Shown here in pieces: positions 1 through 45,642 of a stretch of DNA of 45,642 nucleotides. Position numbers and translations under genes: made by a program. How positions within the stretch are numbered: position 1 is the first letter of the stretch; each line of letters begins with the position of its first letter. The notes beneath the pieces were generated by a model. It worked only from the letters and a program-made list of their open reading frames with translations. It was not told the origin of the DNA and made no database searches. The DNA is taken from IMG/VR virus record IMGVR_UViG_3300028422_001995, positions 1 to 45,642 of that record. One strand, written 5' to 3'. The stretch is from a virus.

Positions 1-780
1 ATGATCAGAAAATGGCGCCTATGGCTCAAGGAGGGGCGAGAGGAGGCCGGGAAACCGGTCCCGGGGTTAACCAACAAATCAATAAACAACGTCGCCTCTG
101 CGCTGAAAATCATGCTCGACTGGGCCCTAGCCGATGAGGTCATCCATAAGGACCCGTTCCGCGGGGTGAGCCAGCTCCTCGTGGACGACGATACCCGCGG
201 AGCGTTTACCCTGGAACAAGTCGAAACCATTTTTCACGCGCCCTGGTCCTCATACGATGCCTGGCTCTTTGCGCTCACGGCCGCTACTACCGGGATGCGC
301 GAAGCCGAGGTGCGGGCGATCAGGCGCGAGACCCTGCACGAGCGATATATCGACGTCAATCTGCAATATAAGGCCGGCAAGGGCCTCGCGCCTCTAAAAA
401 CAAAGGATGAGCGCAAAGTGCCGATCTGCGACGCGTTATACCGGCTCCTTGATGCGCACACGGCGAATAAACGCTTTACCTTCGACGTCGGGGAAGGCGT
501 TCCGATAGGGGTAAAATTCGCTACCACGAGATTCAGTGAAATAGTGAACGCGAATTACAAAGAGGAAAAAGAGGAGGGCGGGCTTGTCTTCCATTCCCTC
601 AGGCACTTCTTCAATACCTACCTCCAAGCCGAAAATGTCCCTGTAAACAAAGTTGACGCCGTGATAGGGCATTCGAGCGGGAAGGGCAGCATGACGGCGC
701 GATATACGGATTGGCGCCCCGAAATGTTCCCGGAAGTCTATGAGGCCCAAGAAAAACTTTTAAATACCCTCTTGACATAA
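1..780 (+). CDS. int: Tyrosine-family phage integrase, 5' end cut by window
   Basis: This is a site-specific recombinase that would integrate and excise the element. The catalytic domain is complete: Arg100 in TGMREAE, a beta-hairpin Lys near 133, His198/Arg201 in HSLRH, His224 in VIGHSS and the nucleophile Tyr235 in ARYTDW. Only about 55 residues lie ahead of the catalytic domain, covering the last helices of the core-binding domain (NKSINNVASALKIMLDWA). The arm-binding region and most of the core-binding domain are therefore missing. The first base of the window is the A of an ATG, so the real start probably lies upstream. The stop is followed at once by a short perfect inverted repeat. Family assignment is firm. 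The attachment site is not visible here. Confidence 0.93.
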   Translation: MIRKWRLWLKEGREEAGKPVPGLTNKSINNVASALKIMLDWALADEVIHKDPFRGVSQLLVDDDTRGAFTLEQVETIFHAPWSSYDAWLFALTAATTGMREAEVRAIRRETLHERYIDVNLQYKAGKGLAPLKTKDERKVPICDALYRLLDAHTANKRFTFDVGEGVPIGVKFATTRFSEIVNANYKEEKEEGGLVFHSLRHFFNTYLQAENVPVNKVDAVIGHSSGKGSMTARYTDWRPEMFPEVYEAQEKLLNTLLT

Positions 781-795
781 AGGGCCATTGGCCCT
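781..795. repeat. Perfect inverted repeat after integrase
   Basis: AGGGCC, ATT, GGCCCT form a 6-bp hairpin directly after the integrase stop codon. No long T-run follows on either strand, so it is at best a weak terminator or an mRNA-end hairpin. Confidence 0.5.
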
Positions 796-856
796 ATACT
801 AATAACATAAAGACCGGCCGCATGGCATGGTTAACCCCTCCAGATAGGAGATGCAA

Positions 857-1171
857 ATGAATCACTACTACCGACTGATGGTCCCAACGACCATCTACAA
901 CGAACCCGCTCCGGCCGACCTGGTCGATGAGGTTCGATCCAGCGTGAAGCTGGCGCTGGCCGAAGCGTTCGGCGGGTACACTGAGACCCGATCGACCGGA
1001 GGCTACCGGGCCGAGTCCGGCGAGCTGATCGAGGAAACGGTCTACCAGATCGAGGCCTCCTACAGCGAGCCGAACGACGAGTTGGTCTGGAAGCTGGCGG
1101 CCGAGATCAAGGGCCGGCTCTCTCAAGAGTCGGTGATGATCCGGAAGGACCACGAGGTAACCTTCCTGTAA
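857..1171 (+). CDS. Small unknown protein (104 aa)
   Basis: I do not recognise a family. I place the start at the ATG at 857, six bases after AGGAG (846-850), because the in-frame ATG at 851 touches the ribosome site. The C-terminal half reads ETRSTGGYRAESGELIEETV followed by YQIEASY. The next gene carries the same pattern (ET.ST.G...A.G..VEE.V...IE), so the two look like diverged copies of one small family. The sequence is soluble and acidic, with no signal peptide or membrane segment. A GC-rich hairpin separates it from the next gene. The position between integrase and a regulator-like gene suggests a role in lysogeny or integration, but nothing in the sequence proves this. Confidence 0.72.
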   Translation: MNHYYRLMVPTTIYNEPAPADLVDEVRSSVKLALAEAFGGYTETRSTGGYRAESGELIEETVYQIEASYSEPNDELVWKLAAEIKGRLSQESVMIRKDHEVTFL

Positions 1172-1177
1172 GGAACC

Positions 1178-1195
1178 GGCCCCCGAAAGGGGGCC
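1178..1195 (+). other. Intercistronic GAAA-tetraloop hairpin
   Basis: GGCCCCC, GAAA, GGGGGCC form a perfect 7-bp stem closed by a GNRA tetraloop, ending five bases before the AAGGAG of the next gene. No T-run follows. This is probably an mRNA processing or stability element. Similar hairpins precede other Shine-Dalgarno sites in this window. Confidence 0.6.
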
Positions 1196-1214
1196 ACTCA
1201 AAGGAGTATGCAAC

Positions 1215-1427
1215 ATGAAAGCAATTATCAGGACCATAGAGAACGGGAAGCGCATAGCGCTAGAACAGGTAGAGAATAAGCGGCGCTCGATCAAGGATAA
1301 AATCCTTGAAACAGGTATGCAATACATCGAAACCGAGTCAACGCTCGGGTCATTTAATGCGATGGGGCAGCGAGTCGAGGAACAGGTATTTATAATCGAG
1401 GACGTGTCGGAGGGAAACTATGTATAA
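1215..1427 (+). CDS. Small unknown protein (70 aa), related to the preceding gene
   Basis: The ATG is preceded by AAGGAG at good spacing. The protein has a basic N-terminal half (NGKRIALEQVENKRRSIKDK) and a C-terminal half, ETESTLGSFNAMGQRVEEQV then FIIED, that mirrors the end of the 857-1171 protein. It overlaps the next start by eight bases, so translation is probably coupled. Function is unknown. The paired arrangement suggests duplication and divergence, perhaps giving two parts of one complex. Confidence 0.72.
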   Translation: MKAIIRTIENGKRIALEQVENKRRSIKDKILETGMQYIETESTLGSFNAMGQRVEEQVFIIEDVSEGNYV

Positions 1428-1809
1428 AACGCCCACTCCGGAAGAATTCCGAGCCTTCCTCAAGGAGCGAGGCTTATCCGGATCCCAGGCCGCGCGGCTT
1501 GTGGGGAAGGATTCTCGCGCGATTAGGCGATACACCGCCCCGGATGACCAGAAGGGTGCAAGGTCGATGCAATGGGATACCTGGGCGCTGATAAGGATCC
1601 TTTCCGGGGCAGCCTCGGTCGACGCCGTTATTGCCGAGATTTCGCGGGTCTCCATGGAAATTGAGACGACGGACGGCAAGGTGGAAAAGCGTGATTTTGA
1701 GAGCGAGGAAGCGTTTCGAGCCTATCTAAAGGCTCATGACGGTGAGATAGTCGGTTTTATGGAGCTTTCCCCGGGTCAACTGGATTCCCCGTCGGGAATT
1801 CAAGCTTGA
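1420..1809 (+). CDS. Helix-turn-helix regulator-like protein (129 aa)
   Basis: The first 70 residues resemble a compact HTH domain: TPEEFRAFLKERGLSGSQAA then RLVGKDSRAIRRY gives two helices with a recognition-helix-like stretch, followed by WDTWALIRILSG. This arrangement is seen in phage and plasmid proteins that bind DNA through a lambda-repressor-like fold. The rest is acidic and may be an interaction domain. The start has GGAGGG six bases upstream and overlaps the previous gene. The 3' end overlaps the oppositely oriented 1757-1990 gene by 53 bases. It is a plausible regulator of the integration genes. The DNA-binding call is from pattern only. Confidence 0.65.
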   Translation: MYKTPTPEEFRAFLKERGLSGSQAARLVGKDSRAIRRYTAPDDQKGARSMQWDTWALIRILSGAASVDAVIAEISRVSMEIETTDGKVEKRDFESEEAFRAYLKAHDGEIVGFMELSPGQLDSPSGIQA

Positions 1810-1990
1810 TATCGATATCCCGCGGAGTAGCCGCGGGGTCCCCGGCGAGGTAGGGCGGTTCTCTTCCATTGTTTTCGTCGATGAAATCTGCCTTAGCCTT
1901 CGCGAGGGCCTCGCTCGTCGTGTTCGCGAGCACCTTCACCTTTTTAACCCATGTTTCCAATATTTCGATCGTGTAAATTGATGGCGGCAT
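1757..1990 (-). CDS. DpnD/PcfM C-terminal-domain-like small protein
   Basis: The 77-residue protein begins YTIEILETWVKKVKVLANTT and continues SEALAKAKADF, which matches the plan of DpnD/PcfM-like domains: a beta-hairpin with an ET motif, then an 'A.t.eeAl.kA' helix. Members of that family occur on conjugative elements, prophages and in the Dpn restriction locus, and their biochemical role is not established. It starts three bases after the stop of the outer-membrane protein gene, so the two form a reverse-strand operon. Its 3' end overlaps the convergent regulator gene. AGGA lies about 11 bases upstream of the ATG, which is a weak ribosome site. Confidence 0.62.
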   Translation of the reverse strand: MPPSIYTIEILETWVKKVKVLANTTSEALAKAKADFIDENNGREPPYLAGDPAATPRDIDIKLEFPTGNPVDPGKAP

Positions 1991-1993
1991 GGG

Positions 1994-2701
1994 TTAATTT
2001 ATCCTTGAAAACCCGATATACGGATTAAACCCATAGCTGTAAAAATCTACCTCTTTGAAGTCGGTTGATTCTGAGTCGTATTTCGTTTTGATGCTAAATC
2101 GCTCTTTCCTGTAGAACGTATAGAACGCGGATAATCCCGCCAGAAACGAACATTTTTCGAGCACCTTATACCTTATTCCGATATCACCAACTAGACCCAT
2201 ATTCGTAGAATTTACCGTTGCGTTTGTGTCAATTTTTGTAGGGTAGAAAATGCCTCCAGAAACATAACCCGAATTGATAGTCCCTGTAATAAATTCATAG
2301 TCAGACGAGAGCCTCGCGCCTATGTTTGAAAAAAGAACCGTTCTTTTCTCTGGATTTGAGCGGAACGTAAAGCCAACTTTTCCGTTTAACCCGAGCACCC
2401 TATCATCATTTATCGAAACCGACGCCCCGACATCTTCAAATAGTGGACCATAATCATCTTGCGAGCCCGCAACCTGAAGAGAGTCGAAACCGATTCCAAA
2501 GAATAATCCGAAAGATCCTCCAAAATATGAGGCGTAATTAAATCCGGCGCCTATGCCGATAATTGATCTATCAACCGCCGGAGGCTCAGTATACGAATCC
2601 CTTCTCGGTGCTAGTCCGAAAAAGAAATCGGCGTTTGATTGCGAAAAAACAAAACCAGAGAAAAAGAGAACAAAAAATGTAAAAGCAACCTTTTTTGCCA
2701 C
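1994..2701 (-). CDS. Outer-membrane beta-barrel protein with signal peptide
   Basis: I choose the GTG at 2701, because GGAG sits six bases upstream and it gives a clean signal peptide: VAKKVAFTFFVLFFSGFVFS then QSNADFF. The longer frame from 2743 would add 14 residues ahead of the signal. The mature part is rich in alternating aromatic/glycine strands (GIGAGFNYASYFGGSFGLFF, GLNGKVGFTFRS, GLVGDIGIRYKV) and ends in an aromatic-rich strand (YGFNPYIGFSRIN), as in small 8-10 strand barrels. It is transcribed against the lytic genes and linked to the DpnD-like gene, so it looks like a moron expressed in the lysogen. It could alter the host surface or exclude other phages. GC is lower than in its surroundings. 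Confidence 0.75.
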   Translation of the reverse strand: MAKKVAFTFFVLFFSGFVFSQSNADFFFGLAPRRDSYTEPPAVDRSIIGIGAGFNYASYFGGSFGLFFGIGFDSLQVAGSQDDYGPLFEDVGASVSINDDRVLGLNGKVGFTFRSNPEKRTVLFSNIGARLSSDYEFITGTINSGYVSGGIFYPTKIDTNATVNSTNMGLVGDIGIRYKVLEKCSFLAGLSAFYTFYRKERFSIKTKYDSESTDFKEVDFYSYGFNPYIGFSRIN

Positions 2702-2780
2702 GTAAAACTCCACAAAAATAATATTCTCGCGACCAATGACCATTATAGGCCAATGTTAGCGGAAAACATGATAAATTATC

Positions 2781-3167
2781 TTAGGCCTGTCTCTTTTTTT
2801 GTTCATCCTGTAAGGTAGATGCTTTTAGATGAAGCATTTCACCTACAACCTTCCGCGTTTGTTCATCAAGACAATCAAAATCTTCAAGAAATTTACGATA
2901 TTTTAAAGCTAATTGTAACAGAAAGCGATTTTCCTTATGACTTTTTTCATCGATTTCGGGAAAGAAGCGCTCAACGCTCACCCCGAAGTATTCTGCAATC
3001 TGTATCGCGATATTAACCGGGGGAAATCTTCCACCATTTTTCCAGGAAGAAATAGTCGAAGTAGAAATTCCTAAGTGCAAAGCGAGGGCTGCTTCCTTGG
3101 TTTCTCCAAGTAAATTTGAGTAGATATTCCAGTATGTTTCGGCTCCGGTATTCCTTCCTCTGCCCAT
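2781..3167 (-). CDS. XRE-family phage repressor (CI-like)
   Basis: The start is chosen at the ATG at 3167 (MGRGRNTGAETYWNIYSNLL). A longer frame to 3242 would run through the operators. A classical HTH follows: GETKEAALALHLGISTSTIS then SWKNGGRFPPVNIAIQIAEY and FGVSVERFFPE, about residues 20-75. The C-terminal half is helical and charged and shows no LexA-type peptidase Ser/Lys, so induction would not be by simple self-cleavage. No Shine-Dalgarno precedes the ATG. A GATACT hexamer lies six bases upstream, so the mRNA could be leaderless, as lambda cI is from PRM. It faces the 3249 gene across three copies of an inverted repeat and is the probable master repressor. Confidence 0.82.
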   Translation of the reverse strand: MGRGRNTGAETYWNIYSNLLGETKEAALALHLGISTSTISSWKNGGRFPPVNIAIQIAEYFGVSVERFFPEIDEKSHKENRFLLQLALKYRKFLEDFDCLDEQTRKVVGEMLHLKASTLQDEQKKRQA

Positions 3168-3180
3168 ATTATTAGTATCG

Positions 3181-3266
3181 TACGTATTTACGAAAAAAAC
3201 TGAAAAATTTCTCTTGACAGGTTCGTAAATAGGCTTTACCATGGCCTCATGAAACGTAAATACGAA
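3181..3266. promoter_or_regulatory. Three putative repressor operators
   Basis: A 14-bp inverted repeat, TTCGTA, AA, TACGAA, is found three times: 3181-3194 (reverse orientation, one arm imperfect), 3222-3235 (left arm intact) and 3253-3266 (nearly perfect). Centres are about 41 and 31 bp apart, close to four and three helical turns, so dimers would bind on the same face. The middle site lies between the -35 and -10 of the rightward promoter. The third overlaps the first codons of the 3249 gene. This is the layout expected for a CI/Cro-type switch. Confidence 0.72.
3214..3242 (+). promoter_or_regulatory. Rightward promoter of the early switch
   Basis: TTGACA (3214-3219), 17 bases, then TACCAT (3237-3242). 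Transcription would begin at about 3248-3249, which is the ATG of the next gene, so that mRNA is predicted to be leaderless. An operator copy occupies the spacer. Confidence 0.7.
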
Positions 3267-3455
3267 TTCAGGAACATATCAGTGCCTATGAACCCCGAAA
3301 GAAGGGCTTATATCGAGAACAGGGTCAAAGGCGGCGGATTCAAGCTTGGTGGCTATGTCGCATCTTTGATCGATTCCGACATGGTCCAAAACGGGGCTAA
3401 AAAACCGTCGCGCCAGTGGGATGATACCGAATCGTCATCCAGGGAGGCCAAATGA
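3249..3455 (+). CDS. Ribbon-helix-helix DNA-binding protein, Cro-position
   Basis: This is a 68-residue protein. The first 45 residues (YEFRNISVPMNPERRAYIEN, then RVKGGGFKLGGYVASLIDSD) fit the CopG/ParD-type ribbon-helix-helix: a short beta strand, helix A, a glycine turn and helix B. There is no ribosome site upstream and the predicted transcription start coincides with the ATG. It is the first gene transcribed away from the XRE repressor and carries an operator over its own 5' end, so it occupies the place of cro and probably acts as the opposing regulator. It overlaps the excisionase-like gene (ATGA). No toxin partner is evident, so I prefer phage regulator to antitoxin. Confidence 0.72.
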   Translation: MKRKYEFRNISVPMNPERRAYIENRVKGGGFKLGGYVASLIDSDMVQNGAKKPSRQWDDTESSSREAK

Positions 3456-3712
3456 GCGATCTTCGCGAAACCGTGAAAGTAATTGAGCATATCGATTCCG
3501 CAATTGCCGTGCTTACCGAAACCCGTCAGCGTCTTACCGGCGGCGATCTCGAGCCCCTCCTTACCGTCCGCGACGTGGCTAGTCACCTCAAAAGCACCAA
3601 GCAGCATGTCTACAACCTAATCACGAACGGATCGCTTCGAGTCGCGAGAATCGGAAGCGCGATCCGCGTCACGAAATCCGATCTCATAGCCTATATCGAG
3701 GCATCAAAGTGA
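3452..3712 (+). CDS. Excisionase-like HTH_17/MerR-type protein
   Basis: The C-terminal half (LLTVRDVASHLKSTKQHVYN then LITNGSLRVARIGSAIRVTK and SDLIAYIE, about residues 36-83) is the typical helix-turn-helix plus wing of the excisionase/HTH_17 family. The first 30 residues are a predicted helix (TVKVIEHIDSAIAVLTETRQ). GGGAGG is five bases upstream, and the ATG overlaps the previous stop. Lying near the integrase and in the early rightward operon, it is a good candidate for the recombination directionality factor. Similar small HTH proteins can also be regulators. Confidence 0.78.
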   Translation: MSDLRETVKVIEHIDSAIAVLTETRQRLTGGDLEPLLTVRDVASHLKSTKQHVYNLITNGSLRVARIGSAIRVTKSDLIAYIEASK

Positions 3713-3891
3713 AAGGGGCAAGGGAGATTCACTATCGGCGCGCGGCAAACAATAAAAAATGCGCGCTCTGCGGGTATCGATGCCCGGGTTCGCTCCTTAC
3801 GGTTATTCCTAATCATGGTGAGGTTAAATGCCTGCTTTTCGGTGAAGACGTCAAAGAAGAAAACACGTGCGACAAATGGCGGCACGACTAA
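3709..3891 (+). CDS. Small cysteine-rich protein
   Basis: The GTG start overlaps the previous stop (GTGA), giving 60 residues. Cysteines fall at CALCGYRC, then KCLLFGED and NTCDKW, so a single zinc-binding site is plausible (CxxC...C...C). The rest is basic. Function is unknown. It is the last gene before 900 bases without protein genes, and is probably translated by coupling to the excisionase-like gene. Confidence 0.55.
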   Translation: MKGAREIHYRRAANNKKCALCGYRCPGSLLTVIPNHGEVKCLLFGEDVKEENTCDKWRHD

Positions 3892-4131
3892 ATAGCATCA
3901 GGTTCTTTTAGGGTGGAAATTCGGGCCCGTATGAGCCCGGAATACTAAACGTTAGGAGGTGCGGTTCGTGGCTCACTGAAGCTACGCAAATGGCTTTTTC
4001 GACGTTTCAAGCTGTCGATTGTGAGCGATTCCTACGGTTAAAGATTCTTGGAAGGCATCTTGAAGCTGGGCGGGGGATTGCGTGACGGATAGGGAAGGAA
4101 AGGGCCGGCGCCGAATCAGCGGGCCCGTCGT
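3892..4131 (+). other. Non-coding stretch upstream of the tRNA genes
   Basis: No open frame with a ribosome site is supported. AGGAGG at 3953-3958 is followed by GTG GCT CAC TGA only. There is a hairpin at about 3919-3943 (ATTCGGGC against GCCCGGAAT with one bulged G), another with TCGAC/GTCGA arms near 3999-4018, and GGGCC/GGCCC arms at about 4102-4126. The region could be an RNA leader or the remains of further tRNA genes. I cannot assign it. Confidence 0.4.
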
Positions 4132-4203
4132 GGTTGGGTAGAGCAGCGGTAGCTTGGCGGCCTCATAAGCCGTAGGTCAGTGGCTCGAATCCACTCCCAG
4201 CCC
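4132..4203 (+). tRNA. tRNA-Met (anticodon CAT)
   Basis: A complete cloverleaf can be drawn. Acceptor GGTTGGG pairs with CCCAGCC (one G-T), D-stem GAGC/GCTT with loop AGCGGTA, anticodon stem GCGGC/GCCGT with loop CTCATAA, variable AGGTC, T-stem AGTGG/CCACT with loop CTCGAAT. CCA is not encoded. C replaces the usual T54 and the discriminator is C. The CAT anticodon could be elongator Met, or Ile if C34 is lysidinylated. The first pair is G-C and the D-loop is that of an elongator, so an initiator is unlikely. Confidence 0.88.
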
Positions 4204-4353
4204 GGAGCGGGCATTTAACCAGGTAGTATGGGAAATGTGTTATCGGAGTGGCTACACACTCGCGGGTAACTGGTGCGCTGAATCAGTAGCGCGTGTACTA
4301 GGCGATAGGTGGTCCAAGTACCGCAACTCCTCGATGCGTGAAACGGGGAATAC
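4204..4353 (+). other. Spacer with tRNA-like hairpins, no canonical tRNA
   Basis: Between the two good tRNAs I see GGAGT (4245-4249) able to pair with ACTCC (4326-4330) at 86-base separation. I also see GAGTG/CACTC closing a GCTACA loop, a 7-bp GTGCGCT/AGCGCGT hairpin, and GTGGT/ACCGC closing a CCAAGT loop that resembles a T-arm missing one base. I could not fold these into a tRNA with a normal anticodon loop. It may be a decayed class II tRNA gene or unrelated structured RNA. Confidence 0.35.
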
Positions 4354-4427
4354 GCCAATTTAGCTCAGCTGGCCAGAGCACGTGATTTGTAATCTCGGGG
4401 TCCAGGGTTCGAATCCCTGAGTTGGCT
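4354..4427 (+). tRNA. tRNA-Thr (anticodon TGT)
   Basis: The cloverleaf is: acceptor GCCAATT with AGTTGGC, D-stem GCTC/GAGC with loop AGCTGGCCA, anticodon stem CGTGA/TCTCG (one T-T mismatch) with loop TTTGTAA, variable GGGTC, T-stem CAGGG/CCCTG with loop TTCGAAT, discriminator T. It reads ACA codons. CCA is not encoded. Confidence 0.92.
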
Positions 4428-4432
4428 AGAAG

Positions 4433-4505
4433 GTCGGTTCAATCCCGACTCGCTCGTCGAGGTCAAGGTGACTAACTAAACGAGGTTCAACTCCTCTGAA
4501 AACCA
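4433..4505 (+). other. Two orphan T-arm-like elements
   Basis: GTCGG, TTCAATC, CCGAC at 4433-4449 and GAGG, TTCAACT, CCTC at 4482-4496 are textbook T-arms. Neither has a matching acceptor 5' strand, D-arm and anticodon arm upstream within tRNA distance. A leucine-type D-arm motif (GCGGTACTGGTAGACGC, 4506-4522) follows the second. They look like fragments of tRNA genes scrambled or decayed within the cluster. Confidence 0.4.
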
Positions 4506-4549
4506 GCGGTACTGGTAGACGCGCGTTTTCCCGGCGATACGGGATTCAA

Positions 4550-4650
4550 GGAGTCGGGAGGAGTTGGTAACTCGCCCAGGCACGCGTGGCGCAAGAAGGT
4601 CGCTCCTTAAGCGCAGATCAGGGAAAGCGGTTCAAGTCCGCACGATTCCA
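4550..4650 (+). other. Possible non-canonical or decayed class II tRNA
   Basis: GGAGTCG (4550-4556) pairs with CGATTCC (4643-4649) over seven positions with one G-T, followed by discriminator A. GAG, TTGGTAA, CTC is a plausible D-arm, and GCGG, TTCAAGT, CCGC is a good T-arm. The 50 bases between these arms are longer than in normal serine or leucine tRNAs, and I find no anticodon loop with T33. It may be a degraded tRNA, one with an insertion, or a tRNA-like RNA. Confidence 0.4.
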
Positions 4651-4732
4651 TAGTCTCGTTGCTTGACGTAATAAAAAAATGCAACCAGTTGCCAGACTGT
4701 AACACTGGACGGCGCCGAACGACTCGGTAGAC

Positions 4733-4781
4733 AGTCCCGGGCGATTGCTTCGTCCTTAATCAATCGCTCGGGGCTTTTTTT
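4733..4781 (+). terminator. Strong rho-independent terminator after tRNA region
   Basis: The stem CCCGGGCGATTG pairs with CAATCGCTCGGG (one G-T), extended on both sides, with loop CTTCGTCCTTAAT and a run of seven T at 4775-4781. It separates the tRNA cluster from the early operon, so the operon beginning at 4797 probably has read-through or its own promoter. Confidence 0.9.
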
Positions 4782-4796
4782 GAAAGGGGAAATTCC

Positions 4797-4990
4797 ATGG
4801 ATGATAAAAAACAGGCTGTAGCGCAAGCATACCAACCGGAACGCTTTTTCTTATCTTCATCGTTCTAAAGCTCACGGGGCTTATTACATGGCCTTGGATT
4901 TGGGTTTTTTCGCCCCTTTGGCTTCCGTTTGCCTTTATTCTTATCTGCCTGGTGGCGCTTGGAATAATCGCCTTTTTCGCGAGCCTATGA
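4797..4990 (+). pseudogene. Small phage membrane protein, frame-disrupted
   Basis: An ATG with AAAGGGG upstream opens a 23-codon frame (MDDKKQAVAQAYQPERFF) that stops at 4866-4868. In the -1 frame the same stretch reads GTLFLIFIVLKLTGLITWPW and then IWVFSPLWLPFAFILICLVA up to a TGA at 4988-4990. The second frame is a well-known kind of small phage two-helix membrane protein but has no start codon of its own. One missing base, most simply a T in the five-T run at 4845-4849, would join the two into a protein of about 64 residues. This is either a sequencing error, a real mutation or frameshifting. The TGA overlaps the next ATG, as expected for an intact operon. Confidence 0.66.
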
Positions 4991-5340
4991 AAAACGCAAA
5001 TGCGCTCGAATCAGAAGTCCTCGAATCCTCCGTCGTTCGCGAAGTGCAGAACATCATCGACCTTTACCGACTTCCGATCTACCGGACGAATACCGGCGCG
5101 GTGAAAGTTGAAAAACGCCTCGTTCGCTTCGGGAAAACCGGAACAGGCGATTTTACCGGATGGTGCCCGAATTCTGGCCGCCACGTCGAGATCGAGTGTA
5201 AGAGGCCGGTCGGTGGCGTTCTTTCGGAAGCACAGCGTCGCCGCCTCGACGCGATAAACAAGGCGGGCGGCGTCGGAATAGTGGTTATGAGCGGGGCGGA
5301 CTGCCTCGCACAACTTAAAGAAGCGGGGGTAATACGGTGA
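4987..5340 (+). CDS. VRR-NUC family nuclease (PD-(D/E)xK)
   Basis: The start is taken at ATG 4987, overlapping the stop of the membrane protein frame. Upstream in-frame sequence to 4888 is the shadow of that membrane gene. The 117-residue protein has the family's motifs: N35-T36-G37 in YRTNTGAVK, Asp55 in GDFTGW, Glu70-x-Lys72 in EIECKRP and Gln83 in SEAQRRRLDA, followed by a GGVGIVV strand. VRR-NUC proteins in phages are thought to cut branched DNA during replication or packaging. The next gene's GTG overlaps the stop. Confidence 0.88.
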   Translation: MKNANALESEVLESSVVREVQNIIDLYRLPIYRTNTGAVKVEKRLVRFGKTGTGDFTGWCPNSGRHVEIECKRPVGGVLSEAQRRRLDAINKAGGVGIVVMSGADCLAQLKEAGVIR

Positions 5341-5675
5341 GCGAAATGAAGAAATTACGGTTAGACACGTTTCAGCACGGTGCTGTCGTGGACCTGTTTG
5401 ACGAGGAGCTTCGCAAAGTCCTTGACAATATCGCAGACCAGAACACGAAGCCGAATGAAGAGCGAGTAATCATCATCAAGTTTTCGATCAAGCCGGACAA
5501 GACGCGTTCGACCGCTGAAACGACGCTCGATGTGAAATCGAAACTAGCAGGAATCAAGCCGCAAAACTCATTCCTCTTTTTCGACCACCAGGAGCGCGGC
5601 GAAGGAATCGAGGCTTTTGAAGATGACCCCGGACCGGAGCTTCCGTTCGTGGTTAAGCAAGAAGTGGCGAAGTAA
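5337..5675 (+). CDS. Conserved phage early protein (replication-terminator-like annotation class)
   Basis: The GTG at 5337 overlaps the previous TGA, and an ATG lies three codons on. The protein pattern, VDLFDEELRKVLDNIADQNT, then a strand pair RVIIIKFSIKPDK and TTLDVKSKLAGI, is that of a small phage family found next to the following gene in many Gram-positive and other phages, sometimes labelled replication terminator protein on weak grounds. It is predicted to be a helix followed by a beta sheet. Actual function is unknown. Confidence 0.7.
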   Translation: MSEMKKLRLDTFQHGAVVDLFDEELRKVLDNIADQNTKPNEERVIIIKFSIKPDKTRSTAETTLDVKSKLAGIKPQNSFLFFDHQERGEGIEAFEDDPGPELPFVVKQEVAK

Positions 5676-5689
5676 GGAGCGCCTTAGCA

Positions 5690-6424
5690 ATGGATAAGCA
5701 GACTATCGAAAAAATCGAGGAAATGGCGAACGCCAAACACCTCGTTCAATCTGGGGGCCGCGAATGGACTCCATCGTCTCTCAAGCCGATCATTTTCAAT
5801 CCACTCGCGCAGACGATCGAGGTTCATACCCTTTCAGGTCTCGTCGATTTCATTTCGAACGATATCGATAAGGCCGAAATCGCAGAGAAGTATTTCATCC
5901 ACGTCGTCAATCCCGAGAAAGTCGAGCTCGTTTCGGCGATTAAGGGCGACGACCGTAAGCGCGAAGTGCTTCTTCAGTCGGTTATCGACAAGGAACTCGA
6001 CACGTTCCCGTTCGGAACCTTCATGTCTCAGGAAGAATTCGCGATCCGCTTCAGGTCGATGTTCGAGGTGCAGAAAGGCGATGATTCAGAATACGTGCTT
6101 TCCTTCACCTCCAAGTTGACCGGGGGTACCAATATCGACGTTCAGGACGATGGCGTCACCCAGAACGTCGGTGTTAAGAAAGGCCTTTCCGGTGCGCTCA
6201 AGGCAACCGAAGCCGCGAAACCGATCGTTCTTCTCGCTCCTTTCAGGACGTTCCGCGACATCAAACAACCAGCGAGTCAATTCCTGCTCCGTATTCGTCT
6301 GAGTGGCGATACTCCGACCGTCGCGCTTTTCGAAGCTGACGGCGGACGCTGGCGGAATGAAGCGGTCAAATCGATCGCTGAATACATCAGCTCAAGGCTT
6401 CAAAACGTTAGGGTAATCGCATGA
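5690..6424 (+). CDS. Conserved phage protein of unknown function (244 aa)
   Basis: AAGGAG lies about 10 bases upstream of the ATG. The protein has a helical N-terminus, a conserved-looking segment FNPLAQTIEVHTLSGLVDFI, and a C-terminal region that reads like a folded beta domain (PASQFLLRIRLSGDTPTVAL, FEADGGRWRNEAV). In other phages a protein of this type follows the 5337-type gene, which supports a shared role in early replication or host takeover. The DUF2303/YfdQ group is a possible relative. I cannot name a biochemical activity. Confidence 0.68.
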   Translation: MDKQTIEKIEEMANAKHLVQSGGREWTPSSLKPIIFNPLAQTIEVHTLSGLVDFISNDIDKAEIAEKYFIHVVNPEKVELVSAIKGDDRKREVLLQSVIDKELDTFPFGTFMSQEEFAIRFRSMFEVQKGDDSEYVLSFTSKLTGGTNIDVQDDGVTQNVGVKKGLSGALKATEAAKPIVLLAPFRTFRDIKQPASQFLLRIRLSGDTPTVALFEADGGRWRNEAVKSIAEYISSRLQNVRVIA

Positions 6425-6528
6425 AAAAGCTGCACGTTCTAAACTTTTTCCTTTTCGCGGCAATTGCTTGGAACGTGCTCTTTTTCCTCATGGTCGCGAC
6501 TGAAAACGTTCCCGGGTGGTTAAGGTGA
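6421..6528 (+). CDS. Small membrane protein (35 aa)
   Basis: The ATG overlaps the TGA of the previous gene. The peptide MKKLHVLNFFLFAAIAWNVL then FFLMVATENVPGWLR is a single membrane helix with a positive N-terminus. Translation would be coupled. The stop overlaps the next start by four bases, which favours a real gene. Function unknown. Confidence 0.55.
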   Translation: MKKLHVLNFFLFAAIAWNVLFFLMVATENVPGWLR

Positions 6529-6644
6529 AAAAGGTAAAGCTTCGAAGAATAGCGCGCGAGGTTTTTGACTTCGCGGTAATCATACTCGCGGCCGGAATCG
6601 TTGTCGTAGTGCTTGCGGCTGAAACCATGGCGGTACTGGGATGA
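6525..6644 (+). CDS. Small membrane protein (39 aa)
   Basis: A GTG start overlaps the previous stop. The peptide has a basic head (VKKVKLRRIAREVF) and a single hydrophobic helix (AVIILAAGIVVVVLAAETMA). Its stop overlaps the ATG of the phosphatase gene, so four genes in a row are joined by four-base overlaps. Function unknown. It may act at the inner membrane. Confidence 0.52.
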   Translation: MKKVKLRRIAREVFDFAVIILAAGIVVVVLAAETMAVLG

Positions 6645-7297
6645 ACCTGTTTCAGGAATACGAACCAAACAAAAAAGGCCGCGATTTTGTAGTTTCCGAT
6701 ATTCACGGATGCTATACCGATTTGCAAAATGAACTTGACCGATTGTCATTCGACGCCGTTAATGATCGTCTCTTTTCTGTTGGAGATCTCGCCGATCGCG
6801 GGCCTGAATCAAAAACCGCTCTCGAATTTATCAAGAACCCGTGGTTTTACCCCGTTCTCGGAAATCATGAAGAAATGTTTATACAATGCTGGATCGAACG
6901 GAACGAACCGATCGAATGGCATTGCCATAACGGAGGAGATTGGGCGCGTGAATTATCTTTTTCAGAAAGAAAAGATTATGAAACAAGTTTATCAAAGCTT
7001 CCCTTGATTATTCGAATCGGGAAGGTTTTGATCTGCCACAGTCTGCTCCCTCGACAAAAAATAGAGACCATTATCGCGAACATCGAACGTCTTCGCGAGT
7101 TCATTATCTGGCAGCGTGACGAAAGCTTTTTTGGTGGCCCTGATGGTTTTATTACCTATGCCGGTCATACTATTCATTCTGAAATTACTCAATACGGAAA
7201 CGTCCTTGATATTGATACCGGCGCTTTCTTGAAATATTGGCCCGGTCGTTCGGGAAAACTCACGATCGTTGAAATAACGAACGAGGAAACAAAATGA
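6641..7297 (+). CDS. Serine/threonine protein phosphatase (PPP family, lambda-PP-like)
   Basis: All metal and phosphate motifs of the PPP superfamily are present: Asp20-Ile-His22-Gly, Gly48-Asp49-Leu-Ala-Asp-Arg-Gly-Pro, Gly74-Asn75-His76-Glu, and later histidines in LICHSLLP and YAGHTIHSE. The length of 218 residues matches lambda phosphatase (221) and PrpA/PrpB. It would remove phosphate from serine/threonine or tyrosine, perhaps reversing host signalling. The ATG overlaps the stop of the small membrane gene, and the stop overlaps the helicase start. Confidence 0.92.
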   Translation: MNLFQEYEPNKKGRDFVVSDIHGCYTDLQNELDRLSFDAVNDRLFSVGDLADRGPESKTALEFIKNPWFYPVLGNHEEMFIQCWIERNEPIEWHCHNGGDWARELSFSERKDYETSLSKLPLIIRIGKVLICHSLLPRQKIETIIANIERLREFIIWQRDESFFGGPDGFITYAGHTIHSEITQYGNVLDIDTGAFLKYWPGRSGKLTIVEITNEETK

Positions 7298-8847
7298 CCC
7301 CCCGCAAGCACCAGCGCGAAACCGCCGAACTCTGCCGAGAGATTCTTTCCGGCGCCCCGATTCGGGAAATCATCGAATCCGTCACTCCTGGCGGCGGGAA
7401 ATCCTCACTTCCGGTTATCCTCGCGGAAAACCTAATCCCTGCGATCGCTGACCGGATCTGCTGGATCGTTCCGCGCGACTCTCTCAAATACCAGGGAGAA
7501 GGCGAATTCCTCGAGCCGCGCTGGATGACGTCGAAGCGCATTCGCGCGGCCGATAACGGAAACGACCTTTCACGGGGCACATGCGGCTATGTTACGACTT
7601 ATCAGGCGGTCGGCGCGAATCCGGCTTGTCATGCCGAGGAATTCCGGAAGCATCGATACATTCTTTTTCTCGACGAAGGTCATCATATCGCGCGCGGTTC
7701 CGAGTGGGAACGCGCCGTCGCGCCGCTCGTCGAGTCCGCGGTCCTCGTCGTCCACGCCTCCGGGACACTTTCCCGCGGCGACGGCGAAAAGATCGCTTTC
7801 CTTCCGTACAAAAACGGAGAGCTTGACCTCGACGAGAGCGATTCCCGGCGCGTTATCAAGTATTCCCGTTCTGACGCGATCCGCGACGGTGCGATCCTCA
7901 AGGTCGGATTTTCGCTTCTCGACGGTGAGGCAGAATGGGAAGAACTCGACGGAATGAAGGGAACCTCGAGGCTTTCTGGCGAAGAATCCGCGAAGGCTCT
8001 TTTCACCGCACTGAGGACCGATTTCTCGAAACACCTAATCGACGCGACCATGCTCGATTTTCACAAGGAATTACTCGTCTATCCCGCGGCAAAAATGCTC
8101 GTCGTCGCACCGAATATCGAAGTAGCTCAAACCTACGCGAACTACCTTTTCGGGCTCGGAAAGGACGTTCAAATCGCAACGTCGGACGATGGAGTTATCG
8201 CGAAACGAAGAATCGACGACTTCAAGCGGGGCGTCTACAAGATCCTCGTAACGGTGGCCATGGCCTATGAAGGCCTCAACGTTCCGGAAATCACCCATAT
8301 TTGCAGCTTGACCCATATTCGCTCGGTTCCCTGGCTCGAGCAAATGATCGCGCGCGCGAATCGTCTCGCGCCCGGAAAAACTCGCGCCGTCGTTTTCGCG
8401 CCGGCAGATCACCAGTTCAAACGCGCGCGGAAGATGATCGAGGCCGAGCAGCTTGTTCCCCTTGCAAACCCCGAGGATCAACTCGAACTTTCTTCTGAAA
8501 CCAAAAAGCGAGGCGAGGGCTCAGGCGAAGCCCGGCCGTGGATCATTCCGGTCGGCTCGAAGGCTCTCGACGGCTCAACCCCGTCCGCAAGCGCGCCCGC
8601 GGCGACCAATGCGCCGCCCTGTAGCCACTCCGAAGCGGAAAAAATCCTCCGGAAGAACATTCACGCGCACATTACGGACGTTCTTGAGCCCGTAAATAAC
8701 GGGTCGAAGCTCGCGATCCAGAAAATACTATACCGCCGCATGCGGCTTCAAGTTCCGAAGCCGGTAGCGGACATGAGCGTTAAAGAGCTCGAGAAGGTTT
8801 GGGTTTGGTTGAGAGAGGAATATCCGACTAAGGGAGGGATTTTATAA
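7294..8847 (+). CDS. Superfamily 2 DEAD/DEAH-type helicase
   Basis: The 517-residue protein carries motif I TPGGGKSS (31-38), motif II DEGH (127-130), motif III ASGT (155-158) and motif VI QMIARANRLAP (350 onward). Between them lies LVVAPNIEVAQTYANYLFGL, typical of the second RecA domain. The fold is like UvsW and restriction-type SF2 helicases. In phages these proteins remodel replication forks and promote recombination. The last 120 residues are a separate C-terminal region after a low-complexity linker (SASAPAATNAPPCS). It shares four-base overlaps with both neighbours. Confidence 0.93.
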   Translation: MTPRKHQRETAELCREILSGAPIREIIESVTPGGGKSSLPVILAENLIPAIADRICWIVPRDSLKYQGEGEFLEPRWMTSKRIRAADNGNDLSRGTCGYVTTYQAVGANPACHAEEFRKHRYILFLDEGHHIARGSEWERAVAPLVESAVLVVHASGTLSRGDGEKIAFLPYKNGELDLDESDSRRVIKYSRSDAIRDGAILKVGFSLLDGEAEWEELDGMKGTSRLSGEESAKALFTALRTDFSKHLIDATMLDFHKELLVYPAAKMLVVAPNIEVAQTYANYLFGLGKDVQIATSDDGVIAKRRIDDFKRGVYKILVTVAMAYEGLNVPEITHICSLTHIRSVPWLEQMIARANRLAPGKTRAVVFAPADHQFKRARKMIEAEQLVPLANPEDQLELSSETKKRGEGSGEARPWIIPVGSKALDGSTPSASAPAATNAPPCSHSEAEKILRKNIHAHITDVLEPVNNGSKLAIQKILYRRMRLQVPKPVADMSVKELEKVWVWLREEYPTKGGIL

Positions 8848-8996
8848 TGACCATTTCAATCAGCATTGTCGATTTCGTGGTTTTACTTATCTGCATGTTC
8901 TGCCTCGGCGGCGGAACGGTTTGCGCTATCTGGCTTGTGCAGATCGAAAAAGAGGCGAAGGCCGCGGCTAAGGAAGACGAGGAGCGCGAGGCATGA
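8847..8996 (+). CDS. Single-pass membrane protein (49 aa)
   Basis: AGGGAGGG lies about ten bases upstream, and the ATG shares its A with the helicase stop codon. The sequence MTISISIVDFVVLLICMFCL then GGGTVCAIWLVQIEKEAKAA is one membrane helix with a charged coiled C-terminal tail (EDEEREA). The stop overlaps the next start (ATGA). Function unknown. Confidence 0.66.
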   Translation: MTISISIVDFVVLLICMFCLGGGTVCAIWLVQIEKEAKAAAKEDEEREA

Positions 8997-9256
8997 CCCA
9001 CGCCTACCACAACCCATGGGCGGGCCCGAACGACCACCAGGACTTCAAGCGCGACGTTGAGCCCATCGAGCACTGCGACTGCCAGATTTTCCGCGTACAT
9101 CAACACCAGTACGACGTCATTAAAGCGGGCGTTTGCATTTCTCAGCGCGGAGGGCTACAGGGCGCGAAGCTCGTCGCTGAAGCGGTCTCCGATCTCATTT
9201 TCCCGACGTACCACGACGTTCGCGATCGGATGCTCGAGAAGCACGGGTTTATATGA
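8993..9256 (+). CDS. Unknown early protein (87 aa)
   Basis: The ATGA overlaps the previous gene. The protein is rich in His and Cys at the N-terminus (MTHAYHNPWAGPNDHQDF, PIEHCDCQIFRVHQHQYD), which could bind a metal, followed by a helical C-terminal half. I do not recognise a family. It is one of a chain of translationally coupled small genes. Confidence 0.62.
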   Translation: MTHAYHNPWAGPNDHQDFKRDVEPIEHCDCQIFRVHQHQYDVIKAGVCISQRGGLQGAKLVAEAVSDLIFPTYHDVRDRMLEKHGFI

Positions 9257-9504
9257 GTATCCGTCGTGAAGTTTTCAAAATCCTTGATTCACTTCCGGAA
9301 GGAAATATCTCGGGCTGGAAGCTTCACGAAATGATTTATTTCAAAACTGGTCGCCGGCCGTATCCGCCGACGCTTTTGCAATACGCTCGCGATTACGCGG
9401 ATATCTCGGGCGGTTCGTTTGACTGCGTTGATCCGCAAAAAAGCATTTACCGGTACGTTCCTGGGTTCGGTGTTGGGAATGCGATTTTAGGGGGGAGTGA
9501 ATGA
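9253..9504 (+). CDS. Unknown early protein, winged-helix-like (83 aa)
   Basis: MSIRREVFKILDSLPEGNIS followed by GWKLHEMIYFKTGRRPYPPT and LLQYARDYADISGG has the helix order and the 'sGw.Lh..v...tgr..yp.TvlR.lR' plan of phage winged-helix proteins also seen in phage-resistance and host-takeover loci. It ends with a short wing (YRYVPGFG). Its ATG overlaps the preceding TGA. DNA binding is likely but not shown. Confidence 0.62.
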   Translation: MSIRREVFKILDSLPEGNISGWKLHEMIYFKTGRRPYPPTLLQYARDYADISGGSFDCVDPQKSIYRYVPGFGVGNAILGGSE

Positions 9505-9695
9505 ATAGGATTCCGATAAAACGAAAAACTGCTCAGATAATCGACTATACGCTTTGGGGCATAGCGGTTGTCCTTGCCTTCATGGTTGATTGGAAAGCAG
9601 GAGTTTCGCTCTTGTGTTTCGATTTGATGCGCGTTTTCGAGGATATTCAAAAAGATATCGACAAAGAAAATGCGGAAAAGGAAAACCAAAAATGA
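9501..9695 (+). CDS. Small membrane protein with charged tail (64 aa)
   Basis: GGGGGAG lies just upstream of the ATG. The protein has a basic N-terminus, a hydrophobic stretch (TLWGIAVVLAFMVDWKAGVS) and an acidic/lysine tail (DIQKDIDKENAEKENQK). It overlaps both neighbours by four bases. Function unknown. Confidence 0.6.
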   Translation: MNRIPIKRKTAQIIDYTLWGIAVVLAFMVDWKAGVSLLCFDLMRVFEDIQKDIDKENAEKENQK

Positions 9696-10369
9696 AAGAG
9701 CGACCGATTCTGTTTTCCGCGCCGATGGTGCGAGCGATTCTCGAAGGCAGGAAGACGATGACGCGGCGAATTATGAAAGTTCAGCCTTACGAATCGGAAT
9801 ATGAACCAGGACTTTTTCACATGATGTACCGCGCTCCTGAAACCGTTGTACGAGAAGGCAAGGTGTATGATCCGATCACCAAGGCATGGACCCCAGAAAA
9901 AAGCATCACCAGAAAGGGCGATATAATTTCCGCGTCCGGTGGAATTGGTATGTATTTGCGATTCTGCCCATACGGACATACCGGTGATCGGCTTTGGGTT
10001 CGCGAGACGTTCGCAGTATCAAGCACGGGGGCTATTTATCGAGCCGACCCCATGTTCGATAGTTGCGCGAAGGGGGATATCTCATGGAAGTGGAAGCCGT
10101 CTATTTTCATGCCTCGGCAATTCTCCCGCATTACCCTTGAAATTACCAACGTACGCGTCGAGCGGTTGCAGAATATTAGCGAGGATGACGCGAGGGCGGA
10201 AGGCGTTGAGAAGTTCGCCTCCGGATGGAAAAACTATACCGATCCCGCTGTTGTGTGCCAAACCGCAAAGGCGTCGTTTCACACTCTTTGGGAATCCATC
10301 AACGGCCCCGGCTCCTGGGAAGCAAACCCGTGGGTATGGGTCGTCGAGTTTAAGGCCATACAAAAATGA
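9692..10369 (+). CDS. Conserved phage protein, ASCH/morphogenesis-type family
   Basis: I start at ATG 9692 (MKERPILFSAPMVRAILEGR then KTMTRR), overlapping the previous stop. The frame open upstream to 9590 is a shadow. The N-terminal motif 'k.rPIlFsapMVrAILeGrKTqTRR' is diagnostic of a widespread phage family. Later come GDRLWVRETF and SWEANPWVWVVEF, also typical. The fold is PUA/ASCH-like, suggesting RNA or modified-base recognition, but no function has been shown that I know of. Confidence 0.85.
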   Translation: MKERPILFSAPMVRAILEGRKTMTRRIMKVQPYESEYEPGLFHMMYRAPETVVREGKVYDPITKAWTPEKSITRKGDIISASGGIGMYLRFCPYGHTGDRLWVRETFAVSSTGAIYRADPMFDSCAKGDISWKWKPSIFMPRQFSRITLEITNVRVERLQNISEDDARAEGVEKFASGWKNYTDPAVVCQTAKASFHTLWESINGPGSWEANPWVWVVEFKAIQK

Positions 10370-10554
10370 CTCCCGAAAAAATCCGCGCCGCGTATGTTCA
10401 AAAACTGTCCGTCGAGATTTACGGCGTTTTCCTTCCGTACCTCGACGAAGAAATGTCCGTTCGCGAACAAGCCGACGTTGAGCATCGTTTGAAGAAAATA
10501 ATTGACCGAGAATATATTCCCGCAGAGGAAAGGAAAGAGGTGGTAGGCAAATGA
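10366..10554 (+). CDS. Small helical protein (62 aa)
   Basis: The ATG overlaps the previous TGA. The short helical sequence (PEKIRAAYVQKLSVEIYGVF, EQADVEHRLKKIIDREYIPA) has no recognisable motif. The four-base overlap with the MazG-like gene indicates coupling. Function unknown. Confidence 0.58.
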   Translation: MTPEKIRAAYVQKLSVEIYGVFLPYLDEEMSVREQADVEHRLKKIIDREYIPAEERKEVVGK

Positions 10555-10982
10555 ACTTCGAACAATTCATCAACGATCAGGCAATTCCGAAGAATTGGGA
10601 AATACTTTCCGCGAGGCTCGACATGAATAATCAGACGGTCGAAAAACAGCGCCGAAAAATCATTGGCGAAATTCTCGAATACTCCGAGGCAGCAGAGAAC
10701 TTTCGAGCCTCAAATTCCGAGCAAGACTACCGCGAAATGTGCTTTGAGCTCGCGGATATCGCACTTGCGATTTGCTCCCTACTTCATATCCAGGAGCGCC
10801 GGTACGTTCAAAGTAAGCACCCATTCGCGACCGACGCGGAATCGATGATTATGCGAATAATCTGCCGGGCCTCGAGCGAAGTGCTTTCCGGACTTCGCGA
10901 GTATACGCTTTTACTCAATATCGATCTCATTGGGTTTATGAAAGAGAAAATGGAATACAACCGGACCCGGAAGGATTGGTAA
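10551..10982 (+). CDS. MazG-like nucleotide pyrophosphohydrolase
   Basis: The signature of all-alpha NTP pyrophosphatases is visible: GEILEYSEAAENF (E..E cluster, about residues 44-56), then FELADIALAICSLL (ExxD, about 72-84), and a terminal KMEYNRTRKDW that resembles the 'K...N..R' end of phage MazG proteins. At 143 residues it is a single-domain form. Such enzymes hydrolyse (d)NTPs or lower (p)ppGpp-related signals during infection. It overlaps the preceding gene. Confidence 0.72.
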   Translation: MNFEQFINDQAIPKNWEILSARLDMNNQTVEKQRRKIIGEILEYSEAAENFRASNSEQDYREMCFELADIALAICSLLHIQERRYVQSKHPFATDAESMIMRIICRASSEVLSGLREYTLLLNIDLIGFMKEKMEYNRTRKDW

Positions 10983-10983
10983 A

Positions 10984-11379
10984 ATGAACGGGCACGGAGC
11001 TTCGCTAGACACCTTAGAAGACCTCTGCAAGATGATGGAATACGGAGCAACTATCGAATTTATGTCAGATCAAATCGATAGATCAATGCGGACGGTACTG
11101 AATTACCTTGCAGTTTTAAACGAGGCTCATGTTTCCTACACTATTTTTGGGAAAGGAACGAAAGGAGATCCTAAAAGATACCAACTTGACATAACGCTTA
11201 ATCGATCAAAAATACTTTTGAAAAAACATTTTTCGGCAAAATATAAAAAGCCGAAGAGCGAAAAGCCGAATCAAGTAAAACACGCTCCACTTGGGGTTGG
11301 AATATCGAGATGGCTTTTTCTTACTAGAGATAGGGCAATCGCATATGCTGATTGGAGTGGTCAGTGGACAAAAGACTAA
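10984..11379 (+). CDS. Unknown HTH-containing protein (131 aa)
   Basis: The first 60 residues (TLEDLCKMMEYGATIEFMSD then QIDRSMRTVLNYLAVLNEAH) look like a winged HTH with a recognition helix at SMRTVLNYLAVL. The rest is basic (KKHFSAKYKKPKSEKPNQVK). It ends against the convergent XRE gene with a four-base overlap. A 15-bp palindrome (11382-11396) lies just past its stop. It is possibly a regulator of the early operon. Confidence 0.6.
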   Translation: MNGHGASLDTLEDLCKMMEYGATIEFMSDQIDRSMRTVLNYLAVLNEAHVSYTIFGKGTKGDPKRYQLDITLNRSKILLKKHFSAKYKKPKSEKPNQVKHAPLGVGISRWLFLTRDRAIAYADWSGQWTKD

Positions 11380-11663
11380 CCCTTCGCAATGCGAAGAGCT
11401 TCTTCAATTCTCGAAGCAACCTCAGAGAGCTTTTCCTGGGCGAAATTATGCGGGTTTTCGCCGGTTACAAGAAATTCGACAGAAACACCGAGCGCGGCCG
11501 CAATCCTTACGGATTCGTCGGCATCGGGGAGTCGCTTCCTTGTCATCCAGTTCTGGAAGGTCCGAAAGCTTACGCCGGCCGTGTTCGCTACCCACTCCTG
11601 CGTGGTGTTTTGATCCTTAATGCACTTTTTGACGTTTGTCCAAAATGTTTCCACGGTGTCCAT
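11376..11663 (-). CDS. Second XRE-family repressor
   Basis: The 95-residue protein has an HTH across residues 15-70: NTTQEWVANTAGVSFRTFQN then WMTRKRLPDADESVRIAAAL and GVSVEFLVTGE, typical of phage CI N-terminal domains. It stops soon after in a short helix and has no cleavage domain. It is transcribed leftward, divergent from 11890, with three 18-bp palindromes in the intervening DNA. The first phage-type repressor at 2781-3167 has a different operator, so this is an independent regulator. It may control the recombination block, or it may be a second immunity module. Confidence 0.85.
   Translation of the reverse strand: MDTVETFWTNVKKCIKDQNTTQEWVANTAGVSFRTFQNWMTRKRLPDADESVRIAAALGVSVEFLVTGENPHNFAQEKLSEVASRIEEALRIAKG
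11382..11396. repeat. 15-bp palindrome, copy 1
   Basis: CTTCGCAATGCGAAG is a perfect hairpin (6-bp arms, 3-base loop) lying within the 3' end of the repressor gene and just after the convergent gene. The same element in the other orientation is at 24489-24503, and 14 of its 15 bases occur at 32324-32337. Confidence 0.6.
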
Positions 11664-11684
11664 TTCTCCATAATATCAGAAAAA

Positions 11685-11767
11685 TATCGTCAAATGGCGT
11701 TTTATTCGCTTGACTATAACGCTGTACGGCGTTATAACTAATATAAAGATAACGTCAAATGACGTTA
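11685..11767. promoter_or_regulatory. Three 18-bp operators of the second repressor
   Basis: O1 11685-11702 (TATCGTCAAATGGCGTTT), O2 11717-11734 (TAACGCTGTACGGCGTTA) and O3 11750-11767 (TAACGTCAAATGACGTTA, a perfect palindrome) share the half-site TAACG. Centres are 32 and 33 bp apart, three helical turns each. O2 covers the promoter spacer and touches the -10. O3 covers the start of the transcript. O1 lies toward the repressor gene. The arrangement is that of a lambda-type operator triplet. Confidence 0.85.
11710..11738 (+). promoter_or_regulatory. Rightward promoter under the second repressor
   Basis: TTGACT (11710-11715), 17-base spacer, TATAAC (11733-11738). Predicted start is near 11745. 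O2 overlaps it fully, so repression is expected. The transcript begins with a structured leader and meets a terminator before the first gene. Confidence 0.85.
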
Positions 11768-11870
11768 AAAGTAAAGAGCCCATACGAAAGACTGTCACCT
11801 TTCGTACCGGCTTTCAGGCCATTTAGCCGGAAAATCGCGGGTGACAGCGCGGGATTTTCCGGCTTTTTTT
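11745..11870 (+). ncRNA. Leader RNA with kissing hairpins ending in a terminator
   Basis: Hairpin 1: TACGAAAG (11783-11790) with CTTTCGTA (11799-11806), loop ACTGTCAC. Hairpin 2: AGCCGGAAAATC (11825-11836) with GATTTTCCGGCT (11853-11864), capped by GCG/CGC and the loop GGTGACAG (11840-11847). The two apical loops are complementary over seven bases (CTGTCAC with GTGACAG), eight if the closing C is opened. Hairpin 2 is followed by seven T. The product is either a stable RNA of about 126 nt or an attenuator in front of the 11890 gene. No open frame is present. The fold is read by eye. Confidence 0.7.
11825..11870 (+). terminator. Intrinsic terminator between promoter and 11890 gene
   Basis: A perfect 12-bp stem AGCCGGAAAATC/GATTTTCCGGCT, with a structured loop, is followed by TTTTTT (T from 11864). 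It stands between the regulated promoter and the first gene of the block, so expression downstream needs read-through or antitermination. Confidence 0.88.
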
Positions 11871-11889
11871 ATCAAAAAGGGGATGGATT

Positions 11890-12738
11890 ATGAAGGAAAT
11901 AGAAGCCTTACGAGACGCCTTTCGACAGGCACACGCCGGTATGAGCTTTTCGCCGGACGCTCGCGCCGAGAGCCGCGTCCGGGAGTTCTCTGCCGAACTT
12001 GCGGCTGACATTTCGGAGCTGGGAGACAAGGCAGGAAACTATGCGCAAAAGTATGCCGAACACCTCAGAAACTGGACCGCGCGTATGTCGCGCTGTATGT
12101 CCCCGATGATAACCGGTCCCGCTAACTTCCCTGCTGAGGCAAACCGCAGGCGTATGGAGTCCGCGCAAAGGGCTTGGGACGAGTTTCAGGCGTGGCGCGA
12201 GCGATACATCAAGCGCGCGAACAGGGTACCGACGAAGACCCCCGAGGAAGAAATCGACGACGCCGTGATCAAGCTCGAAAAAGAGCGGAACGCGCACACC
12301 CTAATGGTGGAGGTGAACAAGATATTCCGCAAGAAGATAAGCGATGAAGAAAAAAAGAATGAGCTTTTCATGGATTTAGAGCTTTCAAAAGAAATGGTTG
12401 AAAAACTAATGACCCCGGACTGCATGGGCCGCTTTGGGTTCGCCTCCTATGCGCTGACCAACTCGAACGCGCGAATCAAGTCACTTGAGGAAAAGGTTCT
12501 TGTAATGAAAAAGCGTATCGAGCGCCGCGATGCTTTCGAACCAATCCAGTTCAACAGCGGGTCAGTTTCCATCGAGGACGACCGCGTAGTCATTAGGCAC
12601 AACGAAAGGCCTCCGCGCGAGGTTATCGACGCGCTGAAGGGGCACGGGTTCCACTGGTCCCCGCGCGGCGGGTTCTGGTGCCGTAAACATACCGCGGCGG
12701 CTATCTACGCCGCAAAGTTAGTCTGCGGAATCAAATAA
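11890..12738 (+). CDS. Conserved phage/plasmid protein with GPANFP motif (282 aa)
   Basis: GGGGAT precedes the ATG. The protein has a central signature MITGPANFPAEANRRRMESA, a long helical middle region rich in Lys/Glu, and a C-terminal domain DALKGHGFHWSPRGGFWCRK then HTAAAIYAA. The latter resembles the 'GF.Wsp..g.W.r..T..A' ends of several large mobile-element proteins. Related proteins occur on phages and conjugative elements next to antirestriction and recombination genes. The function is unknown. It is first in the operon below the second repressor. Confidence 0.75.
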   Translation: MKEIEALRDAFRQAHAGMSFSPDARAESRVREFSAELAADISELGDKAGNYAQKYAEHLRNWTARMSRCMSPMITGPANFPAEANRRRMESAQRAWDEFQAWRERYIKRANRVPTKTPEEEIDDAVIKLEKERNAHTLMVEVNKIFRKKISDEEKKNELFMDLELSKEMVEKLMTPDCMGRFGFASYALTNSNARIKSLEEKVLVMKKRIERRDAFEPIQFNSGSVSIEDDRVVIRHNERPPREVIDALKGHGFHWSPRGGFWCRKHTAAAIYAAKLVCGIK

Positions 12739-12747
12739 AACCGCCCG

Positions 12748-12764
12748 CCGGGAGCGCCCCGGCA
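12748..12764 (+). other. Intercistronic GC hairpin
   Basis: GCCGGG, AGCGC, CCCGGC form a 6-bp stem four bases before the AAAGGAG of the next gene. There is no T-run. It is the same type of element as at 1178-1195. Confidence 0.5.
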
Positions 12765-12777
12765 AAGGAGCACTTTC

Positions 12778-12993
12778 ATGCTGAATCCTGAAATCTACAG
12801 AGACGGCGCCATCGCGCAGATCGCGAAGCTTTGCGAATCGGTAACCCCGGAGGACGCAGAGATCATCGGAGACGTCTTCCAAAACATGATGACGCAGTAC
12901 AAGGCCGACCTCATTGACCAGATCAGCCTTGATTGCGTCTCCGGCGTTCGCGACCGGCTGGAATCCGTGCTTTCCGCCGCGAGGAGCGCTTAA
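12778..12993 (+). CDS. Small helical protein (71 aa)
   Basis: AAAGGAG lies eight bases upstream. The sequence is helical and acidic (RDGAIAQIAKLCESVTPEDA, EIIGDVFQNMMTQYKADLID) with no known motif. It is followed directly by a 41-codon gene. Function unknown. Confidence 0.65.
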   Translation: MLNPEIYRDGAIAQIAKLCESVTPEDAEIIGDVFQNMMTQYKADLIDQISLDCVSGVRDRLESVLSAARSA

Positions 12994-13119
12994 ATGTACG
13001 CCCTCGAAACGTTCGAAAACGGAAAATGGTCACCGGTCTTAAAGAGCAATCAGCGCGATTTCCTTGAAAACGTGCTTTCGAAAATGGAATCCTCCGGCTT
13101 TACATGCCGGATCGTATAG
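12994..13119 (+). CDS. Very small protein (41 aa)
   Basis: ATG follows the previous stop directly, with GAGGAG seven bases upstream. The peptide MYALETFENGKWSPVLKSNQ then RDFLENVLSKMESSGFTCRI has the look of a beta-hairpin plus helix seen in small phage proteins that modify a polymerase or nuclease. Function unknown. The good ribosome site and operon position support it. Confidence 0.6.
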   Translation: MYALETFENGKWSPVLKSNQRDFLENVLSKMESSGFTCRIV

Positions 13120-13128
13120 AGAGGGATC

Positions 13129-13329
13129 ATGAGCGATCAGCAGAACGCGCGGACTCGGGCCAACATCAGCCTGACGTCGAAAGGTACGGTTCAGTTCGAG
13201 GTGACGGCGGAATACGACACCCCGGAGCTGATGGAGAAGAACCTCCGGGAAGGCATCGAACGCGCCCGGAAGGTAATCTCGGATCTCGGCCTCAAGGAAG
13301 TTCCTTTGGTCGAGGAAAAAACGAAGTAA
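13129..13329 (+). CDS. Small beta-helix protein (66 aa)
   Basis: GAGAGGG precedes the ATG. The protein (ISLTSKGTVQFEVTAEYDTP then ELMEKNLREGIERARKVISD) has two strands and one helix. Similar small proteins are common in phage recombination operons. No family is assigned. The overlapping frame from 13104 is a shadow in this stretch. Confidence 0.65.
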   Translation: MSDQQNARTRANISLTSKGTVQFEVTAEYDTPELMEKNLREGIERARKVISDLGLKEVPLVEEKTK

Positions 13330-13358
13330 CCGCGGAAAGCGGTAAAGGAAACCAAGAT

Positions 13359-13550
13359 ATGGACGCGCGATCGGTAGAAATCTGGCTTGACGAAACTTTT
13401 CACGACGCTTCGAAGCTCACGCCAGACGAGGCGAAGGCGCTCGGAACGGTTCGCGGGATGCTCGTTGCAAGAATGGCTGCCGATTGCGCGTTTGTATCGC
13501 GGTTATTCGCGAGAGAAGAAGGAAATCGAGCGATGCTCGAAAGGAGATAA
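13359..13550 (+). CDS. Small helical protein (63 aa)
   Basis: The start at 13359 (MDARSVEIWLDETFHDASKL) has AAAGGA about ten bases upstream and follows a small CCGC/GCGG hairpin. Extending the frame to 13104 would run through the preceding gene and give low-complexity sequence. The protein is helical with no recognised domain. It ends four bases before the next ATG. Confidence 0.6.
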   Translation: MDARSVEIWLDETFHDASKLTPDEAKALGTVRGMLVARMAADCAFVSRLFAREEGNRAMLERR

Positions 13551-13553
13551 ATC

Positions 13554-14570
13554 ATGGGTAATGAAAACGCACTTGCGATAATTGAGAGGGCGCAGAAATC
13601 CGGAGCCCTCGTATTCGTGAACCAGGAAAACTTTCAATCGAAGGTTGAGCTCTACAAAACCGAGGCGACGGTCATTCAGGCGCGTCCTGACGAATTTCAC
13701 AATCTCCAGGGAAAATTTATGCCGAATCGGCCCGTTACCGACAGGATCGGCGAAGCGGCAGGCGTTGAGTTCGTATCCGGGCACGTTCGCTCCGAGATGC
13801 GCGACGACGCGATCGCAGGGCGCCGTACGGTTTTCATCGGAACCGCCCAGGGCAAGGTCAGGATGCCCGATGGACACTGGCGTATGAGCGCGATCGAAGA
13901 GTACGAGTTCGATCCCGTTCTTCGCGCGATGCTCGATAAGAAAATCGACTACATCACCGAAACAAATCGCTCCGTTTTCGCCCGCGCCGCCATGGAGTAT
14001 ACCAAGGTCGCGACTCAGCGTGCCGCCACCGGGGCCCGGCTTCGCGTGATACGCCAGCTCACCGGGATGCCGACAGCTTTCAGTGCCGAAGACATGAAGC
14101 GCCCGCTGGTTTTCACAAGGACCGTGCTCAACACCGAGCATATCCTCGACACCAAGGAGGGCCGGACTCTCGCGACTATGCAAGCCCTCGGGATGAACAC
14201 GGAAGCCCTTTACGGGAAGCGCTCCGACCCTGAAGAGCACGTTGAGCAACTCCCGAAGAGCAGCGAACCCGAGGACGAAGACCTAAAACAAGCTGATACC
14301 TCGCTCTCCAGCGAAGAATTGGCCGCACTCGCTGACAAGGCCACCGGAGGGCAGGGGGGAATCCAGGGCGAATTCGAGGAACTGACCGTCCAGCTCGAAG
14401 CCCTGGTCGAATCGAATAAGGAGCTCCTCGACGTGACGCTCCCGAGTAAGATCAACCCGTACCAGAAAGCGAAGGAAGAACTCGAGAACTTCGCCGCGGA
14501 CGTGGAATCCCGCAGGGCCATGATCAAGCGGACGTCCGACTTTATCGAGAAAACGAGGAACAGACCGTGA
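13554..14570 (+). CDS. Unknown phage protein coupled to the SbcD-SbcC fusion (338 aa)
   Basis: GGAGAT precedes the ATG, and the stop overlaps the SbcDC ATG. Residues 60-190 read as a folded alpha/beta domain (RIGEAAGVEFVSGHVRSEMR, GRRTVFIGTAQGKVRMPDGH, WRMSAIEEYEFDPVLRAMLD). This is followed by an acidic linker (about 220-265) and a coiled C-terminus. In layout and position it could be a single-strand annealing protein partnered with the nuclease, as RecT-type proteins are with exonucleases, but I see no RecT, Erf or Rad52 motif. I leave it as unknown. Confidence 0.68.
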   Translation: MGNENALAIIERAQKSGALVFVNQENFQSKVELYKTEATVIQARPDEFHNLQGKFMPNRPVTDRIGEAAGVEFVSGHVRSEMRDDAIAGRRTVFIGTAQGKVRMPDGHWRMSAIEEYEFDPVLRAMLDKKIDYITETNRSVFARAAMEYTKVATQRAATGARLRVIRQLTGMPTAFSAEDMKRPLVFTRTVLNTEHILDTKEGRTLATMQALGMNTEALYGKRSDPEEHVEQLPKSSEPEDEDLKQADTSLSSEELAALADKATGGQGGIQGEFEELTVQLEALVESNKELLDVTLPSKINPYQKAKEELENFAADVESRRAMIKRTSDFIEKTRNRP

Positions 14571-17500
14571 AAATACTCCATACCGCGGACATTCACACCC
14601 GCAAGGAAAATGAGCGCGAGGTCATTACTTCGCTTCGCGAGATTCGGGAAGCCCAGGTCAAAAATCGCGTTGATCTCGTCGCAATTGCCGGAGACTGGGG
14701 CGACGCCGCTATCCAAAATACCGAGCAGGGCGGTCTTGACCGCTTCCTGGGAGAACTCCAGGCGATGGCGAACGAATGCCCCGTAGTTATGGTCGAAGGA
14801 ACACCGAGCCACGACGTAGACGGCTCGCTAGAGGTGATCAAACGCCTCGACACGAAGTACGGAATCACGATTCTCGAACCGGGAAAGCCGTATTTTCTCT
14901 CGAAACACAAAATTGAGGGATGTATCGGAGTTGTAGATCGTCTCGGCGAGTTCGACGATCCTTCGCTCCTCATTCTCGGCATCCCTGAGCCTCGGAAGAA
15001 ATACCTTCTCGCGAACGGTACGGCCGGGAAGGACGCTACCGAAGAGGCTATACGCACCGCGATGAAGCAGTTTTGCTTCCAGCTTGCCGCAATCCGAAAG
15101 CAGTATGCCGACCTCCCGTGCCTCGTCGTCTACCACGGCGACGTCGCTGGAACGACGCTACAGAACGACCAGACGATCGAGCGCGGGACGGGAATCGCGA
15201 TCACGATCGACGACCTTGCCTCGATCGGCGCGGACTATTACGCGCTCGGCCACATCCACAAGCCTCAGCAGATCGGGAGTCTCCCGGCGTATTACGCTGG
15301 ATCGGCCTACGCGAAGAACTTCGGAGAAGCGCACAAGCCAGGATGCAACCTGGTGGAATTGATCGACAAAAGGTTTTCGCCCACCACTCCGAATGATCTT
15401 TTCAACTATGCGACGGGCTGGGAGGCGAAAGTCACCCGCATCGACTTCTCGCACCCGCAGAATATAAAAATCTGCCTGAAAAAGAACGAAAACTATTCTC
15501 TCGAGCAAGTAAAAGGAAAGCGCGTCTGGGTTGAAATCTCCTGCAAGAAGGAGGATCAAGCGCTTTTCGATCCTGAACAGGTTCTTCGCGATGTTCTCGC
15601 CGCCGGCGCCGTCCAGGGCTCACGGGTGACCGTGGCGCTCGAGGCCGTCGAGACCGTGCGCGCGGCAGAAATTTCCGGGGTCCTTATAACCCCTGAGAAA
15701 AAGTTCGAGATTTGGGCTGAACAGTCCGCGCTTCCCGTAACCGCTTCGCTCCGATCCAAGGTAAAGGACCTTTCCCTTGAATGCCAGCACTCGGGCGTAT
15801 CGGTTTCGGGTGAATGGGCCCTCGTCTCGGTCCGGCTCCGAGGCTCAATCGGGATCTGGAAGGGCATCCGTAAGGACGAGATTTTCGTCAACTTCGACGA
15901 GTTCGATGACGGCCTGATCGCGCTTTCCGGCAAAAACGGGAAGGGGAAGACGACCTTCATCGAAAACTGCCACTCCTACCCGCAGCTCCTTACCCGCAAG
16001 GGTACGCTCAAGGAGCACTTCCGGCTCCGCGACTCGTTCCGCGAGGTCATCTACCGCGACGTTTCTACCGGCGCCGAGAAGCGCTTCCTGATCCAGATCG
16101 ACGGCTACACGAAGTCGGGCGGATCGAAATACTTCATCTTCGACCGGGCCCCGGGCGATACCGAGTGGACTCCCGCCGCGGGCATCGACGGAAACCTCGA
16201 CCCATACAAGGAAGCCGTCCAGGCGGTCTTCGGGCCTCTCGAACTCTACCTCCGGACCGCGTTCATCACGCAGCGCCCGAACAAGGACGCGCCCGACCTC
16301 ACGGAAGCGACGAAAACCGAGAAGAAGATGCTATTCGCGAACCTCGCCGGCATCGACTACCTCCAGAAATTCGCCGATACCGCGAAGGAAAACGCCGACA
16401 AGACGGCCGCGGAGAGCCACGACGCCGAGATAAAGATCGGGATGCTCGAGCTGTCGGTTGAAAGTAAATCGCGCGTCATGGAGGACATGGCAATCACGCA
16501 GGACTTCCACGATAAGACGGCAGAGACCATCGAAACCGTGAAAACCGACGGTACCGCGGCGAAGAACCTGGTCGAGAAGCTGCAGATCGCTGCCAATGCC
16601 GAGCGGGCCCGGGCGCAACGCGTGAACGAGGTCGAATTCTCTCTTAACCGCCTCGGACAGGAACTTGCCGAAACCGCGGCCTCGATTGAGGCTCTCACTG
16701 TCCTTTCGGAGCACCGGAGCGCGATAGAATCCGAAATATCCCGTTACGAGGCCCTCAAGGCGACGATTGAGACCGAAACCGAGAAGCTCCGCGCGGTTGA
16801 AAAGCGGAACCAGGACGCGACGACCAATTATCGCGAGAAACTCGACGCTTTCAACGCAAAAAAGAGAGATATCGACGAAAAAATCGCCGCGGCCCGCCTT
16901 TCCATGACCAAGGCCGAGAACGAAGCGGATAAAATCACCAGGGTAATATCTTTCGCCCGCTCCGCTGCCCCCGAAATCGAAGACTCTTGCCCCACGTGCG
17001 GCCAAAAACTCCCCGCGGCGAAAATCGAAGAATTGACCAAGGCGCGCGAGGAAGCCCTACAACGCATCGAATTACTCGAAAACGATGCAAATACCAAAGA
17101 CGCGGAAATTGCTTCAATTCGGGCCGCTCTCGACGAGCTCGTCGCGGATTTGGCTGGTATCGAGTATGAAGAACCGACAAAACCGGCGCCGATTCCCTTC
17201 GACGAAACGATCCTTTCGAGCGCACGTACCCAAGCCGGCGCAATCCGTATCGACGAGCTCCGCGCGAACCTCACCCGGGCGACCGAGGCTTCGGCCAGAA
17301 TCGACGGATACAAGGCGCAGATCGCCGAAAAGAACCGGCAGATCGTTGAAAAGCAGGGCGAACTCGATGAGCTTCTTCGCAATGCGAACCCGGACGCGCT
17401 TACCGACCTCGAGCTCTCGAAAAAGGAGCTGGCCGACCTCACCGAGAAGTACCGGACGCTTACGGCAGACCTCGCGTCGAGCGAAGCCTCTCTCGACGCG

Positions 17501-18133
17501 CAGAAGAAACGCCTTGCCGAGATCGAAGCGTCGGAAGCCGAGCTCAAATCGCTCCGGGAGTCGGTCAAAACCGCGAAAACGGAATTCGCCGAGTGGGACC
17601 TCCTTCGCCGCGCGTTCGGCCCGGACGGGATTCAAGCCCTCGAACTCGATGCCTTGGCGCCCGGGATCGCTCAGGTCGCGAACGATATTCTCATGGCGTC
17701 CTTCGGCGACCGCTTCCGGATCGAGTTCCAGACGACGCGCATGGCCGGCGCCGGTAAAAATACGAAACAGGTCGAGGACTTCCTGATTTACGTCATCGAC
17801 ACGCTCGATGGCGAGGCAACGCTCCTCGAGAACAAGTCGGGCGGCGAGGCGGTCTGGATCAAGCGGGCGATTTACTCCGCGTTCGCGATCATCAGGTCCA
17901 GGAATACTGGCTTCCGATTCCTCACGTCGTTCCAGGATGAAGCCGACGGCGCGCTCGACTCGGCTTCCAAGGTTGCGTATTGCGACATGCTCGGAGCGGA
18001 ACACGAGACCGCGAAGCTCAAGCATACGATCATCATCACGCACTCGGAGGAAGTGAAGGCCATGATCGACCAGAAGATCGACATGGAATCGTTCGCGGAA
18101 GAGAAGGAGAAAGACGGGGAGGAAGTGGCATGA
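14567..18133 (+). CDS. SbcD-SbcC (Mre11-Rad50) single-chain fusion
   Basis: One uninterrupted 1188-codon frame holds both subunits. The N-terminal part (1 to about 380) is a Mre11/SbcD nuclease: Asp8-x-His10, Gly42-Asp43, a GTPSHD variant of GNHD near 78-83 (the metal-binding Asn is not obvious), His190 in YHGD and Gly228-His229-Ile-His231. The remainder is Rad50/SbcC: Walker A SGKNGKGKTT (454-463), coiled coil, zinc hook CPTC (Cys808, Cys811), coiled coil, signature KSGGE (1090-1094) and Walker B/D-loop DEADGALD from 1124. Normally these are two genes (about 400 and 1050 residues) forming a 2:2 complex that opens hairpins and blocked DNA ends. Fusion fixes the stoichiometry. ATGA overlaps join it to both neighbours. 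Confidence 0.94.
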   Translation: MKILHTADIHTRKENEREVITSLREIREAQVKNRVDLVAIAGDWGDAAIQNTEQGGLDRFLGELQAMANECPVVMVEGTPSHDVDGSLEVIKRLDTKYGITILEPGKPYFLSKHKIEGCIGVVDRLGEFDDPSLLILGIPEPRKKYLLANGTAGKDATEEAIRTAMKQFCFQLAAIRKQYADLPCLVVYHGDVAGTTLQNDQTIERGTGIAITIDDLASIGADYYALGHIHKPQQIGSLPAYYAGSAYAKNFGEAHKPGCNLVELIDKRFSPTTPNDLFNYATGWEAKVTRIDFSHPQNIKICLKKNENYSLEQVKGKRVWVEISCKKEDQALFDPEQVLRDVLAAGAVQGSRVTVALEAVETVRAAEISGVLITPEKKFEIWAEQSALPVTASLRSKVKDLSLECQHSGVSVSGEWALVSVRLRGSIGIWKGIRKDEIFVNFDEFDDGLIALSGKNGKGKTTFIENCHSYPQLLTRKGTLKEHFRLRDSFREVIYRDVSTGAEKRFLIQIDGYTKSGGSKYFIFDRAPGDTEWTPAAGIDGNLDPYKEAVQAVFGPLELYLRTAFITQRPNKDAPDLTEATKTEKKMLFANLAGIDYLQKFADTAKENADKTAAESHDAEIKIGMLELSVESKSRVMEDMAITQDFHDKTAETIETVKTDGTAAKNLVEKLQIAANAERARAQRVNEVEFSLNRLGQELAETAASIEALTVLSEHRSAIESEISRYEALKATIETETEKLRAVEKRNQDATTNYREKLDAFNAKKRDIDEKIAAARLSMTKAENEADKITRVISFARSAAPEIEDSCPTCGQKLPAAKIEELTKAREEALQRIELLENDANTKDAEIASIRAALDELVADLAGIEYEEPTKPAPIPFDETILSSARTQAGAIRIDELRANLTRATEASARIDGYKAQIAEKNRQIVEKQGELDELLRNANPDALTDLELSKKELADLTEKYRTLTADLASSEASLDAQKKRLAEIEASEAELKSLRESVKTAKTEFAEWDLLRRAFGPDGIQALELDALAPGIAQVANDILMASFGDRFRIEFQTTRMAGAGKNTKQVEDFLIYVIDTLDGEATLLENKSGGEAVWIKRAIYSAFAIIRSRNTGFRFLTSFQDEADGALDSASKVAYCDMLGAEHETAKLKHTIIITHSEEVKAMIDQKIDMESFAEEKEKDGEEVA

Positions 18134-18666
18134 GCGAGATAATCACGATTGATCCCCGTAGAATTAAGGCCGAAAGAGCCGCTTGCATCGGATTCACAAC
18201 TGAAGAGCTTGAAGATGGTTTGCCCGGTAAATATCGAGAGGCCGCGTGTGTTTGGGAAAAAACGCACATTCAGGCAGTTGTCGAATCAATTGAGGCGATA
18301 AGAATTCAGCGCGATACTGCCTTGAGAGAACTCCGCGATATCCGGGAGGCGATCAAGGCCAACGAGAACGAATCGACAGCGGACGAAGTGAAGAGGCTGG
18401 TAGCGAAATACGATACCGCGCGCCGAACACTCGAAGACCACGGGCCAGAAGGTCATAACGTCAAGAATCAGCAGTACGTAGATCTCAGGTTTAAGTGGAT
18501 CGAAATGAAAGAGCGTCTCGCCGCTCTCGAAGATATCGCGACGGCAATTTACGAGAGAGAGTTCGGATCAGGTCAGCCAACAGGCTATTTCCATGACGAT
18601 CTTTGCGCCGAACTCATTCGCGCAAGGAAGTCGCTCGGAAAATTACCGGAACAGGAGGATAAGTAA
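18130..18666 (+). CDS. Coiled-coil protein (178 aa)
   Basis: The start at 18130 overlaps the SbcDC stop. The frame open upstream to 17980 is a shadow. The protein has a conserved-looking start (MSEIITIDPRRIKAERAACI then GFTTEELEDGLPGKYREAAC) and a long charged helical middle. Function unknown. Tight coupling to the SbcD-SbcC fusion suggests a role with it. Confidence 0.68.
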   Translation: MSEIITIDPRRIKAERAACIGFTTEELEDGLPGKYREAACVWEKTHIQAVVESIEAIRIQRDTALRELRDIREAIKANENESTADEVKRLVAKYDTARRTLEDHGPEGHNVKNQQYVDLRFKWIEMKERLAALEDIATAIYEREFGSGQPTGYFHDDLCAELIRARKSLGKLPEQEDK

Positions 18667-18848
18667 TGAGCTGGGGAGAACGATCATGCACAGTTGCTCC
18701 GTGTTTAATCGCAAAAATTGAAACGTGCAACGTGCTTTGTCCAAAGTTTACATGGGATCAAAAAACAATTCCAGACAGCGCAGAATTGCTTACAAAGATT
18801 CAGCGCCGGATGATGGAAAAGCAAATCAAAAGGTGCCCGCGCACATAA
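18666..18848 (+). CDS. Small cysteine-rich protein (60 aa)
   Basis: ATG shares a base with the preceding TAA. Cysteines at positions 8, 13, 21 and 25 (CTVAPCLIAKIETCNVLCPK) could hold one zinc ion, and a fifth lies near the end. GGAGGA lies about eight bases ahead of the ATG. Function unknown. Such small zinc proteins are common in phage early operons. Confidence 0.58.
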   Translation: MSWGERSCTVAPCLIAKIETCNVLCPKFTWDQKTIPDSAELLTKIQRRMMEKQIKRCPRT

Positions 18849-18867
18849 CAGCGGGAAAGGTGGGGGA

Positions 18868-19182
18868 ATGATAAAAGCAGAAACAGTGAGAGGTATCGAC
18901 CGTATCTATCGCGAGATAGAAGCAGGAGAAAAACTCCTCGGCGAGGTCGATGAGCAAATAAGCAAGGCAACCGAAAGAATCGGATTCCATGGTGAACCGC
19001 AAACAACAGCACGTCCGTGTCAACTTGGATGGCCTGACCGTGACGGGTATCGAATCTATAACGTCGAACCGATCATTGCTCGGGCCGTAATCGTTGCGCA
19101 CCTCTCAGATCAGCGCGCGAAGCTCGAGAAACTGAACGAGATCGCGCGACTCGAGGTCCTGAGCGAGGATAACCATGGCTGA
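18868..19182 (+). CDS. Unknown helical protein (104 aa)
   Basis: AAAGGTGGGGG precedes the ATG. The sequence is two helices (VRGIDRIYREIEAGEKLLGE and IIARAVIVAHLSDQRAKLEK) separated by a loop. The 3' end overlaps ssb by eight bases, so ssb translation is probably coupled to it. No family recognised. Confidence 0.62.
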   Translation: MIKAETVRGIDRIYREIEAGEKLLGEVDEQISKATERIGFHGEPQTTARPCQLGWPDRDGYRIYNVEPIIARAVIVAHLSDQRAKLEKLNEIARLEVLSEDNHG

Positions 19183-19627
19183 CGTAAACCACGTAATCCT
19201 GATCGGCCGGCTTACCCGAGACGCCGAACTCAAGTATACCTCAGGGGGGATGGCCGTTTGCAAGTTCGCTATCGCGGTCAACAAACGCCGGAAGCAAGGC
19301 GAGCAATGGGTCGAGGAAGCCAATTTCTTCGATATCGTCCTCTGGGGACGGTCAGGCGAATCCCTGAATCAGTACCTGGTGAAGGGAAAACAGGTTGCCG
19401 TCGAGGGTGAACTGCATCAGAACCGCTGGGAGCAGGACGGGCAAGCACGGTCAAAGATCGAGATCATGGCGAATAATGTGCAGCTTCTCGGAGGCCAAGG
19501 ACAGCCGCAAACCGGCGCAAATGCTTCGGGATACCAGGGAACCTCGGGAAACGCAAATTCGGGCACGTCTCGTAGCGATCAGGGCGATTCCGGGCCGCCT
19601 GACTACCCGGATGATATTCCGTTTTAG
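19175..19627 (+). CDS. ssb: Single-stranded DNA-binding protein
   Basis: A typical bacterial-type SSB: OB fold over residues 4-106 (NHVILIGRLTRDAELKYTSG, then FFDIVLWGRSGESLNQYLVK and GKQVAVEGEL), a Gly/Gln/Ser-rich linker, and the acidic tip PDDIPF that recruits partner proteins. At 150 residues it is a normal length. It covers single strands during phage replication and recombination. An intrinsic terminator follows directly and closes the operon from 11890. Confidence 0.96.
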   Translation: MADVNHVILIGRLTRDAELKYTSGGMAVCKFAIAVNKRRKQGEQWVEEANFFDIVLWGRSGESLNQYLVKGKQVAVEGELHQNRWEQDGQARSKIEIMANNVQLLGGQGQPQTGANASGYQGTSGNANSGTSRSDQGDSGPPDYPDDIPF

Positions 19628-19635
19628 GGGTTAAA

Positions 19636-19662
19636 CCCTCGGCGCATTTTGCCGGGGGTTTT
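19636..19662 (+). terminator. Rho-independent terminator after ssb
   Basis: CCCTCGGC pairs with GCCGGGGG (one G-T) around the loop GCATTTT, followed by TTTTAT. It ends the recombination operon just before the integron cassettes. Confidence 0.82.
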
Positions 19663-19701
19663 ATCCGGAACCGTAGAAACGGAGTTAGCCGGATTCTTTA
19701 G

Positions 19702-19730
19702 CAGTCTACCGCGCTTCGCGCACTAGACTG
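19702..19730 (+). other. Hairpin in cassette 1 leader
   Basis: CAGTCTA (19702-19708) pairs with TAGACTG (19724-19730), with an inner GCGC/GCGC helix closing a TTC loop. It lies in the 5' leader of the cassette gene. It may shield or tune the GGAGG ribosome site downstream. Confidence 0.5.
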
Positions 19731-19754
19731 ACACGAACCAAGCTGGAGGAAATC

Positions 19755-19997
19755 GTGGAAAAAATAAACCTCGACGAAGGTATAGAAAACGGAACAATCA
19801 TAGTTCCGGAGTTTTTCCGGAAACGCTACCGACATGATTGCGTCGTTAAGTTTCGCGATGGATGGTACGGCCATCCGAATACGATTGTAAAAAGTGTCGA
19901 TCAGGCGTACCGATACACTGAGTCCGAAGCAAAGGCACTTATCTCGAACATGGGCGGAGGAGAAATCCAGCGGCTAACAACTGCTTCAACTGGATAG
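19755..19997 (+). CDS. Integron cassette protein 1 (80 aa, unknown)
   Basis: GTG start with GGAGG eight bases upstream. The protein (KINLDEGIENGTIIVPEFFR, KRYRHDCVVKFRDGWYGHPN, SESEAK-like helix YTESEAKALISN) has no family I recognise. Its last nine codons and stop (TAG at 19995) lie inside attC, a usual property of cassette genes. There is no promoter of its own that I can see, so expression would depend on upstream read-through. Confidence 0.72.
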   Translation: MEKINLDEGIENGTIIVPEFFRKRYRHDCVVKFRDGWYGHPNTIVKSVDQAYRYTESEAKALISNMGGGEIQRLTTASTG

Positions 19998-20034
19998 TCT
20001 GCTTCGCATCCTGCCAGTTAAGCAAATGTTAGAC
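19972..20034 (+). other. attC recombination site (complete)
   Basis: R'' GGCTAAC and R' GTTAGAC (20028-20034, matches GTTRRRY) flank the site. CTAACA pairs with TGTTAG. The L arms TGCTTCAACTGG (19982-19993) and CCAGTTAAGCA (20014-20024) pair over 11 bases with C19987 left over as an extrahelical base. AC/AA form the unpaired central spacer, and 19994-20013 is the variable terminal structure. Every hallmark of a folded attC hairpin is present. Confidence 0.9.
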
Positions 20035-20093
20035 CGACAATCACGGCATAAGCCCTACGGGCTTACACCGATTGATTGCGAAAGGAGAAAGAT

Positions 20094-20330
20094 GTGAAGA
20101 AGAGTTTTACTATTGAGATTTATGTCGACGTTGAAATACCCGACGATAAGATAGAGAAAGCGGTTAAGGATTACCGCGAGTGTATCAATGAAACTGCCGA
20201 CATAAACGATGTCATGGCTCAAGTCGCATGGAACGAGGCGCGGTACGGCGGGTTCTGTGAGGGTGTCGGCGAGAATGGTGAAGACTTCACGGCAACCGTA
20301 ACCGGAGACAATACATCGGAAGATGTCTAA
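20094..20330 (+). CDS. Integron cassette protein 2 (78 aa, unknown)
   Basis: GTG start at 20094 with AAAGGAG six bases upstream. The TTG at 20076 would precede this site. The protein is acidic: KKSFTIEIYVDVEIPDDKIE forms strands, then a helix (EKAVKDYRECINETADIN), and the tail GEDFTATVTGDNTSEDV. Its stop TAA forms part of the attC R'' box. I do not recognise it. The acidity and size are compatible with a protein-protein inhibitor, but that is only a guess. Confidence 0.7.
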   Translation: MKKSFTIEIYVDVEIPDDKIEKAVKDYRECINETADINDVMAQVAWNEARYGGFCEGVGENGEDFTATVTGDNTSEDV

Positions 20331-20348
20331 CAACAGCTTCGACCTGAC
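20325..20348 (+). other. Left half of a second attC site
   Basis: GTCTAAC (fits RYYYAAC), then AAC and AGCTTCGACCTGAC as the L'' arm. The complementary right half is absent, so this site should be inactive. Confidence 0.65.
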
Positions 20349-20588
20349 ACGCTATGGTTCTCAATAAAACCTATGATACCTGAAATTGATTTTACAAAAT
20401 AAACCGCATTGTATCGGGTTGTAAAGCCTAACGGAAATGAAGTCCACCAATACAATCCGTTTATAACGGTATTCTTAAATGTATATCTAAAATTGATTTT
20501 ACTGGCAAAAATGCCCAAACATTTGTTCTTGATTGATTTTGATTCTCGTGATGATTATGTATTCGATCAATCGATTCTGGCGGACCGG
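20349..20588 (+). other. AT-rich gene-poor stretch after the cassettes
   Basis: I find no supported gene. A 13-base direct repeat AAATTGATTTTAC occurs at 20383-20395 and 20490-20502. An isolated GCCTAAC at 20427-20433 fits the attC R'' consensus but has no partner. A 65-codon frame from a TTG at 20409 lacks a ribosome site and convincing composition. The stretch may be decayed cassette DNA. Confidence 0.45.
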
Positions 20589-20618
20589 TTGACGAAAAAC
20601 GCGTAAGGCGCGTAATTT
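20589..20618 (+). promoter_or_regulatory. Promoter upstream of replication gene
   Basis: TTGACG (20589-20594), 18 bases, TAATTT (20613-20618), predicted start near 20625. The transcript runs straight into a hairpin terminator before the replication gene. Confidence 0.6.
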
Positions 20619-20624
20619 TATGAG

Positions 20625-20701
20625 AGGATTTCACGATACCAGGGCGGCGCCTTACGCCTCCCGAACACCCCGCCAGGTGGGTATCGTGAAGTCCTTTTTT
20701 T
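20625..20701 (+). ncRNA. Short structured RNA / attenuator before replication gene
   Basis: GGATTTCACGATACC (20626-20640) pairs with GGTATCGTGAAGTCC (20680-20694) with one T-G, enclosing a GC-rich domain that can form two small arms (GGCG/CGCC and CACC/GGTG). Seven T follow (20695-20701). From the predicted start at about 20625, the whole RNA of about 77 nt is one terminator-ended structure. It could be a regulatory RNA or an attenuator for the 20734 gene. Confidence 0.6.
20680..20701 (+). terminator. Rho-independent terminator (3' arm of 20626-20694 hairpin)
   Basis: The 15-bp outer stem described for the RNA above, followed by TTTTTTT. It lies 32 bases before the ATG of the replication gene. 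Confidence 0.8.
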
Positions 20702-20733
20702 ATGTCAGAAATTATTTTCCGTGGGAGGGAAAC

Positions 20734-21702
20734 ATGGCAACACAGCGATATATTTCAACATCGTTTTGGGATGATGAATGGGTCCATAAGCTCGATCCTT
20801 CAGAGAAATTGCTTTACATGTACTTCATGACGAACACCCTTACCAACATTGCCGGGGTGTATAAAATATCGGTAAACCGCATTTCTTTTGATACCGGATT
20901 CAACGAAAACACCATCCAGCACATCATGGATAAGTTTGAAAAATCCGGAAAAGTACACCGTCACAACGAATACGTCGCTCTTCCTTCTTGGCCGAAGCAT
21001 CAGAAGTGGCAAGTCAAGAAAACCATTTGCGAAGGCATCGTAAGCATACTCAACGACCTCGACGATGACACCTTCAAATGGCTTTTCCATACAGGATATA
21101 GATTTGATTTTTCCCTGACACGCCATTCAGGGGATATCCTACCCATACCATACCCATATCCTACCCCTACCATACCCATACCACCCGATACCGCCTCATA
21201 TGACCCGAGCTATTCTGATTTAAATTCTGATTTAAATTCTGATTTAAATTCTGATTCTGATTTGGATATAGATTCTTCGCCGGAAAATCCGGCTCAGGAG
21301 TATTCTCATCAGAAACCTTTTCAACGTTTTAACATTCCGGCTAACGACGCAAGATCGCGTATTGAGCCTCTTCGAAGAACATGGAACGCCCTCGGGCTTC
21401 CAGAATCTCGAATATCCGTTACTGCGTCGCCTGGCCAAAATTCAGAGAGCCTCGTCTTCTTGCAATACTATTCTGACGATGAGATTACAAAGGCCATGCA
21501 GAACTATAAGCGGATCATTTCAGAACCAGAGTTTGATCTTCCCGTTCAATTCCAGTACAAAACCTTTTATTCGTTCATGGGAAAAGGCGTTGAAAAATTT
21601 GCCGACGGAGCAAAGCCGTTTGAATATTATAAAAAACGAGAGTCACAAGGTAGCGTAAAAAAACAACACCTCGTAACGAATCTTGAAGGTATTGAGTTTT
21701 AG
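20734..21702 (+). CDS. Phage replication initiator-like protein
   Basis: Start at ATG 20734 with GGGAGGG upstream. The frame open back to 20620 is shadow through the terminator. The N-terminal domain (STSFWDDEWVHKLDPSEKLL then YMYFMTNTLTNIAGVYKISV and GFNENTIQHIMDKFEKSGKV) is the winged-helix plan of phage replisome organisers ('FW.D.yi..L.p.eKllflYLlTN...nlaGiYei'). A Pro/Tyr/Ile stretch (PIPYPYPTPTIPIPPD) and SDLN repeats form a low-complexity linker. A helical C-terminal domain ends the 322-residue protein. Its 12-bp DNA repeats may serve as the origin, as in lambda O. Confidence 0.86.
   Translation: MATQRYISTSFWDDEWVHKLDPSEKLLYMYFMTNTLTNIAGVYKISVNRISFDTGFNENTIQHIMDKFEKSGKVHRHNEYVALPSWPKHQKWQVKKTICEGIVSILNDLDDDTFKWLFHTGYRFDFSLTRHSGDILPIPYPYPTPTIPIPPDTASYDPSYSDLNSDLNSDLNSDSDLDIDSSPENPAQEYSHQKPFQRFNIPANDARSRIEPLRRTWNALGLPESRISVTASPGQNSESLVFLQYYSDDEITKAMQNYKRIISEPEFDLPVQFQYKTFYSFMGKGVEKFADGAKPFEYYKKRESQGSVKKQHLVTNLEGIEF
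21213..21248 (+). repeat. Three 12-bp iteron-like repeats inside replication gene
   Basis: TTCTGATTTAAA is repeated exactly three times in tandem (21213-21248) with a partial fourth (to about 21266). It is AT-rich and follows CCTACCC/CCATACC repeats (about 21137-21184). Tandem iterons in the linker region of an initiator gene are a known phage origin layout. Confidence 0.6.
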
Positions 21703-21712
21703 GAGGCCATGA

Positions 21713-22168
21713 ATGCAAAATGCGAAAGAGTTTCTTCAGGAAATCGTTCTCTACTTTGGCGGATTCCCGAACGAACGCGTTATGCAGCTTTACGCGACCG
21801 AACTTCGTTACGTGAAACCCTCAGACCTTGATCGTCTTTTCAAGCAACTCATTATCGATCAGCCGCAAGCGTTTTGCCCGGATTATAAAGCGCTTAGCGA
21901 CGCAATAAAAAAATCAAAAATAGAGCTGCTTGACGAAGCGTTCCAGGAAGCTCGCATTTGCAAGGTGTGCGGAAAGAAAAACTTTACCTCAGGAATATGC
22001 CCTGAATGCAAATACGACGGCGGCGTAAAAGACGGAACCCCTGAAGAATACCGAGCAATTTGGATTGACTGGAAAAATAACGGACCTCGGTATGATGTCG
22101 GGTCCATGATGAAAAACATCTTGAAAAAAAGGTCGGTACAGGCAATTAACTACCCAGCCGATTTCTGA
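21713..22168 (+). CDS. Zinc-ribbon replication-accessory protein (151 aa)
   Basis: AGGAGG precedes the ATG. The N-terminal 70 residues are helical (EFLQEIVLYFGGFPNERVMQ, LYATELRYVKPSDLDRLFKQ). A zinc ribbon follows: CKVCGKKNFTSGICPECKYD. Located right after the initiator, where lambda P or helicase loaders sit, it may be a loader or adaptor, though I see no AAA+ motif. A run of seven A at 22124-22130, near its 3' end, marks a point where the downstream frame opens. Confidence 0.68.
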   Translation: MQNAKEFLQEIVLYFGGFPNERVMQLYATELRYVKPSDLDRLFKQLIIDQPQAFCPDYKALSDAIKKSKIELLDEAFQEARICKVCGKKNFTSGICPECKYDGGVKDGTPEEYRAIWIDWKNNGPRYDVGSMMKNILKKRSVQAINYPADF

Positions 22169-22214
22169 CCATGACCTCAAATCCCTGCTATTCCAAAACC
22201 TGAGCTTTGACTAT

Positions 22215-22598
22215 TTGCGGCATTTGCTTGTAAAACGTGAGGTGATGATACATGGAGAAAGCGCACTGATAGGCGAACAGCTCATGATCAAGCTCGACTT
22301 GAAAGGGATCAAGTCCTGCATGAAATGCTCGCTTTCCGGTTCTGCCTATGTGTTCATCAAGGATTCGCAACAGGTCGTTCGTATTTCAAACCACGGGAAG
22401 CACCGCGGATGGTTCCGGTATAACATCAGGACCGACCTCAAGAAAAGCAGGACGTTTTACTTCAGCGGGGAGCGAATCTTTATTTTTACGAGCGACAAGA
22501 TCGACAACGTATGCTTCCGGATTGACCAGGACGGAAAAAACAAAAAGGTCAAATACGGAGAACCCATTGTCATGAAGAAACCAAGAAAGAGGAGGTAG
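22215..22598 (+). CDS. Conserved phage protein, start uncertain (127 aa)
   Basis: The recognisable body is REVMIHGESALIGEQLMIKL then DLKGIKSCMKCSLSGSAYVF and SNHGKHRGWFRYNIR, a compact beta-rich protein. I give the TTG at 22215, but the same frame is open back to 22125 and reads PISDHDLKSLLFQNLSFDYL just ahead, which looks like genuine coding sequence without an ATG, GTG or TTG. The true start may be a rare codon (ATT 22161 or CTG 22185), or the gene may be reached by slippage at the seven-A run in the preceding gene. It lies just ahead of the small terminase gene. Function unknown. Confidence 0.62.
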   Translation: MRHLLVKREVMIHGESALIGEQLMIKLDLKGIKSCMKCSLSGSAYVFIKDSQQVVRISNHGKHRGWFRYNIRTDLKKSRTFYFSGERIFIFTSDKIDNVCFRIDQDGKNKKVKYGEPIVMKKPRKRR

Positions 22599-22603
22599 GA
22601 TTC

Positions 22604-23224
22604 ATGCCGGCACCGAAAACGACAAAAAAGGCTAAAAAGTCAACAAAAACGACGAAACCGGCAGGTAAGGCTTCGACGAAAGTGAAAAAGCCCGCGGTCG
22701 AGGAGAAGAAGAAGAGGGGAAGGCCGAGAACTCGCCCGATAAAACCTCCGCGGCCGGCAGAAGCAAAGCCTATTGGTTCCCCGACGAAATACCGCAAAGC
22801 ATACGACGAACAGGCGTATAAGCTTTGTTTGCTTGGATGCGTTGATTCAGAACTCGCGGAATTCTTCGAAGTCGAGGAATCGACGATTAACAACTGGAAG
22901 CTCGAATTCCCGTCGTTTTTGGAGTCCTTACGGCGGGGTAAAAAAATTGCCAACGCCGAAGTCGCTGCTTCGCTTTTTAAGCGCGCTACAGGGTTTGAGA
23001 AAAAAGATTCGGTCAAGATTTTTATGCCGGCGAACTCGAAGACTCCGGTTTACGCGAAATACACCGAGTATTTTCCTCCCGATGCCTCAGCGGCCTTCCG
23101 CTTCCTCATGAACCGGGAACCAGAAAAATGGCGCGACAAACGTGAAGTGAAACTCGAAGGCATGCCTGAGATCGGCGTACTTCTCGATCTACCGAAAGAC
23201 GGGGAATCGGATGATGGTCACTAA
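22604..23224 (+). CDS. terS: Terminase small subunit
   Basis: The N-terminal 60 residues are Lys/Ala/Pro rich and include an AT-hook-like KRGRPRTRP. The domain that follows, GSPTKYRKAYDEQAYKLCLL then GCVDSELAEFFEVEESTINN and WKLEFPSFLESLRRGK, is the HTH of phage small terminases that recognises the packaging site. The end FRFLMNREPEKWRDKREV is typical of the family. It overlaps the large subunit gene by 14 bases. The basic tail is longer than usual and probably helps DNA binding. Confidence 0.9.
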   Translation: MPAPKTTKKAKKSTKTTKPAGKASTKVKKPAVEEKKKRGRPRTRPIKPPRPAEAKPIGSPTKYRKAYDEQAYKLCLLGCVDSELAEFFEVEESTINNWKLEFPSFLESLRRGKKIANAEVAASLFKRATGFEKKDSVKIFMPANSKTPVYAKYTEYFPPDASAAFRFLMNREPEKWRDKREVKLEGMPEIGVLLDLPKDGESDDGH

Positions 23225-24485
23225 AACTGAAACGCAATCCCGTCGTGGGGAGGCTCCTAATCGAAAGCTCATGCGTCTTTCCAGGCCGCAATCCCTCGTG
23301 TTCGCGAATAAAGCGCGTTTCAAGGTTCTTAACGCGGGAAGGCGTTTCGGCAAAACCTTCCTCGCGATCATCATGCTTTTCATCTGGGCGAATCAGCATG
23401 CGGGTGCGATCTGCTGGTATGTGGCGCCGACATATCGCATGGCCGAGCAAATTGCCTGGGACGAGCTGAAGCGCCAAGTTCCGGAGCAATACGTCTCGCA
23501 TAAGGACGAATCGGACCTTTCGATTACGCTTTTGAATGGGTCCATAATTGCGCTCCGCGGTTCTGATAATCCCGACGCGCTCCGCGGGCCCGGGCTCGAC
23601 GCCCTGGTGCTCGACGAGTGCGCGTTCCAAAAGCCCGAGGTTTGGAAGGTTCTCCGTGCGGCTCTTTCGGATAAAGAAGGCTGGTGCCTCTTTATCTCGA
23701 CGCCAAAAGGATACAACTGGTTCTACGACCTCTATTGCGCGGCCGAGGATCGTAAGGGCTGGAAAAGGTTCCAGTTCACCACGCTCGACGGCGGAAACGT
23801 CAGCGCGGAAGAAGTTGAAGACGCGAAGGCCGAGCTCGATGATCGGACTTTTAAGCAGGAATACCTCGCGTCCTTTGAAACGCTCACCGGCAGGGTATAC
23901 TACAACTTCTCGCGCGAGCTCAATAAGACCGAGTACGAGGTTACCCAGGCGCCCATTCTCGTTGGTATGGATTTCAACGTAAACCCGATGACCGCAACGA
24001 TCGCTCAGCGCGCCGGTACGCAGCTTATTTTCATCGACGAAATCGTGATAGCCGACGGAAACACCGAAATGATGGCGCAGGAAATTAGGAAGCGATATCC
24101 AAAACACGCGATATCGGTCTACCCAGATCCAACCGGGAACCGAAGACAGACGAATGCGCCAGCGGGCCAGACTGATTTTACGATTCTGCGATCTCATGGA
24201 TTTACCGTTCTTGCGCCAACGAAGCCGTATTCTACCGCGGATAAAATAAACACGGTAAACGCAGCGCTGTGTAATGCGAAAGGCGTCCGACGGGTACTCG
24301 TGAAAAGCGGGACCTGTCCACTTCTTTGCAAGGGCTGGGACGGGTATTGCTATAAGGACAACACGGGGATACCGGATAAATCAGGCGGCCTTGATCACGA
24401 AACCGACGCGGCCGCGTATCTCATAAATTACGAGCTGCCTATTGTGGGGCGCGGATTGACCGTCGGGTCATATACGGGAGCATAA
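23211..24485 (+). CDS. terL: Terminase large subunit
   Basis: This is the packaging motor ATPase and nuclease. Walker A GRRFGKT (43-49), Walker B ALVLDECAF with Asp135-Glu136, motif III near FISTPKG, and the RNase H-type nuclease domain beginning VGMDFNVNP (Asp254), with later acidic residues in IFIDEIVIADGNTE and GGLDHETDAAAYL. Its length of 424 residues is normal. It follows the small subunit by overlap and precedes the portal, the standard order. Confidence 0.96.
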   Translation: MMVTKTETQSRRGEAPNRKLMRLSRPQSLVFANKARFKVLNAGRRFGKTFLAIIMLFIWANQHAGAICWYVAPTYRMAEQIAWDELKRQVPEQYVSHKDESDLSITLLNGSIIALRGSDNPDALRGPGLDALVLDECAFQKPEVWKVLRAALSDKEGWCLFISTPKGYNWFYDLYCAAEDRKGWKRFQFTTLDGGNVSAEEVEDAKAELDDRTFKQEYLASFETLTGRVYYNFSRELNKTEYEVTQAPILVGMDFNVNPMTATIAQRAGTQLIFIDEIVIADGNTEMMAQEIRKRYPKHAISVYPDPTGNRRQTNAPAGQTDFTILRSHGFTVLAPTKPYSTADKINTVNAALCNAKGVRRVLVKSGTCPLLCKGWDGYCYKDNTGIPDKSGGLDHETDAAAYLINYELPIVGRGLTVGSYTGA

Positions 24486-24488
24486 AGC

Positions 24489-24503
24489 CTTCGCATTGCG
24501 AAG
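24489..24503. repeat. 15-bp palindrome, copy 2
   Basis: CTTCGCATTGCGAAG lies between the large terminase stop and the portal ribosome site. It is the reverse complement of the element at 11382-11396. It forms a 6-bp hairpin in the late mRNA. Confidence 0.6.
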
Positions 24504-24517
24504 AAACGGGGGAAACC

Positions 24518-25960
24518 ATGGGTGTTGATACAAAATGCGCGGAATATCTTAGAAACTCGGGAATGTGGCAAAAGGTCCGGGATACGATCGCCGGAGAGGA
24601 AGCGATAAAGCTTCAGGGGACCAACTATCTCCCGCGGCCCGAGGGCATGTCCGACTTGGAGTACAAAGCATACGGAGACAGGGCGCACTTTTTCGGGGCG
24701 ACCGGAAGAACCGCGGAGGGTCTTCATGGCATGGTGTTCCAAAAGGCCCCGGTTCTTACGGATTGTCCCGATAAGCTCAAGGCCATCATCGAGGATATCG
24801 ACCGCGGCGGGACGAACGTTGACCAGTTTGCATCGGATCTCATTTGGGATACCATTCCGACGAACTGGGGCGGCATCCTCGTTGATTACCCACAAACCGC
24901 AGAAGAAACCGACCAGGCGACCGCCGAGCGCGCAGGGCTTAGGACCTACGCCGCATGGTATTCCGCCGAATCCGTGATCAACTGGCGCAAGAAGACCGTG
25001 AATAATCGGCAAATGCTCACCCTCGTCGTGCTCCTCGAGCCCTACGAGGCTATCGGGAAAGACGAGTTTTCGACCGAGACGAAAAACAAGTACCGCGTCC
25101 TCGATCTCGACGAGAACGGAATTTACCGGCAACGCGTGTTTGACCAGGCGGCGCCTCAAGGCCTGTCCGTGCCCGTAAGCGAGTATTTCCCCAGGAAACA
25201 GAACCAAAACCTCGACTACATCCCGTTTTTTACGTTCCCTTCGCGCAATCCCGAAAAGTCGATGATCTTCGACCTTGCATGCGAAAACATCGGCCACTAC
25301 CAGAAGACAGCCGACTACGAGAACGGCCTTCACCTCACCGGAATACCGACGCCCTACGCGACGTGCAATCAGCCGCGAGATGATAAGGGCGAGCTCGTGA
25401 GCGTCAAGCTTGGGGGGAATACCTTCCTTTGGCTGGGAAGCCCCGAAACAAAAGCTGACTACCTCGAGTTCAAGGGGCAGGGCCTTGCCGCGTTGGAAAA
25501 AGCAATCCAGAGCTGCGAGGAGCGTATGGCGATTCTCGGCGCCAGGATCATATCGGCCGAAAAAAAGGGGATTGAGTCCGCGGAGGCCGCGCGCATTCAC
25601 CGAGCCGGTGAGAACTCGGTCCTCGCGTCGTTTGCGCTCAACGCTTCGGACGTACTTACCGCGATCATTCGCGAAATCGGCTCCTGGGAGAATATCCCGG
25701 GAAGCGATAAAGTAACCTACACCCTCAACACGGACTATGACGTCTCTGAGATGGATCCGCAGCTTTTCACCGCGTGGACGAGCGCGCGGCTTAATGGCGA
25801 AATCCCGCGCGAGGTGTACTTCAACAAGCTTAAGACGAACGGCGACGTTCCCGCTGACATGACCTACGAAAATTGGCTCTTGGCTCTCGATTCTGACGGC
25901 ATGGACCACGGAACTGACGGTGACGGAGCTGGAGCGAAGGGCGGAGAAAGGCAGAAATGA
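24518..25960 (+). CDS. Portal protein (DUF4055 family)
   Basis: ACGGGGG lies upstream. The N-terminus (CAEYLRNSGMWQKVRDTIAG then EEAIKLQGTNYLPRPEGMSD and YGDRAHFFGATGRTAEGLHG) and WGGILVDYPQT are the diagnostic parts of DUF4055 portal proteins. Later come GGNTFLWLGSPETKADYLEF and the long helix EERMAILGARIISAEKKGIE. The ring of 12 copies forms the DNA entry vertex. The length of 480 fits. The stop overlaps the MuF gene start (ATGA). Confidence 0.92.
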   Translation: MGVDTKCAEYLRNSGMWQKVRDTIAGEEAIKLQGTNYLPRPEGMSDLEYKAYGDRAHFFGATGRTAEGLHGMVFQKAPVLTDCPDKLKAIIEDIDRGGTNVDQFASDLIWDTIPTNWGGILVDYPQTAEETDQATAERAGLRTYAAWYSAESVINWRKKTVNNRQMLTLVVLLEPYEAIGKDEFSTETKNKYRVLDLDENGIYRQRVFDQAAPQGLSVPVSEYFPRKQNQNLDYIPFFTFPSRNPEKSMIFDLACENIGHYQKTADYENGLHLTGIPTPYATCNQPRDDKGELVSVKLGGNTFLWLGSPETKADYLEFKGQGLAALEKAIQSCEERMAILGARIISAEKKGIESAEAARIHRAGENSVLASFALNASDVLTAIIREIGSWENIPGSDKVTYTLNTDYDVSEMDPQLFTAWTSARLNGEIPREVYFNKLKTNGDVPADMTYENWLLALDSDGMDHGTDGDGAGAKGGERQK

Positions 25961-27612
25961 GCGTTACTTACTTCGACCGCATGCTCACCCACGCGGTCTA
26001 CTTCGAGCGTTATAAAACGCACGAGATTGACCAGCTCATAAAAGTCATCGACGCCGCAAATACGTCGTGTAAAGAGCTTATCGCGAAAACGAACGGTGCC
26101 GCAACGAAGGCTCGTTACGCCGAAATCATGCGGGCGATCACGAAGATCAAGGACGAGGCAATCGAGGTCATCGACGGTCAGCTCAAGCTCGACCTCGGAG
26201 AGCTCGTAAAGTCCGAGCTCGAGTCCACGGCCTCGATGCTCAAGAACGTTGGTGTTGATCTTGAACTCGTCATGCCGGCGCCCGAAAAGGTCTATGCCGC
26301 GGCCACGTTCATGCCATTCGCTGGATCCGTAACGTTCGAGAAGATGCTCAACGATCTCGGAGACGGTGTTTACGACACTTGGGACATGGCCGTCAGGACC
26401 GGGTACCTTACCGGCCAGACCGCGCGCGAGATCAACCGCGCGGTGCTCGGATCCCTGAAGGGCCTACTCCCGGGAACCATGCAAAAAATCCGGAACGCGC
26501 TCGAGCGGAATACCAGGACTATGCTTTCCCATTACGCGGAACAGGCGAGAAACGCGCTTTACCGCGCGAACGAAGACCTTTTCCTCGGGTATCGCCGACT
26601 CGAAACGCTTGACGGCCGCACATGCCTTGAATGCGGTATCCAGGACGGGAAGGTGTACAAAACACTCGATGAGGCTCCTTCACTCCCGGCGCATTACAAT
26701 TGCCGAGGGCTCTATCTTCCGCTGATCCGTGGAATCGACAATTACGAAGGCGAGCGCGCTTCGAAAGACGGGCCCGTTCCCGCGAAGACAACCTGGGAGG
26801 AATGGCTTAAATCTCAACCAGAATCACTGCAAAAAGACATCCTCGGGCCATCGAGATACCAGCTTTTCAAGAATGGGGCCCCGCTTGGTGGATTCGTGCC
26901 CGACGGACGGAAGCTTTCCCTCGAGCAGTGGCGCGCGATCGAGGGTAATACTGCTTTTATACCAAAAATCGAGAAGCCAAACCTCACCGAAACAGAAATC
27001 ACTTCCCGCGGGTCGAAAATACTTGCACGTTCCAGAGAAAATAAAACCGGAATCTTTGAAGAACTCCGGAAGGAGCGGGAGTTCGGATCTGCAGCAGCAC
27101 ATTCGTTTGTAAAAGGCTCGAGCCTTGAGGCTAAGGCCATGATAAAGGCCGCTCAAGAGTTCTATCCTCGGGAGTGGGTAAACGAATCTATAACGCGGTC
27201 GATTGATTCACCAATTAAGGCTAAAAAAACAACACGTGCTTATTTTAGAAACGGAAAAATCCCTGAGATCTCGGTAAGCGCTTCTCCAACGAGTGCCTTA
27301 CATGAAATGGGTCACCGTTTCGAATCACGAATACCCGATATTGTAAGGCTCGAAAAGGAGTTTTTTGATCGACGAACAGGTGGTCAGAAATCAATCAAAC
27401 TAAGGCAATTAACCGGAAACAGGGGATATAGGCCTGACGAGGTGACGAAACCAGACAAATTCCTGAATCCTTATATCGGCAAACACTACACTGGCGATAA
27501 ATACTTTGAGATTCTGAGCATGGGTGTTGAAAGATTGGCCGGGGCGAAATATAATCAAGGTGTCGATGATGACTTTGATTCGTTCATAATTGGCCTATTG
27601 GCAGGGGTTTAA
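25957..27612 (+). CDS. MuF/SPP1 gp7-like head protein with C-terminal HExxH domain
   Basis: Residues 1 to about 320 are a phage head morphogenesis (MuF) domain: a long helical start, GLLPGTMQKIRNALERNTRT and the metal site CLECG with HYNCRGLYLP. The last 210 residues are a separate module with His449-Glu450-Met-Gly-His453 in ALHEMGHRFE and a downstream Glu518 in YFEILSMGVERL, the layout of a gluzincin-type zinc peptidase. MuF proteins of temperate phages are known to carry variable C-terminal toxin domains that enter the cell or act between cells. The C-terminal module has lower GC than its surroundings and is followed by a small gene that could be its immunity factor. Confidence 0.85.
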   Translation: MSVTYFDRMLTHAVYFERYKTHEIDQLIKVIDAANTSCKELIAKTNGAATKARYAEIMRAITKIKDEAIEVIDGQLKLDLGELVKSELESTASMLKNVGVDLELVMPAPEKVYAAATFMPFAGSVTFEKMLNDLGDGVYDTWDMAVRTGYLTGQTAREINRAVLGSLKGLLPGTMQKIRNALERNTRTMLSHYAEQARNALYRANEDLFLGYRRLETLDGRTCLECGIQDGKVYKTLDEAPSLPAHYNCRGLYLPLIRGIDNYEGERASKDGPVPAKTTWEEWLKSQPESLQKDILGPSRYQLFKNGAPLGGFVPDGRKLSLEQWRAIEGNTAFIPKIEKPNLTETEITSRGSKILARSRENKTGIFEELRKEREFGSAAAHSFVKGSSLEAKAMIKAAQEFYPREWVNESITRSIDSPIKAKKTTRAYFRNGKIPEISVSASPTSALHEMGHRFESRIPDIVRLEKEFFDRRTGGQKSIKLRQLTGNRGYRPDEVTKPDKFLNPYIGKHYTGDKYFEILSMGVERLAGAKYNQGVDDDFDSFIIGLLAGV

Positions 27613-27882
27613 ATGTTTACGATCCGTGGAGAAATTGACAGGAAAGTATACTCGATCAAATACCTTGACGGTAAGCTCTCTGGTGATGAGCTTGCAGTTT
27701 CAAGAGCCCTAGCAGAATCGAACCGTGATCATGGAATTGTTGGGCTCGGTCCAGATGCCTTGATAGGCGACTATCTCTCGCAAGAGATTCCCGCTCATGA
27801 GCTTATTTCTAATTTCGTTTTTGACACCATAACCGCCGAAGAGAATGACTGGGAAAAAATACCTGATGACGCGATATTTTAA
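27613..27882 (+). CDS. Small protein after MuF-peptidase, candidate immunity protein
   Basis: The ATG follows the MuF stop directly. The 89-residue acidic protein (MFTIRGEIDRKVYSIKYLDG, NRDHGIVGLGPDALIGDYLS, ITAEENDWEKIPDDAIF) has no family I recognise. Acidic, small, low in GC, lying immediately after a polymorphic effector domain and closed by a terminator, it fits an immunity or inhibitor protein. That role is inferred from context only. Confidence 0.6.
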   Translation: MFTIRGEIDRKVYSIKYLDGKLSGDELAVSRALAESNRDHGIVGLGPDALIGDYLSQEIPAHELISNFVFDTITAEENDWEKIPDDAIF

Positions 27883-27903
27883 GCAGCACTATTTTTAGCA
27901 GAC

Positions 27904-27930
27904 AAGGCGCTCAAAAAGAGCGCTTTTTTT
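27904..27930 (+). terminator. Terminator inside the head operon
   Basis: AAGGCGCTC, AAAAA, GAGCGCTTT with a run of seven T and further T-rich sequence. It separates the terminase-portal-MuF transcription unit from scaffold and coat genes, which is unusual in a late operon. Confidence 0.85.
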
Positions 27931-28175
27931 ATTTTTTTTTAATTTATCCAATTATAAAGCATTTAATCCAGTCCCCGCAATAAAACAAACTGTTTATAAC
28001 AGCGTATAACGAAGCACTTATACACTCCGTACAATTCCAAAACCCACTCATTGATAGTTTTTATGCAATCTGTTACATCGCAAGGTGAATACTTTGTCAG
28101 CGCAGGAGCGCAACGGCAGGAGCCGCAAAAAGACAAGCAATTGCGAATTAACCCCAGGAGGGGACGGGAGACTTT
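27931..28175 (+). other. AT-rich intergenic DNA before the scaffold gene
   Basis: No gene is supported. TATAACAGCGTATAACG near 27990-28010 contains two -10-like hexamers, and the scaffold gene has AGGAGGGG upstream at 28149. A promoter for the scaffold and coat genes probably lies here. A 13-base string AATTCCAAAACCC near 28033-28045 recurs in the intergenic region near 44022-44034. Confidence 0.45.
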
Positions 28176-28886
28176 ATGCCTATCAATGCAGAGTTTTTGA
28201 AGACCGTACTGTCAGGAGACGGAGAAGCGGACGCCAAGATTGCGAAGATCATGACCGAGTACGAGGTTGACCTCAACGGCTTGAAGACGAACCGGGACAC
28301 CATCCTTCGGGAAAAGGAAACCCTGGGAGAAAAGCTTAAGGCCCTCGAAGCCGAGAAAAGCGGATTCGATGCGAAGGTTAAGGACCTCGAGGACAAGATC
28401 AAGAAGGCCGGCAGCGAGGACACGAAAGCGTTCTACGAGGCCGAGCTCAAGAAAGCGACCGAGGCTCACGCGGCGGAACTCACGAAACTGCAGGGAGAAC
28501 GGGATTCGGCACTCGCGGAAGCATCGCGCTACATCGCGAACGACGAATTTTCCAAGGCAATCAAGGATCTCAACATAAGGCCCGAACTTCGCGACGATCT
28601 TCGCGACGTACTCTACGCGCGGAACAAGTTCGAACGGAAGACGATCGACGGCGAGGCGAAGTACCTCAACGGAGAGAGTCGGAACGTGAAAGACGTTCTC
28701 GGGGCCTATCTCCAGACGGACGCCGGCAAGGCGTACCTGGTAAACGGAAACTCGGGCGGCGGGGCCGGCGGAAGCAAGACCCCGAACGGAGCCGGAGGGA
28801 AAACCATCAAGCGCGCTGACTTCGATGCACTCGAGCCGGCCGCACAAGCCCAGACGATAGCCGACAAGGTCGTCGTCGTAGACTAA
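28176..28886 (+). CDS. Capsid scaffold protein
   Basis: AGGAGGGG lies upstream. Residues 40-120 are a long charged coiled coil (ILREKETLGEKLKALEAEKS, FDAKVKDLEDKIKKAGSEDT, AELTKLQGERDSALAEASRY), then a small helical region and a Gly-rich linker (NGNSGGGAGGSKTPNGAGG), ending KRADFDALEPAAQAQTI. This matches minor structural GP20/scaffold proteins that precede the coat gene. It guides procapsid assembly and leaves or is lost before DNA packaging. Confidence 0.85.
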   Translation: MPINAEFLKTVLSGDGEADAKIAKIMTEYEVDLNGLKTNRDTILREKETLGEKLKALEAEKSGFDAKVKDLEDKIKKAGSEDTKAFYEAELKKATEAHAAELTKLQGERDSALAEASRYIANDEFSKAIKDLNIRPELRDDLRDVLYARNKFERKTIDGEAKYLNGESRNVKDVLGAYLQTDAGKAYLVNGNSGGGAGGSKTPNGAGGKTIKRADFDALEPAAQAQTIADKVVVVD

Positions 28887-28899
28887 AAAGGAGCCAGTT

Positions 28900-30051
28900 A
28901 TGGCAAACACTTTGACCGGCCTTATTCCCACGCTATATGAGGCCATGAACACCGTTTCCCGCGAACTCGTCGGGGTTATTCCCGGTTGCCGCCGAGATTC
29001 GAACGCTGAGCGCGCCGCCGTTGACCAGGTGATCCGGGTCAACATCGGTGAAGCCGGGGCAATCGAGGATATTACCCCGGGCATCAACCCTGCCTCTACG
29101 GGTGATACTACCGTCGGTTATACCGACGTAAAGATCACCAAAAGCAAGGCGGTCCCGATTCGCTGGAACGGAGAAGAGCAGAAGGCTATCGGCACTTCCG
29201 GTCAGTATAACAAGGTCCTCGCGGATCAGTTCACTGACGCAATGCGTAAGCTTACCAACGCTATCGAAGTAGACCTCGCCGCCGCTGGTTACAAAGGTGC
29301 TTCCCGCGCCTACGGCACCGCGGGCACCGCTCCCTTCGGAACCGCCGCCGATCTCTCCGACTTCGCCCAGATCGCCAAGATTCTCGACGATAACGGATGC
29401 CCCCGCACCGATCGCCAGCTTGCGCTTAACTCCGCGGCTATGGCGAACCTTCGCGGCAAACAGTCCGTGCTCTTCAAGGTGAACGAAGCAGGATCCGATC
29501 AGATGCTCCGCGAGGGCGTTGCCGGACGGATCCAGGGTTTCGCTATTCGCGACTCCGCCGGATTCCGCGCCCACACCAAGGGCACCGGCGCGAGCTACCA
29601 GACGAACCTCGGTGAAGCTCTCGCCGCAGGGGCCTTGAGCGTTGCGATCGATACCGGCTCCGGTACCGTACTCGCGGGCGACGTCGTTACTTTCAACGGC
29701 GACACCAACAAGTACATCGTGAATACCGGGGTTTCCGCCGCTGGATCAATCGTCATCGCGAAGCCCGGCCTTCTCGTCGCCCTCGCTGACGGCGTTGCGA
29801 TGACCGTCGGAAACAGCTTCACCCCCAACCTCGCGTTCGACCGGAACGCCCTGGTGCTCGTGGCCCGCGCTCCCGCGGTTCCCGATGGTGGCGACTCCGC
29901 CGATGACGCCATGACCCTCACGGACCCCATTTCCGGGCTTACCTTTGAGGTTCGCGTTTACCGGCAGTACCGCCAGGTCAAGTACGAGGTCGCCCTCGCC
30001 TGGGGCGTCGCGGCCGTCAAGCCCGAGCACATCGCGGTGCTCCTCGGCTAA
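28900..30051 (+). CDS. Major capsid protein, P22 coat-like
   Basis: AAAGGAG lies upstream. The protein opens MANTLTGLIPTLYEAMNTVS then RELVGVIPGCRRDSNAERAA, the P22 coat family pattern. The axial-domain elements DRQLALNSAAMANLRGKQS and GFAIRDSAGFRAHTKGTG follow. An inserted beta region near 215-290 (GALSVAIDTGSGTVLAGDVV, FNGDTNKYIVNTG) corresponds to the I-domain. The C-terminus LAWGVAAVKPEHIAVLLG is also typical. At 383 residues it is slightly shorter than P22 gp5 (430). Confidence 0.92.
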   Translation: MANTLTGLIPTLYEAMNTVSRELVGVIPGCRRDSNAERAAVDQVIRVNIGEAGAIEDITPGINPASTGDTTVGYTDVKITKSKAVPIRWNGEEQKAIGTSGQYNKVLADQFTDAMRKLTNAIEVDLAAAGYKGASRAYGTAGTAPFGTAADLSDFAQIAKILDDNGCPRTDRQLALNSAAMANLRGKQSVLFKVNEAGSDQMLREGVAGRIQGFAIRDSAGFRAHTKGTGASYQTNLGEALAAGALSVAIDTGSGTVLAGDVVTFNGDTNKYIVNTGVSAAGSIVIAKPGLLVALADGVAMTVGNSFTPNLAFDRNALVLVARAPAVPDGGDSADDAMTLTDPISGLTFEVRVYRQYRQVKYEVALAWGVAAVKPEHIAVLLG

Positions 30052-30058
30052 TCAATCG

Positions 30059-30088
30059 AGCCTCGGCCTTCAATGGCCGGGGCTTTTT
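30059..30088 (+). terminator. Hairpin/terminator after coat gene
   Basis: AGCCTCGGCC pairs with GGCCGGGGCT (10 bp, one T-G) around TTCAAT, with five T at 30084-30088. It would lower expression of genes beyond the coat protein, a common control point in phages. Confidence 0.75.
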
Positions 30089-30107
30089 GGTAAAGGAAAA
30101 ACCAGAC

Positions 30108-30437
30108 ATGAAACTTGTGAAAATGGTTCGATCAGTACCCGAAGTAATCGGCGGCCCGGTCTCCTGCGATATCCAAATCCAGGACAAGCCGGCTCTCGAA
30201 TCCCGCGGATGGGTACAGGATGGCGACGAATACGATCAGCCGGATGCTTCCGGAGCGAGCGATCCCGAGCCTGAGCACGAAGGACAGGGCACCACCGATC
30301 AGCCGGATGCTTCCGGAGCGAGCGACAAGGAAGAGCTGGTCCAGAAGGCTATCGAACTCAAGCTTGGTTCTCCCTCGACGCTTTCCCGCATGAGTGTGGC
30401 GAAGCTCGAGGCCCTCATCAAGGGAAGCGAGGCATAA
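30108..30437 (+). CDS. Small head protein with SAP/HeH-like C-terminus (109 aa)
   Basis: Start at 30108 with AAAGGA nine bases upstream. The frame to 30087 is not needed. An N-terminal beta part (MVRSVPEVIGGPVSCDIQIQ) precedes an acidic linker with the decapeptide DQPDASGASD repeated at DNA level, then a helix-extension-helix (ELVQKAIELKLGSPSTLSRM then SVAKLEALIKG). Proteins of this form follow the coat gene in many phages, perhaps as decoration or connector factors. Confidence 0.68.
   Translation: MKLVKMVRSVPEVIGGPVSCDIQIQDKPALESRGWVQDGDEYDQPDASGASDPEPEHEGQGTTDQPDASGASDKEELVQKAIELKLGSPSTLSRMSVAKLEALIKGSEA
30233..30325 (+). repeat. 30-bp duplicated segment, 63-bp period
   Basis: A 30-base stretch beginning CGATCAGCCGGATGC and ending GAGCGAGCGA is identical at 30233-30262 and 30296-30325. 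It encodes the repeated DQPDASGASD linker, consistent with recent slippage or duplication. Confidence 0.85.
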
Positions 30438-30440
30438 GCC

Positions 30441-30995
30441 ATGGCCATCACGCTCGTCGTCGAGGACGGAACCGGTCTTTCGACCGCAAACACCTACATA
30501 TCCGCGGCCGATGCTGACGTTTACAACGCCAATCTCGGCCGCGCGGAGTGGGACGAGCTTGAAGCCGATGAAAAGGCCGCGGCGCTCGTGAAAGCCACCC
30601 AGTACATCGATACGACGTTCAACTGGCTAGGCCTCAAGGGCTCCCGGGCCCAGGCTCTGCAGTGGCCCCGGCATCTTGGGATCGGAACCGACGGAGAGCC
30701 GCTCCCAATCGTAGATCGCGACGGTTACGACATCGAAGGCGTGCCGATTGAAGTGATCAAGGCAACCGCCGAGGCCGCTTTCCTTTCGCTTGAAAACGAT
30801 CTTTTCCAGATTGCTGACCCGAACGGGAAAATCATTCGCGATAAAACGGACGTTCTTGAGACGCAGTATCAGGAAGAAACCGCGAGCTCGAAACCCGCAG
30901 AGGCAACGATATTCCAGGCGCTCAACCTTATGCTCCGCGGTCTCTATGCCCGGCCGACGTCCGGCGCAACCGTTGGAAAGGCGTTTCGAGGATGA
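30441..30995 (+). CDS. Head-tail adaptor, DnaT-like family
   Basis: The N-terminus (LVVEDGTGLSTANTYISAAD then ADVYNANLGRAEWDELEADE and KAAALVKATQYIDTTFNWLG) with PRHLGIGTDGEPLPIVDRDG and VPIEVIKATAEAA is the signature of the phage family labelled 'DnaT-like ssDNA-binding'. In most phages it lies here and acts as the head completion/adaptor protein. I prefer the structural role. The next start overlaps by four bases. Confidence 0.82.
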   Translation: MAITLVVEDGTGLSTANTYISAADADVYNANLGRAEWDELEADEKAAALVKATQYIDTTFNWLGLKGSRAQALQWPRHLGIGTDGEPLPIVDRDGYDIEGVPIEVIKATAEAAFLSLENDLFQIADPNGKIIRDKTDVLETQYQEETASSKPAEATIFQALNLMLRGLYARPTSGATVGKAFRG

Positions 30996-31384
30996 GTACC
31001 ACCTCGAAGGCCCGAGCTACCCTTAAGAAGCTCAAGAAAAAAGGCGCTCCGTGTACGCTTTTGAAGCCAGACGGGGAAGCGATTTACGACGAATCAACCG
31101 ACGAAACAATCCAGCCAACGATACCCCACGACGGGTATTGCCTGGTTTCCTCGTTTAATTCGGCGCTTCTTGATTCAGGGCTCGTACAGAACGAAAGCGT
31201 CCTGAGCACCGATGTAAAGCTCATTTGCTCGTTTACTGACGGCGCCGAGCCCGAAGATGGGAAGGACGTAATCGTCATCAACCCTGGAACCGAAGATGAG
31301 CAGCGCTTCAACGTCGTGAACGGCAAGAAACTCGCGCTCGACGGAAAGCGCGCAATTCTCATTACGGTGAGGGGAAGGAAATAA
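30992..31384 (+). CDS. Head-tail connector/stopper-like protein (130 aa)
   Basis: ATGA overlap with the adaptor gene. A helical basic start (KARATLKKLKKKGAPCTLLK) is followed by beta strands (DGYCLVSSFNSALLDSGLVQ, DVKLICSFTDGA, DVIVINPGTEDEQRFNVVNG). The position between adaptor and tail completion protein, and the small beta domain, match phage stopper proteins. Assignment is by gene order and general fold. Confidence 0.68.
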   Translation: MSTTSKARATLKKLKKKGAPCTLLKPDGEAIYDESTDETIQPTIPHDGYCLVSSFNSALLDSGLVQNESVLSTDVKLICSFTDGAEPEDGKDVIVINPGTEDEQRFNVVNGKKLALDGKRAILITVRGRK

Positions 31385-31824
31385 TGTCTGGTTGGTCGCT
31401 CGATCTTAACGAATGGGCTTCAAGACAACAGGGCGACATCATCGACGTGAAGCGCATGTTTGCTTTCATGGTTTTCACGAAGGTTGTGCAGCGAACCCCC
31501 GTTGATTCAGGAGCCCACCGACAGAACTGGCTCGTGAGTATCAATAGCGAGAACTACGGCTACAACCCCGACGCCCGAAAGGGTGGGAGAGTGATAAGCG
31601 ATGGGCTTGGCGTTATTGGCGGTTCAAAAGGGGCTGATCGTATCGTTATTCAGAATAACGGGCCAGCGATTACGAAGCTTGAATATGGCGGGTATGGACC
31701 GAAAAGCAAGAGCGGAAAAACCGTAAACGGGTTTTCGAAACAAGCCCCCCGCGGAATGGTTGGCGTTACGATGGCAGAAGCCGGCGCCATTCTTAACCAG
31801 GCAGTAGGAGAAGTCAAATCGTGA
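31384..31824 (+). CDS. Tail completion protein (HK97 gp10/neck type)
   Basis: FMVFTKVVQRTPVDSGAHRQ then NWLVSINSENYG is the conserved 'v..rTPVDTGrlR.sW' motif of HK97 gp10-like neck proteins. The acidic/Gly region GGSKGADRIVIQNNGPAITK then LEYGGYGPKS follows. It links the head connector to the tail. It shares one base with the preceding stop and overlaps the next gene by four. Confidence 0.85.
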   Translation: MSGWSLDLNEWASRQQGDIIDVKRMFAFMVFTKVVQRTPVDSGAHRQNWLVSINSENYGYNPDARKGGRVISDGLGVIGGSKGADRIVIQNNGPAITKLEYGGYGPKSKSGKTVNGFSKQAPRGMVGVTMAEAGAILNQAVGEVKS

Positions 31825-32225
31825 CGAATTCGATCATCGAAGGCATCCTCGAGACGGCCCTTAAAACCCTCACGACGTTTATCCGCACGGACAACGTTGC
31901 CTGGCCGAATAAAACATTCATTAAGCCGGCCGCGAATGGATGGTACGAGATTGATCACATCCCGGGCGAACCCTACCAGGCGGCGCTCGGGGAAGACGCA
32001 CCGAACCGGTGGGTAGGTATCTACCAGGTAACGATCTGCGTACCGATCAACTCCGGCAAGGCCGCGGCAAACGCGAGATACGAAGCAATTGCTGGATTAT
32101 TCTCCCGGGGATCCATTTTCTCCGGGGTAGAGATAGAGCGCGTGTACTCGGGACCCGAAGGCCCCGAAGAAGACCATTACAGGCTGCCGGTACGGATTGT
32201 GTACAGAGCAGATATCGAAAACTAA
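31821..32225 (+). CDS. Tail terminator (DUF4128-like)
   Basis: GTG start with the four-base GTGA overlap. The pattern WPNKTFIKPAANGWYEIDHI then PGEPYQAALGEDAPNRWVGI and YQVTICVPINSGKAAANARY is typical of phage tail terminators that cap the tail tube. Length 134 is as expected. It is followed directly by the tail tube gene. Confidence 0.85.
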   Translation: MTNSIIEGILETALKTLTTFIRTDNVAWPNKTFIKPAANGWYEIDHIPGEPYQAALGEDAPNRWVGIYQVTICVPINSGKAAANARYEAIAGLFSRGSIFSGVEIERVYSGPEGPEEDHYRLPVRIVYRADIEN

Positions 32226-32237
32226 AAGGAGTCGATC

Positions 32238-33431
32238 ATGGCAAAGTATAAAACCGGCGCAAACCGTAACATCTACAGCGGACAGACCACGGGAAAAAAC
32301 GTTATTCCCGGATCCCCCGTGGCCTTCGCATTGCGAAATACCTCCGATTCGCTCGAAGGTAAAACCGAGCTTATCAAGTCCGGGGAACTCCTTCCCGGGC
32401 GATCAGCGAGCGAGCCCATGGCAGGACAGCCCTCGAACGGCGGCGGTGTTGCTATGGAGTTTTCCGCGCTTTCATTCGATCGCCTCCTTTCCGGCGTGAT
32501 GATGAACAACTGGGTTCAGGACGACGTCGACACCCATATCGCCACCCTTACCCCGGGAAACATTTCGAAGGCGTTCTGGATCCTGAAGCACTTCTCCGAG
32601 GCCGATCGCCCGCTTTTCCAGCTTTTCGAGGGCGCACAGCTCGATGCCCTCGAGCTTACCTTTGCGATTAACGCGATCGTGACCGGGAATTTCTCGTTCA
32701 TGGGGATCAACGATCCGCTCATGGAAACCGCGAACCCGGTTGCGGGCCTCTCCTCGCTTCCCGCGTCCCTTGCCACGTCGCCGTTTACGAGCCGACGTGG
32801 TTTCCTCAAGCTCGGATCAGGCGCCACGGGCGTTCCTATCACGTACAGTAAGGAAGTCAAGCTCTCCATCAAGAACAACCTCGCGGCCGTCGGGGCCCTT
32901 TTCCAGGATACGGCATCGATCGTCGAAAAGATGTTCGACGTCGGCGGCTCTATCACGACATACCTTACCGACGAGACGCTTTTCAACAGCGCGGTAGACA
33001 AGGACAACCTTGCCTTCGCGATCCAGGTGGAAGACGCGGCGGGGAATAGCTACCTTTTCGAGCTTTCGAACACGAAGCTCGATACGCACAGCGCCGCTGC
33101 TTCGGGGCGGGACGAACTCTCCCCGACATATCCTTTTACGGCGTTCGGAACGGATACCATCAAGATTACGCGCACTCTCGCTACCGCGCGGCCCGTATAC
33201 ACGCTCACCTACGACGGGAACACCGAAACCGGTGGAACCGAACCCGCCGCGGTGACCAAGCTCGAAGCTGGATCCGTGATCTATGCGCCGGCGAACTCAG
33301 GCGCCCTCGTAAAAACAGGGTCGGTGTTCGCTGGCTGGAATACCACCGCCGATGGAACCGGAATCCACTTCGATGTCGGAGACCCGATCCTCGTGGAAGC
33401 CGCGACGACCATCTACGCGGAGTGGGAATAA
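32238..33431 (+). CDS. Major tail tube protein with InlB-type C-terminal repeat
   Basis: AAAGGAG lies upstream. Residues 1-310 are a tail tube protein (GELLPGRSASEPMAGQPSNG, SALSFDRLLSGVMMNNWVQD). The final 80 residues are an InlB B-repeat (Flg_new) domain: YTLTYDGNTETGGTEPAAVT, then FAGWNTTADGTGIHFDVGD and TTIYAEWE. Extra Ig- or InlB-like domains decorate tail tubes of many siphophages and may touch the cell surface. InlB repeats are common in treponemal surface proteins, so the domain may have been gained from the host. A 14-base palindrome shared with 24489 lies at 32324-32337. Confidence 0.9.
   Translation: MAKYKTGANRNIYSGQTTGKNVIPGSPVAFALRNTSDSLEGKTELIKSGELLPGRSASEPMAGQPSNGGGVAMEFSALSFDRLLSGVMMNNWVQDDVDTHIATLTPGNISKAFWILKHFSEADRPLFQLFEGAQLDALELTFAINAIVTGNFSFMGINDPLMETANPVAGLSSLPASLATSPFTSRRGFLKLGSGATGVPITYSKEVKLSIKNNLAAVGALFQDTASIVEKMFDVGGSITTYLTDETLFNSAVDKDNLAFAIQVEDAAGNSYLFELSNTKLDTHSAAASGRDELSPTYPFTAFGTDTIKITRTLATARPVYTLTYDGNTETGGTEPAAVTKLEAGSVIYAPANSGALVKTGSVFAGWNTTADGTGIHFDVGDPILVEAATTIYAEWE
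32324..32337. repeat. Palindrome, copy 3 (14 of 15 bases)
   Basis: CTTCGCATTGCGAA, inside codons for AFALRNT of the tail tube gene, equals the first 14 bases of the element at 24489. Confidence 0.5.
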
Positions 33432-33434
33432 ACC

Positions 33435-33929
33435 ATGAGCGCCAAGCTTGAAGACCTTAACCCGTCAACCAGGCTTAAGGCAGGGAAGGCCCTCGCTAGG
33501 CTCCTGAAAGATGGCGTTCCTTTCATAGTGACCTGTACCTTGCGCACCAAAGAAGAGCAGTACGCTCTTTGGTGCCAAGGCAGGAAACCGCTCCACGTCG
33601 TCAATGCGGCTAGAGCGAAGGTCGGGCTTTATTTGCTCGTGGAACGTGAAAATCGGTACTCCGTTACGAACTGCGACGGAACCAGGGTGAGTGAAGGCGG
33701 CACCGGAAGAAGCGCGCACCAGGGCGGTAATGCAATCGACTGCGTACCGTTCGAAAACGGACACGCCGTCTGGCCGGTTGAATCCGATCCGCGATGGAAG
33801 AAAATCGCTGCTGCCTTCATCGAACAGGGCTTTACCTGGGGTGGGGATTGGGACCGCGACGGGAAAACCAAGCTCGACGGTGATGACGACGAAGATATGG
33901 TCGATTATCCGCACTACCAGATTATGTGA
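33435..33929 (+). CDS. M15-family endolysin (L-alanyl-D-glutamate peptidase-like)
   Basis: The zinc-binding residues are His95 and Asp102 in SAHQGGNAID, with His160 in DYPHYQ. TLRTKEEQYALWCQGR is the substrate-pocket motif of phage M15C peptidases, and GFTWGGDWD carries the family's Trp and acidic residue. A polar stretch (GKTKLDGDDDEDM) sits just before the last histidine. It would cut peptidoglycan cross-links at lysis. The gene lies among tail genes rather than beside the spanin, so it could also be a virion-associated lysin. No signal peptide. Confidence 0.88.
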   Translation: MSAKLEDLNPSTRLKAGKALARLLKDGVPFIVTCTLRTKEEQYALWCQGRKPLHVVNAARAKVGLYLLVERENRYSVTNCDGTRVSEGGTGRSAHQGGNAIDCVPFENGHAVWPVESDPRWKKIAAAFIEQGFTWGGDWDRDGKTKLDGDDDEDMVDYPHYQIM

Positions 33930-33935
33930 ACCAAG

Positions 33936-33955
33936 GCGATCCCGCACGGGATCGC
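33936..33955 (+). other. Perfect hairpin between endolysin and tail chaperone
   Basis: GCGATCCC, GCAC, GGGATCGC, extended by G-T and A-T pairs, with only TT after it. Probably an mRNA-end or processing hairpin rather than an efficient terminator. Confidence 0.6.
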
Positions 33956-33981
33956 TTAACGAGAAAGAAACGAGGTATTTC

Positions 33982-34404
33982 ATGGCAAATCTTGATCGAT
34001 TCGCGACTACAAAAAACGCGAACGAGGGTGTATGGGTCGAGCCGGTTCTTTTCGGGGAAAAGCTCGGCGTTGAATTCTGCGTAATCGGGTCCGATTCCGA
34101 TGAAGCCAAACGATACACCCGGGAACAGGCGAAGGATATCGCCTCACTCAAGAAAGAAGAGCGCGAAAACATCGACTGGTCCGAGCGCTCGAAGATCGGC
34201 ACCGCAAGCCGCATCAAAAACATGCGCGTCGTTGGAAGCGATACGGCCCCGGTGGAGCTTGGCGGAGAAGTAATCGAGAACACGAGCTCAGGGTATAAGA
34301 AGCTCTTTACCGAAATACCTGAACTTCAGGATTTTATCTGGAGCTTTTCGGAGGCCCGCGCAAATTTTTTGTCTCAGCTGAAGAAGGCCTCGAAAAAGCC
34401 GTAA
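33982..34404 (+). CDS. Tail assembly chaperone (G-like)
   Basis: Start at ATG 33982 with ACGAGG upstream. The frame to 33691 is a shadow of the endolysin. The 140-residue protein (RFATTKNANEGVWVEPVLFG then FCVIGSDSDEAKRYTREQAK, FTEIPELQDFIWSFSEARAN) lies between tail tube and tape measure, where G-type chaperones are found. Its last codons contain AAA AAG before the stop. A -1 shift there leads into the next frame and yields a G-T-type fusion. Confidence 0.82.
   Translation: MANLDRFATTKNANEGVWVEPVLFGEKLGVEFCVIGSDSDEAKRYTREQAKDIASLKKEERENIDWSERSKIGTASRIKNMRVVGSDTAPVELGGEVIENTSSGYKKLFTEIPELQDFIWSFSEARANFLSQLKKASKKP
34392..34398 (+). promoter_or_regulatory. Probable -1 ribosomal frameshift site
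   Basis: G AAA AAG, read as codons AAA AAG in the G-like gene. Slipping back one base gives GAA AAA and an open frame through AVRRFFFRNHPHAEGKGDKR into the 34467 gene without a stop. This matches the G/GT programmed frameshift of long-tailed phages. Confidence 0.75.
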
Positions 34405-34466
34405 GGCGGTTCTTCTTCAGGAATCACCCCCATGCAGAAGGGAAGGGGGATAAACGAAAGATCGTC

Positions 34467-34772
34467 GTGAATCGAGAGATTTACGACAACTTCGTGAAAG
34501 ACTTTGGCGAGCCTGAAAAGGGCTCAAACGAATATGGGCGCTTCGAATTCCTTATGCCTATCGAACCGCCTGAATGTTTCGCATGGCTTTTTGGAGAGTT
34601 CATCAAGCTCTATAACGCCAGCGATACCGAGATAACCCCGGAAGCGGTCGAGTCTTACCAAAGGCTTAATCAATTTCGGTTTTCACTCTACGAGGTCGAG
34701 CTTCTATTCCGCATGAAGGGATGGGGGTCTGACGAACGCGTAAAACTCGACCGGGGGGATGACGATGCCTGA
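34467..34772 (+). CDS. T-like extension of tail assembly chaperone
   Basis: A GTG at 34467 could start it alone, but there is only a weak ribosome site, and the frame is open upstream to the -1 site at 34392. The 101 residues (NREIYDNFVKDFGEPEKGSN, MPIEPPECFAWLFGEFIKLY, FSLYEVELLFRMKGWGS) are helical. It is most likely made as the C-terminal part of a fusion that recruits the tail tube protein to the tape measure. It overlaps the tape measure start. Confidence 0.75.
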   Translation: MNREIYDNFVKDFGEPEKGSNEYGRFEFLMPIEPPECFAWLFGEFIKLYNASDTEITPEAVESYQRLNQFRFSLYEVELLFRMKGWGSDERVKLDRGDDDA

Positions 34773-37167
34773 ACTGAGCCGACTTGTACTTGAAATCGAC
34801 GATAAAGGCATTGTCACCGCCAACGGCAATCTCGACCTTTTTAAGAAGAAATCCGAAGAGGCCGCGAAGGCCGCGACCGGCATTGAAAAATCCAACAAAG
34901 CGAACGCGAAAAGCTTTGACCTCGTAAACCAGCTCACAAACCTCAATACCCTCGCCATGGGAGCCGCGAATCTCGCGGTGCTCAAGTTCGCTGGATCGAT
35001 GGTCGAAGCCGCCGGCAAGATGGAGGCGATCAAAACGCAACTTCAGGTAGTTACCGGAAGCGCAAAGATTGCCGATTCAACTTTTCGGGACCTACAGCAG
35101 TTCGCCGCTCGGACCCCGTTCTCGATTGAGGGTATTACCGATACCGCAATCCAGCTCATGCAGGTAGGTGTTCAAGCAAAGGACCTTCAAAGCACACTAA
35201 CCATGCTCGGAGATGTGTCCGGAGGCTCCCAGGACAAGCTCAACCGCATCATGATGAACTACACGCAGATTCTTTCCGTCGGGAAGGCGTCTACGATGGA
35301 TATTCGCCAGTTCGCTCAGGCGAACCTCCCGATTTACCAGGAACTCGCAAACGTTACCGGAAAATCCGGTGAAGCCCTGCAGGACATGATTACGAATGGC
35401 GAGATCACGGGGGAAGTCGTAACCGAAGCGTTCCGTAGAATGACTGCTGAGGGCGGAAAGTTCTTCAATGGCATGGGGCTCGCAGCAGAGACCTACCAAG
35501 GGAAGCTCTCGACGATGAAGGATTCCGTATCGAACCTCGCGGCGAAATTCGGGGAGCTTTGGCTTTTGAATTTCCAAAAGACTGCGCTCGATGCGATTAC
35601 GAAAGTATCTGATGCCGCCGCAAACGCGCTCGATAAGAACATGTTCGGTAAAAAGGCATTCGATACGTTCGAAAATGATTATCTTAACTCCTCGTTCGAT
35701 CAGCGCGAATATGTTGCGAATGAGCAGATAAAATTCTGGTTAAATCGTTCGCAAATGCTTAAAAGGGCAGGACTTGATTACCAAAGCGATCCTGAATACC
35801 AGGACGCAATCAAGCAACTCAACGAGTGGTACGACTACCTCGACAAGATAACGAACCAGGAGGCCGTAGTTATTCGAGACCAGCGCGAGGCCGAAGCCGC
35901 CGCAGAGGCCGCCTCCGCCGCCGCGAAAGCCGCCGCAGAGGCCGCCCGGGGCTGGCAAGAAGCTCTTAAAAAAGCACTCGACCTCGAGGAGGTCTCAACC
36001 GGTAGTCAGGCCGTTACCGATTACATCGACAATATCGAAACATCGCTCAATGGATCACTTGCGTATGCCCAGGCGTTCGGCGGTAAGGTAACCGATATTT
36101 ACGACGACTACGCAACCAGGGTAAAAAAAGCGGTCAAAGAGCTCCTGCAATCTGGTTTCTGGACGCCCGACGAAGCGACGATTCAGCGCCTTATTTCGTT
36201 CGCGAACCGTCTTGAGACCGCGGGCGGCGGTACATCTTCCGCCGGGTTCTCGAATCCTCAGTTCGGATACTCGCAGGACCCCGCGTTCATGAATCAAGGC
36301 GGAAGCCCGTTTGCCCTTTCTCCTTTTGGGTCAGAGACCGGATTCAACGTGCAGTTTTCGGAATCCGATGCACTTTGGCTCGACGAAGAGCGCGTAAGGA
36401 AAGAAGAAGAACAGGCCGCGCGCCTCGCAGCAATTTACCGCAATCTCGGGGATCAGCTTAAACAATTCGCCGCGGACGCCACTTTTGATGCTTTATGGAC
36501 GATGGGTGAGGCCCTTTATGAGGGCGGAAACGCCGCGGAAGCTTTCGGGAAGTCCCTCGCGAAGTCCATCCTTCAGAACGTCCCGGCTATGCTATTTCAG
36601 ACCGGATTCCAGATGGCGATTACCGGAAACGTGTACGGAGGCCTCGCGCTCATGGCTCTTTCAGGCCTTGGCGCCGTTGCCGGCGGATACCTCACAAAAG
36701 GCATGGATGGGGCAGATGACGGAGACGAGAAGGCTAAAAAGCTCGAAACACTCACGAACCAGCTCGCAGACCTCATCACGCAATCGAAGGCTGATGCCGA
36801 ATACTTCGCGACTGGGCTTCGCTCGAGGAATGCGCAATACCTCAATTCGACGGTATCGGTAAACGATGCGATTATCACGAAACAGGGCCAGGTAATTCAG
36901 ACACACCCGGACGACTATCTCATCGCTACGAAAACCCCGGGTTCTCTCGGTGGTGTGAGTGGTCGAGTCGTTATCAACGTCAATAACACGATTTCAAATG
37001 AGGCATCCGTAGATATTCAGGAAAAAGAAAATGCCGACGGAACAAAAGAGCTTTTCTTCACGGTACGGAAGCTCATAAAAAGCGACATGGCCCGCGGGGA
37101 ATATGACGCTGTTCTTGCGTCAAGACAACCAGCGATCGCAGGGCGTGGAAAGAGGGTAAGTCAATGA
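34759..37167 (+). CDS. Tail tape measure protein
   Basis: ATG at 34759, with a second ATG two codons on. The N-terminal domain (MEAIKTQLQVVTGSAKIADS then TFRDLQQFAARTPFSIEGIT and LGDVSGGSQDKLNRIMMNYT) is the conserved tape measure N-terminal domain. A long Ala-rich helix follows (REAEAAAEAASAAAKAAAEA), then a hydrophobic segment near 625-655 (AKSILQNVPAMLFQTGFQMA, GLALMALSGLGAVAGG) that may enter the membrane. At 802 residues it predicts a tail of roughly 120 nm from the usual 0.15 nm per residue. Confidence 0.93.
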   Translation: MTMPELSRLVLEIDDKGIVTANGNLDLFKKKSEEAAKAATGIEKSNKANAKSFDLVNQLTNLNTLAMGAANLAVLKFAGSMVEAAGKMEAIKTQLQVVTGSAKIADSTFRDLQQFAARTPFSIEGITDTAIQLMQVGVQAKDLQSTLTMLGDVSGGSQDKLNRIMMNYTQILSVGKASTMDIRQFAQANLPIYQELANVTGKSGEALQDMITNGEITGEVVTEAFRRMTAEGGKFFNGMGLAAETYQGKLSTMKDSVSNLAAKFGELWLLNFQKTALDAITKVSDAAANALDKNMFGKKAFDTFENDYLNSSFDQREYVANEQIKFWLNRSQMLKRAGLDYQSDPEYQDAIKQLNEWYDYLDKITNQEAVVIRDQREAEAAAEAASAAAKAAAEAARGWQEALKKALDLEEVSTGSQAVTDYIDNIETSLNGSLAYAQAFGGKVTDIYDDYATRVKKAVKELLQSGFWTPDEATIQRLISFANRLETAGGGTSSAGFSNPQFGYSQDPAFMNQGGSPFALSPFGSETGFNVQFSESDALWLDEERVRKEEEQAARLAAIYRNLGDQLKQFAADATFDALWTMGEALYEGGNAAEAFGKSLAKSILQNVPAMLFQTGFQMAITGNVYGGLALMALSGLGAVAGGYLTKGMDGADDGDEKAKKLETLTNQLADLITQSKADAEYFATGLRSRNAQYLNSTVSVNDAIITKQGQVIQTHPDDYLIATKTPGSLGGVSGRVVINVNNTISNEASVDIQEKENADGTKELFFTVRKLIKSDMARGEYDAVLASRQPAIAGRGKRVSQ

Positions 37168-37508
37168 TCGGATGGCCTTCAGGAGTAAATCAGATAGTAC
37201 TCAACCAAACAGCCGGGTCGCTCGGGGATGGAATAATTTCCGACACGATGCGGAGTGGTAAGAAGAAAACACGGCTCCGGAGCACCTCAGCGCCCGAGTC
37301 TTTTTCGGTAACCATGAAGATGACCCGCGAAGAGCTCGAGCTTTTCCGTACCTGGTACAAGGTCGATCTCCGCATGGGCGCTCTTTCATTCCAATTTCCG
37401 AAAATTGCCGGGACCGGTAATGCGGAATACAAAATACTCCCTTCCCCTTCATGGTCCCAGCTCGCGGCAAACCATGTAAGCGTTTCGATGCAATGGGAGG
37501 AAGCATGA
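37164..37508 (+). CDS. Distal tail protein (114 aa)
   Basis: ATGA overlap with the tape measure gene. The sequence MIGWPSGVNQIVLNQTAGSL followed by SVTMKMTREELELFRTWYKV and FPKIAGTGNAEYKILPSPSW resembles the M-like tail tip proteins of lambda-type siphophages (receiving the tape measure). Position supports this. The family is inferred from order and beta-rich sequence. Confidence 0.72.
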   Translation: MIGWPSGVNQIVLNQTAGSLGDGIISDTMRSGKKKTRLRSTSAPESFSVTMKMTREELELFRTWYKVDLRMGALSFQFPKIAGTGNAEYKILPSPSWSQLAANHVSVSMQWEEA

Positions 37509-37984
37509 TTTCTCCAAAAGCGGCACAGCAAATGCTTCGCCTCAGCTCGAAAGCGTATTTTCCCATTCTTCTCGAGATAGCTTCACCGGTCTTTGTGGGT
37601 GGGGTGATGCGCCTCGTGAACAACGAAACCGATCTCGAATACAACGGATACACGTACCGCGCGGCATCTTTCCGCTTCACGCCGCCGAAATACTCTGACA
37701 AAAAAATGGGAAACGCCACACTTTCTATCTCGACCATCAACCAGGAAGTGATTGTCGCAATCCGGGAAATGACGGAGCGCGCGAGCGCCCAAGTTGTCGC
37801 CGCGTTCTATTACGACGATTCCGGCGTTCTGACGTTTGAATCTATGGAGGAGTGGTCTTTCCAGCTCGCGAAGGTTTCCTGGGGGGACATCATCGCCACG
37901 TGGGAAATGATCTACGACGACGTTATGGAAAACGTCGCCATCGCTGACCGGCTCACGCCCCAAAAGTGCCCGGCGCTCGCATGA
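37505..37984 (+). CDS. DUF1833-like tail tip protein (L-like position)
   Basis: Start at 37505 in the ATGA overlap. The protein (FPILLEIASPVFVGGVMRLV then NNETDLEYNGYTYRAASFRF and KKMGNATLSISTINQEVIVA) has the 'l.v.n.....d...nG..Y.a..f.....p' layout of DUF1833 tail proteins. It lies before the NlpC/P60 gene. 159 residues, normal for the group. Confidence 0.8.
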   Translation: MISPKAAQQMLRLSSKAYFPILLEIASPVFVGGVMRLVNNETDLEYNGYTYRAASFRFTPPKYSDKKMGNATLSISTINQEVIVAIREMTERASAQVVAAFYYDDSGVLTFESMEEWSFQLAKVSWGDIIATWEMIYDDVMENVAIADRLTPQKCPALA

Positions 37985-38361
37985 CCGCCGACCTCCGTGA
38001 CCTCATTGGGAAGCCTTACGCGCCGCACGGCCGCGGTCCTGACGCCTACGACTGCTTCGGCCTCGCAATTGAAGTTTTACGCCGGTACGGGAAATCGCTT
38101 CCTGACGCGTACTACCTCGACGAGAACAGGAGCTTCAATTCGGTAGTAATCGAGGATTTTGCAAGAGCTTACGTTGTGCCGCGCGTAGAGGCCCCGGAAG
38201 AGGGTGACCTGGTGCTTATGAAAGTTGGCGGGGTCCCGAGTCACCTTGGGGTGTATATCGGGAACGGAAAGTGTATTCACGCATGGCGGCCGACCGTGAA
38301 GGTGTCCGACATGACCGAGATTAGAAACAAAATTGAAGGAATTTACCGATGGCCGCGATAA
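37981..38361 (+). CDS. NlpC/P60 peptidase (K-like tail protein)
   Basis: Start at 37981 in the ATGA overlap. The catalytic Cys25 is in YDCFGLAIEV, His88 in PSHLGVYIGNG and His100 in CIHAWRP, the NlpC/P60 triad. It cleaves peptidoglycan during DNA entry or tail tip assembly. The 126-residue length is close to the peptidase part of lambda K. It overlaps the J-like gene by 13 bases. Confidence 0.92.
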   Translation: MTADLRDLIGKPYAPHGRGPDAYDCFGLAIEVLRRYGKSLPDAYYLDENRSFNSVVIEDFARAYVVPRVEAPEEGDLVLMKVGGVPSHLGVYIGNGKCIHAWRPTVKVSDMTEIRNKIEGIYRWPR

Positions 38362-41300
38362 CTATTTTTAGAAACCCTTTTTCCTCTGAGCGCGAGACCA
38401 TTCAAGCAGAAGCAGGGAAGCGCATTTCCGAGGTAGTTTCGTTTAGCGAAGAGCGATCGCATGTATTCGTAAACGGATCCAGGATCGCTGAGGATTGGAT
38501 TCTAGGGGTCGATGACGTAGTTTTGATCCGGGAATACCCTGCCGACCCAGCGACGGCCTCAGCCATCATTTTTGCGGCTATTGTTACATACCTTTTTACT
38601 GAAGTAGTCGTCGAGGCTATGACCGGAAAGTATCTAGCAGATTATGTGGGTCTCGGTAAAAAACTCAACGGATATTTTGGTCTCGGCGATGACGATTCTT
38701 CAGCGCTTAATAGCCAGGAGAGTATCAAAAAAACTCCTCAGCTCCGCGGATCAAAGAACCAGCTTTGGAGCGGTAAAAACGTTCCGCTTCTGCTCGGCGA
38801 GCACCTCTTCACACCCGGCATTTGCGGGAAACCTTATTCCCAAATCGACCCAGTTACGGATCCTGATGGTGAGAAACCGTACATTACTATTCTCTATATG
38901 CTCGGTTATTCACCACTCATCGCGACCGATTTACGACTCGGTGAAATGCTCCTCGCAACCAACACCGCTCTCACGCTTAACGGTAACATTGCTGTCGACG
39001 GAAGGTACTCAAGCGCAGATTATGGTACCGTTCTCGAAATAAGGGATTCTTCCGAGGTTTCTATCTATCCTCAGAAAGTTATCGAGGACCAGACTGGCGG
39101 AATAAAACTCCTCAACACAGAAATAACCGGGCCCGAGTACCCAATCCGTTTTTCAGCCTCCAACGTAATGAAGCTCGAGGTTGAAATCATGTTCGGAGGT
39201 CTTTTTCGGGTAAACGATGACGGAAGCCGCGGCGATGCTACCGTGACAGTTCGCGCTCAGTGGAGACCTTTAAACGGCAATGATTCACAATGGTCCGACT
39301 TCCCCGGGTTTACAAACGCAACATCTTTCGCGTCCGGGGTAAGCACCTTTACTCGAAACGCCTCCAAGGAAATGCGCTTTATCACCACAAAAAACTTTAC
39401 GAAAACCGAAATGGACGCTATCCCTTCGGGTATCGTCGAGATTCGTGTTTTTAGAACAAATGCCCAATCATTGGACACGAGAACAAATGATTCCGTTTAC
39501 TGGACCGCCTCCCGTTCGTGGTGCTTCGATAAAGCTGCCTCATCTGCAGCCGGATATCTTGTCGCTCAGGCTCCAGTTATCCAAAAGGTGCGCGATAAAA
39601 CCGTCCGTCTTGGGTTTAGAATTTACGCAAAAGACGACCTTAACGGAACGCTCGACTCGCTCAACATGATTATGAAGTCAATCACGCGCACCTGGACCGG
39701 AAGTGCTTGGACGAGTAAGTCTACAGCGTATTCGAATAAATCAACCTCAAAGAACCCTGCGGCTGTGGCCCTTTCGGTCCTCCAGGGCAATAACCTCGGG
39801 AAAAACGCATATCTTGATTCCAAGCTCGATATGGCTGAATTCGGCCGTTTTTACGAGTTTTGCGAGACCAAAGGCTTTACGTGTAATGGCGTCGTGACGA
39901 ATGATGTGAAGCTCGAAAACCTCGTCAAGGATATACTTTTTACCGGCCGCGCGCAAAAGATCATGAAAGACGGGCTCCATTCGCTCTTTATTGATCAGCC
40001 GCAAGCGATACCGATAACAATCCTCAACAACCAGAACGTAATTTCCGCGAGCAACACGAAGGACTTCGATAAAGTTCCTGACGGCCTCAAAGTCTCTTTC
40101 GTGGATGAGTACGACAGGTATCAAACGAATGAGATTTACGTCATGGATGACGGGAAATCATCGAGCGATCCCGACATGGAATTTCTCGACGTGGAATTTA
40201 CTTTTGTCACGAATAGAAACCACGTTTGGAAGCTCGGAAGGTATATTCTCGCGTGCTTAATCCTTCGGCCGGAAGTATGGACCAGAAAGGTATCGATCGA
40301 CGGCGGAAGGCTGCCTGTCGGCTCTCTCGTTGAGGTTCAAGACGACACCATCGCTGTAGGAATCAACTCAGGGGGTGTGATAAAGTCGATTCTTACCTCG
40401 GGCGGATACATGACTGGGATCGTTTCGGATTCGTACTTCGATATGGAGGACGGGAAATCCTATGCGGTAAAAGTCCTTCAGGCAGACGGGGCGAACGAGC
40501 CTCGTATAAGGCTTATGCCGGTAGTCACGAACGCCGGGACCCACAACACGCTTACTTTTGTTACGCCTCTCGCACTGACCGAAGACCAAAAGCCGAGCGA
40601 AGAAGATATTTTCTCATTCGGGCTCCTTGAAAAAGTCACCGCCGACGCGCTCGTTGTCGGATACAGCACCTCGGACGACGGAACGTATGAGCTATCGCTC
40701 GTGCCCTACAGCGACGACCTCTACGATTGCGATACTGGAGAAATTCCGGAATTTGACTCGAAAATAACCCCACCACTCGATAATTCAGCGCTTGAGAAGT
40801 TTTCTCCGACACAGTCTCAGCTTGAAACCATTACTAGCGTTGTAAATCCAATCGTCGAGCAGATCGAACTTACTCCTGGACCGCCCGGTGTTGGTATTGA
40901 TTCCGTGTCGATTTCTTACCAGGTAGGAACCAGCGCAACGACTCCGCCGACAGGAACGTGGACGACAACGCCCGGAGCAACGTCGCCCGGACAATACCTT
41001 TGGACCCGGACAATAACTACCTATACCGACGCCTCTGGTGTTACGGCGTATTCTGTCGCGGCACATGGTGCGACTGGTCCGGCCGGCGCCACAGGTCCAA
41101 CGGGCCCCACCGGCGCGACCGGGTCACAAGGACCCACCGGAGCCACTGGTCCGCAAGGGGCGACATCCCTTGGGCTTGGATTCATTCTTAACGCTTCGAC
41201 ATTCGCTGCAGAAGGTTCAAATACTGGAGAAATCTATATCCACGGCTATACATCAGCCGGAGCGGCCGCAGATACGAACGGGTTTATTTTCTTCAAGAAC

Positions 41301-43502
41301 GCGCAAATAGCCATTACTCGTGGAATGGTTGACCCCGGCGTCGCTGTAGATGGATTCTTACTTGCACCGAAAGCAGGGGGATCCGTCATTGCGGCGTTTT
41401 TCCGGATAAGTAATCAGACCTGGTATAGCGTGATCGGGGGCACTCTCACCGCACTTACCGAGGCGAATTACGTTGCAGTCGGAGAGATCATAAATACCGC
41501 CGCTGAAACAACCGAATCCGCGCGGCTTTATCCTACCGGAAGAGACCTCGTAGATATTCGCACGTCAATCGAGGCGAAGTATATCGGTATCGCTGGCTCG
41601 GTAACAAACGGGTCTGGCACGGTGTCGATTTACCAGGCAATAAGCGCCACGCAATTCTCGGCTTCAGGTGTCTCTCGTCGTGTTCGTCCTGGGGCTTGCG
41701 TTTTCGTTCGAGGCGGTACGCTTAATCAATCCGGTTCCGCTGATTCGGTGAAGGCCCTGCGTGTTTTCGACGGGTATTACTGGGAAGCCCCAAGGACCGA
41801 GGATTACGAGAAATATCGCCAGCTTGCGGGTCTTTCGCTTCTTGGGGTCGCGCGCATTTACAGCGCAAGCAGCACTGTACCGACAGATTGCGGAACGTAC
41901 ATTGACTTCCTTATTGCAAACGCGGCTGTCATAGCCGCCCTCTCATCCGAAGAAATCCAGTTCCTTGAGTATGTCGCATCGATTGCCGATTCAACGCTCG
42001 TGGCTCGATCCGGCTCTACCCCAGGTACTCGACAAGTTTACATGGGAAAAAACCCGCGCTACCCTAATGATGCGACGCGAGAATATGAGTTTGCGCTGCA
42101 GGAATATCTTGGAATGAATGGTTCTACGGAGGTATGGATGAAGCATTTATGGACCAGACTTTTATCAAGCGGTGCTCTGGCTTTAACACTCTCGGGGTGC
42201 GTTCAAGCGAATAGTTCAGTCTTATCGAATCCTGGTGTGGTGTGGAAATCGCTAGTTTCCATTTTTGGGACATCTTCGGTGCTCTGTGTAGCCCATAACA
42301 ACGGAAGATGGGTAGCGGGAGGATTCGATAGTAAGATCGCGTACTCAAACGATGGCATAACATTCACACTCGGGTCAAGCGGATTAACAGGGGGCATTCG
42401 CGGAGTCGCATATGGCAACGGGCTATGGGTAATTGTAGACAGTGATGGAGGCATAGCGACTTCTGAAAACGGAATCACTTTTACTAAACGGACAAGCCCA
42501 TTCACTGCTCAGATAAGAAGCGTTTGCTATGGCGGTGGTAAATGGATTGCTGTTGGTTTTGATGGAAAAATTGCATCGTCACCGAATGGTGTAACATGGA
42601 CCCTACTGAGCAACCCATTTCAGTTGTCAGTGTTAGGAGGTGTTGCATATAGCAACGGGAGATGGGTAGTAGTAGGGGGTAATGGAAAGGTCGCATATTC
42701 AAATGACGGTGTGACATTTACACTCGGGTCAAGTGGATTCGGTACAACCAGTATCTATGCTGTTGCATATGGTAATGGAAGATGGGTAATAGCAGGAGAT
42801 AGCGGAAAGGTCGCATATTCAAATGACGGTGTGACATTTACACTCGGGTCAAGTGGATTCGGTACAAATGCTATATATGGTGTTACTTATGGAAACGGGA
42901 AGTGGGTAATTGTCGGTACTGGAGGGAAGGTTGCATACTCAACTGACGGTATAACATTTCTCTCGGACAATTTACAACAACCATTTGGAACAGACGGGTA
43001 TTTTACAGCAGTTGCAACGGATCAGTTGGGTATTTTCATAGCTGTTGGTAATTCAGGTAGTACTCAAAACGGGCTCCTTGCTCGTTCCGACCCACTCGAA
43101 GCTGGTGGCGGTGTTGTCGGTAAGGTATACGATACCGTTCATGGGGAGCTAAATAAACTTTGGGACGGACGGTTCTTCCAGAGCTACGCGAGTGTAGCTG
43201 ATATTCCAACGGAGAAAACAAGGGTACTAGAGTTTTCAAGTGCGGCAACGAGGGGAACCGCATTTGCCGCAATCAGCGCATTGCTCAATCCCGTCGTTGG
43301 TTCTAAGATGTCCTGTCATGGCCAAAGAACATATAGTTATGGTGTCTCGTATAGCTGTGATGTTAGTAGTATATACCGATTAAGTGCATCGCAGATAAGG
43401 CTTGCGAGCTTGGACGGAAGCAACGCATTTGATCTTGATACCTCGGCAAATACTTTAGGCGTAGACATACAAATCGAACTCATTATTTATAGAGATGTCT
43501 AA
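38349..43502 (+). CDS. J-like central tail/host specificity protein (1717 aa)
   Basis: A ubiquitin-like I-type N-terminus (ITIFRNPFSSERETIQAEAG then HVFVNGSRIAEDWILGVDDV) and a hydrophobic helix (ATASAIIFAAIVTYLFTEVV) are fused to the J hub (PQLRGSKNQLWSGKNVPLLL, YITILYMLGYSPLIATDLRL), ending at about residue 830. About 907-945 is a collagen-like stretch of GAT/GPT triplets. After further domains, residues 1294-1590 are seven repeats of about 40 residues ('YGNGrWVi.G..GKvAYSnDGvTFTlgsSgfg'), a likely seven-bladed beta-propeller that would bind the receptor. Two blades are nearly identical in DNA. The gene also contains an internal start with ribosome site (42138). Confidence 0.9.
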   Translation: MAAITIFRNPFSSERETIQAEAGKRISEVVSFSEERSHVFVNGSRIAEDWILGVDDVVLIREYPADPATASAIIFAAIVTYLFTEVVVEAMTGKYLADYVGLGKKLNGYFGLGDDDSSALNSQESIKKTPQLRGSKNQLWSGKNVPLLLGEHLFTPGICGKPYSQIDPVTDPDGEKPYITILYMLGYSPLIATDLRLGEMLLATNTALTLNGNIAVDGRYSSADYGTVLEIRDSSEVSIYPQKVIEDQTGGIKLLNTEITGPEYPIRFSASNVMKLEVEIMFGGLFRVNDDGSRGDATVTVRAQWRPLNGNDSQWSDFPGFTNATSFASGVSTFTRNASKEMRFITTKNFTKTEMDAIPSGIVEIRVFRTNAQSLDTRTNDSVYWTASRSWCFDKAASSAAGYLVAQAPVIQKVRDKTVRLGFRIYAKDDLNGTLDSLNMIMKSITRTWTGSAWTSKSTAYSNKSTSKNPAAVALSVLQGNNLGKNAYLDSKLDMAEFGRFYEFCETKGFTCNGVVTNDVKLENLVKDILFTGRAQKIMKDGLHSLFIDQPQAIPITILNNQNVISASNTKDFDKVPDGLKVSFVDEYDRYQTNEIYVMDDGKSSSDPDMEFLDVEFTFVTNRNHVWKLGRYILACLILRPEVWTRKVSIDGGRLPVGSLVEVQDDTIAVGINSGGVIKSILTSGGYMTGIVSDSYFDMEDGKSYAVKVLQADGANEPRIRLMPVVTNAGTHNTLTFVTPLALTEDQKPSEEDIFSFGLLEKVTADALVVGYSTSDDGTYELSLVPYSDDLYDCDTGEIPEFDSKITPPLDNSALEKFSPTQSQLETITSVVNPIVEQIELTPGPPGVGIDSVSISYQVGTSATTPPTGTWTTTPGATSPGQYLWTRTITTYTDASGVTAYSVAAHGATGPAGATGPTGPTGATGSQGPTGATGPQGATSLGLGFILNASTFAAEGSNTGEIYIHGYTSAGAAADTNGFIFFKNAQIAITRGMVDPGVAVDGFLLAPKAGGSVIAAFFRISNQTWYSVIGGTLTALTEANYVAVGEIINTAAETTESARLYPTGRDLVDIRTSIEAKYIGIAGSVTNGSGTVSIYQAISATQFSASGVSRRVRPGACVFVRGGTLNQSGSADSVKALRVFDGYYWEAPRTEDYEKYRQLAGLSLLGVARIYSASSTVPTDCGTYIDFLIANAAVIAALSSEEIQFLEYVASIADSTLVARSGSTPGTRQVYMGKNPRYPNDATREYEFALQEYLGMNGSTEVWMKHLWTRLLSSGALALTLSGCVQANSSVLSNPGVVWKSLVSIFGTSSVLCVAHNNGRWVAGGFDSKIAYSNDGITFTLGSSGLTGGIRGVAYGNGLWVIVDSDGGIATSENGITFTKRTSPFTAQIRSVCYGGGKWIAVGFDGKIASSPNGVTWTLLSNPFQLSVLGGVAYSNGRWVVVGGNGKVAYSNDGVTFTLGSSGFGTTSIYAVAYGNGRWVIAGDSGKVAYSNDGVTFTLGSSGFGTNAIYGVTYGNGKWVIVGTGGKVAYSTDGITFLSDNLQQPFGTDGYFTAVATDQLGIFIAVGNSGSTQNGLLARSDPLEAGGGVVGKVYDTVHGELNKLWDGRFFQSYASVADIPTEKTRVLEFSSAATRGTAFAAISALLNPVVGSKMSCHGQRTYSYGVSYSCDVSSIYRLSASQIRLASLDGSNAFDLDTSANTLGVDIQIELIIYRDV
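42138..43502 (+). CDS. Possible internal in-frame gene: propeller lipoprotein
   Basis: Inside the J-like gene, in the same frame, GGAGG (42128-42132) lies five bases before ATG 42138. Translation from here gives MKHLWTRLLSSGALALTLSG followed by Cys21: a basic head, a hydrophobic core and the lipobox L-S-G-C. The product (454 residues) would be a lipoprotein carrying the seven-bladed propeller and the fibre end. It could block the phage receptor or otherwise display the binding domain. The combination may be chance, because the segment must also make sense within the tail protein. Confidence 0.42.
   Translation: MKHLWTRLLSSGALALTLSGCVQANSSVLSNPGVVWKSLVSIFGTSSVLCVAHNNGRWVAGGFDSKIAYSNDGITFTLGSSGLTGGIRGVAYGNGLWVIVDSDGGIATSENGITFTKRTSPFTAQIRSVCYGGGKWIAVGFDGKIASSPNGVTWTLLSNPFQLSVLGGVAYSNGRWVVVGGNGKVAYSNDGVTFTLGSSGFGTTSIYAVAYGNGRWVIAGDSGKVAYSNDGVTFTLGSSGFGTNAIYGVTYGNGKWVIVGTGGKVAYSTDGITFLSDNLQQPFGTDGYFTAVATDQLGIFIAVGNSGSTQNGLLARSDPLEAGGGVVGKVYDTVHGELNKLWDGRFFQSYASVADIPTEKTRVLEFSSAATRGTAFAAISALLNPVVGSKMSCHGQRTYSYGVSYSCDVSSIYRLSASQIRLASLDGSNAFDLDTSANTLGVDIQIELIIYRDV
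42684..42867 (+). repeat. Near-identical propeller-blade repeats, 120-bp period
   Basis: 64 bases are identical at 42684-42747 and 42804-42867 (encoding GKVAYSNDGVTFTLGSSGFG and flanks), exactly 120 bp apart. Earlier blades (for example 42340-42380) share parts of it. The period equals one 40-residue blade, consistent with recent blade duplication. Confidence 0.9.
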
Positions 43503-43511
43503 GGAGGCGCT

Positions 43512-43808
43512 ATGTACGTACTGACATTAACCGGAGTAACTGGATTTGCTGTGGACCACGTTGAACGAAAAGGGATAGAGCATTTATGCAATGTGCACCT
43601 TCCCGAGGGGACTAAGTGCTGGCCGTTTACCGAGGCAGAATACGAGGAAATGGGACGGCCAGAGTTCGGCGCGATAGGGCCTAAAGAGGATCCGGCGTTT
43701 ACCACCATCGGAAAACCGACATGGAAGGAATTACACCCGGAGCTTTTCGACGATTACAGGCATCCAAAAGAGCCTGAAAAAGGGGAATCTGATGCTGGTC
43801 AAAGTTAA
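43512..43808 (+). CDS. Small protein after J, tail-fibre-associated (98 aa)
   Basis: AAGGAGG lies upstream. MYVLTLTGVTGFAVDHVERK then GIEHLCNVHLPEGTKCWPFT has no named family that I know. The acidic and Pro-rich end (YRHPKEPEKGESDAGQS) may be flexible. Position after the fibre gene suggests a fibre assembly or accessory role. It overlaps the next gene by 17 bases. Confidence 0.62.
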   Translation: MYVLTLTGVTGFAVDHVERKGIEHLCNVHLPEGTKCWPFTEAEYEEMGRPEFGAIGPKEDPAFTTIGKPTWKELHPELFDDYRHPKEPEKGESDAGQS

Positions 43809-44007
43809 TAACGAGAAAAACAAAGCGATTAAGGCTGAAAAAGAAAAAGCCGAAAGAACGGCATCCGCGCTTTCCAGGCTTGCAGAAATAGACGCGCTTT
43901 CAATCCGGCCGCTTCGTGCGAAACTCTCTGGATTATCAAGCAAAGGCGACGACGAAAGACTGGAATCCCTCGAGGAAGAAGCGAAGAAGTTACGAAAAGA
44001 GCTTTAA
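43792..44007 (+). CDS. Small coiled-coil protein (71 aa)
   Basis: GGGGAA precedes the ATG. The sequence is almost entirely charged helix (NNEKNKAIKAEKEKAERTAS, then DERLESLEEEAKKLRKEL) with a central 'LaeIDalSiRplRA' motif. That motif is common in small phage proteins next to tail fibre genes. Function unknown. Confidence 0.65.
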   Translation: MLVKVNNEKNKAIKAEKEKAERTASALSRLAEIDALSIRPLRAKLSGLSSKGDDERLESLEEEAKKLRKEL

Positions 44008-44104
44008 TACAAACCGAGACATAATTCCAAAACCCCATCCTTGTTTTTTTATCCATTTTTACGGAAAATGACCCTATATATGGTGTGATAAGCGGGGGTT
44101 AAAT
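44008..44104 (+). promoter_or_regulatory. Intergenic region with possible late promoter
   Basis: TATATAT near 44073-44079 could be a -10, with T-rich sequence upstream but no clear -35. AATTCCAAAACCC (44022-44034) is shared with the intergenic DNA before the scaffold gene. A new transcription unit for the lysis genes is plausible. Confidence 0.4.
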
Positions 44105-44806
44105 ATGTTCGACGCGATAAGTAAAATGAGTACGCCCAATCTGATAATCTTATCCGTAACGGTTTTGATTATCGTTGCGATGGTTCTTTTCCTGGTTTGG
44201 AAACGCGGCTTCAAGGCATCGGCAGGGGGTAAAACCCTCGAATTTGCAGGATCCGACGGAGAGGTGCAGCAAACCGACCAGCTCGGGCTCATGTATATCA
44301 TGAACGACAACTGCCATCAGATCGAAGAAAGAAAAAAAGAGCGCATTGACTCGATCATACCGGCGCTTTCCTACCGATTAAGCGACATCAGCAATCTTTC
44401 CTGTATCAGCCTCAAGGCGGAATCCATTCTTCAAAACCGGCGCCGGCAAAACGGATTCGCAAAACTCAAGACCAAGAAAGCATTTTCCGAATACGTTGAC
44501 GACGTTTCCGGGGAGCTTCTCGGGAAAGCAAGATCTGAGGCTAGCAGGGTAGTATCCTGTTCGGTCCTTCCGGTTGGAACCATCGACGAGTCTGTCGTTC
44601 ACTCGGTTTCTGAAGCATTTGCTTTGAAAGCGATTCAGGCAGTACGGGACGAATACGCCGAAAAAGCCGAAATGTACCGCAGATTCAAACCTCAATTCGA
44701 AATTCTCAAGGACAAGCCGCGCGTTGACTTCTGCGAACAGAAAATTAGAAAGCATGACGACCGCGCGAAAGTGTTCGGGGATCTTATCGAGGAGATAGGC
44801 GGATGA
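44105..44806 (+). CDS. Membrane-anchored protein, possible holin-related (233 aa)
   Basis: One N-terminal membrane helix (NLIILSVTVLIIVAMVLFLV then WKRGFKAS) precedes a soluble helical domain of about 190 residues with scattered cysteines. A short Gly-rich beta stretch (GGKTLEFAGSDGEVQQ) follows the helix. It is placed immediately before the spanin with a four-base overlap, so a role in lysis is likely. It is too long and has too few membrane segments for a classical holin. Function not assigned. Confidence 0.62.
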   Translation: MFDAISKMSTPNLIILSVTVLIIVAMVLFLVWKRGFKASAGGKTLEFAGSDGEVQQTDQLGLMYIMNDNCHQIEERKKERIDSIIPALSYRLSDISNLSCISLKAESILQNRRRQNGFAKLKTKKAFSEYVDDVSGELLGKARSEASRVVSCSVLPVGTIDESVVHSVSEAFALKAIQAVRDEYAEKAEMYRRFKPQFEILKDKPRVDFCEQKIRKHDDRAKVFGDLIEEIGG

Positions 44807-45249
44807 ACCGCTGGATACTTTGCTTCGCCGCGGCCCTCCTCATAGGTTCGTGCGCTCTCGGGTGTAAGACGGCTCCTACGCCTATTCCGGTGGATGAACT
44901 TGAGATCGCGACGGAAGCTGCGGAGGCCTTAGCCGGATTAGCGAGCACCGTTTCGAGCCAGGCGGAGAATCTCGCAGTTGCCCTGGAAGAGCTTCCGGTC
45001 CCGGCCGAGGTAAAGACCGCCGCCCGTATACACGCAGAAGATGCGAAAAAGGCCGCGACTGTCGCTCAAGGCGTCGTTATTAAAGTTGAAGAAATAAAAC
45101 CGGCAGTCGAAATGATCGCTGGTGAGCGGAATGAATCAACAATCGAGATAGAAAGAGTAACGAAACAGCGAAATGACGCTTGGATCGGTTTAGTTATCAT
45201 TTTGGTAATCGTCGGGGTCGTTATTTTACGGAAAGCAAGAATTATTTAA
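44803..45249 (+). CDS. Unimolecular spanin-like lipoprotein
   Basis: The 148-residue protein begins with a signal peptide, MNRWILCFAAALLIGSC then ALGC, with Cys17 or Cys21 as lipid-modified residue, followed by a Pro-rich linker. A long amphipathic helical middle follows (EIATEAAEALAGLASTVSSQ, KTAARIHAEDAKKAATVAQG). The end is a C-terminal membrane helix (AWIGLVIILVIVGVVILRKA). An outer-membrane lipid anchor plus a C-terminal inner-membrane anchor in one chain is the plan of T1 gp11-type u-spanins, which fuse the two membranes at lysis. This also implies a diderm host. Confidence 0.8.
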   Translation: MNRWILCFAAALLIGSCALGCKTAPTPIPVDELEIATEAAEALAGLASTVSSQAENLAVALEELPVPAEVKTAARIHAEDAKKAATVAQGVVIKVEEIKPAVEMIAGERNESTIEIERVTKQRNDAWIGLVIILVIVGVVILRKARII

Positions 45250-45267
45250 GGAACGGAGGGTAAAGCT

Positions 45268-45642
45268 ATGCCTGCAATATTCGGGAATCAAATGTACGAT
45301 GAAGGGCTCCTGGGATTCCAGGCCCGCGGTCAAACAATTCATCTTTGTTCGGCTCAGCCGACCAATTACGCTGGCCTAGCGGCGGTTTCTCTCGGAAACG
45401 CAGCGGTGAGCATCGGGGATCCGGCGAACGGAACAACCGGACGGAGGGTTACCGTTGCCGCTGTAACGGCCGGAGAGAAGACGCTTCTGGCAGAAACCGT
45501 AGCCACTCATTACGCAATCGCCGATGATACGAACGATATTCTCCTCGTATCTCAAGAACTCGAAGCCCCGATTACTCTTACGCCTGGAGGTACCTGGGCT
45601 ATGGCTTCGTTCGACGTTACCTTCCCAGCACCAACGACGTAA
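45268..45642 (+). CDS. Conserved phage protein (124 aa)
   Basis: GGAGGG lies upstream. The protein MPAIFGNQMYDEGLLGFQAR then IHLCSAQPTNYAGLAAVSLG and NAAVSIGDPANGTTGRRVTV is like a small family seen near the lysis or fibre genes of other phages ('y..gL..l...a..ihlcs..P..ya......sLg'). It is beta-rich and may be a minor virion protein. The stop codon is the last three bases of the window, so it is complete. Confidence 0.7.
   Translation: MPAIFGNQMYDEGLLGFQARGQTIHLCSAQPTNYAGLAAVSLGNAAVSIGDPANGTTGRRVTVAAVTAGEKTLLAETVATHYAIADDTNDILLVSQELEAPITLTPGGTWAMASFDVTFPAPTT

Follow-up and report, generated by a model that had tools for sequence, protein, structure and literature searches.

How did integron gene cassettes come to lie in the early region of a phage, between ssb and the replication initiator, and were they captured by the phage, as a sequence-only reading of this DNA had proposed? 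The window, i.e. the whole 45,642-nt stretch analysed here, corresponds to G000:C1:530946-576587 in a host genome (G000) of 3.41 Mb and 15 contigs. Its context is that of a prophage, with a tyrosine integrase, an SSB, a terminase large subunit and a DUF4055 portal recognized by Pfam, and a DnaD-like helicase loader, a terminase small subunit and a tape measure recognized by PHROG. The host is probably a treponeme-family bacterium (Treponemataceae), a spirochaete, because a genome of the same family (G014) carries at G014:C1:1344230 the sequence GTTAGGT, the attI core of Treponema brennaborense at its published position (PMC3607928). Integrons and clusters of attC sites lacking a nearby integrase (CALINs) are already known from phages (Qi et al. 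2023, PMC9892861).

Cassettes and attC sites of the window

The proposed placement is borne out. The ssb gene (19175..19627, + strand; PF00436, E=1e-32), whose product is 97% identical over 102 aa to the SSB of the IMG/VR phage G322, lies directly left of the array, and a replication initiator or helicase loader (20734..21702, +; phrog_6251, E=6e-19; phrog_1701, DnaD-like, E=3e-18) is its right neighbour. Cassette 1 (19685..20028, +) is complete and 344 bp long. It begins with the left core GTTAGCC, the reverse complement of its own R'' box, and holds one gene of 80 aa (19755..19997, +) whose stop codon, TAG at 19995-19997, lies inside attC. The protein has no Pfam or PHROG match and no relative among 294 genomes of the order or in viral contigs.

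The attC of cassette 1 (19972..20034, +) is composed of R'' (19972-19978, GGCTAAC), L'' (19982-19993), L' (20014-20024) and R' (20028-20034, GTTAGAC), with 11 L pairs (5+6) and an extrahelical C at 19987. Folded as single-stranded DNA, its bottom strand reaches -12.9 kcal/mol compared with -5.8 ± 1.9 for shuffled sequences (z=-3.65), and the covariance model R2, built from 11 attCs of relatives' chromosomal integrons with window and host sequence left out, scores it at 52.0 bits (E=1.5e-9 in 132 kb). Fold and score together rule out a chance hairpin. Both halves, R''L'' CTAACAACTGCTTCAAC (17/17) and L'R' GTTAAGCAAATGTTAG (16/16), are identical to the consensus for some 20 attCs that form a chromosomal array next to intI in G008, a genome of the same genus as the host. 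Standard pairs make up 98.7% of the paired cells in an alignment of 14 sites of this attC family, the window site among them, and changes on both sides are seen in six pairs. Judged by sequence and predicted fold, the site is a genuine integron attC, with the two R boxes, the L pairing and the extrahelical base that the sequence-only reading had described.

Cassette 2 (20029..20348, +) is terminal. Its left core GTTAGAC is the reverse complement of its R'' box, GTCTAAC, and its 78-aa gene (20094..20330, +) stops with TAA at 20328-20330 in R''. The protein shows a weak match to phrog_19384 (unknown function; E=8e-4) and has no relative among the 294 genomes of the order. Its attC is a half-site, R''-L'' GTCTAACAACAGCTTCGACCTGAC (20325..20348, +; half-site PWM score 35.2), which lacks L' and R': R2 gave no hit, the fold z-score is 0.24 and no complete attC is present within 20325-20475. 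The description of two cassettes, each with a left core complementary to its R'' and one short gene ending in attC, thus stands for boundaries and genes, but the second attC is reduced to its left half. With one attC and one half, the window array falls short of the two attC sites without nearby intI that define a CALIN, a definition that covers the arrays of related phages with two (G001) and four (G322) attCs.

Two further features flank the array. An inverted repeat before the replication gene (GGATTTCACGATACC...GGGTATCGTGAAGTCC, 20626-20695), kept in the sister prophage G001, is a possible attenuator. Just upstream of the hairpin-forming array, a gene at 14567-18133 encodes a 1188-aa protein that fuses SbcD-like and SbcC-like parts (palindrome endonuclease); G001 has it too, and L046 and L048 have parts of it.

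Arrays at the same place in related phages and in other viral records

The window prophage has a sister at G001:C13, in a different species of the host genus (helicase 85%, terminase 78%, portal 68% and SbcDC 64% identical). The order in this sister is ssb, attI-like block, two attC cassettes (attCs at 12756-12810 and 13084-13145 in the reversed locus L114), a half-attC cassette and the replication gene. G322, which has 21 gene families in common with the window, is arranged as ssb, two genes, attI, four attC cassettes, replication gene and terminase. By sequence, all three phages have an array in the slot bounded by ssb and the replication gene, each with different cassettes. Of the six IMG/VR records with an ssb, five have the array no more than about 1 kb away from it, as do the window and G001; the association is only suggestive because three of these arrays represent one lineage. 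No relative with an empty site was found: the replication initiator, compared with 59 other genomes of the family, genome_contigs and viral contigs, gave no close phage.

Such arrays occur in at least 13 further IMG/VR records, phage hallmark genes having been checked in part of them. An attC arm pattern picks out 14 stretches in 12 IMG/VR contigs, all of which contain attCs by R2 and most of them several. Phage arrays consist of short attCs, the short-loop pattern matching 14 stretches of the viral contigs and the long-loop pattern, which fits most G008 sites, none. In phage and chromosomal arrays together, R' is the complement of the next R'' at 43 of 54 junctions. The left half of attC that closes the window array also ends arrays in G317, G320, G321, G324, G326 (twice), L107 and G001, and a ribosome-binding site with the following gene often comes directly after it; elsewhere the last attC is complete (e.g. 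G319, G325), or none is recognizable at the end (G322). A half-attC at the array end is therefore frequent among phage arrays and not universal.

The median phage cassette is close to 350 bp long, and the larger ones encode RtcB, N6/N4 methylases and Mom- and Dam-like proteins. One cassette is common to L117 (first position) and G317 (third position), 97% identical over 381 bp, with divergence beginning inside attC; two others are shared at full length, at 74-79%, between phages that otherwise have little in common. Among individual records, G326 carries the module of attI, cassettes, half-attC and a paralogous gene twice (G326:16481-18485; L099), and a G322 cassette (G322:17363-17767; L095) encodes a phrog_478 protein, labelled a recombination directionality factor, of a family present in many phages.

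Leader, putative entry site and integrase

Nearly every phage-array cassette carries a structured leader of about 65 nt, in most cases with a ribosome-binding site at its end. GTTNNNN-N-G-A-Y, in which GA is invariant, opens each of the 56 phage-array cassettes analysed (the two of the window among them), and an outer helix around a bulged A forms 6/6 pairs in 27 of the 56 (shuffled mean 5.0, maximum 12). The leader of cassette 1 (19684..19757, +; GTTRRRY-N-GAY, hairpin and ribosome-binding site) pairs 5/6 in its outer arm and is 89% identical over 57 nt to a G326 leader and 77-80% to leaders of G318, G321 and G327. That of cassette 2 (20028..20096, +) has the full outer helix (6/6) with the bulged A and is 81% identical over 63 nt to the G326_18485 leader. 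None of the 29 chromosomal cassettes examined has this leader; they have only a short hairpin in its place.

The first phage cassettes are directly preceded by TTAKGCTGAACAGTCTAATATATG/TT or a relative of it. Leave-one-out PWMs rank the true attI position first in most phage contigs and also at the intI-proximal end of the chromosomal integrons of G008 and G014. Held-out matches lie beside intI in G011, G009, G005 and G039 and before formerly unassigned phage cassettes in G321, G326 and G328, against a background of four shuffled matches in 2.84 Mb. A strict version of the phage pattern occurs at nine places in the viral contigs and at none in 84,980 species genomes (genome_contigs). The window block TTATCCGGAACCGTAGAAACGGAG (19661..19684, +; crossover G19684/TT19685) is degenerate: a PWM trained without it puts it at rank 1 among 91,230 positions when the core is counted and at ranks 5 to 28 when it is not, and with 17/24 identical positions it is the best match in the window to the G001 block. 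The phage entry site thus appears to resemble the chromosomal attI beside intI, being strong in relatives and weak in the window. With an attI-like left edge, the window locus would therefore be a resident array locus, and the block may work as an attI. A terminator-like inverted repeat after ssb, seen by eye (ACCCTCGGC...GCCGGGGGT then TTTT; 19633..19664, +) and missing from the output of a terminator scan, overlaps this block with its edge. No promoter of the Pc kind was found upstream of the window array. Elsewhere, sigma-70-like promoters (10/12 matches) in a Pc-like placement lie just upstream of attI in L107, L117 and G321a (G321:10670).

None of the 14 phage records, some of which are fragments, contains an integron integrase. 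The window array is not a complete integron with intI next to attI either, the only IntI of the host being encoded at G000:C6:577135-578064 (420 bits, cut-off 265; tyrosine-recombinase motifs visible). G001 also encodes IntI. Around the host gene (G000:C6:577135-579584), a further tyrosine recombinase gene, encoded on the other strand, comes after intI, and the contig has, about 140 bp before its end, a weak attI candidate and a start resembling that of a cassette, GTTGGACGGACCCTTCGGG. A second attC pair of the host (G000:C1:304537-308719; L042:9538-13719, - strand) encloses cassettes for a DUF6119 protein and a 761-aa protein, far from intI and beside an NlpC/P60 gene resembling a phage tail module.

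A proposed phage-resident platform and its alternatives

We consider it about two-thirds probable that the window locus is a reduced version of an integron platform that resides in phages, has no integrase of its own, and whose cassettes are exchanged by a host IntI in trans. The platform would comprise an attI-like entry, one complete cassette and one terminal cassette locked by a half-attC, and each cassette unit would combine one small gene, a structured leader with ribosome-binding site and a short attC. Across the wider phage set, cassettes would be gained and lost at attI and attC by the IntI of an integron-bearing host, presumably acting on the phage array in trans, and would be read along with the early genes. 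The terminal half-attC would keep the last cassette and the neighbouring phage genes from excision. Given its diverged attI and the halving of its last attC, the window copy itself may be mostly frozen. Methyltransferases, Mom-like and Dam-like proteins and RtcB in cassettes elsewhere suggest that array cassettes may serve counter-defence or accessory early functions.

The cassettes of a phage-resident array could also be exchanged by phage recombination, homologous or illegitimate, between repeated attCs and leaders, the sites being fossils of an older capture in which IntI has no present role. The missing IntI in the phages, the half-attC ends and the degenerate window block agree with such exchange, and the near-identical L117/G317 cassette, diverging within attC, fits it as well as it fits IntI; homologous exchange at these repeats would account for part of the data. 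As a full explanation it seems unlikely, given the R'/R'' chaining, the covariation of attC arms and the attI-like blocks conserved in unrelated phages, all of which are signs of selection for recombination. The attCs of Tetrasphaera phage TJE1, moreover, recombine with attI1 via IntI1 (PMC9892861).

The sequence-only reading had proposed that the phage captured its cassettes. The cassettes are real, and a single capture, in which the phage took up a piece of its host's chromosomal integron, would fit attC arms that equal the consensus of a same-genus array in a host that has IntI and attCs elsewhere. We nevertheless regard a one-off event as very improbable, because related phages hold other cassettes in the same place and because the leader is of the phage-array type, which the 29 chromosomal cassettes compared lack; the phage arrays are also built of short attCs. 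An origin of the two window proteins in a host array was rejected, as neither has a relative in the 294 genomes of the order. The outcomes that could have overturned the sequence-only reading did not occur: the covariance model did not return noise for the complete attC, and no integron-free relative with the same two genes at the same place, lacking boundaries at GTTAGCC/GTTAGAC, was found. Least probable is a single insertion by host IntI at a non-classical attG-type site of the phage genome: recombination of attC with attG is known (mentioned in PMC12901181), but the left edge is a conserved attI-like block, more than a bare G/WT, the right edge is a half-attC with no whole attC, and relatives have arrays at the same locus.

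Read as a phage-resident platform, the window array is a variant, new in form, of the known phage CALINs, with which it shares attC cassette arrays in phages, lack of an integrase and, among its relatives, methyltransferase cassettes (PMC9892861). IMG/VR record G325 corresponds to the isolated phage TJE1 (HQ225832) and has the same sites. TJE1 resembles the present arrays in attC family (96% over 56 bp with a G322 attC), in leader and in position beside ssb. Its block TGTTAGACCGATCGGTCCAAC, called a terminator in PMC9892861, stands at the place of the attI-like block of other phages; it is one base shorter and scores low with the PWM in fixed register. That paper reports clusters of attC sites in separate phages and does not mention the leader or ssb, and we found no account in the literature of terminal half-attCs, of a locus common to related phages or of cassettes shared between phages. 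The integrons in Treponema chromosomes (PMC3607928) have the same attC arms and the order intI-attI-array, with intI reading toward the array, whereas the phage arrays have no intI, short attCs, longer leaders, smaller cassettes and a diverged attI. In the Shewanella prophage M16-3, too, a CALIN has its own attI (PMC9892861); it differs in that this phage has a complete integron as well, with an IntI nearly identical to a chromosomal one, and in being no cross-phage platform.

Arrays with different genes in related and unrelated phages suggest that accessory genes are traded via a borrowed bacterial machine. It is conceivable, and we propose it tentatively, that diverse phages own a dedicated exchange system, with a phage-specific attI, leader-bearing short cassettes and a terminal lock. 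In infected cells they would borrow the IntI of the host, and early genes for accessory or counter-defence functions would thereby be swapped between phages whose hosts belong to different phyla. Spirochaete hosting is shown for the window and G001 prophages only, and TJE1 infects an actinobacterium; the source of IntI may therefore vary. The scattered reports of phage attCs would then describe a structured platform that recurs among phages, one which has an entry site and a defined end and whose cassettes share a conserved leader. Should this platform be served by host IntI, phage early accessory genes would be shuffled module by module, and integrons would be a gene-exchange tool common to both sides of the phage-host conflict.
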